Positions 1 through 64,000 of a stretch of DNA of 64,000 nt are shown one piece after another. The stretch is from Paenisporosarcina sp. HGH0030 (GTDB lineage: Bacteria; Bacillota; Bacilli; Bacillales_A; Planococcaceae). Made by a program: the position numbers and the translations under genes. The notes beneath the pieces are model-generated. The model saw only the letters and a program-made list of their open reading frames with translations, made no database searches and had not been told where the DNA came from. The stretch lies in assembly GCF_000411295.1 (NCBI RefSeq), contig NZ_KE150421.1, positions 373,324 through 437,323 on the forward strand. Reading direction: 5' to 3'. Within the stretch, counting starts at the first letter, position 1. Every line of letters starts with the position of its first letter.

Positions 1-37
1 AATATTTTGCAGAGACACGCTTACAGAAGCATTTCTT

Positions 38-160
38 TTGATTGGAGTGGAGGCGGCGACTTCAGCGGGAACAGCACGAGCTGAAGACCCCGCAGGAACG
101 TAGTGACGAGGAGACTGAAGCCGTGCCCGCGAAACGCGTCCGCCGCAATGGAAATCAACA
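38..160. repeat. Structured intergenic repeat (family A)
   Basis: About 120 bp of G+C-rich sequence stands out from the A+T-rich flanks. It starts TTGATT and ends AATCAA, with GGCGG near the left end and CCGCC near the right end, so the ends form an imperfect inverted repeat. Inside, CTTCAGC (60-66 region) pairs with GCTGAAG, giving a strong stem. The open frames across it have no start signal and are not believed. It resembles the dispersed, hairpin-forming repeats common between genes in Bacillales; this is recognition from memory, and only one copy is visible here. Confidence 0.6.
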
Positions 161-303
161 TTTTCTTGCATAGGCTCTTTTTCAATAGTATACAGTTATA
201 TTCACTCATTTTTTTGTTTGTCTACAGTCTGGGTTTTCGTTTTCTCTAGAAGACCTTTTTTATGCCTAGAAAGCGTATCAATTTAATCTCACAGGACAAA
301 TAG

Positions 304-501
304 GGGATACTTAGTGAAATAAAACACTATTATGGATCGGAATCGGTAGCAACTTTTAATAAAGATCCAATTAAGGAATTTAAAGAAAAATTAACATCAA
401 TTAGAACACTTTTTCCAGAGGATTATCTGAAGGAAATAGATGAGTTGATCGTCATTTTTAGTAATGAAAAAAATGATAAGATCAAGATTGCGGGTCATTA
501 A
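304..501 (+). pseudogene. ORF remnant without a start codon
   Basis: A frame of 65 codons is open after a TAG at 301-303 and stops at 499-501. Its composition is protein-like (acidic and lysine-rich, with runs such as DPIKEFKEKL and FPEDYLKEIDEL), but no ATG, GTG or TTG with a ribosome site begins it. It is probably the 3' end of a gene whose front was lost, perhaps when the repeat at 38-160 or other sequence arrived. I do not recognise the family. The rest of 161-518 shows no other gene. Confidence 0.3.
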
Positions 502-518
502 GACCAGGAGGCCATGGA

Positions 519-1064
519 ATGAAAATTAATCCTATGGGATGTTTTATCAATAATTTACGTTATTCTATAAGATCTGCAATAGAAACCGATGCGAAAAATT
601 TATCTGAAGTTAGATTGCAAATAGATGGAGAAACGGAAAATTTAGATAGGGAAAAAGGCGAGGCATACATAGACGAAACAGGCTTTAAACAAGTAATTAA
701 AGATGATATGGAAAGCATTAGCAACCTATTTTTAGTGGCAGAAGTTAATGGTAGAATTGTTGGTTTTTCAAGATGTGAAGGGAACAAATTAAAAAGAAGT
801 TCTCATAAAGTGGAATTTGGTGTCTGTGTATTACAAGAGTTTTGGGGCTATGGTATCGGAAAAAACCTTTTACAACAATCCATTCAATGGGCAGATTCTA
901 ATGATATTAAGAAAATAACCTTGAAGGTTCTCGAAACCAATGATCAAGCAATGGAACTATATAAAAAATATGGTTTTGAAGTGGAAGGGATGCTAAGAAA
1001 AGATAAACTTCTTTCTGATGGAAATTTCTATAATACCATATTGATGGGGAGATTTAATGGTTGA
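519..1064 (+). CDS. GNAT family N-acetyltransferase
   Basis: This 181-residue protein carries the GNAT acetyl-CoA signature: a beta-strand (VEFGVCVL) leading into WGYGIG at residues 109-114, the pyrophosphate-binding loop, followed by a helix. The closing motif NDQAMELYKKYGF at 141-153 is typical of GNAT C-termini. The family moves an acetyl group from acetyl-CoA to an amine on a small molecule or protein; the substrate cannot be read here. The start at 519 has AGGAG at 506-510. The first 15 or so residues extend beyond the usual family start. It lies in an accessory block and appears to be a single gene. Confidence 0.85.
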   Translation: MKINPMGCFINNLRYSIRSAIETDAKNLSEVRLQIDGETENLDREKGEAYIDETGFKQVIKDDMESISNLFLVAEVNGRIVGFSRCEGNKLKRSSHKVEFGVCVLQEFWGYGIGKNLLQQSIQWADSNDIKKITLKVLETNDQAMELYKKYGFEVEGMLRKDKLLSDGNFYNTILMGRFNG

Positions 1065-1187
1065 CTCTTTTATTCGTTTAACTTTTTGTATGCAATTATT
1101 CCGTGCGATAACTATTCATGAATATTTTAAAGCATGGCGAATAGTATGTTACGTGGTAGATAAATTGACTTGAAAGGTTGGGATGTT

Positions 1188-1697
1188 TTGAGTAAATTTG
1201 AAAATGAAAATCTGTTAATAACGAGAAATAATCTGCTAAATGAAATGAATTTATTAAGTGATGAAGAATTCAATTATACTCCTGGAATAAAGAGCTGGAG
1301 TATTGCGCAAATATGCAACCACTTAGCTTTGACAGAAGAAATTTTTGCTAAGGCAATTGCTTATGGACTCAAAAAATCCAACATCAGTGCAGAACCCAAA
1401 AAAATCGATTTTTTATTAGACAGGTCAAATAAGTTGGAAGCACCAGAAATCGTTATGCCTCAAATTGAATCTGCCGAGACTCATCAAATTATTGACCAAT
1501 TAAGCAATTCAAGAAATTTATTAAACAACATCTTAAATACTGTAGAAGATACATCGATCTTGGTTGACAAATCAGTAAAACATCCATACTTTGGTGATTT
1601 ACCTCTTTATCAATGGATCGAATTAATTTATTTACATGAACAGCGGCACATTGAGCAAATAAAAGAAATTAAATCACTGTACCAAACCACCCGATAG
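1188..1697 (+). CDS. DinB-like four-helix metalloprotein (DinB_2/YfiT type)
   Basis: The protein is predicted to be all-helical. It carries the conserved PGIKSWSIAQICNHLALTEE stretch near its N-terminal third and a C-terminal HEQRHIEQI helix. Histidines of these two motifs are the usual metal ligands of the DinB superfamily, which includes thiol S-transferases of the bacillithiol type. The exact reaction is unknown. I prefer the TTG at 1188, giving an N-terminus SKFENEN after Met, because AAAGG at 1173-1177 sits at a good distance; a longer frame opens at a TTG at 1170. It is flanked by unrelated acetyltransferases and is not clearly in an operon. Confidence 0.75.
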   Translation: MSKFENENLLITRNNLLNEMNLLSDEEFNYTPGIKSWSIAQICNHLALTEEIFAKAIAYGLKKSNISAEPKKIDFLLDRSNKLEAPEIVMPQIESAETHQIIDQLSNSRNLLNNILNTVEDTSILVDKSVKHPYFGDLPLYQWIELIYLHEQRHIEQIKEIKSLYQTTR

Positions 1698-1816
1698 TCT
1701 TAATCAATTGAACTTATGTTTTACTTCAAGATGGAGTAAAGCATTTTTCTTTTTGGGACATTTAAAAGATCATTTAAAAGTGATACAAAATATAAAGTTA
1801 ACAGGATGGTTAATCA

Positions 1817-2254
1817 ATGACAATTGAAATTAGGACAGTGCAATCATCTGATTATGAAGATTTACTCGAACTGATGGCGGAATTAGGTTATCCTACATCA
1901 CTTGAAGAACTTACGAAACGATTTGAGTTATTATTAAGTCATACTGAATATGAAACATTAGTGGTTGTGAAAAATAATCAATTAATTGGTTTTGCAGGGT
2001 TATGCAAGGCTCTATCTTTCGAATTTACTGGAGTATTTGCACGAATACAGGCATTCGTTATAAGTTCAAAACAAAGGAAACAAGGGGTCGGCTCAATGCT
2101 ATTGAAAGCTTGCGAAGAATGGGCTATTGTGCAAGGAGCAGGTTCCATAACTTTAAACAGTGGAAATAGAGAAGAGCGAATACCAGCACATGCTTTTTAT
2201 ATAAGAAATGGATATATTGGTAAAAGTACGGGTTTTACAAAAAAATTAATATGA
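1817..2254 (+). CDS. GNAT family N-acetyltransferase
   Basis: This is a compact 145-residue GNAT protein. QRKQGVGSML around residues 86-95 matches the (Q/R)xxGxG/A acetyl-CoA loop, and AHAFYIRNGY at 124-133 is the standard C-terminal motif. The preceding strand ARIQAFVI is the expected beta-4. Substrate is unknown. The ribosome site is weak (AGGATGG upstream of 1817). It is the second acetyltransferase within 1.3 kb, but the two are different subfamilies rather than a duplication, since they share little outside the core motifs. Confidence 0.85.
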   Translation: MTIEIRTVQSSDYEDLLELMAELGYPTSLEELTKRFELLLSHTEYETLVVVKNNQLIGFAGLCKALSFEFTGVFARIQAFVISSKQRKQGVGSMLLKACEEWAIVQGAGSITLNSGNREERIPAHAFYIRNGYIGKSTGFTKKLI

Positions 2255-2325
2255 GGTTCAGAAGTTTCTCTATTCAATTACCGGTTTTACTTCATGTGAC
2301 CTCGTACAAAATGAGGTGATGCGCA

Positions 2326-3093
2326 TTGAAAATAGAGAAATATTACGTGGAAACATCTAAAGGAAAGCTGCAATATAATATTAGCGGAAAAGGTAAACCC
2401 AATGTCGTTTTGATTAACGGTGGGTCGGGTCCCATTGAAGGTTGGATGAAAATACTCCCGGAAATTTCGCAATTCTCATCAGTATTTTCTTATAATCGAT
2501 TTGGTGTTACTGGTAGCGATAAGCCAATCGAAAATCAAGATGGAATGACAATTGTTAATACTCTCCATGAAACACTAAAAATCTTGGGATTTGAACCTCC
2601 TTACTTATTTGTTGGACATTCTCTAGGGGGCTTATATGCAAATTTATATGCGCGACTCTATCCTAACGAAGTAGCTGGAATTGTCTTTTTGGAATCCAGC
2701 CATCCAAAAGATATCAAACTTGAAGAATTTGAAGGTAAGGCAGTAAAAACAATAAATAAGATGCTCAAAATGTTGGATTCCTTATCTTCACACAAACAAT
2801 TCGATGAAGTAAATTTTGTAAAACGAACTGTGAGTCAAATTCATCAAATAGATGCTTTTCCCGAAATACCTGTATTTGTTGTTACAGGTGGGAAGAAAAA
2901 CCGAATGATGCCAGAGGAAGTACGAATAAAACGACAAGATAATCAATTGGAATTACTGACATTGTCAAAGAATAGTAAACACATTGTTGCTGATAAAAGT
3001 GGACATTTCCCGCAATTATCAGAGCCAAGAGTCGTCATTGATACGATCAAAAATTGTGCAAACGAAATAAATGAACTAGCCCATAACAAGTAG
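2326..3093 (+). CDS. Alpha/beta hydrolase
   Basis: The 255-residue protein shows the alpha/beta hydrolase fold: an oxyanion loop NGGSG at 31-35, a nucleophile elbow GHSLGG at 97-102 with Ser99 as nucleophile, and the catalytic histidine in SGHFPQ (His227). The third catalytic residue is uncertain; ESSHP at 123-127 could supply it. There is no signal peptide, so it should act in the cytoplasm. Substrate is unknown. The start is TTG at 2326, supported by GAGGTGAT at 2313-2320. It closes the accessory block before the convergent glyQS gene. Confidence 0.8.
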   Translation: MKIEKYYVETSKGKLQYNISGKGKPNVVLINGGSGPIEGWMKILPEISQFSSVFSYNRFGVTGSDKPIENQDGMTIVNTLHETLKILGFEPPYLFVGHSLGGLYANLYARLYPNEVAGIVFLESSHPKDIKLEEFEGKAVKTINKMLKMLDSLSSHKQFDEVNFVKRTVSQIHQIDAFPEIPVFVVTGGKKNRMMPEEVRIKRQDNQLELLTLSKNSKHIVADKSGHFPQLSEPRVVIDTIKNCANEINELAHNK

Positions 3094-3111
3094 TCTCATA
3101 TTGATAAAAAT

Positions 3112-3149
3112 AGGGAGGGAGTTGTGATAAAATTCACATCTCCCTCCCT
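3112..3149. terminator. Bidirectional terminator between hydrolase and glyQS
   Basis: AGGGAGGGA pairs perfectly with TCCCTCCCT around a loop that contains a further GTG/CAC stem. On the minus strand the stem is followed by a T-rich tract, so it best fits glyQS; it may also end the hydrolase transcript. Confidence 0.7.
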
Positions 3150-3199
3150 TAATTTATTCTATAGAGCAATTGAGCATAAATGTTTCAATCCTGTTTAAA

Positions 3200-4582
3200 T
3201 TAAAATTCTAAGTGTTTTTCAATATATGCTTTAACTTCTACGATAGGCATACGTACTTGTTCCATTGAATCACGGTGACGTACAGTTACTTGACCGTCTT
3301 CAACTGAATCAAAGTCATACGTGATACAGAAAGGTGTTCCAATTTCGTCTTGTCGACGGTAACGTTTACCGATTGATTGAGACTCATCATAATCGACCAT
3401 AAATGATTTGCTTAAATTAGCAAACACTTCACCAGCGCCTTCAGCTAATTTTTTCGATAATGGTAAGATAGCTGCTTTTACCGGAGCTAATGCAGGGTGG
3501 AAACGTAACACGGTACGTTTATCATCACCTTCAAGAGTTTCTTCAGCATATGCATCACATAAGAATGCCAGTGTGACACGGTCTGCACCTAATGATGGTT
3601 CGATACAGTATGGTACATAACGTTCATTCGTTATCGGATCTATATAGTTGAAATCTTCACCAGAGTGCTCCATATGGCGTTTTAAGTCGAAGTCTGTGCG
3701 GTCTGCAATACCCCAAAGCTCGCCCCAGCCGAATGGGAATTTATATTCCACATCTGTTGTAGCCGATGCATAATGTGATAGTTCTTCTTTATCGTGATCA
3801 CGTAAACGCATGTTTTCTTCGTTCAAACCTAAGTTCAGTAACCAGTTTTTACAATAGTCGCGCCAGAAAGTAAACCATTCCAAATCTTCACCTGGCTTAC
3901 AGAAGAATTCAAGTTCCATTTGCTCAAATTCCCGCGTACGGAATGTGAAGTTACCTGGCGTGATTTCATTACGGAAACTCTTACCGATCTGAGCAATCCC
4001 GAATGGCATTTTTTTTCGCATTGAACGTTGCACATTTTTAAAGTTTACAAAAATCCCTTGTGCTGTTTCTGGACGTAAGTAAATATCGTTAGAAGAAGTT
4101 TCCGTCACACCTTGAGAAGTTTTGAACATTAAATTGAACTGACGGATGTTCGTGAATTCTTGAGCTCCACAATCTGGACAAATAATGGCGTGTTCGCTGA
4201 TTAATTCTTCCATTTTTTCGAATGGAAGTCCGTCAACAATCATTTCGATTCCTTTTGCTTCAAGAGCATCTTCAATCAGTTTGTCTGCACGATGGCGTGC
4301 TTTACATTTTTTGCAGTCAATCATAGGGTCATTGAAATTTCCGATATGACCTGATGCTGACCAAACTTTAGGATTCATCAAGATAGCTGCATCAAGACCA
4401 ACATTATAAGGAGATTCTTGAACAAATTTGCGCCACCAAGCTTTTTTGATATTATTCTTAAGTTCAATTCCAAGTGGACCGTAATCCCAAGTGTTGGCTA
4501 AGCCTCCATAAATATCCGAGCCAGGGAAGACAAAACCTCTGTGTTTCGCTAAACTAACTACATTTTCCATTGTGATTGTCAT
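3200..4582 (-). CDS. glyQS: Glycine--tRNA ligase, dimeric class II type
   Basis: This 460-residue enzyme charges tRNA-Gly with glycine in the cytoplasm. It is the single-chain eukaryote/archaea-like form, not the alpha2-beta2 form. Visible are the N-terminal motif [11 protein letters not shown], a cysteine cluster CKKC...CPDCG that may bind zinc, motif 2 ([19 protein letters not shown]) and motif 3 with GADRV near the end. Its length is usual for the family. ATG at 4582 follows GGAGGG by six bases. It is transcribed opposite to its neighbours behind a T-box leader, so uncharged tRNA-Gly should induce it. Confidence 0.97.
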
Positions 4583-4607
4583 AACAATCCCTCCAAAAAT
4601 AAAAATA

Positions 4608-4814
4608 GCACTCGTCCCCGGACATTAAATGTCCGGGGACGAGTGCATAATACCCGCGGTTCCACCCCAGTTAATTGCTAAAAGCAATCCACTTTCATTA
4701 ACATGACTCCAGGACGCCTTTTCTTGTTCGTTGCAGACTTGCACCGCCTCTGCTCGCTAAAGGATGAACAATACTTATTTTCCTATCTTCGTCTATATAA
4801 TTGACTATATTGTA
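4608..4814 (-). promoter_or_regulatory. T-box leader (glycine) with promoter and terminator hairpin
   Basis: On the minus strand the hallmark GGGTGGAACCGCGGGT lies at 4652-4667. A strong hairpin at 4608-4646, with arms GCACTCGTCCCCGGACAT and its complement, is followed by a U-rich tract and serves as the terminator. A GGC triplet in the stem I region near 4746-4748 could be the glycine specifier codon. The promoter has an extended -10, TGCTACAAT (4809-4814 for TACAAT). Uncharged tRNA-Gly is expected to pair with the leader and stabilise the antiterminator, allowing glyQS expression. Confidence 0.92.
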
Positions 4815-4912
4815 GCATATAAAAATCTAAAGTGCCACTTAAACAGGGTACTAGATAAGCCCACTTAATTAGTATATAATATTGAACATTGAGTATAACA
4901 CTTTTTGAGGCG

Positions 4913-5551
4913 GTGAGTCCGATCGAACTCAACAAACGTCAAGAGGACATTTTGCTAATTGTAAAAGAAAATGGTCCGATTACAGGAGAACAAATTGCAG
5001 AGCGTCTGCATTTAACAAGATCTACACTTCGACCGGATTTAGCTATATTAACCATGTCGGGGTTTCTGGATGCACGACCTCGTGTAGGATATTTTTATTC
5101 AGGCAAAAAAACTGGTCAAGCTGTTTCTGACAGCATGATGAATATGAAGGTTCGGGACTTTCAGTCAATCCCGATTGTAGTAGCAGAAGATATGACCGTA
5201 TATGATGCCATCTGTCAAATGTTTTTGGAAGATGTCGGCACGCTATTTGTTGTAGATAAAAATTCATATTTAACAGGCGTATTATCAAGAAAAGATTTAC
5301 TCCGCACGAGTTTAGGTCAACAGGACTTAAATAAAATTCCCGTACATATCATAATGACTCGGATGCCAAATATAACATTTTGTTATAAACACGACTCACT
5401 TATCCATGCCGCGAAGAAGTTGATTGACAAACAAATAGATGCTTTGCCAATCGTAAAACAACATCCTGATGGTTACGAAGTGATTGGTCGTTTGACCAAA
5501 ACAAACATTACACGTGCTTTTCTGTCATTAGCGGAAAATCACGATTTGTGA
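4913..5551 (+). CDS. ccpN: Transcriptional repressor CcpN (HTH plus two CBS domains)
   Basis: CcpN represses gluconeogenic genes such as gapB and pckA in B. subtilis when glucose is present. The N-terminal helix-turn-helix ([20 protein letters not shown]) is followed by two CBS domains that bind nucleotides. I chose the GTG at 4913, giving [10 protein letters not shown] after Met, which matches the B. subtilis N-terminus as I remember it. An upstream TTG at 4889 would sit only a few bases past the -10 (TATAAT, 4875-4880). GAGG lies close before the GTG, which is not ideal. The next gene overlaps or abuts it, as in B. subtilis where ccpN and yqfL form a pair. Confidence 0.9.
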
Positions 5552-5564
5552 GGTGACGGAAACC

Positions 5565-6368
5565 ATGAAAAAATTGCAAATATTTATTGTTTCGGATTCA
5601 GTGGGCGAAACAGGAGAGTTAGTTGCGAAAGCAGCGGTAAGTCAGTTTAGACCTGGTTTACAGGATACGTCCTTAAAACGATTCCCTCATATCGCGACAC
5701 TCGATCATGTAAAAGAAATTGTAAATCTTGCAAAACTGCAGCAAGCGATTATTTTATATACGCTTGTCCGAAAAAAGATGCGCTCAACTTTGCAAATGGA
5801 ATGTGCAAAACATAGTGTAAGATCCATCGATTTAATGGGTCCGCTCATGGATACACTTGAACTTGAATTGAATGAAATTCCTTTTGAAGAACCAGGGTTA
5901 GTGCGGAAATTGGATGACGATTATTTCAAAAAAATTGAAGCAATTGAGTTTGCTGTAAAATACGATGATGGACGGGATCCACGTGGTTTACTATTGGCTG
6001 ACATCGTCCTCGTCGGCGTTTCCCGCACTTCCAAGACCCCTTTATCTCAGTATTTAGCACACAAACGATATAAAGTCGCAAATGTTCCATTAGTGCCTGA
6101 AGTAGAGCCTCCGGAAGAGTTATTCAAAGTTGACCCGGAAAAATGTTTCGGACTTGTCATTTCTCCAGAGAAGTTAAATTCAATCCGGAAAGAACGATTG
6201 ATTGCTTTAGGACTTAATGATGATGCAAGCTATGCAAAATTGGAACGCATTAAACAAGAAATCGTCCATTTTGAAAAAGTAGTTTCCCGAATTGGATGTC
6301 ATGTGATTGATGTGACGAATCGTGCAGTCGAAGAAACAGCAAATGTCATCTTAAACAAAATCCAGTAA
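5565..6368 (+). CDS. yqfL: Putative pyruvate, phosphate dikinase regulatory protein (DUF299)
   Basis: Members of this family are bifunctional kinase/pyrophosphorylases acting on PPDK or PEP synthase; B. subtilis YqfL is instead linked to CcpN-controlled gluconeogenesis. The sequence shows VSDSVGET at the N-terminus and a P-loop-like [11 protein letters not shown] near residues 150-160, both family hallmarks. ATG at 5565 has GAGGTGA at 5550-5556 at good spacing; a GTG at 5553 lies inside that site. Directly downstream of ccpN, it supports a shared role in carbon flux control. Confidence 0.9.
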
Positions 6369-6372
6369 GGTG

Positions 6373-6402
6373 AAAACCATCCCTATGAGGGAAGGTTTTT
6401 TC
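6373..6402 (+). terminator. Terminator after yqfL
   Basis: AAAACC.TCCC pairs with GGGA.GGTTTT and is followed by a run of T. The stretch 6403-6670 that follows is A+T-rich, holds a TATAAT at 6448-6453 that may be a promoter for dnaG, and shows no gene; yqxD, present here in B. subtilis, is missing. Confidence 0.8.
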
Positions 6403-6670
6403 TTTTGAAATAATAATTATTTTGTGGATTTTTCAAGAAAAACGTTTTATAATAAAAATTGTGGTAAAAATATTTAATAAGGGTTGTCATTTCGTAAGTT
6501 TTGTCAAGATTTCGATAATTTAGATTTTTGAAAATCACTATAGAAAAAAACAGTATTACTTCTACAAAGGGGGTAATATGTATTTTTTTTATTATTTTTG
6601 TCGAAACTTGCAGGATTTTCATCGATTATCTCGAATTCAATATTTAGCCTATAAAGATGGTGATGACAAC

Positions 6671-8482
6671 GTGCAACGAATTCCGGAAGAAACAATTGAA
6701 CAGATTCGCACGAGTAATGATGTTGTTGATGTTATTAGCGAATACGTTCAATTAACAAAACGTGGACGCAACTGGTTTGGTCTTTGTCCTTTTCATGGAG
6801 AACAAACACCTTCATTCTCAGTTTCACAAGATAAACAAATCTTTCATTGTTTTGGATGTGGTGCCGGAGGAAATGCCATTACCTTCGTAATGGATATCGA
6901 CAATCTTTCTTTTCAGGAAGCAGTTAGCAAATTAGGATCACGTATAGGTATCGACCTGGACATTGAACCTCAGAATGGCGAAGCTAAAACGGTATCCAAA
7001 GAAGAAACAAGAATGAAAGAAGCGCACACGTTTGCTATGAATTACTACCATCACTTGCTTCTAAATACGGAAGAAGGAGAAAAAGCCCTTCATTATTTAG
7101 AAGAAAGAGGATTTTCAAGAGAGCTTATTGAACAGTATAGAATTGGGTGGTCACTACCTAATTGGGATGCCTTAACCACGTTGCTTGAACGTAAAGGATT
7201 CAATCCGACCGAAATGGCACAAAGTGGTCTGCTCATTCAAAAAGAAAATAAAAATGAATACTTCGATCGATTTAGAGAACGAATCATGTTTCCGGTTCGT
7301 GATGAAGCGGGACATGTCATAGCATTTTCTGGACGTGTATTAAATACGGAGTCGCAGGATGCAAAGTACATGAACAGTCCTGAGTCTCCGATATTTCAAA
7401 AAAGCAAAGTTTTGTATAATTTGGATGTTGCGCGCCCTATAATCCGTAAAAAGCATAAAGTGATTGTCATGGAAGGTTTTATGGATGTTATAGCAGCGGC
7501 AAAAGCGGGCATCATGAATACTGTTGCTACGATGGGTACTTCGCTTACAAAGGAACATGTTAATAAACTGAAACGTCTAACTGATTCTGTGACACTTTGT
7601 TACGATGGGGACGCTGCAGGGCTAGAAGCTGCAAAACGTGCTGCACAGCTATTAATGCAGGATAAAGTGAAAACGGAAATAGCCATCCTGCCAGATCAAA
7701 TGGACCCGGATGACTTTGTTCAAAAAAATGGAGCAGAGGCATTCGAAAAACAAATAATTGAACGACCCCATGCTTATTTGGCTTTTATGATGATGGTTGC
7801 AAGACGCAATAAAAACTTTCAATTTGAAAATGACACGTTACAATACGTGCAAGAAGTTCTCGAACACTTTGTCGGAAATTCTTCACCAGTTGAACGCGAT
7901 TTATATATTCGGCAATTAGCCAATGAAACCAATATTTCGGAAGATGCGATTTATCAGCAATTTCGAAAGATTGAAGGGAAAAATATTAAGCAGAACTCGA
8001 GACAACAGGCTCCTCCTGTTGCCCAAAACGCTCCGGTAAGTCGTAAGCGTATACAGGCAATTGATCGGGCTGAAAAATTGTTGCTCGCTCATATGTTACA
8101 TCAAGTTGATATTGTCGATCGTTTACACCAAGATCATGGCCTACACGTATTCATCCACGATCCTTATGAAGCGATATTTGTTCGTCTCATAGGTTTCTAC
8201 GACACATATCCTCAAGCTGATACACATCGTTTTCTAGAAATTCTAGAAGATACAGAACTACGAAAGCTGGTCATGGAAGCAACGTTAACAGAACGAGACC
8301 CGGAACATGCAAGTGAAGAAGTCTCCGACTGCTTACGACAAATAAATAAACATCGAATCGAGCTTCAAATTCAAACGAAAATGCACGAGTCCAAAGAAGC
8401 AGAAAAACTTCAGGATATGACACGTGCTTTAGAGCTAGCAAAACAAATGATCGATTTGAAAAAATCGTTATCAACGATGTAA
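6671..8482 (+). CDS. dnaG: DNA primase
   Basis: Primase makes the RNA primers for DNA replication. In order it shows the CHC2 zinc ribbon (CPFHGE...FHCFGCGAGG, residues about 40-65), the TOPRIM core (VMEGFMDVIA with catalytic Glu; LCYDGDAAG with the metal-binding DxD) and a helical C-terminal helicase-binding domain. GTG at 6671 gives 603 residues, the length in B. subtilis, and starts QRIPEETIEQ after Met, like its relatives. The frame stays open to an ATG at 6578, but those 31 extra residues look unlike primase. sigA follows 29 bases later, the classic macromolecular synthesis operon. Confidence 0.96.
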   Translation: MQRIPEETIEQIRTSNDVVDVISEYVQLTKRGRNWFGLCPFHGEQTPSFSVSQDKQIFHCFGCGAGGNAITFVMDIDNLSFQEAVSKLGSRIGIDLDIEPQNGEAKTVSKEETRMKEAHTFAMNYYHHLLLNTEEGEKALHYLEERGFSRELIEQYRIGWSLPNWDALTTLLERKGFNPTEMAQSGLLIQKENKNEYFDRFRERIMFPVRDEAGHVIAFSGRVLNTESQDAKYMNSPESPIFQKSKVLYNLDVARPIIRKKHKVIVMEGFMDVIAAAKAGIMNTVATMGTSLTKEHVNKLKRLTDSVTLCYDGDAAGLEAAKRAAQLLMQDKVKTEIAILPDQMDPDDFVQKNGAEAFEKQIIERPHAYLAFMMMVARRNKNFQFENDTLQYVQEVLEHFVGNSSPVERDLYIRQLANETNISEDAIYQQFRKIEGKNIKQNSRQQAPPVAQNAPVSRKRIQAIDRAEKLLLAHMLHQVDIVDRLHQDHGLHVFIHDPYEAIFVRLIGFYDTYPQADTHRFLEILEDTELRKLVMEATLTERDPEHASEEVSDCLRQINKHRIELQIQTKMHESKEAEKLQDMTRALELAKQMIDLKKSLSTM

Positions 8483-8511
8483 ATTGATTGGTTTTTAAAG
8501 GAGGAAGACTT

Positions 8512-9642
8512 ATGGCGGACAAGTCTGAGCGTTCAAAAGAGGTAGAAACTGAGGTCACATTAGAAGAAGCAAAAAAATCTCTACTCGAACTGGGTAAAAA
8601 ATCGGGGGAGCTGACTTTTGCTGACATAGCTGAAAAATTATCCGTATTTGAGTTGGAATCAGATCAAATCGAAGAATTTATTGAACAGCTAGAAGCACAA
8701 GGTGTGGAGCTTGGTCGTAAAGACGGCGATGAAGAAGACTTAGAAAAATTAATGAAAAAAGGGCAAGAAGAGGAAACATTCGATTTAAACGATTTAAGTG
8801 TACCACCTGGTGTTAAAATCAATGACCCAGTGCGAATGTACTTAAAAGAAATCGGTCGTGTTGACTTACTTTCTGCAGATGAAGAAATTGCCTTGGCTAA
8901 ACGTATTGAAGCAGGCGATGAAGAAGCGAAAAAACGTTTAGCAGAAGCGAACTTACGACTGGTTGTAAGTATTGCCAAGCGTTACGTTGGCCGTGGCATG
9001 CTGTTCCTGGATTTAATTCAGGAAGGTAATATGGGTCTAATCAAAGCGGTGGAAAAATTTGATTTCCGTAAAGGATTCAAATTCAGTACGTACGCAACTT
9101 GGTGGATTCGACAAGCGATTACACGTGCTATTGCTGACCAAGCTCGTACGATTCGTATCCCTGTCCATATGGTTGAGACCATCAACAAATTAATCCGCGT
9201 TCAGCGACAGTTGCTTCAAGACCTAGGTCGCGAGCCTTCTCCAGAAGAAATAGGGGAAGAAATGGAATTGCCAGCTGAAAAAGTGCGTGAAATTTTAAAG
9301 ATTGCTCAAGAGCCAGTTTCACTTGAAACACCTATCGGGGAAGAGGATGATTCGCACTTAGGAGACTTCATTGAAGACTCGGATGCACAATCTCCATCTG
9401 ACCATGCAGCTTATGAGTTGTTAAAAGAGCAGTTAGAGGACGTTTTAGATACTTTAACTGACCGAGAAGAAAATGTATTGCGTTTGCGTTTTGGTCTTGA
9501 TGATGGACGTACACGCACTTTAGAAGAGGTAGGGAAAGTATTTGGTGTTACGCGTGAACGTATTCGTCAAATCGAAGCAAAAGCTTTACGAAAATTGCGC
9601 CACCCTTCAAGAAGTAAACGACTGAAAGACTTTTTAGAATAG
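8512..9642 (+). CDS. sigA: RNA polymerase primary sigma factor SigA (RpoD)
   Basis: The 376-residue housekeeping sigma factor directs RNA polymerase to -10/-35 promoters. Region 1.1 is at the N-terminus; region 2 contains [12 protein letters not shown] and [12 protein letters not shown] (-10 recognition and melting); region 3 and region 4.2 ([19 protein letters not shown], -35 recognition) follow. ATG at 8512 has a perfect AAAGGAGG at 8497-8504. It is cotranscribed with dnaG. Nothing is unusual; length equals B. subtilis SigA within a few residues. Confidence 0.98.
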
Positions 9643-9651
9643 AATGTTCAA

Positions 9652-9681
9652 AGATGCTCACACCGGTGAGCATCTTTTTTT
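9652..9681 (+). terminator. Terminator after sigA
   Basis: AGATGCTCA and TGAGCATCT form a stem closed by an ACCGG loop, followed by eight T residues. Confidence 0.9.
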
Positions 9682-9709
9682 GTTCTCTTTTTTAATAGAA
9701 GAATAATAG

Positions 9710-9759
9710 TTGTGAATGTTAGAATATTTCATATATAATGAAAAATGAAAGCGTTTTAA
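9710..9759 (+). promoter_or_regulatory. Promoter with a cre-like (CcpA) site
   Basis: TTGTGA at 9710-9715 and TATAAT at 9734-9739 are 18 bp apart, a good sigma-A promoter. ATGAAAGCGTTTTAA at 9745-9759 differs from the cre consensus WTGNAANCGNWWNCA at one position and covers the expected transcription start. CcpA bound there would block transcription, fitting catabolite repression of fatty or branched-chain acid degradation. Confidence 0.65.
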
Positions 9760-9780
9760 AATTAAAAGGGGTTGAATGTA

Positions 9781-10920
9781 GTGAATTTTGATTTATCGCA
9801 AGAACATCAGATGATTCGCAAGACAATGAAAGAGTTTGCGGATAAAGTTGTAGCACCAGGTGCGATAGAACGTGATCGGACGAAAGCTTTTCCAAAAGAA
9901 ATTTTTAAACAGTTAGCCGACATGGGGATGATGGGCTTACCGTTTTCAGAAGAATATGGTGGGGCTGGTGCAGATACAATCAGTTTTGCTATTGTTACTG
10001 AAGAACTTAGCAGAGCATGTGCATCTACCGGTATTACGTATTCAGCGCATATTTCTTTAGGTGGGGCACCGCTTAATTTGTTTGGAACAGAAGAACAAAA
10101 ACATAAATATTTAACGCCGATTTGCACAGGTGAATCTTTTGGAGCTTTTGGGTTAACTGAACCGAATGCAGGCTCAGATGCAGGAGGTACACAAACACGT
10201 GCAGTTGAAGATGGTGACGATTTCGTCATTAATGGCAGCAAAGTATACATTACGAACGCAAGCTATGCGAAACATTTGGCAATCACAGCGATTACCGGAG
10301 TAGTAGATGGTAAGAAGGAAATCAGTGCGATTATTGTGCCAACTGATGCCGAAGGATTCACAGTGATTGATAACTACGAAAAAATGGGCTTAAATGCTTC
10401 TAATACAACAGAACTAGTTTTAGAGAATGTGAGAGTACCAAAAGAAAATCTATTAGGCAAACGCGGCGAAGGATTCCGTCAGTTTTTAGTAACACTCGAT
10501 GGCGGTCGTATCGGTATTGGCGCAATGGCGGTAGGGATTGCTCAGGCAGCATTCGACCGTGCGCTTCGTTATTCTAAAGAACGCAAACAATTCGGTAAAC
10601 CATTGTCCGATTTCCAAATCACTCAATTCAAATTAGCGGATATGGCCATGAAAATCGAATTGGCTCGTACGATGGTCTATAAAGCTGCGTGGCTTAAAGA
10701 TCAAGGTCGTCCATTCTCAAAAGAAGCATCAATGTGTAAATTATATGCTTCTGAAATCGCCATGCAGATTGCTGACCAAGCCGTTCAAATTCACGGTGGA
10801 TATGGCTATATGAAAGAATATGAAGTTGAGCGTTATATGCGCGACGCTAAATTATGCGAAATTGGCGAAGGTACTTCAGAAGTGCAACGAATGGTAATTG
10901 CTCGTTTAATCGGCTGTTAA
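9781..10920 (+). CDS. Acyl-CoA dehydrogenase
   Basis: This FAD enzyme introduces a trans-2 double bond into acyl-CoA, the first step of beta-oxidation or branched-chain acyl-CoA breakdown. It shows FGLTEPNAGSDAG and QIHGGYGYMKEYEVERYMRDAK, and IGEGTSEVQR near the C-terminus, where the Glu before GTS is the catalytic base in short/branched-chain members. GTG at 9781 lies about ten bases from AAAAGGGG; a TTG at 9772 is too close to it. It has its own cre-like promoter and stands alone between sigA and cccA, a position not occupied by such a gene in B. subtilis. Chain-length specificity is unknown. Confidence 0.93.
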   Translation: MNFDLSQEHQMIRKTMKEFADKVVAPGAIERDRTKAFPKEIFKQLADMGMMGLPFSEEYGGAGADTISFAIVTEELSRACASTGITYSAHISLGGAPLNLFGTEEQKHKYLTPICTGESFGAFGLTEPNAGSDAGGTQTRAVEDGDDFVINGSKVYITNASYAKHLAITAITGVVDGKKEISAIIVPTDAEGFTVIDNYEKMGLNASNTTELVLENVRVPKENLLGKRGEGFRQFLVTLDGGRIGIGAMAVGIAQAAFDRALRYSKERKQFGKPLSDFQITQFKLADMAMKIELARTMVYKAAWLKDQGRPFSKEASMCKLYASEIAMQIADQAVQIHGGYGYMKEYEVERYMRDAKLCEIGEGTSEVQRMVIARLIGC

Positions 10921-11060
10921 ATTTCGCTAAATTGTCGAATTTATCACAATCCGTGAAAACTTCCGAGATAAGACTTTTCGTTTTTGATGGAATGCAGTAC
11001 AATAACACTGTTGACTGATTCTATTCTAGAAAAAGAACGAACGAAAAAGGAGGTTACATG

Positions 11061-11423
11061 ATGCAAAAAAATCCAATAGTTCCTTTCATTTTAATTATGG
11101 CATTTGGTATCGGTCTTATTTTCTTCTTATCAATTCAAGGTGTTGATAAAAAAGAAGAAATCGCTTCTGAACATGAAGGAGGCGCAGAAGGCGGAAAAGC
11201 TGAAACTGCAGAATTCGATCCAGAAGTGGCGAAAGGAAAATGTATTTCTTGTCACGGCGGAGATCTTAAAGGTTCAGTAGGTCCTGCTTTAGCTGGTACT
11301 TCTTTATCTAAAGAAGAAATTACTAAAACTATCGTAAATGGTAAAGGATCTGGCATGCCTGCTGGTTTACTACCTGAAGATCAAGCAGCACAAATGGCTG
11401 ATTACATTTTAAGTCTAAAATAA
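11061..11423 (+). CDS. cccA: Cytochrome c550-type membrane-anchored cytochrome
   Basis: A single N-terminal transmembrane helix (IVPFILIMAFGIGLIFFL) anchors a small haem domain outside the membrane. CISCHG is the CXXCH covalent haem-binding site, and GKGSGMPAG supplies the distal methionine. It carries electrons in the respiratory chain, probably to a terminal oxidase. An acidic, Gly/Glu-rich linker joins anchor and domain. Two consecutive ATGs are possible; the second (11061) is better spaced from AAGGAGG at 11047-11053. Position next to sigA matches cccA in B. subtilis. Confidence 0.92.
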   Translation: MQKNPIVPFILIMAFGIGLIFFLSIQGVDKKEEIASEHEGGAEGGKAETAEFDPEVAKGKCISCHGGDLKGSVGPALAGTSLSKEEITKTIVNGKGSGMPAGLLPEDQAAQMADYILSLK

Positions 11424-11427
11424 GCTG

Positions 11428-11459
11428 AAACCCTTATCCGAAATGGATAAGGGTTTTTT
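11428..11459 (+). terminator. Terminator after cccA
   Basis: AACCCTTATCC and GGATAAGGGTT form a perfect stem followed by TTTTTT. Confidence 0.92.
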
Positions 11460-11482
11460 CATGCACTAGATTTGTCATGCTT

Positions 11483-11616
11483 CGTGAATAGAATACAAAA
11501 GTGCACGAATAGAAAGTGTGAAATTCACAATACCGCGAAAAGGACCTCTGAAACCGCGAATAGACGAAAAAATCATTTTCAACGGTCTTCCCATTACATT
11601 CGGGAACCCGTTTTTT
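11483..11616. repeat. GCGAATAG-type intergenic element with terminal hairpin
   Basis: Between the cccA terminator and trmK the motif CGYGAATAG occurs at 11483 (CGTGAATAG), 11504 (CACGAATAG), 11534 (CGCGAAAAG) and 11555 (CGCGAATAG), with spacings of 21, 30 and 21 bases. The element ends in a second terminator-like hairpin (ACGG..TTCCC with GGGAA.CCGT, then TTTTTT) at 11582-11616. Similar sequences are scattered between genes in Bacillales, to my recollection. A long frame runs through it into trmK but has no start signal. Confidence 0.5.
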
Positions 11617-11663
11617 CATGTCTATGGTACAATCTTGTTTATAGAAGAAAGGAGAGGATTTCG

Positions 11664-12362
11664 TTGAACGCACAACGTCTCTCAGAGCGATTAACACGTG
11701 TCGCTTCATTTATTGAAAAAGGTTCAATTGTGGCAGATATAGGAAGTGACCATGCTTATTTACCATGTTATCTTGTTCATCAGCAGATTGCTGAAAAAGC
11801 AATAGCAGGGGAAGTGGCAAAAGGACCGTATGAATCGGCACGCAATCAGGTTCGTGCTGAACAATTGCAGGAACAAATTACGGTTCGATTTGCAAACGGA
11901 CTGCAAGCAATCGAAAAAGAAGATTCTGTTGATACAGTGACAATAGCTGGAATGGGTGGTCCATTGATTGCCTCCATTTTAGACCAAGATATCGACAGAC
12001 TGATAACGGTGGACAGACTCATTTTACAACCGAATATTCACGCGAAAGCAATTCGAGAATGGGCAATATTAAATGAATGGAAGCTAATTGCAGAAGAAAT
12101 TTTGCAGGAAGACGACAAGATTTACGAAATTCTGGTGTTGGAAAGAGGAAAAATGTCTTTAACAGCAGCACAGTTGCTCCTTGGTCCATTTTTAATGGAG
12201 GATCGTAATGATGCGTTCCGTAAAAAATGGGAGAAAGAATCAGCTGAATGGGAACGCATATTAGAAGCGATTCGCGTAGCTGAATTATCAAAAGATGTAC
12301 AGATGAAAAAAGATGAAATCGAAGAAAAATTGAAGATTGTAAAGGAGGCTCTCAGTGCATGA
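11664..12362 (+). CDS. trmK: tRNA (adenine(22)-N(1))-methyltransferase
   Basis: TrmK methylates N1 of adenine 22 in tRNA using S-adenosylmethionine. The SAM-binding motif ADIGSDHAYLP lies near residues 25-35, and AGMGG later in the Rossmann core. A helical, charged C-terminal part is typical. TTG at 11664, after AAAGGAGAGG at 11648-11657, gives 232 residues with a family-like N-terminus; the open frame extends further upstream without support. The stop overlaps the ATG of yqfO, so the two are cotranslated, as in B. subtilis. TACAAT at 11627-11632 is a likely -10. Confidence 0.92.
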   Translation: MNAQRLSERLTRVASFIEKGSIVADIGSDHAYLPCYLVHQQIAEKAIAGEVAKGPYESARNQVRAEQLQEQITVRFANGLQAIEKEDSVDTVTIAGMGGPLIASILDQDIDRLITVDRLILQPNIHAKAIREWAILNEWKLIAEEILQEDDKIYEILVLERGKMSLTAAQLLLGPFLMEDRNDAFRKKWEKESAEWERILEAIRVAELSKDVQMKKDEIEEKLKIVKEALSA

Positions 12363-13477
12363 AAACTGCGAATGGACACGAAATCATTCAATTATTTGAG
12401 TCCTGGTCGCCTAAATTCTTTGCATTAGAAGATGACCCCATCGGTTTACAGATCGGTAAATTGAATCTACCCATTAAAAATGTATTGGTTACACTCGATG
12501 TTACACTTGAAGTTGTACAGGAAGCAATCGACAAAAAATGCCAGATGATTCTCGCACATCATCCACCTATTTTCCGTCCATTAAAAAATCTCCGTACAGA
12601 TTCGCCATCAGGTGAAATGTTTACGCTTTGCATCAAACATGACATTGCTGTTTATGCTGCCCATACCAATCTGGATGTGGCACCGGGTGGGGTGAATGAT
12701 TTGTTGGCCGAAGCACTCGGATTAAAACAAATCAACATTCTGGAAGAAACATATGCGGAACCGATGATGAAGTTAGCCGTGTTTGTACCGACCTCATCTT
12801 CAGAAGATCTACGTAAATCGCTCGCATCTGCTGGAGCAGGGCAAATCGGCAATTACGATAGCTGTAGTTTTTCATCCACCGGCAAGGGGAGATTCCAGCC
12901 TATAGATGGATCAAATCCCTTTATCGGCACTAAGAATCACCTGGAAGAAGTAGAAGAGGATAAAGTGGAAGTAATTTTCCCTGCTTCCCAAAAATCAAAA
13001 ATCCTAAGAGCCATGTATACAAATCATCCATATGAAGAAGTGGCTTTTGATATATGGACACTTGATTCAAAAACACAGCAGCAAGGAATTGGCCGCATTG
13101 GAGAGCTTGAACGAGCAATGACTCTTGATGAGTTTGCTCAACAAGTCAAAAATCGACTGTCTGTTCCTTTTGTGCGTGTTGTAGGCGATCCTTCGGCAAA
13201 TATCCGTAAAGTGGCTGTTTTGGGAGGGGACGGCAATAAGTACATCCAAAAAGCAAAACGGGCAGGGGCTGATGTCCTTGTAACGGGGGATTTATATTTC
13301 CATGTTGCACAGGATGCACAAGCACTCGGCTTAAATGTAATTGATCCAGGACATCATGTTGAATCCATAATGAAAAAAGGTGTTTCCGAAAAAATGAATG
13401 CCATGTGTAAAGAGAAAAAATTCGACTGTACATTTATTGCATCGGAAATTTCCACTGAGCCCTTCCGAATTCTATGA
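12359..13477 (+). CDS. yqfO: Nif3-like dinuclear metal centre protein YqfO
   Basis: The 372-residue protein belongs to the NIF3/YqfO family with two Nif3 halves around a PII-like insert, as in Bacillus. The metal site is suggested by AHHPPIF and AAHTNLD in the first half and GDLYFHVAQDA and GHHVESI in the second. Biochemical function is not settled; it is often annotated as a GTP cyclohydrolase I type 2-like protein. ATG at 12359 overlaps the trmK stop (ATGA), with AAGGAGG upstream. The operon ends at the shared terminator with ispH. Confidence 0.92.
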   Translation: MKTANGHEIIQLFESWSPKFFALEDDPIGLQIGKLNLPIKNVLVTLDVTLEVVQEAIDKKCQMILAHHPPIFRPLKNLRTDSPSGEMFTLCIKHDIAVYAAHTNLDVAPGGVNDLLAEALGLKQINILEETYAEPMMKLAVFVPTSSSEDLRKSLASAGAGQIGNYDSCSFSSTGKGRFQPIDGSNPFIGTKNHLEEVEEDKVEVIFPASQKSKILRAMYTNHPYEEVAFDIWTLDSKTQQQGIGRIGELERAMTLDEFAQQVKNRLSVPFVRVVGDPSANIRKVAVLGGDGNKYIQKAKRAGADVLVTGDLYFHVAQDAQALGLNVIDPGHHVESIMKKGVSEKMNAMCKEKKFDCTFIASEISTEPFRIL

Positions 13478-13508
13478 AAAAAGCTATCCATTGCTGGATA
13501 GCTTTTTT
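13477..13508. terminator. Bidirectional terminator, yqfO and ispH
   Basis: AAAAAAGCTATCC and GGATAGCTTTTTT form a perfect A-to-T flanked hairpin between two convergent genes. Confidence 0.93.
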
Positions 13509-13510
13509 CA

Positions 13511-14488
13511 TTAAGTAAGTGTATAGGGTTCAATCCGGTCAACCGGTTTAGGAGTTTTGATTTTAGGTAAAATCTTATCAATTGTAACCGTACGATCCAA
13601 ACGATGGGTTTGTGGATCTTGTGGGTCATACTTCTCTAAAAATTGGACAACTTCTTTTACGATAGGTGTCGGTGTAGAAGCGCCAGCTGTAACCGCAATG
13701 AGTTCAATTCCTTCTAACCATTCAAGTTTAAGCTCAGATAAGTCGGATATCCTGTAAGAAGGGGTGTTGGCAATTTCTTCGGATACCTGGGTAAGGCGAT
13801 TTGAATTATTACTCATCGGATCTCCGACAACAATTAATAATTGGGCAGCACCGGCTTGATCTGCGACCGCTTCTTGTCGAACTTGAGTAGCCAGGCATAT
13901 CTCTTTATGCACTTCGATATGAGGATATTTAAGTGATAATTTTTCCATTAAGGCAGCAACATCCCATTGACTCATCGTCGTTTGGTTTGTCACAATCAAT
14001 TTTTCTGCCTGAATGTTCAGTTGTTCAACATCTTCGACCGTCTGTACAAGGTGAACAGCATGTGGCGCAACACCTACTGCTCCTTCAGGTTCTGGATGTC
14101 CTTTTTTGCCGATATAAATGACTTGATATCCTTCAGCTGTCTTTTCACGAATCAAATCGTGAGTAACCGTCACGTCAGGACAAGTGGCATCAATTGACAC
14201 CAATCCTTTTTGTCTGGCTAATTCACGGACTTCAGGTGAAACTCCGTGGGCAGTGAAGATGACTGTGCCGCCCTCGACTTTTTCCAGAATTTCTTTACGA
14301 TTCTCTCCATCCAGCGTAATGATCCCGTCTTTTTCAAAGGCATCGGTAACGTGTTTGTTGTGAACAATCATACCTAATATATAAATCGGGCGTGGAAGGG
14401 ATGTATCCATCGCTGCATTACGAGCGATTACCATTGCATCCACGACGCCGTAACAATAACCACGTGGGGAAATTTTGAGTACTTGCAT
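13511..14488 (-). CDS. ispH: 4-hydroxy-3-methylbut-2-enyl diphosphate reductase
   Basis: IspH is the last enzyme of the MEP isoprenoid pathway, reducing HMBPP to IPP and DMAPP with a [4Fe-4S] cluster. The three cluster cysteines are in [15 protein letters not shown] and EICLAT. Substrate-binding VHNKHV, TAHGV and SNNSNRL are present. ATG at 14488 is eight bases from GAGGAG; a GTG at 14497 lies within the ribosome site. Length (325) is normal for the Bacillus form. ispG lies 6 kb downstream in the same region. Confidence 0.96.
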
Positions 14489-14553
14489 ATGTAGCACTCC
14501 TCTCAGAAGTTGTTAAGTTTTATTATAACTGAGAGGAGCGGCGAATTCAAAAA

Positions 14554-15108
14554 TCAAAAGGGTGGCTGGAAAATACGTGGTTGTGAAGTTCCACCAAGGC
14601 GGGGGGCAGCGGATGCAACATTACGGACAGCGCTGGCAGTGGCCGTAGCGTCAGGCATATTTTGAAAACCTCTGTACATTCTCCATAATGCCGGTATGTT
14701 TTGGACCATAGGTGCAACTTGTTGGACCATAGGTGTCAGTTTCTGAGCGGTGTTCAAGAAACGGTCAGCGGTTTCCATGAACTGCTCAACACGGTTCGTT
14801 CCCTGTGGTAATCCACCATTTCCTAATGCATTCCCAATACCACCTAAAGGCGATTGGGATCTATTAGCATTACCTAAGGTATTCCCTAAACCACCAAAAG
14901 GCGATTGGGATGGATTATCATTACCAAAGGCATTCCCAAAACCACCAAAAGGCGCTTGGGATGGATTATCATTACCAAAGGCATTCCCTAAACCACCAAA
15001 AGGCATTTGGGTTGGACTTCCACCAGAAAAGCTTTGCGGCATCGAGTGCCTCGGTGAAACATTCGGCATTTGTGATTGTGCGAATGGATAAAAAGATTGA
15101 TAACGCAT
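14554..15108 (-). CDS. yqfQ: VrrA/YqfQ-like tandem-repeat protein
   Basis: This 184-residue protein sits exactly where yqfQ lies in B. subtilis and vrrA in B. anthracis, between ispH and the cshB helicase. The N-terminal half is Gln/Pro/Asn/Gly-rich and contains four 17-residue repeats (residues 36-103) of the form PFGGxGNAFGNDNPSQ. The C-terminal half is a helical YqfQ domain with an amphipathic stretch (MVQQVAPMVQNIPALWRMYRGF). ATG at 15108 follows AAGGAGG. No enzyme motif or signal peptide is seen. In Bacillus this family is sporulation-associated; its role is unknown. Confidence 0.82.
   Translation of the reverse strand: MRYQSFYPFAQSQMPNVSPRHSMPQSFSGGSPTQMPFGGLGNAFGNDNPSQAPFGGFGNAFGNDNPSQSPFGGLGNTLGNANRSQSPLGGIGNALGNGGLPQGTNRVEQFMETADRFLNTAQKLTPMVQQVAPMVQNIPALWRMYRGFQNMPDATATASAVRNVASAAPRLGGTSQPRIFQPPF
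14800..15003 (-). repeat. Four 51-bp tandem repeats inside yqfQ
   Basis: Four in-frame units of 51 bp encode 17 residues each. The first two are nearly identical at both DNA and protein level, while the third and fourth have drifted. The homologous region in B. anthracis vrrA is the classic variable-number repeat locus, so copy number is likely to vary between strains. Confidence 0.9.
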
Positions 15109-15231
15109 AAAATCCTCCTTTCTAAATAAATAGTTAATTGACGCAGAGGGCACACTACAACTATGATAAGCTGATGGTCTTCAAAATAATCAAAACATGA
15201 TACAATGGAAGAACGTAAGGAGGGGCAAAAA

Positions 15232-16533
15232 ATGTCCAAATATACAGATTATGATTTTCAACCTTTTTTACAAAATGCCATTAGTAAATTAGGCTTTACA
15301 GAACCAACCCCTATTCAAAAAGAAATGATACCTCTAATTCTTAAAGGAAAAAGTGCGATTGGCCAAGCACATACGGGTACAGGGAAAACGCATAGTTTTT
15401 TAATTCCGATTGTTGAGCGAATCCTCACTGACAAAACAGAATTACAAGCTATCATAACTTCCCCAACACGTGAACTTGCTTCCCAGATTTTCGAAGAACT
15501 AAGCAAACTGACTGAAGGTACAGACATTCAATCAAAATTGTTTATCGGTGGAACTGATAAACAACGTTCGATTGACAAGTTAAAATCACAACCACATATT
15601 GTGGTTGGGACACCAGGTCGTATTCGTGACTTAGTCAAAGAGAATGCTTTGCTTGTTCATACAGCACCGATATTAGTAGTAGATGAAGCAGACCTCGCTT
15701 TTGACATGGGCTTTATCGAAGATATCGATGCATTTGCAGGAAAAATGCCAGATTCACTTGAAATGTTCGTATTCTCAGCGACGATTCCTGAACGCTTGCA
15801 ACCATTCTTGAAGAAATATATGGAGTCTCCAGTACACATCAACATTGGTGAAAAACGACCAGTAGCAGAAGGAATTGTCTTCAATCTGGTTCCTGTTCGA
15901 AGCAAATCGAAAAAGAAACGTTTAGTTGAAGTGTTGAATGGGATTAATCCTTACTTGGCTATTATTTTTGCCAACACTCGAAAAAATGCTGATGACGTAG
16001 CCAATTATTTAGCTGAAGCGGGTTATCGTGTAGGACGGATTCATGGTGATTTAGCACCACGTGAACGTACACGCATGATGAAACAAGTCCGTGAACTTGA
16101 ATATCAATACATCGTTGCAACAGATCTTGCTGCCCGTGGTATCGATATTCAAGGTGTCAGCCATGTCATCAACTATGAGCTGCCAGAAGACTTGGAATTC
16201 TTCATTCACCGTGTCGGACGTACAGCTCGTGCAGGTTTGGAAGGCACAGCTATTACATTATATGAACCGACAGATGAAGACGCGATTATCCGCATCGAAA
16301 AAATGGGAATTCCTTTTGTTCATGTGGATGTAGTTGATGGTGAGTGGTCACCTTTAAAAGAACGCCACACACGCAAAAATCGTAAAAAAACAACTGAAGA
16401 TGAAATTGATGCGAAAGCAAAATCAATGGTCCGTAAACCGAAAAAGGTTAAACCAGGATACAAACGTAATATGAAATGGGAAATGGACAAAATCAAGAAG
16501 AGAGAACGCCGCATCAAAAACCGCAAAAAGTAA
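15232..16533 (+). CDS. cshB: DEAD-box ATP-dependent RNA helicase
   Basis: CshB unwinds RNA duplexes and helps ribosome assembly and cold adaptation. The motifs appear in order: Q-motif region PTPIQ, AHTGTGKT (Walker A), PTRELA, DEAD in VVDEADLAFD, SAT, then ARGIDI and HRVGRTARAG. A lysine/arginine-rich tail of about 60 residues follows, as in CshB, for RNA binding. ATG at 15232 has AAGGAGGGG upstream; an earlier in-frame ATG at 15205 overlaps the -10 TACAAT (15201-15206). nfo follows after 12 bases. Confidence 0.95.
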   Translation: MSKYTDYDFQPFLQNAISKLGFTEPTPIQKEMIPLILKGKSAIGQAHTGTGKTHSFLIPIVERILTDKTELQAIITSPTRELASQIFEELSKLTEGTDIQSKLFIGGTDKQRSIDKLKSQPHIVVGTPGRIRDLVKENALLVHTAPILVVDEADLAFDMGFIEDIDAFAGKMPDSLEMFVFSATIPERLQPFLKKYMESPVHINIGEKRPVAEGIVFNLVPVRSKSKKKRLVEVLNGINPYLAIIFANTRKNADDVANYLAEAGYRVGRIHGDLAPRERTRMMKQVRELEYQYIVATDLAARGIDIQGVSHVINYELPEDLEFFIHRVGRTARAGLEGTAITLYEPTDEDAIIRIEKMGIPFVHVDVVDGEWSPLKERHTRKNRKKTTEDEIDAKAKSMVRKPKKVKPGYKRNMKWEMDKIKKRERRIKNRKK

Positions 16534-16545
16534 GGGGTGTTCTTT

Positions 16546-17433
16546 ATGCTATTAGGTTCACATGTTTCCATGAGTGGAAAAAACATGCTGGTCTCAGCCA
16601 GTGAAGAGGCTGCGTCTTATGGGGCAAACACTTTTATGATTTATACTGGTGCACCACAAAATACGCGTCGTAAACCGATAGAAGAATTGAATATTGAAGC
16701 GGGACAAGCACATATGTTGGCGAATGGTATGTCGAACATTGTGGTTCATGCGCCATATATCATCAATATCGGGAACTCGTTGAAACCAGAAACGTTTGCA
16801 CTCGGCGTCGAGTTTTTACAAAAAGAAATTGAGCGAACTGCCGCATTGGGTGCCAAACAAATCGTCTTGCATCCTGGAGCACATGTTGGGGCAGGAGCAG
16901 ATGTCGGTATTGCAAAGATTATTGAAGGCCTAAATGAAGTGCTTTCACAAGATTTCCCTGTGCAAATCGCTTTAGAAACGATGGCAGGAAAAGGTACAGA
17001 ATGTGGTCGATCTTTTGAAGAGCTTGCACAAATCATAAATGGCGTGACACATAACGAACGAATGTCGGTTTGTTTTGATACTTGCCATACGCATGATGCA
17101 GGTTACGATATTGTTGAAGACTTTGATGGTGTCTTAAAGCAGTTTGATCAGTTGATCGGACTGGATCGTTTGAAAGTTCTTCATATTAATGACAGTAAAA
17201 ATGTCCGCGGTGCAGGTAAAGACCGTCATGAAAATATAGGATTTGGTGAAATTGGTTTTGATGCACTTAATTATATCGTGCATCATCCCCAGCTTACTGC
17301 AGTTCCTAAAATTCTAGAAACACCTTTCGTCGGATCAGATGCGAAAAACAAAAAAGCACCTTATCTTTATGAAATTGACATGTTCAAAAAACAGACGTTC
17401 ATGCCAGAAAGCATTGAGAATTTACGTTCTTAA
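16546..17433 (+). CDS. nfo: Endonuclease IV (AP endonuclease)
   Basis: Endonuclease IV cuts DNA 5' to abasic sites in base excision repair. The TIM-barrel zinc ligands are visible: [46 protein letters not shown] and ILETP, the full set for three Zn ions. Length (295) is usual. ATG at 16546 follows AAGGGGTG at 16532-16539; an ATG at 16537 overlaps that site. It is cotranscribed with cshB and ends at the terminator 17437-17476, as in B. subtilis (yqfR-yqfS). Confidence 0.96.
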
Positions 17434-17436
17434 ATC

Positions 17437-17476
17437 AAAAGAGACTCAAGCATATATTTGCTAGAGTCTCTTTTTT
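17437..17476. terminator. Terminator after nfo
   Basis: AAAAGAGACTC and GAGTCTCTTTT form a stem followed by T; it may also serve the convergent yqfT. Confidence 0.9.
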
Positions 17477-17485
17477 GTCGATTGA

Positions 17486-17725
17486 TTATAGTCCAAAATG
17501 TGTGAAAAGCTTTTTGGTGCGTGTTTTTCCTAATATCCCTTGAAGTTGTTTATGAACATGCGCTGGTGGCCCAAACAATAACCATTGAAGTGAGGCTTTG
17601 TCAAAGATAGGGCGGACTAATTTCACTTCTTCTACCGTCAGGGTAACGGGAAGTATACTGGTCATTTTGGCAATCTCATCATCCGGTTTATCTTTTATTG
17701 CTTGAACAAGTTCCCAAATATCCAT
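17486..17725 (-). CDS. yqfT: DUF2624 family protein YqfT
   Basis: This 79-residue protein matches the small uncharacterised YqfT family by size, by position next to nfo, and by motifs such as LPVTLTVEEV and LLFGPPAHVHKQL. It has no signal peptide or membrane segment. ATG at 17725 has AAAGGATGA upstream. It is convergent with nfo and divergent from the zinc uptake operon. Function is unknown. Confidence 0.8.
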   Translation of the reverse strand: MDIWELVQAIKDKPDDEIAKMTSILPVTLTVEEVKLVRPIFDKASLQWLLFGPPAHVHKQLQGILGKTRTKKLFTHFGL

Positions 17726-17751
17726 TAATTCATCCTTTCAAGATAATAGAG

Positions 17752-17811
17752 TTTACTTCTTGTCATTTCTTCGATATACTAATGCATTGTAAATCGTAAT
17801 GATTATGAATT
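17752..17811 (+). promoter_or_regulatory. Promoter with Zur box for zurAM-zur
   Basis: TTTACT at 17752-17757 and TATACT at 17775-17780 are 17 bp apart. AAATCGTAATGATTATGAATT at 17791-17811 matches the Bacillus Zur box AAATCGTAATNATTACGATTT at 18 of 20 defined positions and covers the start of transcription. Zinc-loaded Zur would repress the operon, including its own gene. Confidence 0.88.
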
Positions 17812-17828
17812 AGAAAGAGGCGAGCTTG

Positions 17829-18602
17829 ATGAAAACGCCATTAGATATCAACATACAAAATGTGTCATTTCAATATGATCAAACTGTTGTATTGAAGAAC
17901 ATTTCTCTACAAGTAAAGCAAGGGGACTTCCTCGCAGTACTGGGACCTAACGGATCAGGGAAGTCGACATTGTTAAAAATAATATTAGGATTGCTGAAGC
18001 CCATCTCCGGGACCGTTGAGTTATTTGGACAGAAAAGTCAGGATTTTAAACATAGAGAATGGATTGGCTATGTCTCTCAAAAATCAAATGCTTTCAATAC
18101 AGGCTTTCCAGCGACAGTGTTTGAAGTGGTTGCGAGCGGTCTCGTGAAAAAATCAGGACTCTTTAAAAAATACCCAAAAGACGTAAAGCAACGAGTGGAA
18201 AATGCTCTACTTTCTGTAGGGATGGTGGAGTTTATGAACCAATCCATAGGGGAGTTATCTGGTGGTCAGCAACAACGAGTGTTTATCGCTCGTGCACTTG
18301 TTGCCGAACCAAAATGCCTGATACTGGACGAACCAACCGTCGGGATAGATCATCAGCATGTGCAATCGTTTTATAATATGCTTGCGGAATTGAATCGTGA
18401 ACAACAAATAACACTCATTCTTGTGACTCATGATGTCGATACTGTTTCAAGCAATATCAGTCACGTGGCATGTTTGAATCAGACGATTCATTTCCACGGC
18501 TTAGAAAATGATTTCAACCAATTAAGCGACGAAGACCGTCAAGCCTGGTATGGGCACTCAGTTCGTAAAATTCACCACGTGAAAAGTGAGGGAACTCGAT
18601 GA
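17829..18602 (+). CDS. zurA: Zinc ABC transporter, ATP-binding protein
   Basis: ATPase of a zinc importer. Walker A GPNGSGKST (near residue 40), Q-loop YVSQK, signature LSGGQQQR, Walker B CLILDEPT and switch histidine VTHD are all present. The C-terminal histidine-rich end (HSVRKIHHVK) may sense metal. ATG at 17829 follows GAGGCGAG. Its stop overlaps the ATG of zurM. The order zurA-zurM-zur after nfo is that of Listeria; in B. subtilis the transporter genes are elsewhere and only zur is here. No solute-binding protein gene is nearby. Confidence 0.93.
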   Translation: MKTPLDINIQNVSFQYDQTVVLKNISLQVKQGDFLAVLGPNGSGKSTLLKIILGLLKPISGTVELFGQKSQDFKHREWIGYVSQKSNAFNTGFPATVFEVVASGLVKKSGLFKKYPKDVKQRVENALLSVGMVEFMNQSIGELSGGQQQRVFIARALVAEPKCLILDEPTVGIDHQHVQSFYNMLAELNREQQITLILVTHDVDTVSSNISHVACLNQTIHFHGLENDFNQLSDEDRQAWYGHSVRKIHHVKSEGTR

Positions 18603-19465
18603 TATCAGCACTGATTAACTATGAATTTTTACAAAATGCGTTTGCATCAGGAATCATCATAGGCTTGATTGCGCCACTTCTTGGCGTGTTCATCGTCGTT
18701 AGGAGACTATCGCTTATTGCAGATGCTCTCAGTCACGTAACTTTAGCAGGAATTGCAGGAAGTTTGTATTTATCTCAAACCACCGCCTTTTTCGCTCTTT
18801 TGAACCCATTATATTTGGGTATTGTTGCAGCTGTTACAGGCTCAGTATTGATTGAAAGATTGCGTCGTTTATATAAACACTATGAGGAACTTGCAATCCC
18901 AATCATTATGTCTGCTGGTATCGGTTTCAGTGCCATTTTTATTTCATTGGCCAATGGATTTAGTTCCGATTTATTCGGTTATTTGTTTGGCTCTGTATCG
19001 GCGGTCAGTCGACAAGATTTATGGATAGTTCTGATCATTGCTTTGATTGTCGTCGTATTTTTGTTGATGTTTTATAAGGAATTATTTTTATTATCATTCG
19101 ACGAGGAATATGCAAAAGCTTCAGGTCTTCCAGCGAAATGGGTTCACTTATTGTTTATGGTTGTTACAGCGCTCGTCATTGCTGCGAGCATGCGGATTGT
19201 GGGAATTCTCCTTGTATCATCTTTGATGACCTTACCTGTTGCAGCAAGCATGCGTCTTGCTAAAGGTTTTAAACAAGCTATCCTGTATGCCGTTTTGTTT
19301 GGCGAAGCTGCAGTGATTATTGGTCTTGTGATTGCATTTTATTTAAATATCGCACCAGGTGGAACAATCGTTGTGACATCCATCGCCATATTACTGCTTG
19401 TATTAATCGGTAAAAAGATATGGTTGGGTGTCGTCACGAAAAATGAAAGGGGTCGTCTCGTATGA
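18599..19465 (+). CDS. zurM: Zinc ABC transporter, permease
   Basis: The 288-residue protein belongs to the ABC-3 permease family (ZnuB/AdcB) with about eight hydrophobic segments. [15 protein letters not shown] near residues 37-51 and the ASGLPAKWV loop, which contacts the ATPase, are family hallmarks; [19 protein letters not shown] follows. It forms the membrane channel for zinc with ZurA. ATGA overlaps join it to both neighbours, so the three genes are tightly coupled. Confidence 0.93.
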
Positions 19466-19872
19466 ATATTACGAAGGCATGGGACCTATTAAAAGAAAAT
19501 GGTTATAAAAAAACAGATAAGCGAGAACAAATATTGAATTTATTTAAAGACAATGAACGATATTTGACTGCCCGTGACTTGTTGGACGTGATGAAGAAAG
19601 ATTATCCTGGCATGAGCTATGACACAATCTATCGAAATTTAAGTACTTTTGTGGAGTTAGGAATTTTAGAAGAAACCGAACTGTCAGGTGAACGCCATTT
19701 CAGAATGCAGTGTGAAACGGATCATCACCATCATCATTTCATTTGCATGACTTGTAGCAAAATCAAGGAAGTCCATATATGCCCAATGGATCTGCTACAG
19801 GAAACACTGCCGGCTTATCAGATTGAAAATCATAAGTTCGAAATCTACGGTAAATGTCCAGAGTGTCAGTAA
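19462..19872 (+). CDS. zur: Zinc uptake regulator Zur (Fur family)
   Basis: A 136-residue Fur-family repressor. The N-terminal winged helix includes [13 protein letters not shown] for DNA recognition. The metal sites include DHHHHHFIC and two CXXC pairs, CMTC and CPEC, which hold the structural zinc. It senses zinc and, by location and the Zur box at 17791, controls its own operon. The His-rich stretch is typical of Zur rather than PerR or Fur. ATG overlaps the zurM stop. Confidence 0.94.
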
Positions 19873-19881
19873 ACTATATAT

Positions 19882-19913
19882 AAAAAGCGTGAGGCCTAGG
19901 CCTCACGCTTTTT
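19882..19913. terminator. Bidirectional terminator, zur and yqfW
   Basis: A perfect palindrome, AAAAAGCGTGAGGCCT and its complement, lies between convergent genes; it includes the final codons of yqfW. Confidence 0.93.
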
Positions 19914-20481
19914 GTTTAAGAAATGTATGTTGGATCCAGCTGTCTGCTTCAAGCCAGTTATTCACGCGAATCACGCCATTTGGAACAGGTTGCTGATTAT
20001 ACGGCGTATTGAACAATAACACAGGAATGTTCAACTCTTCGGCGATGCCAACTGCATTGTCATGTTTATCTTCAAAAAACACATCAATTTCAAAATTTCT
20101 TGCCGTTTGAATCTTATCATGTGTCCCAATCAGTTCGATATGATCGTACTCAAGATTTTGTTCAATAAACCATTGCAAGGTGACGTCGCGAACATTGTGA
20201 CCACGTGCCGATATGAAATACAACTCGTGCTGTTTCTTCCATGCAGTTAATATTGCGTGTGCATCCACTTGAATAGGGGATGTCGCATAAATTTCAGGTT
20301 CTGCTTGCTTGAACCATTTATAAAAATCTTCCGTTGTAACAGGAAAAGCTTTCGTTAAATCGTATTCTTTAATATCATCCAGTACCAAGTTACATTCAAA
20401 AGCTTTATTGATATGGGGCAGTAAAGAAGTCGGGCATGTGACCGTACCATCTATATCGATGCCAAATCGGTAGTTAGACAT
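19903..20481 (-). CDS. yqfW: HAD-superfamily 5'-nucleotidase-like protein
   Basis: The 192-residue protein shows HAD motif I, GIDIDGTVTCP (nucleophile and acid/base aspartates), motif II FISARG, and motif III/IV FFEDKHDNA. This matches the YqfW/NT5C-type putative nucleotidases. It probably dephosphorylates a nucleotide or similar small molecule in the cytoplasm; substrate is unproven. Its last codons lie in the palindromic terminator shared with zur. ispG lies 14 bases upstream on the same strand. Confidence 0.82.
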   Translation of the reverse strand: MSNYRFGIDIDGTVTCPTSLLPHINKAFECNLVLDDIKEYDLTKAFPVTTEDFYKWFKQAEPEIYATSPIQVDAHAILTAWKKQHELYFISARGHNVRDVTLQWFIEQNLEYDHIELIGTHDKIQTARNFEIDVFFEDKHDNAVGIAEELNIPVLLFNTPYNQQPVPNGVIRVNNWLEADSWIQHTFLKQKA

Positions 20482-20495
20482 ATGCTAAAACTCCT

Positions 20496-21602
20496 TTACG
20501 CGTTTAATTTTTCTTTTTCCTGTTTGTCGAAGTATTCTTGTGCAATCTTATCGATTTCCACTTTCAATTCTTCTACCATAGTTGCTTCTGGCACTTTACG
20601 GACTGTTTTTCCTTTCATGAACAACAATCCTTCGCCACGAGCACCTGCAATGCCGATATCGGCTTCACGGGCTTCCCCTGGTCCATTTACCGCACAACCA
20701 AGAACAGCGACCTTAATCGGTGCTTTAATAGTGGAAATGTATTCTTCCACTTCATTCGCAATGGAAATCAAGTCGATTTCAATTCGACCGCAAGTTGGGC
20801 ATGAAATCAATGTTGCTGCATTTGATGAAAGTCCAAACACTTTTAATAACTCACGTGCAACTTTTATCTCTTCGACTGGATCTGCACTCAAAGACACTCG
20901 TAATGTGTTACCGATTCCGTGGCTTAATAGTGCACCAAGTCCGGCAGCACTCTTGATTGATCCGTTGACTAAAGTACCTGATTCCGTAATCCCAAGGTGG
21001 AGCGGGTAGTCGAATGCTTGTGAAGCTTTCACATAAGCTTCAATTGCCAAACTCACATCAGAAGCTTTTAAAGATACGATAATATCATGGAAATCCAAGT
21101 CTTCTAGAATTTTGATATGATGCAGTGCACTTTCAACCATACCGTCGGCAGTAGGATAGCCATACTTCTCGATGATTTTGCGTTCAAGTGATCCAGCATT
21201 TACACCAATACGGATTGGAATGCCTTTCGCTTTAGCTGCATTAACAACAGCTTCCACTTTTTCACGTCGACCAATGTTACCCGGATTGATACGGATTTTA
21301 TCCGCGCCATTTTCAATGGCTTTCAATGCTAATTTATAATCAAAATGAATATCCACAACAAGTGGAATATGAATACGTTTTTTAATTTCAGCAATAGCAT
21401 CAGCAGCACGGTCGTCCGGACATGCAACGCGAACAATTTGACATCCCGCTTCTTCCAGACGCAGAATTTCTGCAACTGTTGCTTCAACATCATGTGTTTT
21501 TGTTGTGGTCATACTTTGTATGAATAGTTCATTACTGCCACCAATTGTAATTTCGCCGACACGAACCGGTCGAGTTTTGGAACGGTGAATAATTTCACTC
21601 AT
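20496..21602 (-). CDS. ispG: 4-hydroxy-3-methylbut-2-en-1-yl diphosphate synthase
   Basis: IspG makes HMBPP, the substrate of IspH, from MEcPP using a [4Fe-4S] cluster. Cluster cysteines are in SCPTCGR and [11 protein letters not shown], with the conserved Glu after NGPG as fourth ligand. The TIM-barrel half contains [10 protein letters not shown] and [11 protein letters not shown] at 21602 follows AAAAGGAG and gives 368 residues, the normal Bacillus length; upstream in-frame codons lack a ribosome site. ispH is at 13.5 kb in the same orientation. Confidence 0.96.
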
Positions 21603-21697
21603 GAAAATTCTCTCCTTTTCGGGCTCATAGCCTTCACTATTCTTTATTTTAGCAGTCATGAAAAGGATATGACAAGGAAGAAACGTTACTTGGAAAA

Positions 21698-22030
21698 TTA
21701 TGAGCAAGATAATGGCATGTCTTTGTAAATTGGAACCTTTATTATTTCTCCTGCTTGCAATGCTTGGTTTCGCAAATGAGGATTTTCTTTATAGAAAGCT
21801 TCCAACCGTTCGGGGAAGCTCACCCATACTTCTGAAGGGTACACGCCAAACAATGACAATACGGTATCTCCTTCGAGAGCTTGAACAGGAAACACATCAT
21901 AGTCTTCTTGTTGAACGCAATCAGGTTCTGTCTTTGTAAAAGCAGCCAGAGAGATTGTGCCATCGAGTAAATCTACTTTAATAATATAAGAAAGCAATAA
22001 TATTGAGATTGCTAGTCCAATAATGCGCAT
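21698..22030 (-). CDS. yqfZ: LysM-like membrane-anchored protein YqfZ
   Basis: This 110-residue protein starts with a membrane anchor ([17 protein letters not shown]) and then has a LysM-like region with the [12 protein letters not shown] and [11 protein letters not shown] motifs, suggesting a cell-wall or spore-associated location. It lies beside ispG as yqfZ does in B. subtilis. ATG at 22030 follows AAGGGGG. The role is unknown; the LysM call rests on short motifs. Confidence 0.72.
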
Positions 22031-22082
22031 AAAAAAATCCCCCTTTGTACAACAACTTATGCTGAACAAAGAAGGAATATAC

Positions 22083-22580
22083 TTATTTTTTGGGATAATA
22101 TTTTAGGGCAAGCACTAAATAGATTACACATACGATTGAAGTGCTGATGGTAATCCATCCGTCTGAAAGGTTTGTAAATAAGAAAGCAATTGATAGCACA
22201 GTTGGTACGGTATAGGCAAATGCTGTGGTGCGCCAAACATGCCGGTAATCTCCTCGGCGTTTCCAAACTTTCAAAATCATCATTCCGACGAAAGCCATTA
22301 TACTGATTCGGACAAACAATAATAGAGTGGACATGATAAATTGAGTAATAAAGGCAAAGGGATACAGAATCCATTCCATGTCTTCTACATAATCTATCAA
22401 ACCAACTATAGAAGAAGAGTCATCTACCAATCCAGACGTAAATTGTATGAACGAAAGGATAGACAGTATGGTGACAAATAAAAACACATATAAAAGGACT
22501 TTGCCTATGGGCAGAAGCCGGAAAGCGGCAATTTTTTTCGGGCTGGTTATGGAAGCTAAGAATAGTTGCATGATTGACAA
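22083..22580 (-). CDS. yqgB: DUF1189 membrane protein
   Basis: The protein has about four hydrophobic helices. The N-terminal ITSPKKIAAFRLLPIGKVLLYVF resembles the SPKxIAxFR start of DUF1189 proteins such as YqgB. It should sit in the cytoplasmic membrane; function is unknown. I chose TTG at 22580, eight bases from AAGGAG, over a GTG at 22589 that is part of the ribosome site. It is divergent from the Na/phosphate symporter gene. Confidence 0.8.
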   Translation of the reverse strand: MSIMQLFLASITSPKKIAAFRLLPIGKVLLYVFLFVTILSILSFIQFTSGLVDDSSSIVGLIDYVEDMEWILYPFAFITQFIMSTLLLFVRISIMAFVGMMILKVWKRRGDYRHVWRTTAFAYTVPTVLSIAFLFTNLSDGWITISTSIVCVIYLVLALKYYPKK

Positions 22581-22701
22581 GAAAATCACTCCTTATAAGC
22601 TATCATACTACTTTCCATAGATAGATTTTAAGAATTATTTGTACAAATTACGTACAAAGCTGCCCTGATTGTTAAGTTCTTGTAAATATTTAATGAAGTT
22701 C

Positions 22702-22731
22702 TTTACAATCATTTGTCGAATTCTTCATAAT
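22702..22731 (+). promoter_or_regulatory. Promoter, possible weak Pho box
   Basis: TTTACA (22702-22707) and CATAAT (22726-22731) are 18 bp apart. TTTACA, TTGTCG and TTCATA recur at 11-bp intervals (22702, 22713, 22724), the period of PhoP boxes, but the second and third copies are poor matches. Confidence 0.4.
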
Positions 22732-22774
22732 GGGGACTGTTGATAATTGTACATACAGGGGTTGAAATTGAATC

Positions 22775-24406
22775 GTGGAACTTAATTGGCAAGAAATGAT
22801 GTTTCAATTCATTGGAGGTCTAGGGATCTTCTTGTTCTCTATCAAATACATGGGTGACGGCCTGCAAAAAGCAGCAGGTGATCGATTACGTGATATATTA
22901 GATCGATTTACGACGAACCCATTTATGGGTGTTTTAGTCGGGATTGCGGTTACAGTATTAATTCAATCCAGTTCAGGTACGACTGTCATAACCGTAGGTC
23001 TTGTCAGTGCTGGATTTATGACGTTAAAACAAGCAATCGGTGTCATCATGGGAGCCAATATAGGTACAACAGTCACTGCTTTCATTATAGGGTTTGATGT
23101 GGGAGAATACGCTTTGCCCGTTATGGCAATAGGTGCTTTCCTGATTTTCTTTTTCAAGAAAAGCCAGATTCAAAATTTGGGAGAAGTTATTTTCGGTTTC
23201 GGTGGTTTGTTTTTAGGAATGGAATTAATGAGCGGGGGAATGAAACCTCTTAGCGAATTACCAGCATTTATCGATTTAACCGTCAATATGAGAGAACATT
23301 CCATTCTAGGCGTAATTGTCGGAACGGTATTTACATTAATCGTTCAAAGTTCAAGTGCAACAGTCGGAATTCTTCAAGGTTTGTATTCAGAAGGGGTTTT
23401 AAATCTGGATGCGTCACTACCGGTTCTCTTCGGAGATAATATCGGAACAACCATTACAGCTGTATTCGCATCAATTGGTGCTTCGATTGCAGCTCGACGC
23501 GCAGCAGCTACACACGTTTTATTTAATGTGGTAGGTACAATTATTTTTATGATGATTTTAGAACCTTTCACTATGTATGTTGAATGGTTGTCTGGCGTTT
23601 TAGATATAGGAGAAAAAATGCAAATTGCTTTTGCACATGGTACGTTCAATGTAGCCAACACCATTATTCAATTTCCATTCATCGGTGCATGGGCATACCT
23701 TGTAACGAAATTAATTCCAGGCGAAGAAGTAACGATAGAATATAAACCGAAGCATTTAGATCCACACTTTATCGAGACAGCTCCTTCCATTGCTATCGGA
23801 CAAGCGAAAGAAGAAATTTTGCGTATGGGTCGCTTCAGTGTTCAAGGATTGCAGGAGTCCTTTGAATATTTGAAAACACATAATAAAAAACATGCAGAAA
23901 CGGGTTACCAGCTAGAAGATGCCATTAATAATCTGGATAACAAAATCACGGATTATTTAGTGAAAATTTCAGCTGAATCTATTTCCAAAGCAGACTCTAC
24001 TCGACATATTATGTTAATGGAAACCGTTCGTGATATCGAACGGGTTGGTGATCATTTTGATAACATTATTGAGTTGATTGACTACCAGGAAGTTAACCGT
24101 CTTAAGTTAACGGACGATGCGATTAAAGATTTGACAGAAATGTTCACATTAACGATAGGAACTGTTGAAAAAGCATTGGAAGCATTGGACACAAACAGCC
24201 TTGGATTGGCCCGTGAAGTAGCGGAGCAGGAAGATTTAATTGATAAAATGGAACGTAAATTCCGTAAAAAGCATATTTTACGTCTAAATGAAGGCATATG
24301 TTCACCTCAAGCGGGGATGGTCTTTGTGGATATTGTTAGTAACCTGGAACGAATCGGTGATCACGCTGTCAACATTGCGGAGGCAGTATTAGGTAAGAGA
24401 GCATAA
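22775..24406 (+). CDS. Na/Pi cotransporter family protein with PhoU-like domain
   Basis: The 543-residue protein has two Na/Pi-cotransporter repeats with the diagnostic QSSS motifs (VLIQSSSGTT near residue 66 and LIVQSSSATV near 192), GANIGTT and GDNIGTT, then about 200 cytoplasmic residues forming a PhoU-like helical domain (ERVGDHFDNI, ERIGDHAVNI). It probably moves phosphate with sodium. The start is GTG at 22775 with a distant AGGGG. B. subtilis has a relative (YqeW) elsewhere. It appears monocistronic and ends at a long hairpin. Confidence 0.88.
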   Translation: MELNWQEMMFQFIGGLGIFLFSIKYMGDGLQKAAGDRLRDILDRFTTNPFMGVLVGIAVTVLIQSSSGTTVITVGLVSAGFMTLKQAIGVIMGANIGTTVTAFIIGFDVGEYALPVMAIGAFLIFFFKKSQIQNLGEVIFGFGGLFLGMELMSGGMKPLSELPAFIDLTVNMREHSILGVIVGTVFTLIVQSSSATVGILQGLYSEGVLNLDASLPVLFGDNIGTTITAVFASIGASIAARRAAATHVLFNVVGTIIFMMILEPFTMYVEWLSGVLDIGEKMQIAFAHGTFNVANTIIQFPFIGAWAYLVTKLIPGEEVTIEYKPKHLDPHFIETAPSIAIGQAKEEILRMGRFSVQGLQESFEYLKTHNKKHAETGYQLEDAINNLDNKITDYLVKISAESISKADSTRHIMLMETVRDIERVGDHFDNIIELIDYQEVNRLKLTDDAIKDLTEMFTLTIGTVEKALEALDTNSLGLAREVAEQEDLIDKMERKFRKKHILRLNEGICSPQAGMVFVDIVSNLERIGDHAVNIAEAVLGKRA

Positions 24407-24412
24407 AATGAC

Positions 24413-24472
24413 ATCTCCTCTGGTGCTTTACATCTTGCAAAATGTAAGGCACGATTAAGAGGAGATTTTTTT
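24413..24472 (+). terminator. Long terminator hairpin
   Basis: ATCTCCTCT and AGAGGAGAT form the base, and GTGCTTTACAT and ATGTAAGGCAC the upper stem, followed by seven T residues. Confidence 0.88.
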
Positions 24473-24486
24473 ATTGGAGGGAAATA

Positions 24487-24966
24487 ATGGAAATTTTTGG
24501 CTGGGGACTTATCATTATTAGTTTTGTTATTGGATTCATTGGACTCGTCTACCCAATCATTCCATCTGTAATTTTTATCGTAGGTGGATTTTTATTGTAT
24601 GGGGTGTTTTTCTCGTTCGCTGAACTCCCTTGGTGGTTCTGGTTAATTGAAGTATTATTTGTCATTTTACTTTTTGGAGCCGATATGATGGCAAATGCAT
24701 TCGGCGTGAAAAAATATGGTGGGAGTAAAGCCGGTATATGGGGGAGTACAATTGGGTTATTAATAGGACCTATTGTTTTGCCGTTTGCAGGAATTATTCT
24801 AGGGCCTTTTTTAGGAGCGATTATTGCCGAGCTCCTTTTTGCTCGCACATCCATCAAACAAGCAATTAAAACTGGGTTTGGATCAGTAATTGGGTTCCTG
24901 ACTTCGGTTATTACAAAGGGTATCGTGCAAATCGTCATGATTGTCATTTTCTTTTGGGTTGTCTGA
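24487..24966 (+). CDS. yqgC: DUF456 membrane protein YqgC
   Basis: This 159-residue, very hydrophobic protein has a first segment with GLVYPIIPS and glycine-rich helices (GPIVLPFAGIILGPFLGAIIAELLF) typical of DUF456. About four membrane helices are expected. In B. subtilis yqgC lies beside sodA, as here. Function is unknown. GGAGGG precedes the ATG. Confidence 0.85.
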   Translation: MEIFGWGLIIISFVIGFIGLVYPIIPSVIFIVGGFLLYGVFFSFAELPWWFWLIEVLFVILLFGADMMANAFGVKKYGGSKAGIWGSTIGLLIGPIVLPFAGIILGPFLGAIIAELLFARTSIKQAIKTGFGSVIGFLTSVITKGIVQIVMIVIFFWVV

Positions 24967-25085
24967 TATTCAGTCGAAAGACTGAATTCACAAAATTGCA
25001 TTGATAATATTTGAACGAGAGAACTTATTTTGATACGCTATTAAATGTAAAAACTAATTAGAGATCCTTTAGGAGGAAATGACAC

Positions 25086-25694
25086 ATGGCTTACGAATTA
25101 CCACAACTCCCTTACGCGTATGACGCACTAGAACCACATATTGACAAAGAAACAATGAATATTCACCACACGAAACACCATAACGCATATGTAACAAATC
25201 TTAACAACGCTCTTGCTGGTCACGATGACCTTCTTAGCAAATCAGTTGAAGAATTGATTGCAAACCTTGATGCAGTTCCTGAATCTGCTCGTACTGCAGT
25301 TCGTAACAACGGTGGCGGTCACGCCAACCATTCATTGTTCTGGGAATTATTATCTCCTAACGGTGGTGGAAACCCATCAGGCGCATTGGCTGAAGCAATT
25401 GATGCGAAATTTGGTGGCTTTGAATCATTCAAAGAAGAGTTTGCTAAAGCAGCAACAACTCGCTTCGGTTCTGGCTGGGCTTGGTTATCAGTTAAAAACG
25501 GTGAATTAGAATTAACTTCTACACCAAACCAGGACTCTCCGATTATGGAAGGTTCTACACCTATTCTTGGTTTAGATGTTTGGGAGCACGCGTATTACCT
25601 AAACTATCAAAACCGTCGTCCTGACTACATTGGCGCTTTCTGGAATGTAGTAAACTGGGATGAAGTATCAAAACGATACGAATCTGCTAAATAA
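25086..25694 (+). CDS. sodA: Superoxide dismutase (Mn type)
   Basis: SodA converts superoxide to peroxide and oxygen in the cytoplasm. All four metal ligands are visible: His27, His82, Asp164 and His168 (DVWEHAYY). GGGHANH and the C-terminal NWDEVSKRY are family hallmarks, and manganese is the likely metal. The 202-residue length is standard. AGGAGG lies ten bases before the ATG. The gene body uses an apparently more highly expressed codon set than its neighbours. A structured repeat follows its stop codon. Confidence 0.97.
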
Positions 25695-25696
25695 TA

Positions 25697-25812
25697 AGAA
25701 AAGCGTAAAGTGCCACTCTAGCTCGACCCCGACGGTGGAAATAACGAATCGAAAACCTGTTTTCGAATGAGTTACTAAAGCGGAGGTGCGAGCTGGCGCT
25801 TGAAGCTAGACA
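25697..25812 (+). repeat. Structured 3' repeat (family B), copy 1
   Basis: The 116-bp element starts just after sodA. It runs from AAAGCGTAAAGTGCC to GGCGCTTGAAGCTAGACA. AAGTGCCA pairs with TGGCGCTT, AGCTCG with CGAGCT, and TCGAAAA with TTTTCGA inside, so the RNA would fold into one long branched hairpin. The same ends bound the copy at 57072-57169. Confidence 0.65.
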
Positions 25813-25833
25813 AATTATCGATAAATGAAACAT

Positions 25834-25872
25834 AACACACACTCATTTCGTTAAATGAGTGTGTGTTTTTTT
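25834..25872 (+). terminator. Terminator after sodA and the repeat
   Basis: ACACACACTCATTT and AAATGAGTGTGTGT form a perfect 14-bp stem followed by T residues. Confidence 0.93.
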
Positions 25873-25926
25873 GCGCAAAATGATATACTACATTACAGTT
25901 AGAAAGCTAGAAGGAGGACTGCGGCA

Positions 25927-28128
25927 GTGCGCAAAACATCAAAAAAGAGAGCGGCAAGTGCAAAGGCAAAACACCTCGCAAATGTCGCATTTCGAATGAA
26001 TATCCTCTTTTTCTCCATCTTTTTGTTATTCTCTATCCTCATTTTACGCCTCGGATATTTACAGATTGTCAAAGGAGAAGATTTCGTCCGTGAACTGAAA
26101 AGAACGGAAGAGGTACCTGTTAATACAAGTGTTCCAAGAGGAAGAATATATGATAGTGCAGGGCGTATTTTAGTAGATAATGAACCTAAAAATGCAATTA
26201 CGTATACTAAATTGCAAACGACCAAACAAGAGGAAATGTTAACTATTGCTGAACAGTTGGCAAAGTTAATCGAGAAAGAGACAGACAGTGTGACATTGCG
26301 GGATAAACAGGATTATTGGATTCAACTACATAAAGAAGAAGCTTATGAAAAAGTATCCAAGAAAGAAGAAAACAAATTGTTGGCGGACGAAACACTTTCG
26401 TCAGCGGATTTGCAGAAACAAATCGACAAATTGGTAAGAGAGCGGATTACAGAAAAAGAACTTGCCACTATAACTGATCAGCAACTTGAAGTTCTGGCTA
26501 TATATCGCGAAATGGCATCGGGGTATGCATTATCACCACAAATCATTAAAAGTGAAAATGTGACACCTGAAGAATTTGCACGTGTTTCTGAGCGATTGAC
26601 AGAAATGGTAGGAGTCAATACCACGACCGATTGGGTTCGAGTTCCTAAATCACCACTTGCTATTTTAGGTCGTACCACATCCCCGAAAGAAGGGATTCCA
26701 AGGTCCCAACTGGACTATTACATCTCGCGTGATTACACGAGAAATGACCGGGTAGGTCGCAGTTATATTGAACAGCAGTATGAAGATATCCTACAAGGTC
26801 AGAAAACCGTTGTGAAAAATATTACTGACGGAAAAGGTACAGTAACCGAAACGGAAACAGTCTTTGAAGGTCAACCTGGAAAAGATCTAGTGTTAACAAT
26901 CGATAGCGAGTTTCAAGCGAAAGTTGAAAGTTTAGTAGAAACGAAAATCTTGGAACTGAAAAAGAAAAATGGTTCAAACTTATTGGACCGTGCCTTTGTT
27001 GTTGTAATGGATCCTAATACAGGTGAAGTAATATCAATGGTAGGAAAACAACTTGGGAAAGATGAGAACGGTAAACAGGTAGTCAATGATTATGCATATG
27101 GAACGTTCACCACTTCCTATGAAATAGGCTCAGTCATTAAACCAGCAACAATTCTCACCGGTTACGACCAAGGTGTTCTTGAAATGAACGAAGTTATGAT
27201 AGATGAACCGATTAGAATTAAAGGTACAAAGCCGAAAAGTTCGATTTTCAATCGATCTTCAAGAATTCCCATGAGTGACCTGCAGGCACTTGAAAGGTCT
27301 TCGAACGTTTATATGTTTAAAATTGGTTTCCGCTTAGCCAATGCCATTTACCGACCTGATCAACCCATCGATATTGATGAGGCTGCATTTGGTACGCTAC
27401 GTAATTCCTATGCACAATTCGGCTTAGGTGTTCCAACAGGGATTGACTTGCCTGGCGAAGCTACCGGTTTTAAGGGGAAAGAATTGAAGGCAGGGAAACT
27501 GCTGGATTTAACGATTGGTCAATTTGATACATATACTCCGTTACAAATGGCGCAATATGTATCCACGATTGCCAACGGCGGAAGTCGTATTCAACCACAT
27601 GTTGTGAAAGAAATCAGAAAACCTTCTTCTGACGGTATTACGATGGGTCCACTTGTCACAGAAATAGGTCCGACCGTAATGAATCGTATTAACAATACGC
27701 AAAGTCAAATAGAACATATCAAAAAAGGGATGAACCGTGTTTACTACGGCAATCAAGGCTCTGCGAGATCATATTTTGGGGATGCACCATACCAGGCTGC
27801 CGGGAAAACCGGAACTGCCCAAGTAGTTTATTACGGGCCGAAAGAAGATTACTGGGGAGACAATACAATCAACTCCACACACATCGGTTTTGCACCATTT
27901 GATAATCCTGAAATCGCTTATGCCGTCATGATTCCATGGGCGCCATATCATAATGGCGTGTATGAAAGTTCGGGAACAATTCTTGCCCGTGAAGTCGTCG
28001 ATGCTTATTTTGCGATACAAAAGGAAAATGGCAAAACTGAAGAAAACGAATCATCAACACTGAAAACTATCAAACCTGCATTTTCAACTACTGAAATAGA
28101 AGAAGATACCGAAAAATCAGTTGAATAA
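25927..28128 (+). CDS. pbpA: Penicillin-binding protein 2 family transpeptidase
   Basis: This class B PBP crosslinks peptidoglycan during side-wall synthesis. A basic N-terminus and one transmembrane helix precede a dimerisation domain with RGRIYDSAGRILVDN, then the transpeptidase domain with the three active-site motifs SVIK (Ser402-Lys405), SSN (458-460) and KTGT (627-630). Length 733 fits PbpA/PbpH of Bacillus. The start is GTG at 25927 after AGGAGG. Its terminator abuts the Pho box of pstS, as pbpA-pst in B. subtilis. Confidence 0.95.
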   Translation: MRKTSKKRAASAKAKHLANVAFRMNILFFSIFLLFSILILRLGYLQIVKGEDFVRELKRTEEVPVNTSVPRGRIYDSAGRILVDNEPKNAITYTKLQTTKQEEMLTIAEQLAKLIEKETDSVTLRDKQDYWIQLHKEEAYEKVSKKEENKLLADETLSSADLQKQIDKLVRERITEKELATITDQQLEVLAIYREMASGYALSPQIIKSENVTPEEFARVSERLTEMVGVNTTTDWVRVPKSPLAILGRTTSPKEGIPRSQLDYYISRDYTRNDRVGRSYIEQQYEDILQGQKTVVKNITDGKGTVTETETVFEGQPGKDLVLTIDSEFQAKVESLVETKILELKKKNGSNLLDRAFVVVMDPNTGEVISMVGKQLGKDENGKQVVNDYAYGTFTTSYEIGSVIKPATILTGYDQGVLEMNEVMIDEPIRIKGTKPKSSIFNRSSRIPMSDLQALERSSNVYMFKIGFRLANAIYRPDQPIDIDEAAFGTLRNSYAQFGLGVPTGIDLPGEATGFKGKELKAGKLLDLTIGQFDTYTPLQMAQYVSTIANGGSRIQPHVVKEIRKPSSDGITMGPLVTEIGPTVMNRINNTQSQIEHIKKGMNRVYYGNQGSARSYFGDAPYQAAGKTGTAQVVYYGPKEDYWGDNTINSTHIGFAPFDNPEIAYAVMIPWAPYHNGVYESSGTILAREVVDAYFAIQKENGKTEENESSTLKTIKPAFSTTEIEEDTEKSVE

Positions 28129-28133
28129 TATAT

Positions 28134-28177
28134 AAAAAAAAGACCATGATAACTTCAATATCATGGTCTTTTTTTTG
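28134..28177 (+). terminator. Terminator after pbpA
   Basis: AAAAGACCATGATA and TATCATGGTCTTTT form a perfect stem with nine T residues. The T tract runs directly into the Pho box. Confidence 0.93.
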
Positions 28178-28227
28178 TTTACAATTTCTTTACATTCAGT
28201 TTATATGTCCTCAACATTGAACGTTTA
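28178..28227 (+). promoter_or_regulatory. Pho box (PhoP operator) of the pst operon
   Basis: Five hexamers recur with exact 11-bp period: TTTACA (28178), TTTACA (28189), TTTATA (28200), TCAACA (28211) and CGTTTA (28222). The first four resemble the PhoP half-site TTAACA and the last is weak. Such direct repeats bind phosphorylated PhoP upstream of the -10 region, so phosphate starvation should switch on pstS and the genes after it. Confidence 0.85.
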
Positions 28228-28279
28228 AAGTATTGTTTGTAAGGGAAAACAACAACCAACCTTAGGGGGAACTAGACAG

Positions 28280-29215
28280 ATGAAAAACTTGAAATTCGTT
28301 ATGATGTCAACAATGATTGGCTCGGCACTTTTACTTGGTGCATGTGGTAATGAAGATAAAGAAGGAAACGGAGAAGCGACAGAACAACTGTCTGGCTCAG
28401 TTTCTGGCGATGGTTCATCTACAGTTGCTCCGATTACGGAAGCATTAGTTGAAGAATATCGACTTGTTCAACCAGACGTTAAAGTAACTGCTGGTGTTTC
28501 TGGAACAGGTGGCGGTTTTGAAAAATTCATTGCCGGAGAAACAGATTTCTCAAATGCTTCACGTCCAATTAAAGAAGAAGAGTCGGCTAAGCTTGATGAA
28601 GCCGGTATTGATTTTACTGAATTAGAAGTTGCGTATGACGGTTTATCAATCGTTGTAAATAAAGAAAACGATTGGGCTAAAGATTTAACAGTAGATGATC
28701 TTAAAAAATTATGGGTAGAAGATGGGACAACAAAAAAATGGTCTGATATTAATCCTGAATGGCCAGATGAAGAAGTTGTTTTCTACTCACCAGGAACTGA
28801 TTCTGGTACATTTGACTACTTCAACGAAGTCATTCTTGAAGATGCAGATATCGTAAAATCAGCAACACTTTCTGAAGATGACAATGTCTTAGTACAAGGT
28901 GTAAAAGGAGATAAAAATGCAATTGGATTCTTTGGCTATGCTTACTACCTTGCTAACAAAGATTCAATGAACGTTGTAACTATTGATGGAGTTGAACCAA
29001 CTAACGAAACAATTGAATCTGGTGAATATCAACCACTTTCACGTCCATTGTTCGTTTATGTTAAAAACTCTTCAGTAAAAGACAATGAAGCAGTATATGA
29101 TTTCATGAAGTATACGGTTGAAAATGCTGGGGATATGGCTGAAGCTGTCGGTTATGTAAGATCTCCAGAAGAAACTTATAAAGAAGATCTTAAAGCTTTA
29201 GAAGCACTAAAATAA
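28280..29215 (+). CDS. pstS: Phosphate ABC transporter substrate-binding lipoprotein
   Basis: PstS captures phosphate outside the membrane. It has a lipoprotein signal peptide ending in the lipobox LLGAC, so it is anchored at Cys22 or thereabouts. Phosphate-binding loops are visible: GDGSSTVAP near residue 45, GVSGTGGGFEKF, FSNASRPI and SPGTDSGTF. Length (311) is normal. It is the first gene of the pst operon and lies directly behind the Pho box. A 230-bp gap with a stem-loop separates it from pstC. Confidence 0.95.
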   Translation: MKNLKFVMMSTMIGSALLLGACGNEDKEGNGEATEQLSGSVSGDGSSTVAPITEALVEEYRLVQPDVKVTAGVSGTGGGFEKFIAGETDFSNASRPIKEEESAKLDEAGIDFTELEVAYDGLSIVVNKENDWAKDLTVDDLKKLWVEDGTTKKWSDINPEWPDEEVVFYSPGTDSGTFDYFNEVILEDADIVKSATLSEDDNVLVQGVKGDKNAIGFFGYAYYLANKDSMNVVTIDGVEPTNETIESGEYQPLSRPLFVYVKNSSVKDNEAVYDFMKYTVENAGDMAEAVGYVRSPEETYKEDLKALEALK

Positions 29216-29263
29216 AGTTTTAATAGAAGTAAAAAGTAAGTTTTGCAATAAGCGGTTAAGAAG

Positions 29264-29283
29264 GAGTAGCACTGGTGCTACTC
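29264..29283 (+). other. Intercistronic stem-loop between pstS and pstC
   Basis: GAGTAGCAC pairs with GTGCTACTC. No T run follows, so it looks like an RNA-stabilising or processing hairpin rather than a terminator; it could keep pstS mRNA in excess over the transporter mRNA. The rest of 29216-29448 shows no gene. Confidence 0.5.
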
Positions 29284-29448
29284 TCTTCTCATGTTAATTG
29301 ATAAGAAAGCTGAAGAGACAGTTGATAAGTCAACGTGTGAGCGCCAAATCGCACGTAAGCGACAGCCAACTATTGAGCCTGTTCTTCCGGTTAAACCGAA
29401 TGCCAGGGTTTCGCATTTTCACTTTTCTTACGTATAGGGGGATTTCAA

Positions 29449-30396
29449 ATGGCTTCAAATGAACAAGCTTCCAAATTATCTGTCCAGCAGATGATTGCAA
29501 AGCAAAAAGGTAAGAAAGGAAAAAAGTGGATAGAAAAATCAATTCCAGTTATTCTTTTCATAATTGCCTCAATTTCAGTATTAACTACGTTTGGTATAGT
29601 ATTCACTCTGCTTTTCGAAACGTTTGAGTTCTTTAAGCGAGTTCCTTTCCTTGATTTTATTTTCGGTAAAGAATGGTTGCCTTTCTCAAATAACGAACCA
29701 CTCTTTGGAATTTTGCCGTTAGTTGCGGGGACTCTTAAAGTCACACTGATCGCTGTCGTGGTTGCGGTGCCATTCGGCTTAGCATCAGCTGTTTATTTAA
29801 GTGAATATGCAAGTGACAATATGCGTCGGGTAATCAAGCCAGTTCTTGAAGTATTGGCAGGAGTTCCTACAATTGTTTATGGTTTTTTTGCTTTAACTTT
29901 CGTCACACCTTTGCTGCAACAATTTATACCTGAACTGAAGATTTTTAATGCAATAAGTCCTGGTATTGTAGTGGGAATTATGATTTTGCCCATGATTGCA
30001 TCTCTTTCAGAAGACGCCATGTCTTCAGTTCCGAACTCTATTCGTGAAGGGGCGTTAGCCCTGGGAGCAACAAAACTTGAAGTGGCTATCAAAGTAGTAT
30101 TACCTGCAGCCTTATCAGGTATTATGGCTTCCATCGTTCTTGCTGTGTCACGTGCTATCGGAGAAACTATGATTGTTTCTTTGGCAGGAGGGTCAACACC
30201 AAGATTCGATTTGGATATGACAGACTCGATTCAAACAATGACTGCTTATATTGTACAAGTTTCAACCGGTGATGCTGGATATGGAACAACCATCTATTAT
30301 TCGATTTACGCAGTCGGATTTACTTTATTCCTCTTCACTCTTCTCATGAACTGGTTAGCTCATGCGATTTCAAAACGCTTTAGGGAGGAATATTAA
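29449..30396 (+). CDS. pstC: Phosphate ABC transporter permease PstC
   Basis: One of two channel subunits of the high-affinity phosphate importer. It has six predicted membrane helices after a lysine-rich cytoplasmic start. The EAA-type loop EGALALGATKLEVAIKVVLP contacts the ATPase PstB, and RAIGETMIVSLAGG is the conserved PstC motif. The gap to pstA is one base after the stop. Phosphate-starvation control is inherited from the Pho box upstream of pstS. Confidence 0.95.
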   Translation: MASNEQASKLSVQQMIAKQKGKKGKKWIEKSIPVILFIIASISVLTTFGIVFTLLFETFEFFKRVPFLDFIFGKEWLPFSNNEPLFGILPLVAGTLKVTLIAVVVAVPFGLASAVYLSEYASDNMRRVIKPVLEVLAGVPTIVYGFFALTFVTPLLQQFIPELKIFNAISPGIVVGIMILPMIASLSEDAMSSVPNSIREGALALGATKLEVAIKVVLPAALSGIMASIVLAVSRAIGETMIVSLAGGSTPRFDLDMTDSIQTMTAYIVQVSTGDAGYGTTIYYSIYAVGFTLFLFTLLMNWLAHAISKRFREEY

Positions 30397-30397
30397 G

Positions 30398-31276
30398 ATG
30401 AAATATATCGATCATACATCCGTGGTTAAACGAATGAGTGGCAGGATGATTGTTAATAAAATATTTAAAACCATATTTTTCATGGCCACACTATTTGCTT
30501 TGTTATCGCTGGCAGTACTCTTTTATCGTATTGTGAGTCAAGGTGTGGGGTATTTAACTCCTGAATTCTTTACAAACTTTGGTTCGCGGTTCCCTGAAAA
30601 AGCAGGGATTAAAGCGGCATTGGTTGGATCGCTTTGGATGATGGCCGTTGTTGCACCAGTATCCTTGATTTTAGGTGTGGGTTCAGCAATTTACCTAGAA
30701 GAGTATGCTAAGAAAAACAAGATCACACAATTCATTCGCATGAATATCGCGAACTTAGCAGGCGTACCATCTGTTGTGTTTGGTTTACTCGGTTTAACGA
30801 TTTTTGTACGAGCATTAGCTTTAGGGAATAGTGTTCTGGCTGCCGGATTTACGATGAGTTTGCTCATTCTGCCTGTTATTATCGTAGCTTCACAGGAATC
30901 CATTCGTTCAGTGCCGAATCATTTACGAGAAGCTTCTTATGGAATGGGAGCAACCAAGTGGCAAACCATTGTCAAAGTTGTCTTGCCTTCAGCGATTCCG
31001 GGTATCTTAACCGGTGGAATTTTAGCTTTATCCAGAGCAATTGGCGAAACAGCTCCACTTGTAGTAATTGGTATACCAGTTATTATTCAATTCTTGCCAG
31101 AAAATTTACTTAGTCAATTTACTGCAATGCCAATGCAGATCTTTGACTGGGCAAAACGTCCACAGGAAGCATTTCAACATGTAGCTTCAGCAGGAATAAT
31201 CGTCTTAATGATTTTCTTGTTACTGATGAATTCAATTGCTGTGTTCATTCGAAATAAATTCCAAAAACGTTATTAA
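30398..31276 (+). CDS. pstA: Phosphate ABC transporter permease PstA
   Basis: The second channel subunit. It shows the EAA loop REASYGMGATKWQTIVKVVLP and the PstA motif RAIGETAPLVVIG, and about six membrane helices. ATG at 30398 follows AGGGAGGAA and gives 292 residues. An earlier in-frame start at 30362 would overlap pstC and lacks a better ribosome site. It pairs with PstC and PstB in the membrane. Confidence 0.95.
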   Translation: MKYIDHTSVVKRMSGRMIVNKIFKTIFFMATLFALLSLAVLFYRIVSQGVGYLTPEFFTNFGSRFPEKAGIKAALVGSLWMMAVVAPVSLILGVGSAIYLEEYAKKNKITQFIRMNIANLAGVPSVVFGLLGLTIFVRALALGNSVLAAGFTMSLLILPVIIVASQESIRSVPNHLREASYGMGATKWQTIVKVVLPSAIPGILTGGILALSRAIGETAPLVVIGIPVIIQFLPENLLSQFTAMPMQIFDWAKRPQEAFQHVASAGIIVLMIFLLLMNSIAVFIRNKFQKRY

Positions 31277-31303
31277 GCCGATTCGGCACGGGAGGGTTTC
31301 AAA

Positions 31304-32128
31304 ATGGTTCAACTGAATGTAAACAAACAAAATACAACAAGTTCAACAAGCACTAAACCAGAAACGATAGATAGAAACATTGTATATGATACGCGTCAAT
31401 TAAATTTATGGTATGGCGAGCACCACGCATTGAAGAACATCGATTTAGCAATCAAAGAAAATGAAGTGACTGCAATTATCGGACCTTCAGGTTGTGGGAA
31501 ATCGACATATATCAAGACATTGAACCGTATGGTTGAATTAGTACCTTCGGTAAAGACTTCTGGAGAAATCATTTACAGGGATCGAAATATTTTCGATGCC
31601 GATTACGGGGTCGAAGAGTTGCGAACAAAAGTGGGAATGGTTTTTCAAAAACCAAATCCATTCCCAAAATCAATTTATGACAATATTGCCTATGGTCCGC
31701 GTATACATGGTATTAAAAACAAAAAAACCCTGGATGAAATCGTCGAGCAAAGTCTTCGCGGAGCGGCTATCTGGGATGAAGTGAAAGACCGATTGAACGA
31801 AAATGCATACGGTCTTTCGGGTGGACAACAACAGCGTATTTGTATTGCACGTGCTCTTGCAATTGAACCAGATGTGATTTTAATGGATGAGCCAACTTCT
31901 GCTCTTGATCCGATATCTACGCTTAAAGTGGAAGAACTTGTACAGGAATTGAAAAAAAACTATTCCATCATCATTGTCACGCACAATATGCAACAAGCTG
32001 CACGGATTTCAGATCAAACTGCCTTCTTCCTGAATGGAGAAGTTATCGAGTTTGATAAGACTGATACAATTTTTTCTACACCTTCTGACAAACGTACAGA
32101 AGATTACATTTCAGGACGCTTTGGATGA
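31304..32128 (+). CDS. pstB: Phosphate ABC transporter ATP-binding protein PstB
   Basis: The ATPase energises phosphate import. Walker [10 protein letters not shown] (near residue 64), Q-loop [11 protein letters not shown] typical of PstB, signature LSGGQQQR, Walker [14 protein letters not shown] and VTHNMQQA are present. Only one pstB is here, while B. subtilis has two in tandem. The first 25 residues are an Asn/Thr/Ser-rich extension. GGAGGG precedes the ATG. Confidence 0.96.
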
Positions 32129-32147
32129 TCCAGAAGGAGGAATTTGA

Positions 32148-32807
32148 ATGGTAGTAAGAGAAAAATTCGAACACGAGCTAAGAGGTGTTCAGGAGCAATT
32201 TTTAATGCTTAGCAATTTAGCCATTTCTACGTTAAATAAATCAATTGATGCATTATTAAGCCACGATGTCGATGTAGCCCTATCAATCATTGAAAATGAC
32301 AAGCATATTAATCGTTTGGAAGAAGAAATTAATGACCGTGTCATTTTATTGTTGGCAAAACAGCAACCGGTTGCTACGGATCTGCGTCGATTGATTGTAT
32401 TATTGAAAGCTGCCCATGATATGGAACGAGTTGGAGATTATGCTGTCAATATTGCAAAAGAAAATATCCGTATTGGTAAAGCCGATTTCGTTTCACCAAT
32501 CAAGAATATCGAAGAAATGCGGTCTAAAACCATTACAATGCTAACGGAAGTAATGAAAGCATTTATCGAAGAAAATATTGAAGATGCACGTAAGATTGCT
32601 GAGCTTGATGATCAAGTGGATAATTTGTATGGTCAAACCATTCAACAACTTTTAAAAGTGGGCGCTGAAAATCCGCAAATGTTAAGTCAAGTTACGCAAC
32701 TGTCATTTGTATGCCGTTATTTGGAACGATCAGCCGATCATGCAACCAATATAGCGGAACAATTATTTTATTTGGTCAAAGGTCGTCATTACGAACTGAA
32801 TAAGTAA
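32148..32807 (+). CDS. phoU: Phosphate signalling/transport regulator PhoU
   Basis: PhoU links Pst activity to the PhoR-PhoP sensor in many bacteria. The 219-residue protein has two three-helix PhoU repeats, each with the metal-binding motif: ERVGDYAVNIAKE and ERSADHATNIAEQ. It follows pstB with AAGGAGG and ends the operon. B. subtilis itself lacks a clear phoU at this place, whereas many other Bacillales have it. Confidence 0.94.
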   Translation: MVVREKFEHELRGVQEQFLMLSNLAISTLNKSIDALLSHDVDVALSIIENDKHINRLEEEINDRVILLLAKQQPVATDLRRLIVLLKAAHDMERVGDYAVNIAKENIRIGKADFVSPIKNIEEMRSKTITMLTEVMKAFIEENIEDARKIAELDDQVDNLYGQTIQQLLKVGAENPQMLSQVTQLSFVCRYLERSADHATNIAEQLFYLVKGRHYELNK

Positions 32808-32967
32808 ATGGACGGAGAAAGACACGTTTTGTCTTTCTCTTTCTATGTCGAGAAATATTTCACAGTTGGTAGTAGATTTTTCAATGAGGTATGATATAAT
32901 AGGTTAGTCGTATAAATCATTGCTCATAAGATTTAAAAGATTCCTGATTAGAGTGGGAGGGATAATG

Positions 32968-33117
32968 ATGCGCGTTAACATCACACTAGCTTGCACAGAT
33001 TGCGGCGAGCGCAACTATATTTCTAAGAAAAACAAGCGTAACAACCCGGAACGTCTTGAAATGAAAAAATATTGCTCACGTGAAAAGAAAATGACTTTAC
33101 ACCGTGAAACAAAATAA
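32968..33117 (+). CDS. rpmG: 50S ribosomal protein L33
   Basis: This 49-residue protein begins [16 protein letters not shown] and ends TLHRETK, standard for L33. It keeps the first CXXC but only one Cys (KKYCSREKK) of the second pair, so the zinc ribbon is probably not functional, a partly degraded C+ form. I chose the second of two ATGs (32968), seven bases from GGGAGG. TATAAT at 32895-32900 is the likely -10. Confidence 0.95.
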
Positions 33118-33127
33118 AACCATTTAA

Positions 33128-33157
33128 CCAAAACCTGCTCAGGTTTTGGTTTTTTTC
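33128..33157 (+). terminator. Terminator after rpmG
   Basis: CCAAAACCT and AGGTTTTGG form a perfect stem with a GCTC loop and seven T residues. Confidence 0.92.
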
Positions 33158-33172
33158 ATGGAGGGAATATTA

Positions 33173-33745
33173 TTGGAAAAGTCCACAATTCGAAAAGCAA
33201 TCTTAAACGATTTAAATAATTTATTACCAGAGGTACATGAAAACCATTCATGTATGATACATAGAAAAGTACTAATGGAAGAAACGGTCAAAACAGCGCA
33301 AGTAATCGGTATCACATTATCTGCATTTCCTGAAGTAGATACATGGAAATTAATTGAAAAGTTTTGGCAACAAGGGAAAAGAGTGGCCGTTCCGAAGTGT
33401 CATCCCGCCACAAGGGAAATGACTTTTTTTGAAATAACCTCCTTTAATCAACTTGAGGTAGTATATATGAAATTAAAAGAACCGATTCCCGCCCTTACAA
33501 CTAAACTGGATACGCCTCAAATTGATGTACACATTGTTCCGGGAGTCGTATTTGATCCAAAAGGATATCGTATTGGCTTTGGTGGAGGTTACTATGATCG
33601 TTATTTAAGCACATACACAGGATCAACAATCGCGATGGCTTTTGACAGACAGATTGTTGAACAAGTTCCTATCGAACAATTTGATTTACCAGTACAATGT
33701 ATCTTGACCGAAACAAAACGGATTGTATGTATGAAAACGGAGTGA
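33173..33745 (+). CDS. yqgN: 5-formyltetrahydrofolate cyclo-ligase
   Basis: The enzyme converts 5-formyl-THF to 5,10-methenyl-THF with ATP, recycling the storage folate. The C-terminal motif GFGGGYYDRYL near residue 140 is diagnostic, as is PGVVFDPKGYRIG before it. TTG at 33173 follows GGAGGG with eight bases; an ATG at 33158 overlaps the rpmG terminator tail. It abuts yqgQ. The glycine cleavage genes at 44 kb feed the same folate pool. Confidence 0.93.
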   Translation: MEKSTIRKAILNDLNNLLPEVHENHSCMIHRKVLMEETVKTAQVIGITLSAFPEVDTWKLIEKFWQQGKRVAVPKCHPATREMTFFEITSFNQLEVVYMKLKEPIPALTTKLDTPQIDVHIVPGVVFDPKGYRIGFGGGYYDRYLSTYTGSTIAMAFDRQIVEQVPIEQFDLPVQCILTETKRIVCMKTE

Positions 33746-33749
33746 AAGT

Positions 33750-33956
33750 ATGAAATCAATTTATGATGTTCTTCAATATTTAAAACGCTATGGAACTTTT
33801 ATCTACACAACAGACCGTCAGGCTGATTTAGTGTTAATGGAAGATGAAATTCGCGAATTGTATAACTCGCATATGATGGAAACGCAGGATTTTCAGATGG
33901 CTATTCTATTAATTCGGCAAGAACGGTCACGTTTAAATGACAAAAACATAAAATAA
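33750..33956 (+). CDS. yqgQ: DUF910 protein YqgQ
   Basis: This small soluble protein of 68 residues matches YqgQ: a basic N-terminal helix (YDVLQYLKRYGTFIY) and a helical ETQDFQMAILLIRQE segment. Crystal structures of the family show a three-helix bundle of unknown role that may bind nucleic acid. It starts four bases after yqgN. yqgP and glcK, which flank it in B. subtilis, are absent. Confidence 0.88.
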   Translation: MKSIYDVLQYLKRYGTFIYTTDRQADLVLMEDEIRELYNSHMMETQDFQMAILLIRQERSRLNDKNIK

Positions 33957-33964
33957 AATGAAAA

Positions 33965-33997
33965 GACAATCTGACGAAAGTGGTCAGGTTGTTTTTG
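33965..33997 (+). terminator. Terminator after yqgQ
   Basis: GACAATCTGAC and GTCAGGTTGTT pair with one wobble, followed by T residues. Confidence 0.75.
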
Positions 33998-34052
33998 TTT
34001 TTGGTAAAATATAGGGGTGGCTTGAAAAAAATTTACTTTTTTTTAACAAAAA

Positions 34053-34363
34053 CGAAACTTTTATATGTTTCAGCCGTCTTATAAAGGGTAACTAGGTGAA
34101 GGAAACATAGACATCTAACTATTTTACTCTTGGATTATTAACAGAAAGTTGCATGGTTGTAAAAAAAGGATTAAGATATACTAATGTTTCTTTCTTTCGT
34201 TGAATAAAATAGACTTTCTGCAATAAAGTCGCTCTTACCGTTTGTTACGGGAAATTAAATAATTCATGTGGAGGTCAGTCGTTGCCATTCTTATAAATGG
34301 GATTGCACGATGACTTTTTGCTGAAAAATTCAAAGTTTGAAAGTGATAAGGAGGATGTTAGGA
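34053..34363 (+). promoter_or_regulatory. ECF-type sigma promoter and long leader of ltaS
   Basis: CGAAAC at 34053-34058 and CGTC at 34075-34078 are exactly 16 bp apart, the pattern of sigma-M/W/X promoters (TGAAAC-N16-CGTC). The leader from about 34085 to the start codon at 34364 is near 280 bases, with CAGAAAGT (34139) able to pair with ACTTTCTG (34211) and a small CCATT/AATGG hairpin. No convincing gene lies in it. Confidence 0.65.
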
Positions 34364-36262
34364 ATGAAGAACATAAAAATACCTAAACATTCGATTTTGG
34401 CTCTAGCCATTTTAATGACTTGGATTAAAACCTATGTGGTATACCATACGAGTTTTGATATGAAAATTGAAAATGTCATGCAAGAAGTAATTTTGTTTAT
34501 AAATCCATTAAGCTTTTTGCTTTTTGTGTATGGTATCTCATTATTCTTTAAATCCGTTAAAGCCAGAAATCGATATTTATTAATTACGAGTACAATATTA
34601 GCGGTGATTTTATACGCCAACGTCGCATTTTACCGTTTCTTTAGCGATTTCATCACACTTCCGGTATTGTTCCAGACGAGCAATTTCGGAGACTTAGGTG
34701 CATCTGCAGCCGAAAGTATTTACTTCACGGATGTATTCTACTTTGTTGATGTTGCGTTATTATTTGCGGCAATTAAATGGTTGCCGAAAGTGACAGAAGT
34801 TGCAGTAAGACCAGCTATCCGTAGAGCATATTTTGTGTTGGCAGCAGCAGTTTTATTCCTGAACTTAGGATTAGCAGAAACTGAGCGTCCACAATTGTTA
34901 ACTAGAAGTTTTGACCGTGAATTATTAGTGAAGAATATCGGAATGTATAATTATCATATATACGATGTTTACATTCAATCGAAATCTCATGCACAGCGAG
35001 CATTAGCTGATGGCAGCGAACTAGTAGAAGTCAATAACTATGTACGATCAAATCAAGCAGAACCTAATTACGAAGTATTTGGTACTGCTGAAGGCAAAAA
35101 CTTAATTGTTGTTTCACTTGAATCACTTCAAAATTTTGTAGTGAATGAAGAAATGAACGGTGAAGTTATTACACCTTTCTTGAATGAATTAACGAAAGAC
35201 AAAGATACGTATTACTTCCCGAATTTCTACCATCAAACAGGATTAGGAAAAACTTCCGATTCTGAATTCGTGGTAGAGAATAGCCTTTACCCATTAGGTG
35301 GAGGCGCAGTGTTCTTTACGAATAGTGGGAACACTTACAATTCAATGGCCGAATCATTAAATGAAAAAGGTTATTTCACAAATGTCATGCATGCGAATAA
35401 CAAGAGTTTCTGGAATCGTGACATTATGTATAATGCCTTGAATGTTGAAAAATTCTATGATGTGGAAAGTTACGATATTGCTGAAGGCGATTCAGTTAAC
35501 TGGGGAATGAAAGATATACCTTTCTTCGAACAATCAGTTAATCATATGGCTGAAATGGAACAACCTTTCTACTCACGATTGATTACATTGACGAATCATT
35601 ATCCTTTCCATTTGGAAGAGAAAGATCAATTTATTCCTGAATACAATTCAAATTCAGGAACATTGAATCGTTACTTCCAGACAGTACGTTACATGGATGA
35701 ATCAGTGAAATCTTTATTTGAAGACTTGAAAGCTAAAGGGTTATACGAGGATTCAATCATTGTCATGTACGGTGACCACTATGGTATTTCTGAAAACCAT
35801 AATGAAGCGATGGCACAATATTTAGGAAAAGAAATTACACCTTTTGAAACTGCTCAATTACAACGTGTACCAATGTTCATTCATATTCCCGGATCGAACC
35901 AGGGTAAAGTTGTTGAAGAAGTTGCTGGTCAAATCGACATTCGTCCAACTATTCTACATTTATTGGGTGTAGACACAAGTAAAGATATGCAAATGGGTGC
36001 AGATATCTTTTCTAAAGACCATGAAGAATTTGTTGTATTCCGTGATGGCCGCTTTGTTACTGATAAAGTGGTTTATGCAGGAAATGTATGTTACGACAAG
36101 GAAACTGGTTTAGAAACAGAGGCTAAAGCTTGTGCACCTTACATTGAACGGGCGGCAGAAGAACTTGGATACTCAGATCAAATCATCAATGGGGATTTGC
36201 TTCGTTTTTACGATGAAAAAACAGGCAACCTGCTAATTGATGAGACTACTGAACGTAAATAA
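34364..36262 (+). CDS. ltaS: Lipoteichoic acid synthase LtaS-type
   Basis: LtaS polymerises glycerol phosphate from phosphatidylglycerol onto a lipid anchor outside the membrane. Five N-terminal membrane helices are followed by an extracellular sulfatase-fold domain with SLES, HQTGLGKTSDSEF (catalytic Thr297, matching Thr300 of S. aureus) and YGDHYG. ATG at 34364 lies nine bases after AAGGAGG and gives 632 residues. Location matches yqgS. The ECF promoter suggests induction by envelope stress. Confidence 0.95.
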   Translation: MKNIKIPKHSILALAILMTWIKTYVVYHTSFDMKIENVMQEVILFINPLSFLLFVYGISLFFKSVKARNRYLLITSTILAVILYANVAFYRFFSDFITLPVLFQTSNFGDLGASAAESIYFTDVFYFVDVALLFAAIKWLPKVTEVAVRPAIRRAYFVLAAAVLFLNLGLAETERPQLLTRSFDRELLVKNIGMYNYHIYDVYIQSKSHAQRALADGSELVEVNNYVRSNQAEPNYEVFGTAEGKNLIVVSLESLQNFVVNEEMNGEVITPFLNELTKDKDTYYFPNFYHQTGLGKTSDSEFVVENSLYPLGGGAVFFTNSGNTYNSMAESLNEKGYFTNVMHANNKSFWNRDIMYNALNVEKFYDVESYDIAEGDSVNWGMKDIPFFEQSVNHMAEMEQPFYSRLITLTNHYPFHLEEKDQFIPEYNSNSGTLNRYFQTVRYMDESVKSLFEDLKAKGLYEDSIIVMYGDHYGISENHNEAMAQYLGKEITPFETAQLQRVPMFIHIPGSNQGKVVEEVAGQIDIRPTILHLLGVDTSKDMQMGADIFSKDHEEFVVFRDGRFVTDKVVYAGNVCYDKETGLETEAKACAPYIERAAEELGYSDQIINGDLLRFYDEKTGNLLIDETTERK

Positions 36263-36272
36263 TGTATTCTGT

Positions 36273-36314
36273 TAAAAACGTCAAAAAGTGTGGAATCACT
36301 TTTTGACGTTTTTT
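36273..36314 (+). terminator. Terminator after ltaS
   Basis: AAAAACGTCAAAAAGTG and CACTTTTTGACGTTTTT form a perfect 17-bp stem with T residues. Confidence 0.95.
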
Positions 36315-36377
36315 TATTTATTGAAACACATATCGATTCTATACGTACTACTTGTATATAGGAAAGGGGGAGTGGTG

Positions 36378-37484
36378 ATGAGACGAAGCATTCGATACTA
36401 CAGTATATTTCTTTTGCTTCTTTTAACAAGTTGCCAGCAGAATGTCTCAGAACCTTTCTTACCAGAAAAATCAATTTCCCCTGAACAAGAACAACCGAAT
36501 AAAGAAGAAGATACAATTTTACCTCTATCAGAGCTGAACGGGAATTTTGAAAGCGTGATTGGCTGGGTTTCTAATGAAGAGATTCTCTATATAACAAGAC
36601 AACAATCGGACTATCAAATTAATTCCTATCATATTGAAACCGGGGCTAACAAAATAATCTTTACAATTTCAGAACCTATCATTGAAGCGAGGATCCATCC
36701 GAACTTGTCTAAAATTGCTATTGTAACGTCCAGTAATTCGTTGAGCGCGTCCATACATTTTTTTTCGTTGGCAGGTCAGGAATTGGACAAGTTAACGATT
36801 GAATCATCCGAATTGTATTGGGACTGGCATCCAACTCAATCTGATGAAATTTTTTTCAGTGCATTTTATGAAGACTGGACGTTTGATTCTTTTGTCTATT
36901 CAAGCGGAACAAAAGAAATGAAACGCTTTGAAACAAATGATCCATTTGGTAAATGGGGAAAAGAATCCTCTATATACACTATTAATTGGCCAGAAAACGA
37001 TTCATTAAGTGGTGGAACATTACGTGAAGTGAATACCGTGACGAAGAAGGAAGCAGAGTCGGACGCTACCAATATTATTCACGTGTCGGCTACAGATGAT
37101 GTTGAAGTGCGAGTAAGTATTTCAGATGATCAGCAAAAGTTTTTGTACACACTGATACGGTATCGGGATGGGAAATCAACAACGTTCGAATTGCCGTCCA
37201 TCAGTAATTACTCGCAATGGTTTGTTCCAGAAATAGAATGGCTTAGTGATGGAACTATGTTGACATATGAAGCGTCTCAATCAGGTTTAATGGATGATAT
37301 CCCATCAGACTTTGATCTTGTCCAATTGTCTATTACTGAGCCTATGAAAACAATCTTGAAAGGACCTTATGAATCCTTTTCGTGCAATCCATCTGGCCAA
37401 TATTGTTTAACAGGAGTTCAATTAGAAAATTTGCTAAAGGTTAAAAGTGGTGAAACATTGCCTTGGATTACATTGCAGGAATAA
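36378..37484 (+). CDS. yqgU: Lipoprotein YqgU, beta-propeller-like
   Basis: The signal peptide ends in the lipobox LLLTSC, so the protein is a lipoprotein outside the membrane. An acidic, Pro/Glu-rich linker precedes repeated beta-strand segments such as IGWVSNEEILYI, LYWDWHPTQSDEIFF and IEWLSDGTMLTY, consistent with a WD40/TolB-like propeller. It matches the YqgU family by position and features. ATG at 36378 follows AAAGGGGGAGTGG. No catalytic motif is seen; function is unknown. Confidence 0.82.
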   Translation: MRRSIRYYSIFLLLLLTSCQQNVSEPFLPEKSISPEQEQPNKEEDTILPLSELNGNFESVIGWVSNEEILYITRQQSDYQINSYHIETGANKIIFTISEPIIEARIHPNLSKIAIVTSSNSLSASIHFFSLAGQELDKLTIESSELYWDWHPTQSDEIFFSAFYEDWTFDSFVYSSGTKEMKRFETNDPFGKWGKESSIYTINWPENDSLSGGTLREVNTVTKKEAESDATNIIHVSATDDVEVRVSISDDQQKFLYTLIRYRDGKSTTFELPSISNYSQWFVPEIEWLSDGTMLTYEASQSGLMDDIPSDFDLVQLSITEPMKTILKGPYESFSCNPSGQYCLTGVQLENLLKVKSGETLPWITLQE

Positions 37485-37640
37485 TAAATAAAGTGCCTAC
37501 GTGGCACTATTAATCGATAATTTAATTGGAACTAAATATTTTAAGATCAGTTAAAGAAAACTGTGATGATTGAATAAAAATTGAGAGAGTACTTGCGCCT
37601 ACGATAAAGTAACCGAATAGTTTATCAGAGCCATAATATA

Positions 37641-37676
37641 AAAAAAGCTGACGTTCGTGTGAACGTCAGCTTTTTT
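37641..37676. terminator. Bidirectional terminator, yqgU and yqgW
   Basis: AAAAAAGCTGACGTTC and GAACGTCAGCTTTTTT form a perfect stem between convergent genes. Confidence 0.93.
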
Positions 37677-37682
37677 ATGGTA

Positions 37683-37862
37683 TTAGTGTAATGCTGGTGG
37701 AAATCCGTGTTCTAAAATCGTCATCACTGTGAACCATCCAAAAATTGCAAAAGTTCCTACGTTGAAGACTAATCCTAAAAGGTTTTTCTCTTTAAATGCT
37801 TGGTAAGAACCAATTGCACCAAAGATAGCAACCAGGCCAAAAATAACCATTAATAAGTTCAT
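37683..37862 (-). CDS. yqgW: DUF2759 small membrane protein
   Basis: This 59-residue protein consists of two hydrophobic helices joined by a short charged loop (AFKEKNLLG). It matches YqgW-type DUF2759 proteins in length and place, between yqgU and yqgX. ATG at 37862 follows AAAGGAGTG. Function is unknown. Confidence 0.82.
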   Translation of the reverse strand: MNLLMVIFGLVAIFGAIGSYQAFKEKNLLGLVFNVGTFAIFGWFTVMTILEHGFPPALH

Positions 37863-38024
37863 TATAGACACTCCTTTTGACATCAGAAAATGAATGCCGA
37901 GTACAAGTTTTCTACCTTATTATAAGTTTTTAAATATGATTTGTCGAGGATTAAAAAGTGTCGGATATATGAACTGCGAGAATGCCGACAGAGTTTCTGC
38001 TACAATAATCTTGAGGTGATTGAC

Positions 38025-38663
38025 ATGTTAAATATACGTACGTTCCCACTAGGTCCATTGCAGACCAATTGCTATGTGGTAACCAATAAAGAAAAACAAT
38101 GTTTGATCTTTGATCCAGGTGAACAAGGAGATGCTTTAATTAAAGAATTGCGGAGATTACAGGTAAAACCTTTAGCAATTATTTTAACGCATGCTCATTT
38201 CGATCATATTGGAGCTGTCGATGTAGTACGTGATGCGTTCAATGTTCAAGTCTATATACATCAGGCAGAAAAAAATTGGCTTTCTGATTCGACTAAAAAT
38301 GGTTCAGCACGCTTTCGCGAATTGCCTATAGTGGAAGGAAGACCAGCAGATGTATTGATTGATGCAGATGGTAAGTTGGAAATCGGACCGTTTTCATGTC
38401 AGATGTTCCATACGCCTGGCCATTCACCTGGAAGCATTTCCTATTGGTTTGAAGAAGACGGTTTCGCAATTGTTGGCGATACATTGTTCCAAGGCAGCAT
38501 AGGGAGAACGGATCTTCCTTATGGTAACCATAAAGAGTTAATTAATTCTATTCACAATAAGCTGCTTACTTTACCAGAAGAAACAATCTGCTATCCTGGA
38601 CATGGTAATCCTACGACTCCTGCAGAAGAAATGGGCAATAATCCGTTTCTTAATGGATTTTGA
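38025..38663 (+). CDS. yqgX: MBL-fold metallohydrolase (glyoxalase II-like)
   Basis: The 212-residue protein shows the metallo-beta-lactamase signature THAHFDH, then HTPGHSPGS, GDTLF and CYPGHG, giving the full set of ligands for two metal ions. YqgX of B. subtilis is reported to act as a glyoxalase II-like hydrolase of bacillithiol adducts. ATG at 38025 follows TTGAGGTGAT; the frame extends upstream without a better start. Confidence 0.93.
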   Translation: MLNIRTFPLGPLQTNCYVVTNKEKQCLIFDPGEQGDALIKELRRLQVKPLAIILTHAHFDHIGAVDVVRDAFNVQVYIHQAEKNWLSDSTKNGSARFRELPIVEGRPADVLIDADGKLEIGPFSCQMFHTPGHSPGSISYWFEEDGFAIVGDTLFQGSIGRTDLPYGNHKELINSIHNKLLTLPEETICYPGHGNPTTPAEEMGNNPFLNGF

Positions 38664-38723
38664 CAAAGAGGCGTGTGTCCATAGTTAAATAACCGGTTTT
38701 TATGGAGACCAAAAATCCCAAAC

Positions 38724-38757
38724 AAAAAAGACAGCCATATGAAATGACTGTCTTTTT
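38724..38757. terminator. Bidirectional terminator, yqgX and yqgY
   Basis: AAAAAGACAG and CTGTCTTTTT form a stem with an inner CAT/ATG pair. Confidence 0.85.
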
Positions 38758-38767
38758 ATAATCTTGA

Positions 38768-39010
38768 TCAGTGTCCAGCGCCAGGTACGTAAATAAATGT
38801 CGTATAGTAAGTGAAGCCAGCAAAAAACACCGTTAAATATGCTCCAAAGATGTAAATATACATACGCTCTGAAAGGTTTAAGAAACCTAAAAGAATAAAT
38901 AAACCTGTGTTTGCTAGAAATAATAATGATGCCTGATACATATCACCTAAATAAAACATAACTGCGAAAATCCCTGTCCAGAAACCCATCACTTTATACA
39001 TATTGTTCAT
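38768..39010 (-). CDS. yqgY: DUF2626 small membrane protein
   Basis: The 80-residue protein has three hydrophobic helices (MGFWTGIFAVMFYLG, ASLLFLANTGLFILLGFL, YIYIFGAYLTVFFAGFTYY) and a Pro-Gly-His end. It matches YqgY/DUF2626. ATG at 39010 follows AAAGGAGGGG, a very strong ribosome site for a protein of unknown function. Confidence 0.85.
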   Translation of the reverse strand: MNNMYKVMGFWTGIFAVMFYLGDMYQASLLFLANTGLFILLGFLNLSERMYIYIFGAYLTVFFAGFTYYTTFIYVPGAGH

Positions 39011-39260
39011 GAGTAGTCCCCTCCTTTTACAACTATACAATAATCTCTACCTCATTATAGATGATTCGGTTCCCAGATGTAAACTCTTGAATGTCTTTAG
39101 AATGTGACAGAACAGTGGAAGTTGTGAATTCTTACTTGAAAAAAGACAAAAAAATTTTCTGTTCAGTTAAGTATGTCCAAATATAATCGACATTAAATGT
39201 TTTTAAAGATGTTTCTTATATTTGTTGAAAACGTTTTACAATCTGTAAAAAACAAATGAA

Positions 39261-39662
39261 ATGGGAATTGGAGGAATTCTAAGGGTTGATTTAACATTCT
39301 ATACTTATCCATCATTTACCTCTAGTCGAAAAACGAAAATATGGTTAATCTCTAACCAGATTAGATTCGAAGAAAGACATATATTCAGTCAAACGCCAAC
39401 TGTTGAAAAACTCTCTTTTCTTTTGACACTGACAACGGAAGGTATTGATGAAATTCTGGCTACCTGCAGTCAATCATTTAAAGACTTGATTCTGAATATC
39501 GATGACTTGCCATTATCAAAAGTGGTTGAATTGATGGTACATAATCCAAAGTTATTGAGAAGACCGATTTTGACAGATGGCAAGAAATTAGTGGTAGGGT
39601 ATCAACCGGAACATTGGGTTCCTTTTGCGGCAAAAGTAAATTATTCCTCGCATTATAAGTAG
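39261..39662 (+). CDS. yqgZ: Spx/MgsR-family regulator without CXXC
   Basis: The protein belongs to the ArsC/Spx family and is closest to MgsR (YqgZ), a stress regulator that binds RNA polymerase alpha: FYTYPS, RKTKIWL, ERHIFSQTPT, LTTEGIDEILAT and LLRRPIL are all recognisable. The redox site, CTSC in MgsR, reads FTSS at residues 19-22, so both cysteines are gone. The only start codon is ATG at 39261, but GGAGG lies inside the gene at 39270-39274, so true initiation is uncertain. It precedes comGA, as yqgZ does (with yqhA between) in B. subtilis. Confidence 0.85.
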   Translation: MGIGGILRVDLTFYTYPSFTSSRKTKIWLISNQIRFEERHIFSQTPTVEKLSFLLTLTTEGIDEILATCSQSFKDLILNIDDLPLSKVVELMVHNPKLLRRPILTDGKKLVVGYQPEHWVPFAAKVNYSSHYK

Positions 39663-39668
39663 TAAAAT

Positions 39669-39707
39669 AAAAATTTCCTGCCTTAAAGGGTGGGGAATTT
39701 TTATTTT
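39669..39707 (+). terminator. Terminator after the MgsR-like gene
   Basis: AAAAATTTCC pairs with GGGGAATTTTT region and is followed by ATTTTG; moderately strong. Confidence 0.65.
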
Positions 39708-39801
39708 GCTGAAAAATATATATTTTTTATGCTTATGACTTTATAATGTCGAGAACAGGGTATGAGCGGTCCTAACCTGTTGTGGGTGAATGGTCTTATA
39801 C

Positions 39802-40845
39802 ATGAATGAATTACAGAATATTATTGAACAAAAAAGTGAAGAGTTGATTAATCGAGCAGTATTAGCACGGGCTTCTGATATTCATTTAATTCCTACATCA
39901 GGAGGGTATACAATTTATTTTCGCTTACACATAAAATTGGTCCCAGCAGGTAAGCTTCACCTGGACATCGGGGATCGTATGATTTCTTACTTCAAGTTTT
40001 TATCCTCTCTTGACATCAGTGAAAAACGAAAACCTCAAAGTGGTTCATTCCAACAAATCTTCAATACACAAGAATGTTCTTTCCGCGTTTCGACTTTACC
40101 ATCTGTTCAAAATAAAGAAAGTCTTGTAATTAGAATTCAATTGCATGATGATTCTAAACCATTACAAGAACTTGCTCTTTATCGTGATGCAGCTAAATTA
40201 CTGCATGACTTAATGATATCCCGTCAAGGTTTGATATGCATCACCGGACCAACTGGCTGTGGGAAAACGACAACTATGTACTCACTTACAAGTTATAGTA
40301 CGCATCAATTGAATCGGCATGTCATTTCCCTGGAAGACCCGGTGGAAAACAGTCAATCCCACTTGCTTCAAATACAAGTGAACGAACGTTCTGGAATTTC
40401 CTATGCTTCAGGTTTGAAAGCGATATTACGCCATTCGCCAGATGTCATAATGATTGGAGAAATTCGTGATTCAGAAACAGCCCAAGCAGCTGTTCAAGCA
40501 TCTTTAACAGGACATCTAGTTATTACGACTGTACATGCTAAGAATCCGATTGGATGTCTATATCGATTAATGGATTTGGGGATTCCGATTGATGACTTAC
40601 AACAATCTATTCTTGGAATTACAAGCCAACAACTAGTAATCACTTCATATGATAGGGAAGGAGATCGAGTAACGCCTAACCGCTCTTCTTTGTATGAAAT
40701 TCTGTATGGTCAAACTCTTGAAGAAGCAATCCATACGATAAAAATAGGTGGATCTTTTAACATGCCACAAAAGTATACGCTTTCCAATCAGTACGAGCGA
40801 GGAGTGAAACTGGGTGTCATTAAAGTTTCTCCCGTCACGTATTGA
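39802..40845 (+). CDS. comGA: Competence pseudopilus ATPase ComGA
   Basis: ComGA is the secretion/traffic ATPase that drives assembly of the competence pseudopilus for DNA uptake. Walker A GPTGCGKTTT, the Asp box SLEDPVE and Walker B IMIGEIRDSETAQ with HLVITTVHA are present; the N-terminal SDIHLIP motif fits. The start is ATG at 39802 or 39790. TATAAT at 39742-39747 is the likely -10, with an A/T-rich ComK-like box at 39713-39725. It is the first of seven overlapping comG genes. Confidence 0.94.
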   Translation: MNELQNIIEQKSEELINRAVLARASDIHLIPTSGGYTIYFRLHIKLVPAGKLHLDIGDRMISYFKFLSSLDISEKRKPQSGSFQQIFNTQECSFRVSTLPSVQNKESLVIRIQLHDDSKPLQELALYRDAAKLLHDLMISRQGLICITGPTGCGKTTTMYSLTSYSTHQLNRHVISLEDPVENSQSHLLQIQVNERSGISYASGLKAILRHSPDVIMIGEIRDSETAQAAVQASLTGHLVITTVHAKNPIGCLYRLMDLGIPIDDLQQSILGITSQQLVITSYDREGDRVTPNRSSLYEILYGQTLEEAIHTIKIGGSFNMPQKYTLSNQYERGVKLGVIKVSPVTY

Positions 40846-41878
40846 AGTACGAGATTGTCAAATACCCAGGAAAAAACAAGCCCAGTTTTTAAACAGACTC
40901 TCTACGCTCTTGTCTGAAGGATACACATTTTACGATTCTTTGGTAATGCTGTTGCCTCACCATGTAAAAGCAAGTGAAGAAGCACACAACAAACTTGCGG
41001 CCAACTTGAAAAATGGAGATGGAGTCACCACGTTATTGATGACATTAGGAATTCCCAAGAGTTATTTATTATCTATCCAAATGGCGGAATCCCATGGAAA
41101 ATTACAGAAAGCGCTACTTTGTCTTCATACGCACATTGCTATGCTGGATCGGGCAAAAGCGAGCCTTAAAAAAGTGGTCATGTATCCTGTATTTTTATTT
41201 TGTATGCTGGCAGGGTTGTTTTTGGCATTTCGTACTTATTTTTTACCAAACATGCAGTTGCTTGCAAATTCCAGACAGAATACTGCATCTTCGAACACGA
41301 TGAGTTGGACAAGCTTATTGCTGCATTTGCCAGATGTGTTAGTCACTGTCTGTCTGTTGGTCTTTATCATGGTGTTTTTGTTTCGCTGGGGAATTCAACG
41401 GTATTCTTATGAACATCAATTATCCATCTTATTAAAAACACCCATCTTATCCAATTGGATGAAATTATTTTGGACGAAAAGTTTTTCACAGGAACTTGGG
41501 ACATTATTAGCCAGTGGATTATCTTTGCAACATGCTTTGGATGTTTTGAAAAAACAAAATTACCAACCTTATTTGCAAGTTATATCTACAAATATATACA
41601 CATCCATTCTATTGGGAGATTCTTTGAAACAAGCAGTTCAGATAGCAGATTGTTTTATGGATGATTTTCCTACATACATTTCGCATGGTGAGGTAAGCGG
41701 ACATTTAGACAGGGAGCTATTGATTTACAGTGATTTGCTGAATGAACAGACTGAAGAATCCTTGACGAAATCTTTGTCTTTTGTCCAACCTGTGTTATTT
41801 GGCGTATTAGCAATTTGTATTTTGGCTGCGTATTTATCCATTTTGTTGCCTGTTTATGGAATGATAGATTTTATTTAA
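40814..41878 (+). CDS. comGB: Competence type II secretion-like membrane protein ComGB
   Basis: This 354-residue polytopic platform protein has two GspF/PilC domains and three or four membrane helices. ESHGKLQKALL and GEVSGHLDRELL are the paired GspF motifs. GTG at 40814 overlaps comGA by 32 bases, with GAGGAG upstream. It would anchor ComGA and the pseudopilus in the membrane. Confidence 0.93.
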   Translation: MSLKFLPSRIEVRDCQIPRKKQAQFLNRLSTLLSEGYTFYDSLVMLLPHHVKASEEAHNKLAANLKNGDGVTTLLMTLGIPKSYLLSIQMAESHGKLQKALLCLHTHIAMLDRAKASLKKVVMYPVFLFCMLAGLFLAFRTYFLPNMQLLANSRQNTASSNTMSWTSLLLHLPDVLVTVCLLVFIMVFLFRWGIQRYSYEHQLSILLKTPILSNWMKLFWTKSFSQELGTLLASGLSLQHALDVLKKQNYQPYLQVISTNIYTSILLGDSLKQAVQIADCFMDDFPTYISHGEVSGHLDRELLIYSDLLNEQTEESLTKSLSFVQPVLFGVLAICILAAYLSILLPVYGMIDFI

Positions 41879-41893
41879 TAGGAGGAAGCAAGT

Positions 41894-42220
41894 ATGAAAA
41901 AGATAAAGTGCCAAAAAGGGTTCACTTTAATTGAAATGATGGTCGTATTACTGATAATTTCCGTTCTAATATTAATCGCAATTCCCAATGTGACGAAGCA
42001 TTCGGCAACGATTGATGAAAAAGGGTGCGAGGCTTATATCAAAATGGTTCAAGGGCAAGTCGAAGCATATCGGATCGATATGAAAGATGTTCCCACACTT
42101 TCAGATTTAACAGATAACGATTATTTAAATGAAGGTGAAACATCTTGTCCAAATGGTAATCAGATACAAATAGATGCAACTACCGGACTTGTATCTGTGA
42201 CGGATGATGTCGCTGGATAA
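41894..42220 (+). CDS. comGC: Major pseudopilin ComGC
   Basis: The main subunit of the competence pseudopilus. It starts with a short basic leader and the prepilin site KGFTLIEMMVVLLII, cut after Gly and methylated at Phe, followed by one hydrophobic helix. Two cysteines (KGCEAY, ETSCPNG) probably form the intramolecular disulfide known for ComGC. Length 108 is usual. GGAGGAAG precedes the ATG. Confidence 0.95.
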   Translation: MKKIKCQKGFTLIEMMVVLLIISVLILIAIPNVTKHSATIDEKGCEAYIKMVQGQVEAYRIDMKDVPTLSDLTDNDYLNEGETSCPNGNQIQIDATTGLVSVTDDVAG

Positions 42221-42638
42221 TAAAGGCTACTCGTTGTTAGAGTTATTACTCGTTTTGACGATTGTGCTGGTCATCAGTACGAGTGTGTTGTATGCGAACA
42301 ATCAGTATGTTGAAAGACACACATTTGATTTATTCTATAACCAATTGAAACTCGATGCCATACACACTCAAATGACTGCTGTGGAAGAAAAAAGGTACGT
42401 TAAACTGATTTTTAACGCAGGAGGTACTCGTTACATTGGAAGAAAATCACTATACGAACCTCTTTTCGAGAGAAATTTACCTGCAGGTTACAGTTTATCT
42501 TCCAGTAGTACTTTAACCGAGCTTGCCTATTTACCGAATGGTACAATTGAAAAATTTGGAACGATTGCATTTGTGACGCCCGGGGGCATTAAGATTGTCC
42601 GGGTCTTTATCGGGAAAGGACGGATGAGTCTTGAATAA
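42204..42638 (+). CDS. comGD: Minor pseudopilin ComGD
   Basis: The prepilin motif NKGYSLLELLLVLTIV lies at the N-terminus, followed by a soluble beta-rich domain. It begins with two adjacent ATGs (42204, 42207) overlapping comGC, with no clear ribosome site, so translation is probably coupled. It would cap or prime the pseudopilus together with ComGE-GG. Confidence 0.9.
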   Translation: MMSLDNKGYSLLELLLVLTIVLVISTSVLYANNQYVERHTFDLFYNQLKLDAIHTQMTAVEEKRYVKLIFNAGGTRYIGRKSLYEPLFERNLPAGYSLSSSSTLTELAYLPNGTIEKFGTIAFVTPGGIKIVRVFIGKGRMSLE

Positions 42639-42930
42639 TCACCAAGGATTTTCATTCGTCGAAACGATTCTCACGGTCAGTATTCTTTTTTTGTTATTTG
42701 GGACATTGTTGCCTATGGCAAATCAAATGATGTTTAATCTTGCCGAAAAGAAAGTGGCATTGCATGTGGCAATTGCGAAAAACCAAGCAGCAACTTTAAT
42801 TGAAAATGGGCAAATGTCAGGTGAAATATTTCTCGACAATGTGTCTTATTCCTGGCAATGGACAGATCCAACAATGTGTGTACGGTATGTTTTTTTTGGA
42901 GAGAGCACAGAGTCGTGCGAAACCTTTTAA
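42631..42930 (+). CDS. comGE: Minor pseudopilin ComGE
   Basis: This 99-residue protein has a prepilin-like start, NHQGFSFVETILTVSILFLL, and a short domain ending in a Cys pair (CVRYVFFGESTESC). It starts at TTG 42631, overlapping the end of comGD, with AAAGGA upstream. Assignment rests on the motif and order in the operon. Confidence 0.85.
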   Translation: MNNHQGFSFVETILTVSILFLLFGTLLPMANQMMFNLAEKKVALHVAIAKNQAATLIENGQMSGEIFLDNVSYSWQWTDPTMCVRYVFFGESTESCETF

Positions 42931-43355
42931 CGGATAGGGGATACACATTAGTCGATGCAGTCATTCAGCTTGCAGTTCTGTTGTTGTTTTCTCAACTCAT
43001 TTTGTTTTATTCTGTATGGTTTACGCAAGTGGAAAAGCATTTCTTTCAATCAGTATCACTTGAATGGGAAATGTTTTCATTGGAAATGGAAAAAATCCTC
43101 TTTTCGGTCACTGTGATAGAAGAACAAGTCAATCAGACAGGAATTCGTCTGAAAAAAGATGGGGTGGAGTATGATATTGAATGTTACCCATCACTCATTC
43201 GCAAACAGAAGAATCGTTTGGGACATGAGCCTTTGTTAACGGGGGTTAAAATGTGTAAGTTTCAAGTTGATGGTGATCAAGTAATCGCCCAAGTTGAGTT
43301 TTTAAACGGACGAAAAGAGGAACGTGCATATGAAGTGTTTATATCCTCGCAATGA
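42915..43355 (+). CDS. comGF: Minor pseudopilin ComGF
   Basis: I chose GTG at 42915, after GGAGAG, giving a prepilin-like N-terminus (NLLTDRGYTLVDAVIQLAVLLLF) and 146 residues; the frame is open back to 42858 but that part is not pilin-like. The C-terminal part ends GRKEERAYEVF, typical of ComGF. It overlaps both neighbours. Confidence 0.85.
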   Translation: MRNLLTDRGYTLVDAVIQLAVLLLFSQLILFYSVWFTQVEKHFFQSVSLEWEMFSLEMEKILFSVTVIEEQVNQTGIRLKKDGVEYDIECYPSLIRKQKNRLGHEPLLTGVKMCKFQVDGDQVIAQVEFLNGRKEERAYEVFISSQ

Positions 43356-43509
43356 ATCTGGATTTTTACTGCCCGTATCCATCGTTCTATTATTTGTTGT
43401 GTCCGGTATACTTCTTTACTTTGTTACTTCTTACATATCACAGATGAATATCTATGAAATGTTGGAAAGTCATTATATTTCTGCTACTATTATTAAAATG
43501 GAAAATTAG
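43330..43509 (+). CDS. comGG: Short ComGG-like protein
   Basis: In the comGG position there is a 59-residue frame with a type II secretion-like start (NESGFLLPVSIVLLFVVSGILLYFV). ATG at 43330 is nine bases after GAGG. B. subtilis ComGG is about twice as long; here the frame stops early and several further stops follow, so only the membrane helix and a short tail remain. It is either a shortened functional form or a truncation. Confidence 0.65.
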   Translation: MKCLYPRNESGFLLPVSIVLLFVVSGILLYFVTSYISQMNIYEMLESHYISATIIKMEN

Positions 43510-43560
43510 CGATAATAGTCGTTTAGTGATGATTTGTAGTGAAGTGAGCGGGGTAGGGAT

Positions 43561-44079
43561 ATGAAAAAAATTTATTTAATTGGTTTCATGGGATCAGGAA
43601 AAAGCGCTATCGGCCGACGATTAAGCTTTTCGCTAAAAATTCCTTATTACGACATGGATCAGGAGATTGTGAAAAAAATGGGGATGACAATCCCTGAAAT
43701 TTTTGAAAGATACGGCGAGCCTTTTTTTCGTCAACAAGAACATGAATTTCTGAAAACCTTCAGAGATGAGTGGTGTATCGTATCGACTGGGGGAGGTGTT
43801 GCTGTTAACCCAAGCAATAGTAAAGTCATGCGTCAAACCGGTTTAGTATTGTTTTTGGATGCAACGTTTGCTGATATATGGAAACGAATTCATCGTGATG
43901 TTAACAGACCCATTGTACAATCATCTACTAAGGAAGATTTGGAAGCGTTATATACCATGCGAAAGCGTTATTATAAAGCAACTGCCCATATTACCGTAAG
44001 AACCGAAGGACGCTCGTTAAGACAGATAACTGAATATGCAGCATTTCAAGTAAATCGCTTAAAGGCGAACGATTTTTGA
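43561..44079 (+). CDS. aroK: Shikimate kinase
   Basis: AroK phosphorylates shikimate in the chorismate pathway. Walker A GFMGSGKSAIG at the N-terminus, the shikimate-binding DMDQEI and FRQQEHEFL (with the conserved Arg), STGGGV and RPIVQ in the lid region are all visible. Length 172 is standard. ATG follows GGGGTAGGG. Another gene of the same pathway, aroQ, is at 55 kb. Confidence 0.94.
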   Translation: MKKIYLIGFMGSGKSAIGRRLSFSLKIPYYDMDQEIVKKMGMTIPEIFERYGEPFFRQQEHEFLKTFRDEWCIVSTGGGVAVNPSNSKVMRQTGLVLFLDATFADIWKRIHRDVNRPIVQSSTKEDLEALYTMRKRYYKATAHITVRTEGRSLRQITEYAAFQVNRLKANDF

Positions 44080-44104
44080 TAATAATTATAAATCGTTCGC
44101 CTTT
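44061..44104. terminator. Hairpin at the end of aroK
   Basis: AAAGGCGAACGATTT and its perfect complement AAATCGTTCGCCTTT lie around the aroK stop codon. The T tract is weak. Confidence 0.65.
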
Positions 44105-44224
44105 AGAGTGTAATAAGAAAATAGATTGCGCTTACTTTGAATCAATGTTAGGATATAGACGAAGCGGTACACGCTTTTGTTCATTGATTTCTTAATATAC
44201 CAAAACGCATGTTTTGGGCGGATG

Positions 44225-44398
44225 AATATACGGGGAGAGAACGCGCCAGTCGCGTCGCCGAAGGAGCAAGTAGAAGCTACGAATCTCTCAGGTAAAAAAG
44301 ACTCGTATAGGACGCATCTCTGGAGAATGCTATTACACTTCATAGCTACCAAAGAGGAAAGCCGATTTCAGGTAAACTTTCAGGTGCCAGGACAGAGA
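44225..44398 (+). promoter_or_regulatory. Tandem glycine riboswitch (gcvT leader)
   Basis: Two glycine aptamers in series are recognisable. The first has CGGGGAGAGA, GCCGAAGGAGCAA and GAATCTCTCAGGTAAAA; the second has GGACGCATCTCTGGAGA, ACCAAAGAGGAAAGCC and AAACTTTCAGGTGCCAGGACAGAGA. This is the standard leader of gcv operons in Bacillales: glycine binding frees the transcript from the terminator that follows and switches the operon on. Confidence 0.95.
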
Positions 44399-44432
44399 AT
44401 TCTCTTATAAAGGGGATTCTCTGTCCTTTTTT
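44389..44432 (+). terminator. Riboswitch expression-platform terminator
   Basis: AGGACAGAGAAT and ATTCTCTGTCCT form a stem followed by T residues. Its left arm is the last part of the second glycine aptamer, so the two structures compete. Confidence 0.92.
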
Positions 44433-44513
44433 GTGGGTACAAGATTATTCATTTTGAAATCTGGAGACCAGATCTTATAAGAAAGATTGCTTAGTGAAGA
44501 GGAGGAAAATGAA

Positions 44514-45617
44514 ATGTCGGAAAATTTAAAACGCACGCCGTTATTTGATTCGTATAAACCGTACGGTGGCAAAACTATTGATTTTGGTGGATGGGAACTA
44601 CCTGTTCAATTTTCCAGTATAAAAGAAGAACATGAAGCGGTACGCACAAAAGCAGGATTATTCGATGTCTCACATATGGGTGAAATCATCGTTCGCGGTG
44701 AAGATAGCCTTGTATATCTTCAAAAATTGCTGACAAATGACGTTTCCAAACTTCAAGATGGCCAAGCGCAGTATAATGCAATGTGCTATGAAGATGGAGG
44801 TACTGTCGATGATTTATTAGTATATAAAATTGCACAGAATGACTATTTACTTGTCGTCAATGCTTCTAATATCGAAAAAGATTTTGAGTGGATGAAAAAA
44901 TTCATGATCGGTGACACCGTTGCACTTAATGTTTCAGATTCATATGGTCAACTTGCATTGCAAGGACCACTTGCAGAAAAAGTTCTGCAAAGACTGACAA
45001 AAGAAGATTTAAGCGAAATCGGCTTCTTTAAATTCAAAACAAATGTAAAACTTGGCGAATATGATGCTTTAGTGTCGCGAACAGGTTATACAGGTGAAGA
45101 TGGGTTTGAAATATACGGAGAACCTGCTTCCATAGTCGCGCTATGGGACTTGATTTTGGAAGAAGGAAAAGAAGACGGAGTATTACCTTGTGGTCTAGGT
45201 GCTCGGGATACTCTTCGGTTTGAAGCATGCTTGGCACTGTATGGCCAGGAGCTTTCAAGTGATATTTCACCACTGGAAGCGGGAATTGGGTTTGCAGTGA
45301 AATTGAAAAAAGAAGATGACTTTATCGGTCAAAAAGCGCTTGTTGCACAAAAAGAAGCGGGTATCCCACGCAAATTAGTAGGATTGGAAATGATTGATAA
45401 AGGCATTCCTAGACATGGCTATACCATTTTTAAAGATGATCAAGCTATTGGAGAAGTTACAACAGGTACACAATCCCCTACGCTGAAGAAAAATATTGGC
45501 TTGGGCTTGATTGTCAGCGAATTCACGGAGCTTGGAACTGAAGTTGAAGTGGAGATTCGTGGGAAGCGCTTGAAAGCTGTTACCGTGGCAACTCCGTTTT
45601 ATAAACGCCAAAAATAA
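44514..45617 (+). CDS. gcvT: Aminomethyltransferase (glycine cleavage T protein)
   Basis: GcvT transfers the aminomethyl carbon from H-protein lipoyl to tetrahydrofolate, releasing ammonia. Recognisable are [44 protein letters not shown] and the C-terminal [15 protein letters not shown] at 44514 follows GAGGAGGAAA and gives 367 residues. First gene of the gcvT-gcvPA-gcvPB operon behind the glycine riboswitch; gcvH is not in the window. Confidence 0.96.
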
Positions 45618-45641
45618 CTGTCGGAAAGAGGTCATGACCCA

Positions 45642-46988
45642 ATGAAACATCGTTATTTGCCAATGACGGAACAAGATCAAAAAGAAATGTTGGATACAAT
45701 TGGTGTTTCTTCTATAGATGAGCTATTCTCAGATATTCCTGAAAAAGTTCGTTTCCAAGGAGAATATCAAATTAAAGCAGCCAAATCAGAGTCTTCTTTA
45801 TTAAAAGAGTTGTCTCAAATGGCTGCGAAAAATGCGGACAATAAAGCATATGCATCCTTTTTAGGTGCTGGTGTATATGACCATTACAAGCCGATTATTG
45901 TAGACCATGTTATTTCTCGTTCTGAATTCTATACAGCTTACACTCCATATCAGCCAGAAATTTCACAAGGTGAGCTTCAAGCTATTTTTGAATTCCAAAC
46001 AATGATTTGTGAGTTGACTGGAATGGATTTGGCGAACTCTTCGATGTATGACGGCGGTACAGCACTTGCAGAAGCAGGAATGCTTGCAGCTGGTCATACA
46101 AAACGCAAAAAACTTCTCGTTTCCGGTGCAGTCAATCCAGAATCTCAAGACGTGGTTCGCATGTATGCATTGGGTCAATCGATTGAAGTTGTTCAGATTC
46201 CAACTAAAGACGGCGTAACTGATATTGATGCATTAAGCGAAATGATCGATGACAATACTGCTGCTGTTCTTGTTCAATATCCTAACTTCTTTGGTCAAGT
46301 GGAAGACTTGCGCAAAGTTGAAGCAGTTACACATGGAGCGAAGGCTTTGATGGTGGTTTCTTCAAACCCATTGGCACTTGGGATTTTGACTTCACCAGGT
46401 AAACTTGGTGCAGATATTGTCGTAGGTGATGCGCAGCCATTCGGTATCTCTGAGTCCTTCGGCGGACCTCACTGTGGATACTTTGCGGTTACGAATAAAT
46501 TAATGCGTAAAGTTCCAGGGCGTCTAGTAGGAGAAACAACAGATGAAGTGGGACGACGTGGTTTTGTTTTAACTTTGCAAGCGCGTGAGCAACACATTCG
46601 TCGTGACAAGGCAACTTCTAACATTTGTTCGAATCAGGCATTGAATGCACTTGCTGCTTCAGTAGCAATGACTGCGCTTGGTAAAAAAGGTGTGGAGGAA
46701 ATTGCCACTCAAAATATCCTGAAAACGAACTATGCGAAAAAAGCATTTGAAGCGGCAGGTTTTGAAGTAGCGTACCAAGGTCCACACTTCAACGAAATCG
46801 TTGTCAACGTTAAAACGTCTGTAACAACTATAAATAAAGAGTTGTTTAATAAAGGCATCATTGGTGGATTCGACTTAGGAAAAGTTGATGGAAAATTGGA
46901 AGGGCATGCGTTAATCGCAGTCACTGAACAACGGACGAAAGAAGAAATCGATGCACTTGTGCAAGAAATGGGGTCTTTCCGTGCATAA
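45642..46988 (+). CDS. gcvPA: Glycine dehydrogenase (decarboxylating) subunit 1
   Basis: This is the N-terminal half of the P-protein, encoded separately as in Bacillus. It starts [14 protein letters not shown] and includes [22 protein letters not shown] and SYDGGTA-like MYDGGTA. With GcvPB it decarboxylates glycine and loads the aminomethyl group on lipoyl-GcvH. It is 448 residues, the normal length. Its end overlaps the gcvPB start by eight bases. Confidence 0.96.
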
Positions 46989-48441
46989 AGATAATCAACC
47001 ATTAATTTTTGAAATGACAAAAGAAGGCCGAGTAGGCTATAGCTTACCTGATCTTGATATTCCAGAAGTAGATTTATCAACGTTGTTGCCTGAAGGTTTG
47101 CTTCGAGAAGAAGCGGCGGAACTTCCTGAGGTATCTGAACTGGATATCATGCGTCACTATACAGCACTTTCTAAGCGTAATCACGGTGTCGATTCAGGAT
47201 TTTATCCATTAGGCTCTTGTACGATGAAATACAATCCGAAAATCAATGAATCAGTCGCGCGTTTCCCTGGATTCGCTAATATTCATCCACTTCAAGATGA
47301 AGAGACTGTTCAAGGTGCAATGGAATTAATGTATGATCTTCAAGAACATTTGATTGAAATTACGGGAATGGATGATTTAACGCTTCAACCGGCTGCAGGT
47401 GCTCATGGAGAGTGGACTGCTCTAATGATGATTCGTGCTTTCCATGAAGCAAACGGGGACACACATCGTACGAAAGTAATCGTACCTGACTCTGCTCATG
47501 GGACAAACCCAGCATCGGCAACGGTAGCTGGATTTGATACAATCACGGTTAAATCTGACGAAAACGGCTTGGTTGATTTAGAAGATTTAAGAAGAGTGGT
47601 TGGGGAAGATACAGCTGCGTTAATGTTAACGAACCCGAATACTTTAGGATTATTTGAAGAAAACATTTTAGAAATGGCTTCTATTATCCACGGTGTTGGT
47701 GGGAAGTTGTACTATGATGGAGCAAACTTAAATGCGGTTATGTCAAAAGCACGTCCAGGCGATATGGGCTTCGACTGTGTTCATTTAAACTTGCATAAAA
47801 CATTCACAGGCCCACACGGTGGTGGTGGACCTGGATCTGGTCCAGTTGGCGTGAAGAAAGATTTGATTCCATTCTTGCCAAAACCAGTACTTGTAAAAAC
47901 AGAAGAAGGCTACCACTTCGATTACAATCGTCCTCAATCAATCGGGCGAGTGAAGCCGTTCTATGGAAACTTCGGAATCAATGTACGTGCCTATACGTAT
48001 ATTCGTTCAATGGGTCCAGACGGATTGAAAGCCGTAACAGAATACGCTGTATTAAACGCAAACTATATGATGCGTCGTCTGCAGCCTCATTTCGACTTGC
48101 CGTATGATCGTCATTGTAAACATGAATTTGTATTGAGTGGCCGTCGTCAAAAGAAATTGGGAGTCCGTACACTCGATATGGCTAAACGACTGCTTGACTT
48201 TGGATATCATCCGCCAACAATTTACTTCCCATTAAATGTAGAAGAAGGCATGATGATCGAACCGACAGAAACAGAATCCAAAGAAACGCTAGATGCGTTC
48301 ATCGATGCGATGATCCAAATAGCGAAGGAAGTCGAAGAAACACCTGAAATCGTGCAACAAGCTCCTCATACAACAGTTATTAAACGTCTGGATGAGACTA
48401 AAGCTGCCCGTACACCAGTATTACGTTATAAAAAAGCATAA
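46981..48441 (+). CDS. gcvPB: Glycine dehydrogenase (decarboxylating) subunit 2
   Basis: The PLP-binding half of the P-protein. [18 protein letters not shown] holds the lysine that binds pyridoxal phosphate. Other landmarks are [14 protein letters not shown] and [13 protein letters not shown] at 46981 gives an N-terminus [10 protein letters not shown] after Met, like B. subtilis; the frame extends upstream within gcvPA. Length is 486. It ends at a strong terminator. Confidence 0.96.
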
Positions 48442-48446
48442 CTAGA

Positions 48447-48500
48447 AAGGGGCTGTCCAAAAATCATGAAAATGACTTTTGAGAACAGCCCCTCTTTTTT
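48447..48500 (+). terminator. Terminator after gcvPB
   Basis: AGGGGCTGT and ACAGCCCCT form the base, and CAAAA/TTTTG plus CAT/ATG the upper stem; eight T residues follow. Confidence 0.93.
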
Positions 48501-48570
48501 TATAAGCTAGGTTCAATGTGATGGTAGATATACCGCAAAATAGCTGTGCTCTCCGCAGGCTTGCACTTAA

Positions 48571-48696
48571 CTAACTCGATCTGATAAAATTAAAGTTTTC
48601 TTCTGTAAAGAAAATGGAAGAAGTATTCCAACATTCGCCTTCATAGTTTTCAGGGCGAACCTTTATATAACAAGAGACTTTAAGGTTACCGGCATC
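48571..48696 (-). pseudogene. Possible gene remnant in the 48501-48819 gap
   Basis: The 320-bp gap holds no intact gene. On the minus strand a 41-codon frame bounded by stops reads like protein (GNLKVSCYIKVRPENYEG and TSSIFFTEENF) but has no start codon or ribosome site. It could be the 3' remnant of a lost gene; I do not recognise the family, and chance is possible. Confidence 0.2.
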
Positions 48697-48819
48697 TTAG
48701 ATTATTTCAAACATTTAATCACCCGTTTACTGTGATAAACTTTGATAAATTGCTGATTTCTTATTATTCAAAAATTGTAAAGTTCTAACATCAAAAGATT
48801 TATCTGACATAGCATTTAA

Positions 48820-50088
48820 TTAAAATCCAATGGATGCTTCTTCATCTTCCCAATCATTTTTCTTTGACCGTTTATTTTGTTTTTGGAGCTCTTTAATCCG
48901 TTTCTCGTAAGCAAGTTCACCGTCATAATGCCAATTCAGTGCGACTGACATATACAATTCATTTAATTGGGACATCGATAAGCCTTTGGTCAGTCTAGCC
49001 ATATCATAAACTTGTTCCTCTGAGAAAATATCTTTAAGATCCATTTTTCGTAAATAGTGCTCGCGTACTGATACAGAGGGAGACGGAATTTCGTAAGCAC
49101 GATCAAATCGACCGGCACGGTTTATCAATGCAGGATCAATTTTTTGCGGATAGTTGGTGGTTCCGATAATGAACAACCCTTCACGCGATTGTGTACCGTC
49201 CAGTGTATTGAGAAAGACGGAGCGGGTGTATTCCGGCATGGAATCAATATCTTCGATGACAAGAATGGCTGGTGCCAATTGCGTGACAATGCCAAATACT
49301 TCCTGAATGGAATGACTACCTGTAAATTCCGTGATTTGCCAATAAACAACCGGAGCATTAGTTGACCCTGTAATGGATTTTACTAGTGTTGTTTTTCCGT
49401 TGCCGGGAGATCCATATAATAAAATTCCCCTTTTGTAAGGTAATCCGTATTCCTTGAAAAATTGGCCATCCGCAGTAAAGAACTGATCGATAGAACGGAA
49501 GATGTCCTGTTTGATTGACTCTTCCAACATGACTTCTTCACGACTGACTACAGCATGCTCGCCGTAATTACGGCGTTTTACTCCATCCTCCGTGTCTACT
49601 AAAAAGGTAACGGACTGCATCAGCATCTGGCGCAGTTTTTCATTGATGTCCTTCAGGAATTCCAACGCTTTTTCAGCTGATTGAGCATAGCATTGGAATT
49701 CAGGCCAGGTATGGTCTGTTGTGTAGAATGAGACAACTGTCAATGCCACTTCATGATCAGGGAAATAAATGATTTGGTTCTCAAAAGTATTGCTGACTAT
49801 TAAATGGTTGTCATTGGCGTCTTCCGAAGTTGCCGACACTTTACCGAGTGTTCGTGATTCATAAATATGGCTGAGTGATTCAAATGAAAGCAATCCTTTT
49901 TCCATCATTTCAAGGACATGTGCATCAAGCTGAGATATAGTCTCTCCTATATAAATATGTTGCCATGGACCTGGAAGTCTCTTCTGCAAAGTTTCGATGA
50001 TTCTGCGGGAAACAAATGCGAGATCTTCATAGTGAGGCAATGAGTGTCTGGTGTCTTCTTGGTGGGTAATAAGTGTATTTGGTTTCAT
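48820..50088 (-). CDS. AAA+ ATPase, Bcs1-like fold
   Basis: A 422-residue soluble protein with a novel-looking N-terminal half of about 190 residues and a C-terminal classic AAA domain: Walker A YGSPGNGKTT, Walker B ILVIEDIDSM, sensor 1 IIGTTN and NRAGRFDR with arginine fingers. The AAA part resembles Bcs1/FtsH-type ATPases, which remodel or unfold proteins. The N-terminal half, likely a substrate-recognition domain, carries no known motif. The tail is highly charged (KKNDWEDEEASIGF). ATG at 50088 is five bases after GGAGG. It is not part of the B. subtilis order here. Confidence 0.82.
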   Translation of the reverse strand: MKPNTLITHQEDTRHSLPHYEDLAFVSRRIIETLQKRLPGPWQHIYIGETISQLDAHVLEMMEKGLLSFESLSHIYESRTLGKVSATSEDANDNHLIVSNTFENQIIYFPDHEVALTVVSFYTTDHTWPEFQCYAQSAEKALEFLKDINEKLRQMLMQSVTFLVDTEDGVKRRNYGEHAVVSREEVMLEESIKQDIFRSIDQFFTADGQFFKEYGLPYKRGILLYGSPGNGKTTLVKSITGSTNAPVVYWQITEFTGSHSIQEVFGIVTQLAPAILVIEDIDSMPEYTRSVFLNTLDGTQSREGLFIIGTTNYPQKIDPALINRAGRFDRAYEIPSPSVSVREHYLRKMDLKDIFSEEQVYDMARLTKGLSMSQLNELYMSVALNWHYDGELAYEKRIKELQKQNKRSKKNDWEDEEASIGF

Positions 50089-50133
50089 TGCAACCTCCAA
50101 TATTATTTAGTTTACATAAATACGTTTAAGTTT

Positions 50134-50163
50134 AAAAAAAGTTCCTCCGTTTGGAAGAACTTT
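50134..50163 (-). terminator. Terminator after yqhL
   Basis: On the minus strand AAGTTCTTCC and GGAGGAACTT form a stem with an AAAC loop followed by T residues. Confidence 0.85.
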
Positions 50164-50170
50164 GAATGAC

Positions 50171-50551
50171 TTATTTTGTTCTGATTTTCCCAGTCCACTG
50201 ACGGAAACCGCCTTGCAGTTGGTAAATCTGGTTATAGCCTTTTTTCTTAAGGAACAATGCCGTACGTGCGCTTCTTGCACTATTTTGGCAATATAAGTAT
50301 ACGGGCTTGTCCGCACGAATTTCTTTGTAACGCTGACGCATTTGTGATGAAGGAATATTACGTGCTCCAAGGATATGCCCACCTTCAAATTCTTTAGGTT
50401 CACGCACATCCACAAGTTGTGCTTTACGGTATCCTTCAATAAATTGTTCTTGTGTTAAACCTGATACAGCCTTTTTTAATCGCAAAGACGAGATTAAAAA
50501 GTAAATGATCAAACCAAATAATGCAGCAGAGATAATGTATACAAATGTCAA
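50171..50551 (-). CDS. yqhL: Membrane-anchored rhodanese-like protein
   Basis: The 126-residue protein has one N-terminal membrane helix (FVYIISAALFGLIIYFLISS) and a rhodanese domain with VDVREPKEFEGGHILGARNIP and the active-site loop YCQNSARS, whose Cys carries persulfide sulfur. It may donate sulfur or sense redox. I chose TTG at 50551 after AAAGGGG. Position beside lipM matches yqhL. Confidence 0.88.
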   Translation of the reverse strand: MTFVYIISAALFGLIIYFLISSLRLKKAVSGLTQEQFIEGYRKAQLVDVREPKEFEGGHILGARNIPSSQMRQRYKEIRADKPVYLYCQNSARSARTALFLKKKGYNQIYQLQGGFRQWTGKIRTK

Positions 50552-50661
50552 AACAACTTTCCCCTTTCTATCTATGTACTTATTATAAAAGAAAGTGTAG
50601 CCACAATACAATCGGTTTGTTAATATGAATAGCATTGCGACATTTTGAGGAGGAAAATATT

Positions 50662-51498
50662 ATGTCTAAACCGATTTGGTATTTTATTAATTCTGGCGCT
50701 TGCAGTCCGTCCTTCAATATGGCGCTGGATGAAGCTTTAATGGACTGGCATAGTGATGGGATCCTTCCACCTATTGTCCGATTCTATGGATGGGCACCTG
50801 CAACATTATCCATAGGTTATTTTCAAAATGTCCAAAAAGAAATCAACATGGATGCTGTCAAAGAGCATAACTTAGGTTTTGTCAGACGTCCCACCGGAGG
50901 ACGTGGCGTATTGCATGAACATGAATTAACATATAGCATTATCGTCAGTGAAGACTATCAAGATATGCCTGCGACCGTCACGGAAGCTTACCGTGTGCTA
51001 AGTGAAGGGTTATTGATTGGCTTTCAGAAGCTTGGATTGAACGCCTATTTCTCGGTGCCTGATACTGATAAAATGAAGAGTGATTTAAAAAATCCAAAAA
51101 GTGCCGTCTGTTTCGATGCACCGTCATGGTATGAACTAGTTGTGGAAGGTAAAAAAGTAGCAGGAAGTGCACAAACAAGACAAAAAGGTGTCATTCTTCA
51201 ACATGGAGCGATTCTTTTAGACCTGGATGAAGATAAACTAGTTTCTTTATTTAACTATCCATCGGAAGCAGTAAAAGAGCGAGTTCGTAGAGGCCTTCCG
51301 CAAAAAGCGGTGGCAATAAATCGTTTGCGGGAAACTCCAGTTACGATCGAAGAATGTGAAGAAGCATTTAAAGATGGTTTTGCTGAAGGTCTTAATGTCA
51401 ATTTTCAACCATATGTGCTAACAATCGAGCAATTGGATTATGTGAAAAAGCTTGAAACTCGACGTTATGCAAATGACGAATGGACATACCGTAAATAA
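50662..51498 (+). CDS. lipM: Octanoyltransferase LipM
   Basis: LipM moves octanoate from acyl carrier protein to the lipoyl lysine of GcvH, the first step of lipoate assembly in Bacillus. The catalytic Cys150 lies in [27 protein letters not shown] and GKKVAGSAQ (catalytic Lys) are the family motifs. Length 278 is normal. ATG at 50662 follows GAGGAGG. It sits near the glycine cleavage operon, whose H-protein it serves. Confidence 0.95.
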
Positions 51499-51559
51499 TA
51501 GGTAAAAAGAATTAATTTGACCAAAAAATAAGTAGTATTTTCCTATAGACGTTGTGTGT

Positions 51560-51645
51560 GTATGTTCGAACATACATCCGCTTTATTTGATTTAGATGTC
51601 AATATATAGTACCCTAAACACAACGCGTAACACTATATGTAGTGT
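51560..51645 (+). promoter_or_regulatory. Two NrdR boxes and a palindrome upstream of nrdJ
   Basis: ACACTATATGTAGTGT at 51630-51645 is a near-perfect NrdR box (ACACWATATATWGTGT). A second, weaker box, TGTCAATATATAGTAC, lies at 51597-51612, 33 bp away, about three helical turns. It overlaps a possible -10 TATAGT (51605-51610). A separate perfect palindrome, GTATGTTCGAACATAC, is at 51560-51575. NrdR should repress nrdJ when dATP is plentiful. Confidence 0.85.
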
Positions 51646-51674
51646 TTTTTCTGTTAATTAAGGAGGAGTAGTAA

Positions 51675-54239
51675 ATGGTACTAGTTTCCAAGCAACAAAT
51701 AGGGGAGTTAAACATTGAAATGTTGAATAATGACATCATTTCATTCCCTCAAGTTCATCCCATCACGAATGACATGACATTAACTCACAAAGGTGTATCT
51801 AGGTTAGTCATGATTGACCGCTATTCTTTTAAAGATACTGAAAAGAAAACACTAAAAGCAGGCGACTTTGTCGTATTGACGGTTAAGGAAGACCCGAAAT
51901 TCCCTGCCCGCGGTTTGGGTTATGTTGTTTCCATCGATCATTCGACAAATAAAGTACGTGTTTTAATTGAAGAAGATTATAGAAGTGCAATTGATGATCC
52001 AATTGAGCAGGAGTCGGGTATTGTAACTCGTTCCATTAATGTCATCGAAAAACCTTTGGAAGTTTTCTATGAGCAAATTGCTAAACGCAATGCGACCGGA
52101 CTTGCTTCTGTTGAAACTTCTGAAGAGAAGAAAAAAGAATGGTTTGAAAAGTTTTATCAGCAATTGGTCCAATTGAAATTTATTCCCGCAGGACGTGTGC
52201 TTTATGGAGCGGGTGCAGGAACAGACGTTACATACTTCAATTGTTACGTTATGCCCTTTGTGCCGGATTCCCGTGAAGGTATTTCCGATCACCGTAAACA
52301 AGTAATGGAAATTATGAGTCGAGGTGGGGGAGTTGGAACAAACGGATCAACTTTGCGTCCACGCAATACACTCGCTAAAGGTGTAAACGGAAAGTCATCT
52401 GGTTCTGTTTCATGGTTGGACGATATCGCAAAACTAACACATTTGGTTGAGCAAGGCGGCAGTCGCAGAGGCGCTCAAATGATTATGTTGGCAGATTGGC
52501 ATCCTGACATTGCGGAATTCATCATTTCCAAAATGCAAAATCCTAGAATTCTACGTTTCCTGATTGAAAATACAAATGATGAAACTATCAAGCAATTAGC
52601 GAAAGACAAGCTTAAATTTAAAGCTCTGACACATCAAGAAGAAGCAATGTACCAAGGGATAGTAAATTACAAGACAATTCCTGGCCAGGGTGGATTCAGT
52701 GATGCAATTTTCCGTGATGCAGAAACGAAACTCCACGATGGAGGCACATATAGTGTTAACAATTCCGAATTCTTAACAGGAGCCAATATATCTGTGACAT
52801 TGACCGACGATTTCATGAAAGCTGTGGAAGAAGACGGCGATCACGAGTTACGCTTCCCCGCTGTTGAAAGTTATTCAGCTGAGGAAATGGTAACGTACAA
52901 TGAGAAATGGCACGAAGTCGGGGATGTACGTGAATGGGAAAAACAAGGACATGCCATCCGAACTTACCGTACGATGAAAGCGAAAGATTTGTGGAATCTC
53001 ATTAACGTTTGTGCAACGTATTCTGCAGAGCCTGGCATTTTCTTTATCGACAATGCAAACGAAATGACCAATGCAAAAGCGTATGGACAACAAGTGGTTG
53101 CTACCAACCCATGTGGAGAACAACCGTTGGCACCTAATTCTGTATGTAACTTGGCAGCTGTGAATTTAGCTCAGTTTGCGAATAAAGATACAAAAACTGT
53201 CGATTTTGATAGCTTGAGAGAAACAGTACGTGTTGGAGTTCGCATGCAGGACAATGTTATTGATGCAACACCTTACTTCCTTGAAGACAATAAAAAACAA
53301 GCTTTGGGTGAACGTCGTGTTGGTCTAGGAGTAATGGGGCTTGCAGACTTACTAATTTATTGTGAAAAAGAGTACGGTTCAGTGGAAGGTAACGTTCTTG
53401 TCGACCAAATCTTCGAAACGATAGCAGTAACAGCATATGAAACATCTGCAGAACTTGCTGCAGAACGTGGAAGTTTCCCGTTCTTGCAAGGGGAAACAAA
53501 TGAAGAAACTAACCGTCTGAGAGACGCTTTCATCAATACCGGATTTATGAAAAAAATGCCTGAGCATGTTCGTCAGTCTATCAAAGAAACAGGCATTCGC
53601 AACTCTCACTTGTTGACCGTAGCACCAACTGGATCAACTGGAACATTAGTGGGAGTGTCGACAGGTCTGGAACCTTATTTCTCCTTCACGTACTATCGTA
53701 GTGGCCGTTTAGGGAAATTCATCGAAGTAAAAGCGGACATTGTTCAGGAATACTTGAACGCAAACCCTGAAGCAGATGAACAAAGCTTGCCAGAATGGTT
53801 TGTTGCTTCAATGGAATTGGCACCTGAAGCGCATGCGGATGTTCAGTGCATAATTCAACGTTGGATTGACAGCTCGATTTCGAAAACTGTTAATGCACCA
53901 CGTGGTTATACAGTTGAACAAGTACAAGGCGTTTATGAAAGACTTTATCGTGGTGGTGCTAAAGGCGGGACAGTTTATGTGGATGGCAGCCGTGATGCAC
54001 AAGTCCTGACACTTAAAGCGGAAGAAAATGTGATGGATGAACATCATTATGAAGAAACCATCATTGGGAAACGTCCAGTTGTCCTGATCGATACAATCCA
54101 AGATCTTCGTTCAACGAATGTCACAATCGGCTCAGAAGTAGGAAACACGTGTCCTGTTTGCCGTCAGGGGACCGTAAAAGAAATGGGTGGCTGTAATACG
54201 TGTACAAATTGCGGTGCTCAATTGAAATGTGGACTTTAA
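51675..54239 (+). CDS. nrdJ: Adenosylcobalamin-dependent ribonucleotide reductase (class II)
   Basis: The enzyme reduces ribonucleotides to deoxyribonucleotides with a vitamin B12 radical. The active-site radical loop NPCGEQPL is present, GVSTGLEPYF and APTGSTGTL follow, and the C-terminus is a Cys-rich zinc ribbon (CPVCRQGT, CNTCTNCGAQLKC) that regenerates the active-site disulfide. There is an N-terminal extension of about 100 residues. ATG at 51675 follows AAGGAGG. It occupies the place of mntR and yqhOPQ of B. subtilis, which has no such gene, so it was probably gained in this lineage. Confidence 0.94.
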   Translation: MVLVSKQQIGELNIEMLNNDIISFPQVHPITNDMTLTHKGVSRLVMIDRYSFKDTEKKTLKAGDFVVLTVKEDPKFPARGLGYVVSIDHSTNKVRVLIEEDYRSAIDDPIEQESGIVTRSINVIEKPLEVFYEQIAKRNATGLASVETSEEKKKEWFEKFYQQLVQLKFIPAGRVLYGAGAGTDVTYFNCYVMPFVPDSREGISDHRKQVMEIMSRGGGVGTNGSTLRPRNTLAKGVNGKSSGSVSWLDDIAKLTHLVEQGGSRRGAQMIMLADWHPDIAEFIISKMQNPRILRFLIENTNDETIKQLAKDKLKFKALTHQEEAMYQGIVNYKTIPGQGGFSDAIFRDAETKLHDGGTYSVNNSEFLTGANISVTLTDDFMKAVEEDGDHELRFPAVESYSAEEMVTYNEKWHEVGDVREWEKQGHAIRTYRTMKAKDLWNLINVCATYSAEPGIFFIDNANEMTNAKAYGQQVVATNPCGEQPLAPNSVCNLAAVNLAQFANKDTKTVDFDSLRETVRVGVRMQDNVIDATPYFLEDNKKQALGERRVGLGVMGLADLLIYCEKEYGSVEGNVLVDQIFETIAVTAYETSAELAAERGSFPFLQGETNEETNRLRDAFINTGFMKKMPEHVRQSIKETGIRNSHLLTVAPTGSTGTLVGVSTGLEPYFSFTYYRSGRLGKFIEVKADIVQEYLNANPEADEQSLPEWFVASMELAPEAHADVQCIIQRWIDSSISKTVNAPRGYTVEQVQGVYERLYRGGAKGGTVYVDGSRDAQVLTLKAEENVMDEHHYEETIIGKRPVVLIDTIQDLRSTNVTIGSEVGNTCPVCRQGTVKEMGGCNTCTNCGAQLKCGL

Positions 54240-54300
54240 GTTTAACAGTTAAAAACGCTGTTTTGAGAATGCCACTAGCAAGTAGATTTATTAGATGAAG

Positions 54301-54341
54301 AAAACGCACGCTGTATCCTTGGGATACAACGTGCGTTTTTT
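54301..54341 (+). terminator. Terminator after nrdJ
   Basis: AAAACGCACG.TGTATC and GATACA.CGTGCGTTTT form a long stem followed by T residues. The remainder of 54342-54500 shows no gene. Confidence 0.92.
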
Positions 54342-54500
54342 CGTTTTAGATTAATCTGTTTAACAATGAAAGAGCCGTATCAACGCTTGCAACAGTAATT
54401 ATCGCTTTAATTGTACTAATTTTTTAAAAAAGCACTATATCTATGAATAGAGAGAGTGAGGTTAGTCAAAATTGAATAAATAGAAAGGATTGTGATTTGA

Positions 54501-54923
54501 ATGAAAGGTACTCACTTCTTAACGATTTCAGTAGCACATGCTGTGGTTTTCACTATAATATTAAAGTTTTTATATGTTTTTGATTATATTCCATGGAGCC
54601 CAATAAAATGGACTAAGAGATGGCAAGTATTTTCCGACGCTCACCCATCAGTCAAATGGTTTTTTACTTTTCTGGTCGTCTTCTTGGTCATCAATCTTGC
54701 GATGGCTCTGTTCATGATTGTCAGCAAAATGCCGGCGATTGCCACGTCAATTGTTGTTGGATTTGCCATCTGGATTCTGCTGGAATGGAGTATTTATCAA
54801 GATTTTTCCCATATAAGTTGGAAGTCGGTACCGATTATTTCGGTTATTTTAATAATTTGCAGAGCCCTTGCCGAGACGATTCATTACTATGACCAAGAGG
54901 TTTATGATGACAAGAGAAAGTAG
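54501..54923 (+). CDS. Unknown four-helix membrane protein
   Basis: A 140-residue protein with about four membrane helices: residues 5-27, 50-70, 76-95 and 108-128 roughly. Between the first two lies a conserved-looking loop, IPWSPIKWTKRWQVF. The tail is charged (YYDQEVYDDKRK). It is in the place of yqhR just before aroQ, but I see no clear sequence likeness to YqhR and leave it unnamed. GAAAGGATTG precedes the ATG. Function is unknown. Confidence 0.7.
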   Translation: MKGTHFLTISVAHAVVFTIILKFLYVFDYIPWSPIKWTKRWQVFSDAHPSVKWFFTFLVVFLVINLAMALFMIVSKMPAIATSIVVGFAIWILLEWSIYQDFSHISWKSVPIISVILIICRALAETIHYYDQEVYDDKRK

Positions 54924-54983
54924 TTGCTGCAACTATTTGTTATGATAAAATGAAGGGGGCACGATGGAACTGGAGGAAAAAAG

Positions 54984-55427
54984 ATGAAAATTCTTTGTTT
55001 AAATGGGCCTAACCTAAATCGTTTAGGAAAACGTGAACCTGCTATTTATGGACATGAAACGTTGGAAGATGTAGAGCAAAAGCTTATAACTTACGGAAAA
55101 CAATCGGATATTCATGTTCAATGTAAGCAATCGAATCACGAAGGTGAACTAATTGATTGGCTGCACAATGCAGAAGATGATGGAATTAACGGCATTATTT
55201 TCAACCCTGGAGCTTATACTCATACAAGTTATGCGATACGTGATGCCATCGCTTCCATTACCGTTCCGGTAATAGAGGTTCATATTTCTAATATCCATAG
55301 CAGAGAAAGTTTTCGTCACAAATCTGTCTTGGCTCCTGAATGTGTTGGTCAAATATGTGGTCTCGGAACTTTCGGTTATACTTTAGCACTAGAAACATTT
55401 TTACATAGAAGAAAAGGGGAATCTTAA
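54984..55427 (+). CDS. aroQ: 3-dehydroquinate dehydratase, type II
   Basis: AroQ catalyses the third step of the shikimate pathway. [18 protein letters not shown] with the catalytic Tyr, [28 protein letters not shown] and [15 protein letters not shown] are all present. Length 147 is standard for the dodecameric type II enzyme. Its stop is directly followed by the papA ATG, so the two are cotranscribed, as in B. subtilis. Confidence 0.96.
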
Positions 55428-56489
55428 ATGGAGAAATTGTCTAAATTACGTGAAGCTTTAGGGGAACACCAGATTGACGCCTTGTTAATTACAAGTGGCT
55501 ACAATCGCCGGTACATAACTGATTTTACGGGGACTGCTGGTATTGCCATCGTTTCCAAAGATCAAGCTGTTTTTATTACGGATTTCCGTTACACGGAACA
55601 AGCGGCAAAACAGATTAAAAACTTTGAAATTGTCCAACATACGAAAACGATACTGGAAGAAGTAAGTGTCCAATTAGAAAAAATGAATGTGAGAAAAGTA
55701 GGTTTTGAGAAAGACGACATGAGCTATGCCATGTATGAGAGTTACAAAAAGGCAGTTAATACTGAACTTGTACCTGTATCAGGTCTTATTGAGAAAATCC
55801 GCTTGATTAAGACGCCACAAGAGATTACTATTATTAAGGCTGCCGCGGATATCGCTGAAGCGGCTTTTGAACATATCCTTACATTTATCGCACCTGGAAA
55901 AACGGAATTGGAAGTTTCTAATGAACTTGAATTCTTTATGCGCAAACAAGGAGCATCATCATCTTCATTCGATATTATTGTGGCATCTGGGCTTCGTTCT
56001 GCACTTCCACATGGTGTCGCGACGGATAAAGTCATCGAAAAAGGTGATTTTGTTACATTGGACTTCGGTGCGTTGTATAATGGATATGTATCAGACGTAA
56101 CGAGAACTGTTGCTATCGGTGAACCGAGTGAGCAATTAAAAGAAATTTATCAAATTGTACTAGACTCACAACTGTTGTCTTTGGAAAAAATCAAACCAGG
56201 TATGACTGGAATTGAGGCGGATGCAATCGCTCGTGATTATATCAAATCCAAAGGTTATGGTGAAGCGTTCGGTCATTCTTTAGGACATGGTATCGGATTA
56301 GAAGTACACGAAGGCCCTGGATTATCTTTCCGTTCGGAAACTGTTCTGGAAGAAGGTATGGTAATCACAATTGAGCCGGGTATTTATTTACCTGGTGTCG
56401 GTGGGGTTCGTATTGAAGATGATGCGATTGTTACAGCTACAGGGCTTGAAAAATTAACACATTCTACAAAAGAGTTACTTATCTTATAA
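55428..56489 (+). CDS. papA: Xaa-Pro aminopeptidase (M24 family)
   Basis: This metallopeptidase removes N-terminal residues before proline. The creatinase-like N-terminal domain is followed by the pita-bread domain with the five metal ligands: [17 protein letters not shown] (two Asp), [15 protein letters not shown] (His), TIEPGIY (Glu) and RIEDD (Glu). Length 353 is usual. In Bacillales it lies in front of efp and may process proline-rich peptides released when EF-P-dependent proteins are degraded; that link is inference. Confidence 0.94.
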
Positions 56490-56505
56490 TTTTGGAGGAA
56501 CACTC

Positions 56506-57066
56506 ATGATTTCTGTAAATGATTTTAAAACAGGTTTAACAATTGAAGTAGATGGCGGTATTTGGCGCGTACTTGATTTCCAACACGTGAAACCAGGTAA
56601 AGGTGCAGCGTTTGTTCGTTCTAAACTACGCAACATTCGTACAGGTGCAGTGAATGAAAAAACATTCCGTGCTGGAGAAAAAGTGGAGAAAGCTCAAATT
56701 GATAACCGCAAAATGCAGTATCTTTACGCAAATGGTGATACTCATAATTTCATGGATACTGACTCGTATGAACAAATTGAACTTGATTCAAAACAAATCG
56801 AGTACGAATTGAAATTCCTTCGTGAAAACATGGAAGTGCATATCATGCAATACCAAGGGGAAACGTTAGGTGTAGAATTGCCGAATACGGTTGTTTTGGA
56901 AGTTACTGAAACAGAACCTGGTATTAAAGGTGATACAGCTAGTGGCGGAACGAAACCTGCAATTTTGGAAACTGGATTATCAGTTCAAGTTCCTTTCTTC
57001 ATTAACCAAGGTGATAAACTGATCATCAACACATCTGAAGCGGCTTACGTTTCAAGAGCACAATAA
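56506..57066 (+). CDS. efp: Translation elongation factor P
   Basis: EF-P rescues ribosomes stalled on proline stretches. The 186-residue protein has the three-domain fold; Lys32 in [10 protein letters not shown] is the residue that carries 5-aminopentanol in B. subtilis, and the Pro-Gly-Lys context is kept. The C-terminal signature PGIKGDT is present. TGGAGGAA precedes the ATG. A family B repeat follows its stop. Confidence 0.97.
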
Positions 57067-57071
57067 TTAGA

Positions 57072-57169
57072 AAAGTGTAAAGTGCGCCTCTAGCCTGTCG
57101 TCGGCGTGGAGGGAAGGTTTCCTTTGCGACGAGTAACCGCAGGAGCAAGTGGGCGCTTGAAACTGGACA
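57072..57169 (+). repeat. Structured 3' repeat (family B), copy 2
   Basis: It runs from AAAGTGTAAAGTGCGCC to GGCGCTTGAAACTGGACA, the same boundaries as the copy after sodA. AAGTGCGCC pairs with GGGCGCTT and inner segments (GGTTTCC region, TGCG/CGCA) can also pair. The central 60 bp differs from copy 1, so ends and fold are kept better than the middle. Confidence 0.65.
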
Positions 57170-57236
57170 TACCATAAATTTTTAAGGAAGAAAATCCTTG
57201 AAAATTTATTACTTACCTAAATAATGAATAAAAAAT

Positions 57237-57277
57237 AAAGTTGCCAATTGCACCTAGTGCTATTGGCAACTTTTTTT
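57237..57277 (+). terminator. Terminator between efp and spoIIIAC
   Basis: AAAGTTGCCAAT and ATTGGCAACTTT form the stem with a CAC/GTG inner pair and seven T residues. It separates the efp transcript from the spoIIIA operon. Confidence 0.93.
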
Positions 57278-57305
57278 CATGTCTCAGCTTCTTTTTGCAT
57301 ACGAT
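57277..57305 (+). promoter_or_regulatory. Sigma-E-like promoter of the spoIIIA operon
   Basis: CATACGAT at 57298-57305 matches the sigma-E -10 (CATACAnT) at all but one position. TCATGTC at 57277-57283, 14 bp upstream, fits the -35 (KMATATT) at five of seven. It lies directly between the efp terminator and spoIIIAC, implying mother-cell expression of the operon. Confidence 0.65.
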
Positions 57306-57337
57306 GAATAGACAGAGGAGGGGACAAGTCGGAATTT

Positions 57338-57538
57338 ATGGATGTAATTCGAGTGGCAGGAATCGGATTGATTCTTGCATTGTTACACCTTTTCTTTGAA
57401 CAGACGGGGAAAAAAGAATTTTCATTCTTTTTATTTGTATTTGGGTATCTGTATATGACCGTGGAAATGTTACGTTTCCTACGTTTCTTCTTTCAAGAAA
57501 TCACTACTTTTTTCGAATGGCTTACCATTTCGGTGTAA
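57338..57538 (+). CDS. spoIIIAC: Stage III sporulation protein AC
   Basis: A 66-residue protein with two membrane helices. AGIGLILALLHLFFEQTGKKEF matches the AGVG...LHxxLxQxGKKEY pattern of SpoIIIAC. It is part of the mother-cell side of the SpoIIIA-SpoIIQ feeding channel that supports the engulfed forespore. It is the first gene of the operon here, whereas spoIIIAA and AB come first in B. subtilis. ATG at 57338 has GGAGGGG at a rather long distance. Confidence 0.85.
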   Translation: MDVIRVAGIGLILALLHLFFEQTGKKEFSFFLFVFGYLYMTVEMLRFLRFFFQEITTFFEWLTISV

Positions 57539-57541
57539 GTC

Positions 57542-57919
57542 ATGCAAATGATCCTGGTAACGATAGTAATCATATTTCTGATGTTGTTGCTTAAACAAAT
57601 CCTACCGCAATTTACACCTCTACTTTTGAGCTTTTTCTTTTTTATTTTACTCTCGAATATTTTATTTCAAACTCTTTTTCCAATCGTAAGAAACGTTCTT
57701 GAATCTGCACCTAAGGAAGCGCTCCCAATAGCCAGAGTATTGCTGATTTCTGTATTCGTGACATTTATAGGTGAAGCCTTGATTGAATGGTGCCGAAATT
57801 TAAATCTGAATACATTTGTTCCCATCATTTCGATAAGTTGTCATGTGTTGATTCTCACCTATTGGTTGCCTCTCATTCAGCAAATGTTTAACACGCTGAC
57901 GCGGCTATTGATCGAATAA
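57542..57919 (+). CDS. spoIIIAD: Stage III sporulation protein AD
   Basis: A 125-residue polytopic membrane protein with about four helices. The middle part (FIGEALIEWCRNLNLNTF) resembles the SpoIIIAD region facing the membrane interface. It is three bases after spoIIIAC. In B. subtilis it is about 133 residues and works with AC and AE in the channel. Assignment uses order, size and hydrophobicity; sequence is diverged. Confidence 0.8.
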   Translation: MQMILVTIVIIFLMLLLKQILPQFTPLLLSFFFFILLSNILFQTLFPIVRNVLESAPKEALPIARVLLISVFVTFIGEALIEWCRNLNLNTFVPIISISCHVLILTYWLPLIQQMFNTLTRLLIE

Positions 57920-57947
57920 TATAGGTGTAAAAGAGGTGAGAAGGTTC

Positions 57948-58850
57948 ATGCTTGAACCCTTGTATGCCTATTTTTTTGGTGTAACCCGATACTTTATCGT
58001 ACTGCTGATCGCTATTGTTTTTGCGATGATCATCGATATTTTATTTCCTGCAGCCAAACGATGGACAAGGTTATCCCTGTTTTGTATTGCTGTCCTGTAT
58101 ACATTGACGCCTGCCATTGATGCGATGCATATTATGCAGCAATTTGCGCGACAGATGGTGACGGTTTTTATGAGTGTCTACCCCGTGTTGACAGCGGGCT
58201 TGTTGATGAATAGTGGAACGATGGCATTTTCAATTTGGAACCCTGCGCTCTATGTATTTATTCAATTTACAGTGGTGCTGACCGAAAGAATCCTTATTCC
58301 ATTACTTATGACCACCATATTGCTGGACTTCATTAGTCGCTTTCATCCGGCTACCCCATTTTCAAAACTGACCGATATTATTCGCACTTCTTTACTAAGT
58401 ATCGTTTCAGCAGTAGTCGTCATTTATAGTTTTTTCATTTCGGTGCAAGGGTTTATTTCTTGGAATATCTCAAGTGCTGTTACGGAGCCCATCAAAAAAA
58501 TCATTCAGCAAAACATCCCGTTTGTTGGTTCTTTTTTTTCTGAGAGTCTTAGTACATTTACTCGATTTTCTTCTTCAATCACTTCGATTACTGGCGGTGG
58601 CATTGCCATCACAATCCTACTGGTTGTGTTGATCCCTACTTTGAAAACCATCAGTATCGCGTTTTGCTATCGAGTAGTGGCTGCCATTATTGAACCATTC
58701 GGACCAGAGGATCTGGCCAGTTTTCTTGATGATATCGGAAAGTCGATTTTCGTTTTAAGTATCTTGTCATTTCTTATTGCCTTTGCGTTTTTCTATACAG
58801 CCATTTTCATTGTGATATTAGTAAAATTCTCCATGATGATGAGGGGTTAA
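57948..58850 (+). CDS. spoIIIAE: Stage III sporulation protein AE (short form)
   Basis: The 300-residue membrane protein has about seven hydrophobic segments. FIQFTVVLTERILIPLLM and VIEPFGPEDLASFLDDIGKS-like regions fit SpoIIIAE. B. subtilis SpoIIIAE has about 399 residues with an N-terminal signal peptide and an extracellular stretch; those roughly 90-100 residues are missing here. ATG at 57948 follows GAGGTGAGAAGG. The length comparison is from memory. Confidence 0.8.
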   Translation: MLEPLYAYFFGVTRYFIVLLIAIVFAMIIDILFPAAKRWTRLSLFCIAVLYTLTPAIDAMHIMQQFARQMVTVFMSVYPVLTAGLLMNSGTMAFSIWNPALYVFIQFTVVLTERILIPLLMTTILLDFISRFHPATPFSKLTDIIRTSLLSIVSAVVVIYSFFISVQGFISWNISSAVTEPIKKIIQQNIPFVGSFFSESLSTFTRFSSSITSITGGGIAITILLVVLIPTLKTISIAFCYRVVAAIIEPFGPEDLASFLDDIGKSIFVLSILSFLIAFAFFYTAIFIVILVKFSMMMRG

Positions 58851-58852
58851 TG

Positions 58853-59014
58853 ATGGCTGAATGGTTAAAGGGATTAATGTTCATTATTCTGCTGAGTGAA
58901 GTTCTTCAGGCTATCTTCCAGAAGTCTGATTCAAATGAAAAGATAGAAGAATATACGAAGCTGGGACTTGCCATGTACATGTTATTGTTTATCTCTTCTT
59001 TTTTCTATGAATAG
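58853..59014 (+). CDS. spoIIIAF: Very short SpoIIIAF-like protein
   Basis: Between AE and AG a 53-codon gene starts at 58853 (GAGGGG six bases before) and stops at 59014. It encodes two hydrophobic helices joined by a charged linker (QKSDSNEKIEEYTK), with EWL near the start as in SpoIIIAF. The soluble domain of normal SpoIIIAF (about 206 residues) is absent. Either a functional minimal anchor or a remnant. Confidence 0.6.
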   Translation: MAEWLKGLMFIILLSEVLQAIFQKSDSNEKIEEYTKLGLAMYMLLFISSFFYE

Positions 59015-59070
59015 TTGAGGAATGCTTGTCATATAGTTTATCAAATGCCTGTCTCACTTAAGAGAGGAGC

Positions 59071-59511
59071 GTGATTCCATCCATTAAAACGAATCGAATG
59101 AAAAGCGGGATCCTGCTCGCGAGTCTCTTGGTATTCATGGTGTTTTTCTTACTGAATGAATCCATTTTCACCAAGCAACCTAACACATCCAGTCAGTCAC
59201 AAGATGCAGTAACGCTGGAACACTCATTGAAAACGGCATTGGAAAAAATGGCTGGGGTAGGTGAAGTCGAATTATTTTTTTACACAGGCATGAACGAGCC
59301 TCAACAAACAGTTACGGAAAAACCTAGCTTTGCCTTGTTTGATCAGACAACCAATGAGCAAAAAACTATTCAATCAGTATTGGTAGTAGCCACTGGAGCA
59401 GATCAAGCAAAAACCAGAATTATGTTAAAAGAATACTTAGCAGCAGTATTATTACTGCCAGAACATCGAATTGTCGTCGTCCCGATGGATGAGAAAGGGG
59501 TTTCTAAATGA
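59071..59511 (+). CDS. spoIIIAG: Stage III sporulation protein AG (short form)
   Basis: A single membrane helix (GILLASLLVFMVFFLL) precedes a ring-building motif domain: LEHSLKTALEKMAGVGEVELFF and VLVVATGADQAKTRIML with LPEHRIVVVPM at the end, as in SpoIIIAG. It is 146 residues against about 229 in B. subtilis; the loss falls mostly in the beta-rich insertion between the two halves of the domain. The GTG at 59071 is very close to GAGAGGAG, so the exact start is uncertain. Its stop overlaps the spoIIIAH ATG. Confidence 0.82.
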   Translation: MIPSIKTNRMKSGILLASLLVFMVFFLLNESIFTKQPNTSSQSQDAVTLEHSLKTALEKMAGVGEVELFFYTGMNEPQQTVTEKPSFALFDQTTNEQKTIQSVLVVATGADQAKTRIMLKEYLAAVLLLPEHRIVVVPMDEKGVSK

Positions 59512-60050
59512 AAGTCAAAAAACGTACAGTATGGATGCTAACTCTATTAAGTTTGGTAGCAGTAATTTCGGTGTATTACGTGAACGAACCTAACAATATG
59601 CCCTTTGATGGTTTAGCTATTTTCTCAGATGAAGACCTTGATCAAATGAAGGTCGAAGACACAACTGAAGATGAATCAGTTACACCAGTATATGCTCAAA
59701 GTGCGTTATTTGAAGAAATGAGAATGGAATTACTAAACGAACGCAGTGAGTTGAAAACACAATTAACAACACAAATTGCGTCAAACGAAATGTCGGCTGA
59801 TGAAGTAAATGAAGCTTACTCAACTATTAACGATTTAACAGTACGCGAATCAACGGAAGCAATGCTTGAAATGCTCATTCGTTCACTAGGTTACTCAGAT
59901 GCCTATGTACAGACAGATACAGGGAAAGTAGATGTAACTGTAATCGCTGATGAACTTGGAAAATCACAAGCAAATGAAATTATTCACATCGTAATGAAAC
60001 AATGGGAAGATGCAAAAAAAGTAACGGTAGCATTCCAACCAGCTTCATAA
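59508..60050 (+). CDS. spoIIIAH: Stage III sporulation protein AH
   Basis: The 180-residue protein has an N-terminal anchor (TVWMLTLLSLVAVISVYYV, strikingly like B. subtilis) and a C-terminal YscJ/FliF-like domain with EEMRMELLNERSELK and ESTEAMLEMLIRSLGYSDAYV. In B. subtilis it crosses the space between membranes and binds SpoIIQ of the forespore. The linker is shorter than in B. subtilis but the domain is complete. It ends the operon. Confidence 0.9.
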   Translation: MKVKKRTVWMLTLLSLVAVISVYYVNEPNNMPFDGLAIFSDEDLDQMKVEDTTEDESVTPVYAQSALFEEMRMELLNERSELKTQLTTQIASNEMSADEVNEAYSTINDLTVRESTEAMLEMLIRSLGYSDAYVQTDTGKVDVTVIADELGKSQANEIIHIVMKQWEDAKKVTVAFQPAS

Positions 60051-60056
60051 TGAACG

Positions 60057-60082
60057 AAAAGGGCCGATATGGTCCTTTTTTT
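60057..60082 (+). terminator. Terminator after spoIIIAH
   Basis: AAAAGGGCC and GGTCCTTTT pair with one wobble, followed by T residues. Confidence 0.8.
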
Positions 60083-60125
60083 CATTTTTCTTAACAAAAC
60101 CATGCCGGATTAAAATCGAATCATT

Positions 60126-60180
60126 GCTCCTGCGGTTATTCGTCGCAAAGGAAACCTTGTTTATCAACGCCGGTGTCAGA
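60126..60180 (-). repeat. Truncated inverted copy of repeat family B
   Basis: GCTCCTGCGGTTATTCGTCG and the following CAAAGGAAACCTT are the reverse complement of the central part of the copy at 57072-57169 with few changes. Both outer ends are missing. The rest of 60083-60312 shows no gene. Confidence 0.7.
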
Positions 60181-60312
60181 CTAAAACGGGCTTCTTCACC
60201 TTTCGGATTAGGACCAACTCTTAAAAAATTTAGGTTATCTATTTCAAATTTTCTCAATAACGTCTAAAATAGAAGAGGAACGTAATTCGATATAGGGTAA
60301 GGGGAGTTCGGT

Positions 60313-60825
60313 ATGTTAAAAGTACAAGAAATTCGTGAAATTATTAAATTAATTGACCACTCATCCATTGATGAGTTTATTTACGAGTCAGAAGGCACGA
60401 AAGTTAAACTGAAAAAGAATGGTGTACATGTATCTACTGAAACAGTTGTACCTCAATCAAAACCAGCGGCACCTGCTGTTGAAGCTCCAGTGGCAGTAGA
60501 AGTGAATCCAACACCGGTTGCTCAAACTGTAAAAGAAACAATTGCAAATGTAGAGACGAAAGAATCAGCTGTTAATGATGAATCTCTTCTTAAAATTTCT
60601 TCACCAATGGTAGGAACTTTCTATCAGTCATCTTCACCGGATACACCGGCATATGTTCAAGTAGGTGATAAAGTAACAGAAGACGGGATTGTATGTATTG
60701 TGGAAGCGATGAAATTATTCAACGAAATCGAAGCAGAAGTGTCTGGCGAGATTGTAGAAATTTTAGTAAAAGATGGACAACTCGTAGAGTACGGCCAACC
60801 TCTGTTCTTAGTAAAAGCGAACTGA
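60313..60825 (+). CDS. accB: Biotin carboxyl carrier protein of acetyl-CoA carboxylase
   Basis: AccB carries the biotin that shuttles carboxyl groups in the first step of fatty acid synthesis. Lys134 in [10 protein letters not shown] is biotinylated. A Pro/Ala/Val-rich flexible linker (residues about 50-85) joins the N-terminal part to the biotinyl domain. Length 170 is normal. AGGGGAG precedes the ATG. It is followed at once by accC. Confidence 0.96.
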
Positions 60826-60838
60826 GGGGGAACGGATG

Positions 60839-62188
60839 ATGAAAAAAGTATTAATTGCTAACCGTGGTGAAATCGCGGTTCGTATTATTCGTGCGTGTAA
60901 AGAGTTGGATATCGAAACAGTTGCCGTCTATTCGGAAGCTGATCGTGAAGCGTTGCATGTTCAAATGGCAGATGAAGCTTATTGTATCGGTCCAAAACAA
61001 TCGAAAGATAGTTACTTGAACTTCAGCAATATTATCAGTGTTGCAAAGTTAACGGGTTGTGATGGCATTCATCCCGGTTATGGCTTTTTGGCAGAGAATG
61101 CGAGTTTCGCGGAGCTGTGTGAACAATGTAATATAACGTTCATCGGTCCTACTTCTGACGCTATCTCCAGAATGGGTACGAAGGATGTAGCGCGTGAAAC
61201 AATGCGAAAAGCAGGCGTACCGGTTGTGCCTGGATCCACAGGTATTGTTGCGGATGAAAAAGAAGGTCTGGAAATCGCTCGTGAAATAGGATTCCCGGTC
61301 ATTATTAAGGCAACTGCCGGTGGTGGCGGTAAAGGTATTCGTGTCGCACGTACGGAAGAAGAACTTGTTAAAGGCATTCAGATTACACAAAAAGAAGCAG
61401 CTGCTGCTTTTGGAAACCCTGGTGTCTATATTGAGAAGTTCATTGAAATTTTCCGTCATGTTGAAATTCAAGTTTTGGCTGATAGTTTTGGCAATGCGAT
61501 TCATTTAGGGGAACGTGATTGTTCAATTCAACGCCGTATGCAAAAACTAGTAGAAGAAGCACCATCTCCAGCGCTATCCCCGGAAATTCGTAATCAGATG
61601 GGTGACGCGGCTGTTAAAGCTGCCCTAGCCGTTAATTATCGCAGTGCAGGGACAGTTGAATTTATATTCGATCACATCAATCAAAAGTTTTACTTTATGG
61701 AAATGAATACGCGTATTCAAGTTGAACATCCTGTTACTGAAATGGTAACCGGCATTGATTTGATTCAACAACAACTTAAAGTCGCTTCTGGTGAAAAATT
61801 AGCTTATACACAAGATGACGTGAAAATTAAAGGTTGGGCAATTGAGTGTCGCATTAACGCTGAAAACCCTTCGAAAAACTTCATGCCTTCAGCGGGTAAA
61901 GTTGATATGTATTTAGCGCCGGGCGGATATGGTGTACGCGTGGATTCAGCAATGTATTCAGGCTACAGCATTCCTCCTTACTATGATTCAATGGTCGCAA
62001 AACTGATTACTTATGCAGATACCCGTGAAGAAGCGGTTGCAAAAATGAAGCGTGCACTGAGTGAGTTTGTTGTAGAGGGTGTTCATACAACAATTCCTTT
62101 CCATGCAAAATTGATGGACCATGAAGAATTCAAATCTGGTGATTTCGATACGAAGTTTTTAGAGAAATACGACGTCATGAATTCCTAG
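60839..62188 (+). CDS. accC: Biotin carboxylase subunit of acetyl-CoA carboxylase
   Basis: AccC carboxylates biotin on AccB with ATP and bicarbonate. The N-terminal KVLIANRGEIAVRIIRACKEL, the glycine-rich ATP-grasp loop KATAGGGGKGIRVA, the active-site FMEMNTRIQVEHPVTE and the catalytic region are complete. Length is 449. Two ATGs are adjacent; the second (60839) is eight bases from GAGGGGG. yqhY follows, as in B. subtilis. Confidence 0.97.
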   Translation: MKKVLIANRGEIAVRIIRACKELDIETVAVYSEADREALHVQMADEAYCIGPKQSKDSYLNFSNIISVAKLTGCDGIHPGYGFLAENASFAELCEQCNITFIGPTSDAISRMGTKDVARETMRKAGVPVVPGSTGIVADEKEGLEIAREIGFPVIIKATAGGGGKGIRVARTEEELVKGIQITQKEAAAAFGNPGVYIEKFIEIFRHVEIQVLADSFGNAIHLGERDCSIQRRMQKLVEEAPSPALSPEIRNQMGDAAVKAALAVNYRSAGTVEFIFDHINQKFYFMEMNTRIQVEHPVTEMVTGIDLIQQQLKVASGEKLAYTQDDVKIKGWAIECRINAENPSKNFMPSAGKVDMYLAPGGYGVRVDSAMYSGYSIPPYYDSMVAKLITYADTREEAVAKMKRALSEFVVEGVHTTIPFHAKLMDHEEFKSGDFDTKFLEKYDVMNS

Positions 62189-62203
62189 GAAAGGATGATT
62201 GGA

Positions 62204-62611
62204 ATGGCTGAAAAAACAACAACAGCTTATTTGCAAATGATTCCGTCTGGTAAAGAAGAGTTAGGAAAGATTGAAGTAGCACCAGAGGTTTTAGAAGTAA
62301 TCGCTGGAATTGCCACCACAGATGTTGAGGGAGTGGCCGGTACCCGTGGAAGTTTTGCAACAGGAGTTGCCGAACGTCTCGGCAAAAAAGTTCACGGTAA
62401 AGGAATCAAGACAGAATTGACTGATCAAGGTCTATTTGTTGAAATTTATTGCACTGTGAAATACGGCGCGTCGATTCCTAAAGTAGCCAAAGAAGTTCAA
62501 AGTCAAGTGCGTCAAGCAATTTTAAATATGACGTTACTTGAAACACAAGAAGTGAATGTCCATATTACTGGCATTCAGTTCGAACAACAAAAAGAAACAA
62601 CAAACGAATAA
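62204..62611 (+). CDS. yqhY: Asp23/Gls24 family protein YqhY
   Basis: This 135-residue protein has the Asp23 domain, with GKIEVAPEVLEVIAGIATTDVEGV and VEIYCTVKYGASIPKVAKEVQ. In B. subtilis YqhY is linked to acetyl-CoA carboxylase and its loss is poorly tolerated, which fits its place after accBC. ATG at 62204 follows AGGAAAGGATGA. It ends the conserved order; nusB, next in B. subtilis, is missing. Confidence 0.93.
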   Translation: MAEKTTTAYLQMIPSGKEELGKIEVAPEVLEVIAGIATTDVEGVAGTRGSFATGVAERLGKKVHGKGIKTELTDQGLFVEIYCTVKYGASIPKVAKEVQSQVRQAILNMTLLETQEVNVHITGIQFEQQKETTNE

Positions 62612-62616
62612 CTCAC

Positions 62617-62650
62617 AACATCGTTCGGTCTATCCGGACGGTGTTTTTTT
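62617..62650 (+). terminator. Terminator after yqhY
   Basis: ACATCGTTCGG and CCGGACGGTGT pair (with wobble) and are followed by seven T residues. Confidence 0.87.
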
Positions 62651-62694
62651 GTTTTGATAATCAAGTTTGGGGTAACAGCACAATTTAGTGCGTA

Positions 62695-62802
62695 AAAAAT
62701 GCGCGACATCATCCACATCCTCATAATGGAATTGCCGATAAACAAGTAGAGGACCACCAGTTATCCGCAGAGTTTACGAAAACAAAAGAAGATGACAAGT
62801 AA
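62695..62802 (+). pseudogene. Histidine-rich gene remnant
   Basis: A frame open after TAA at 62692 encodes about 35 residues including HHPHPHNGIADKQVEDHQ and ends at TAA 62800-62802. It has no start codon, yet a proper terminator follows at 62817, so it looks like the 3' end of a gene whose front was lost. The His-rich tail suggests a metal-related protein, but I cannot name it. The stretch 62651-62694 shows nothing else. Confidence 0.35.
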
Positions 62803-62816
62803 ATACTACAAAAGCA

Positions 62817-62858
62817 AAGACCTTTCATGTGTGCATTCACTTGGGTAAGGTCTTTTTT
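62817..62858 (+). terminator. Terminator after the remnant
   Basis: AAAGACCTT and AAGGTCTTT form the stem, with a GTG/CAC inner pair and six T residues. Confidence 0.88.
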
Positions 62859-62870
62859 CGTGTGGATAGA

Positions 62871-62942
62871 TTGACAATCTCTTATAATGAGAGTAAATTT
62901 GAAAGACCAAAAACGAACTGTTCGATTTAGAACAGTTCGTTT
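62871..62942 (+). promoter_or_regulatory. Promoter and operator of the MarR-ABC operon
   Basis: TTGACA at 62871-62876 and TAAATT at 62894-62899 are 17 bp apart. Downstream, at 62911-62942, a perfect inverted repeat with 13-bp arms (AAACGAACTGTTC and its complement) around six bases lies between the promoter and the gene: a clear operator candidate for the MarR protein encoded next. Confidence 0.8.
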
Positions 62943-62965
62943 AGGAAGGAATGGTGAGGAGTCAA

Positions 62966-63442
62966 TTGGACAATGAAAATCAAAATTTAACAAAGTCCAT
63001 TCAATTATTACGTTCATTTTCGAACATTCAAAAGAACATGATGAGGTTCGTCCAGAAGTCAGCGGTGGAAAATGGATTATCCATTCCCCAGTACACAATA
63101 TTGATGACCATCGTCATCCATAAGGAAATGACTCAAAAAAACGTGGGCGAGAAAACCTTTCTCCCTAAAAGTACTCTGAGTCAAGCCGTAGATGGGTTGG
63201 TAAGGGAAGGTTTGCTGAACCGTCAACAAGTCGAAGGGAATCGACGGGAGGTTTTGTTGTCACTCAGCGAAAATGGATTGGCACGGATCAAAGAGATTCA
63301 TATGCAAGAAAATGGCATTCACCAAACATTTCAATCGGTGGCGGAATCCCTGACTGATAAGCAATTCGAGGAACTGCTTGGTACCCATCAACAAATTACA
63401 AAGCATCTGGAAGAACTGGGACAAGAGGAGTGTTCAAATTGA
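62966..63442 (+). CDS. MarR family transcriptional regulator
   Basis: The protein has the winged helix of MarR: SIPQYTILMTIV, TFLPKSTLSQAVDGLVREGLLNRQ and the wing with EGNRREVLLSLSENG. Such repressors usually release DNA on binding a drug or small ligand. Start is uncertain: TTG at 62966 (after TGAGGAG) is preferred, while GTG 62954 and ATG 62951 are in frame. Its stop overlaps the start of the ABC exporter gene, so it most likely controls that exporter and itself. Confidence 0.87.
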   Translation: MDNENQNLTKSIQLLRSFSNIQKNMMRFVQKSAVENGLSIPQYTILMTIVIHKEMTQKNVGEKTFLPKSTLSQAVDGLVREGLLNRQQVEGNRREVLLSLSENGLARIKEIHMQENGIHQTFQSVAESLTDKQFEELLGTHQQITKHLEELGQEECSN

Positions 63443-64000
63443 TAAAATTACTGAAATATTTATCCGTTTATAAGTGGCTTGTATTCGCGGTTGTCGGACT
63501 CGTATTCATTCAATCGATGGCTGACCTCTTTTTACCAACACTGATGGCGGACATCATTGATAAAGGTGTTGTTACGGGAGACACCCCTTATATATGGAAA
63601 ATTGGAGGATTCATGCTGTTGGTTTCATCACTTGGAGCCACTGCATCAGTCATTGCAAGCTATTATTCTTCCAAAGCGGCTATGGGACTCGGACGTGACA
63701 TTCGCAGAAAAGTCTTCAATCATGTCGGGAAGTTTTCATTGCAGGAATTTGACGAGGTGGGAACCGCTTCACTGATCACGAGAACAACGAATGACATCAC
63801 GCAAGTCCAGCAAGTCGTCATCATGATGCTCAGAATGGTTGTCAGTGCACCGATCATGTTAATAGGCGGGGTCATCATGGCCGTATCGAAAGATGCCAAA
63901 TTATCATTGGTGATTGTTGCCACCATGCCTGTATTGATTGGTTCCGTCCTGCTGATTCTGAAAAAAGGGGTACCCCTTTTTCAAACGGTGCAAGAACGTC
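63439..64000 (+). CDS. ABC exporter, permease/ATPase (partial, 5' part)
   Basis: TTG at 63439 follows AGAGGAG and overlaps the marR stop. The frame is open to the window end (187 codons). It encodes the start of an ABC type-1 exporter transmembrane domain: three or four helices, the coupling segment GRDIRRKVFNHV, and SLITRTTNDITQVQQ, all typical of LmrA/BmrC-type heterodimeric multidrug exporters. The nucleotide-binding domain lies beyond the window. A partner half-transporter gene probably follows. Confidence 0.88.
   Translation, partial: MIKLLKYLSVYKWLVFAVVGLVFIQSMADLFLPTLMADIIDKGVVTGDTPYIWKIGGFMLLVSSLGATASVIASYYSSKAAMGLGRDIRRKVFNHVGKFSLQEFDEVGTASLITRTTNDITQVQQVVIMMLRMVVSAPIMLIGGVIMAVSKDAKLSLVIVATMPVLIGSVLLILKKGVPLFQTVQER

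Follow-up and report, generated by a model that had tools for sequence, protein, structure and literature searches.

What the SpoIIIA-SpoIIQ (A-Q) complex does in sporulation, and why it requires an ATPase, has not been settled. In Bacillus subtilis, each of the four ATPase motifs of SpoIIIAA is reported to be required (PMC2703783), and the loss of SpoIIIAA, SpoIIIAB, SpoIIIAC together with SpoIIIAD, SpoIIIAE or SpoIIIAG each brings sporulation down to 0.001–0.003% (PMC12720343), so that deletions in that organism are poorly informative. The window analysed here, a stretch of 64,000 nucleotides from Paenisporosarcina sp. HGH0030, carries a spoIIIA operon that lacks its first two genes, spoIIIAA and spoIIIAB (the genes and proteins are hereafter abbreviated AA to AH). 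This raises the question of whether the two genes have moved elsewhere, or whether the lineage maintains a reduced channel.

Layout of the spoIIIA locus

The locus consists of six adjoining open frames on the forward strand, in the order AC, AD, AE, AF, AG and AH, bounded by efp on the left (56506..57066, forward strand; TIGR00038, 265.8 bits, above the cut-off) and accB on the right (60313..60825, forward strand; TIGR00531, 170.7 bits, above the cut-off). The gene order is that of the B. subtilis operon, and accB lies downstream in 18 of 20 outgroup loci, as here. Downstream of efp lies a terminator-like inverted repeat with a run of T after it (57233..57277, forward strand); its 21-nt arms are 90% complementary and its loop has 3 nt. 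By eye, a similar stem-loop follows efp in the loci L016, L020, L057 and L058; the list produced by a consensus scan did not contain the stem-loop at 57233..57277. The sequence TTTCATGT ... GCATACGAT upstream of AC (57275..57305, forward strand) is a putative sigma-E promoter. Its GCATACGAT element is kept in L015, L016, L020, L057 and L058 (by eye), and a CATACGAT block is conserved 5' of spoIIIAC. The earlier note had set the start of the operon at 57277, which is corrected here, as the start codon of AC sits 61 bp further on.

The membrane core of the canonical A-Q complex is present, with AC (57338..57538, 66 aa; PF06686, 26.2 bits, cut-off 24), the strongly diverged AD (57542..57919, 125 aa; PF06686, 25 bits, cut-off 24) and the membrane part of AE (57936..58850, 304 aa; PF09546, 109.5 bits) all scoring above their Pfam cut-offs. 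These are followed on the same strand by a 54-aa frame at the place of AF (58850..59014), by AG (59071..59511, 146 aa; TIGR02830, 44.2 bits, below the cut-off of 147.7), which has one membrane helix and a ring-building fold, and by AH (59508..60050, 180 aa; PF12685, 87.8 bits), which matches B. subtilis SpoIIIAH (3uz0_A) with an E-value of 4e-17. AC, AE and AG missed the NCBI equivalog cut-offs, and this may explain why annotation loses them.

The partner of AH was also identified in the genome. SpoIIQ (220 aa) adjoins SpoIID and SpoIIID; it scored 173.9 bits with NF053738, below the cut-off of 250, and matched 3tuf_B with an E-value of 9.5e-26. The SpoIIIAH and SpoIIQ pair of the canonical complex is therefore present. 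GerM (PF10646) gave zero matches in this genome. Weak PF10646 matches occurred in 32 of 151 Planococcaceae genomes (20 above the cut-off, some in AE-negative genomes), and their identity as GerM is unsettled; 30 of the 32 lie in frames of 403–471 aa. SpoIIM was not found in this genome and exceeded the cut-off in none of the 151, with four weak matches, all in AE-negative genomes of one genus (g10). Compared with the B. subtilis A-Q complex, the set found here thus resembles it in AC, AD, AE, AG with its retained ring-building fold, AH and SpoIIQ. It differs in having neither AA nor AB, only a hairpin of AF, an AE without its N-terminal region, an AG without most of its barrel insertion and a SpoIIQ of 220 aa, with GerM and SpoIIM not found.

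Absence of spoIIIAA and spoIIIAB across the Planococcaceae

Neither AA nor AB is contained in the 271 bp that separate efp from AC. Local HMMs were built from 20 (AA) and 19 (AB) outgroup proteins, and recovered both genes at 20 of 20 control loci, which were the same loci as used for building. In the window, the AA model matched two proteins alone, ComGA (21.8 bits; frame 39790–40845) and, at 10.5 bits (E 0.13), an ABC-type ATPase. Across 108 Planococcaceae loci, some of which share a genome and the shortest of which extends about 1.5 kb beyond AE, the best E-value was 1 for the AA model and no better than 2 for the AB model.

Whole-genome searches gave the same picture. In this genome, the SpoIIIAB profile had zero matches, and the SpoIIIAA profile had two weak ones, the better one scoring 23.5 bits where the cut-off is 281.3. 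Neither protein exceeded its cut-off in any of the 151 Planococcaceae genomes, while the B. subtilis control did so for both. A single 21.8-bit match to SpoIIIAB was seen, and generic ATPases matched the SpoIIIAA profile weakly in 144 of the 151 genomes, reaching at most 29.3 bits, against 217–413 bits in 87 of 112 sampled genomes of other families from a class-wide draw. A draw at the level of the order likewise gave no SpoIIIAA above the cut-off in 200 genomes; it overlaps the 151 and supplied no outgroup, every one of its genomes belonging to the Planococcaceae. The claim of the earlier note that AA and AB are absent is confirmed, and its suggestion that they had moved is ruled out within the reach of profile searches; relocated copies were rejected by the profile searches of this genome and of the 151 family genomes, as well as by the locus HMMs. 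The absence is a family-wide feature and no oddity of the strain.

The loss is less surprising than it had seemed, as it is already published for this family. A reduced spoIIIA set was described for Sporosarcina, Lysinibacillus, Solibacillus and Paenisporosarcina (PMC7924749, PLoS One 2021), spore-formers listed there without AA, AB, AF, SpoIIM, SpoIIB and GerM, and the Sporosarcina signature of AC-AD-AE-AG-AH-SpoIIQ resembles the gene set found here. AA, AB, AD and AF had been reported missing from L. sphaericus C3-41 in 2012 (PMC3533761); that report judged the genome insufficiently reliable, whereas the 151 genomes examined here establish a genuine loss of AA and AB throughout the family. 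Some details differ from PMC7924749, which scores AF as absent, where we found a remnant of about 40–60 aa, scores AD as absent in five species and in one passage lists AG as absent. Its main text does not contain the words "truncated" or "shorter", and its available sections do not mention the trimming of AE and AG, the stem divergence or selection; a 2022 survey may describe domain trimming.

Outside the Planococcaceae, a class draw of 121 genomes contained 86 with AE, and AA was found in every one of these (84 above the cut-off, two at about 217 bits). Two cases given in PMC7924749 run counter to such a pairing of AA with AE: in Erysipelotrichia, the remaining genes were acquired but AA, AB and AF were not, and Jeotgalibacillus malaysiensis D5 has AA with AC and AE absent. 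The class draw may include few members of either group.

Trimming, divergence and selection of the retained genes

Six consecutive genes from AC to AH had been described as intact. The order and the reading frames hold, but the domains do not, because AF, AE and AG are shortened. The AF frame has 54 aa, compared to 206–258 aa across 20 outgroup loci, and gave zero matches to any family profile. A model of the AF ring-building domain found 20 of 20 controls and gave no Planococcaceae locus an E-value better than 0.05. The frame appears to be a remnant, a two-helix N-terminal hairpin that aligns with roughly the initial 51 residues of AF from the outgroup (hhalign probability 93.9 at 10% identity, from two profiles alone whose input included at least one wrong-frame pick, L049). 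As helical hairpins can score by composition, this assignment leans on length and on the place in the operon. A similar frame was found in 50 of 50 Planococcaceae loci; because 41 of these had been used to seed the model, the count is partly circular.

In AE, the N-terminal region of about 90 residues of the canonical protein is gone. Ahead of the position of residue 3 of the window's AE, outgroup proteins have 81–121 residues (median 91.5) and Planococcaceae proteins 0–34 (median 1), and the median lengths are 397.5 aa and 303 aa, respectively. AG is also shorter (median 140 aa in the Planococcaceae versus 212.5 aa in the outgroup). Its insertion that forms the large barrel has 26 residues here, compared to 58–59 in the outgroup, so that most of it is gone and a loop is left. 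The predicted structure retains the ring-building fold, as helix-strand-strand-helix-strand following the membrane helix (AlphaFold; mean pLDDT 71 overall and about 90 in the core blocks). Foldseek matched this model to MxiJ, PrgK, FliF and SpoIIIAG (5wc3), with E-values from 9.3e-4 for the best match and 6.8e-3 for 5wc3. The ring-building domains of type III secretion and flagellar rings (PrgK, MxiJ, FliF) were thus the best matches, a likeness of fold only, with one match below an E-value of 0.001 and TM-scores by query length of about 0.4. The AE model (pLDDT 73) gave no significant structural match, the best E-value being 0.39. The reduced feeding channel proposed in the earlier note is thereby supported and had even been understated, as AF, AE and AG are trimmed too.

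The retained genes changed unequally on the stem of the Planococcaceae. Relative to the mean outgroup distance, the stem branch measured 2.12 for AC, 2.83 for AD, 2.09 for AE, 1.01 for AG and 0.28 for AH, so that AC, AD and AE are massively changed and AH little. AccB, which was used through identities only because its tree lacks a clean family clade, showed an identity of 0.55 inside the outgroup and also 0.55 between Planococcaceae and outgroup. The small change of AH on the stem would suit a purely structural role too.

Within the family, AC is 68% identical. The dN/dS values against L020 were 0.03 for AC, 0.05 for AD, 0.02 for AE, 0.08 for AF, 0.31 for AG and 0.16 for AH, with AD ranging from 0.04 to 0.08 where finite; some dS values were saturated, the comparison with L016 was almost without changes, and L020 was the sole one informative for all six genes. 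No frameshifts or relaxed selection were seen among the five compared members of this genus, and all six frames are open. With dN/dS of 0.02–0.31, all six genes are under selection, which agrees with the earlier view of an operon maintained rather than rotting. The operon also occurs together with SpoIVA. SpoIIIAE was detected in 114 of the 151 Planococcaceae genomes and is missing from 37; SpoIVA exceeded its cut-off in 113, every one AE-positive, and the one remaining AE-positive genome carries a SpoIVA fragment where a contig ends.

Possible working of the reduced complex

Several readings of these results were weighed. AA and AB might be present, yet too diverged or relocated for detection. 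AC and AE fall below the NCBI cut-offs through divergence, so AA could have diverged likewise, and the efp-AC gaps of other genera offered candidates: in 18 loci read, with gaps of 145–2705 bp, a frame of at least 170 aa was present in ten, and seven frames of 333–339 aa are near the size of AA. By eye, however, the gap frames look unrelated (nitronate-monooxygenase-like in seven, also DoxX-like and VWA/TerD-like); the AA and AB models gave them no score, and they were rejected as diverged copies. Together with the low SpoIIIAA scores of the family relative to other families, the profile and HMM searches largely refute this reading, which we regard as very improbable. That the operon is decaying as the lineage loses sporulation is scarcely credible. 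It would fit the 37 genomes missing AE and one genus (g2) in which three of four genomes have broken SpoIVA pieces; in this genus, the open frames and the dN/dS of every gene, the 54-aa AF remnant included, which lies far below 1, speak against it, as does the presence of SpoIVA above its cut-off in all but one of the 114 AE-positive genomes.

A further reading holds that another ATPase, ComGA or an unrelated AAA protein, replaced SpoIIIAA and that the channel is still ATP-driven. This is plausible because B. subtilis needs the SpoIIIAA ATPase motifs, AA and AB (PMC2703783, PMC12720343). Of the 151 genomes, 149 carry secretion-type ATPases (PF00437), with five matches in this one, and ComGA, of the same secretion ATPase superfamily as SpoIIIAA, lies inside the window (39802–40842; NF041000, 343.5 bits). 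The number of PF00437 matches does not, however, track the channel (mean 3.22 in the 114 AE-positive and 2.95 in the 37 AE-negative genomes; the counts pool orthologues, cover this superfamily and score the 12 best candidates per genome). Ten AE-positive genomes have a single match among those 12 candidates, and the one inspected, in genome G018, is ComGA-like by length and place. If the other singles are ComGA as well, the competence gene comGA would have to supply any stand-in from this superfamily. The presumed partner of the ATPase, AB, is lost too. A co-occurring secretion ATPase as the substitute is not supported, and we consider a replacement unlikely. Rather less likely still is a loss of the conduit function, in which the genes merely hold the mother-cell and forespore membranes together in engulfment through an AH-SpoIIQ zipper, the rest being scaffold. 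AH has the shortest stem branch and SpoIIQ is kept, and a zipper might matter more since no SpoIIM exceeds its cut-off in the family. Yet AC and AE have the lowest dN/dS values and AC is well conserved in the family, and a mere scaffold would need neither; direct contact between AH and SpoIIQ is also reported as dispensable in B. subtilis (PMC12720343).

The explanation that we favour, with some confidence, is an ancestral loss of AA and AB with a rebuilt, co-adapted mother-cell half, leaving an A-Q complex without a dedicated ATPase that acts as a passive conduit or scaffold. The ancestor of the Planococcaceae would have lost spoIIIAA and spoIIIAB, and at about that time the remaining mother-cell half would have been rebuilt, the losses and the rewriting being, we infer, one event. 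AF would have become a membrane hairpin, AE would have lost its N-terminal region and AG most of its barrel insertion, while AC, AD and AE would have been rewritten. The AC/AD/AE membrane core, the AF hairpin and the AG and AH rings, with SpoIIQ on the forespore side, may come together across both membranes and support the forespore with no dedicated secretion-type ATPase. The complex would probably work as a passive or gradient-driven conduit, with some passenger presumably moving through the channel, or partly as a scaffold joining both membranes. More tentatively, an ATP-driven apparatus of large bore may have given way in the ancestor to a small passive channel through one coordinated set of losses, and the rapid change of AC, AD and AE would then reflect a re-tuning of the membrane core to motor-free working; we hold this stronger version to be possible rather than probable.

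The Planococcaceae, many of which form spores, therefore carry a trimmed yet carefully preserved channel between mother cell and spore, which is a natural test of how it works. Spore-formers that lack AA and AB, as well as the ring of AF and the barrel insertion of AG, provide a natural minimal set, and this points to the parts that could be swapped.

The spoIIIA locus of the window's genome

The window's genome (3.52 Mb, completeness 99.8%) carries between efp and accB the genes AC (57338–57538), AD (57542–57919), AE (57936–58850), an AF remnant (58850–59014), AG (59071–59511) and AH (59508–60050), in this order. Profile searches found neither AA nor AB at this locus or elsewhere in the genome, which bears out the earlier note's description of a spoIIIA operon without spoIIIAA and spoIIIAB. 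The closest named relatives found at the locus were Paenisporosarcina, with AE 98% identical to that of P. quisquiliarum (records very near the window's own were possibly excluded). Upstream of AC we located a repeat resembling a terminator as well as a conserved CATACGAT block; the block is a putative sigma-E promoter. The NCBI equivalog cut-offs were not reached by AC, AE or AG, and no spoIIIA model among the NCBI families matched AD or AH; automatic annotation may therefore overlook or misname spoIIIA genes in Planococcaceae.

A pair of 35-nt inverted repeats (97% complementary; 57114–57148 and 60124–60158) lies on either side of the operon, and its core has just two copies in the window with up to three mismatches allowed. 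The element is polymorphic: in a second genome of the species (locus L016) the downstream copy is retained, but the efp–AC stretch is 66 nt shorter and part of the upstream copy is missing.

Distribution across the family

SpoIIIAA and SpoIIIAB profiles scored above cut-off in none of the 151 Planococcaceae genomes (weak SpoIIIAA matches in 144, best 29.3 bits; a single SpoIIIAB match, 21.8 bits), while AE was present in 114. In a class draw of 121 genomes, AE was found in 92, six of them Planococcaceae, and AA accompanied it in all 86 outside the family (84 above cut-off, two at ~217 bits); one genome (G262) had AA and no AE. AE scores occupied two separate ranges, 67–129 bits in the family and 221–375 bits outside. 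The comparison of the locus proposed in the earlier note therefore showed that AA/AB loss is family-wide and marks Planococcaceae as sampled, and spore-formers of the family persist. Beyond the family, AA and AE may not always occur together, since passages of a 2021 report also describe gene sets without AA in Erysipelotrichia (PMC7924749).

SpoIVA was above cut-off in 113 of the 151 genomes, all AE-positive, and in the 114th AE-positive genome (G099) a SpoIVA piece was located at a contig end. Within genus g2, three AE-negative genomes (G001, G038, G054) had broken SpoIVA pieces and G020 had both genes; sporulation genes were recently lost within this genus. Named loci with the reduced operon include Lysinibacillus, Sporosarcina, Solibacillus and Ureibacillus, and passages of PMC6971209 describe Lysinibacillus, Sporosarcina, some Solibacillus and Ureibacillus species as endospore-forming.

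The efp–AC gap of seven loci from other genera (L040–L042, L044, L045, L048, L049) holds a 333–339 aa frame at the expected AA/AB place, nitronate-monooxygenase-like as judged by eye; loci L051, L053 and L054 hold different frames.

Trimming, divergence and selection

The reduction in Planococcaceae exceeds the loss of two genes. Across 50 family loci and 20 outgroup loci, median AE length was 303 versus 397.5 aa, with 0–34 (median 1) versus 81–121 (median 91.5) residues ahead of one and the same AE position. Median AG length was 140 versus 212.5 aa (sequences >100 aa, 41 from the family and 20 from the outgroup, shorter picks being left out), with an insert of 12–30 versus 58–59 residues. The AF frame was ~40–60 aa versus 206–258 aa; profile comparison aligned the remnant to the N-terminal ~51 residues of the full-length protein, and a model of the AF ring domain gave no hit in the family better than E 0.05. 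The reduced feeding channel, one of the two options in the earlier note, is supported and was understated, with AE, AF and AG also trimmed; the six frames called intact there are so as reading frames, not as domains. The predicted AG model comprises a membrane helix, then helix-strand-strand-helix-strand, with a low-confidence loop (~73–99) at the site of the long insertion in solved SpoIIIAG; structurally it came closest to SpoIIIAG itself and to ring proteins of type III and flagellar systems.

In 13 Psychrobacillus-type loci (L104, L106–L115, L117, L154), the AG frame was located in 12, all with ATT, ATC or ATA at one fixed position, where P. insolitus (L014) has ATG; eight of these had no ATG, GTG or TTG ahead of the membrane helix. 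The AF remnant had an ATA overlapping the AE stop in six of the 13. Near-cognate starts in two adjacent genes, kept across species, would be unusual if true.

Mean identities within outgroup, from family to outgroup and within family (18 loci from each) were 0.59/0.23/0.68 for AC, 0.65/0.14/0.29 for AD, 0.53/0.18/0.35 for AE, 0.39/0.23/0.34 for AG, 0.31/0.28/0.55 for AH and 0.55/0.55/0.67 for the comparison protein AccB. The ratio of the stem branch, leading to Planococcaceae, to outgroup spread was 2.1–2.8 for AC, AD and AE, 1.0 for AG and 0.28 for AH. As this burst and the gene and domain losses fall on the same stem, we infer that they were simultaneous. Within the genus (window versus L020), dN/dS was low for all six genes (0.02–0.31: AC 0.03, AD 0.05, AE 0.02, AF 0.08, AG 0.31, AH 0.16), which argues against operon decay and agrees with the earlier reading of an operon maintained rather than rotting. 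The spoIIIA genes underwent remodelling, then renewed purifying selection.

Partners and proposed working of the reduced channel

The SpoIIQ gene is present, adjoining SpoIID and SpoIIID, and its product ends ~60 residues short of the crystallised B. subtilis chain. SpoIIM was above cut-off in 0 of the 151 family genomes, and GerM gave no match in the window's genome. At locus L069 (1243–2389), which belongs to the window's own genome, two proteins are encoded directly ahead of an apparent rplU: one of 186 aa, a degenerate M23 protein, and one of 200 aa, resembling a membrane protease. By eye they are similar to SpoIVFA and SpoIVFB in place and sequence, but neither matches an NCBI family.

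The gene absence is already known: passages of the 2021 report give AA, AB, AF, SpoIIM, SpoIIB and GerM as absent from Sporosarcina, Lysinibacillus, Solibacillus and Paenisporosarcina and state that the mechanism "remains to be elucidated" (PMC7924749), and a 2012 survey, as excerpted, doubted the L. sphaericus genome over missing spoIIIA genes (PMC3533761). The AF remnant, AE/AG trimming and stem burst are apparently unreported, full-text literature searches having returned no earlier report.

In B. subtilis, sigma-G activity and the integrity of the forespore are described as depending on the ATPase motifs of SpoIIIAA (PMC2703783). A stand-in ATPase could substitute for SpoIIIAA; however, the number of secretion ATPases (PF00437) does not follow the presence of the channel, averaging 3.22 in the 114 genomes with AE and 2.95 in the 37 without it, and ten AE-positive genomes each have a single PF00437 match among the candidates scored. 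In one of these, G018, the match is a 345-aa frame lying 22 kb from the operon and resembling the window's ComGA. Alternatively, the remaining SpoIIIA-SpoIIQ parts may play a scaffold role. Trimming affected the ATPase, AB as the protein presumed to partner it, and ring domains or extensions, whereas the membrane core, AG/AH ring folds and SpoIIQ were retained; we take these remaining parts most probably to form a motor-free conduit, with the two possibilities above as its rivals.
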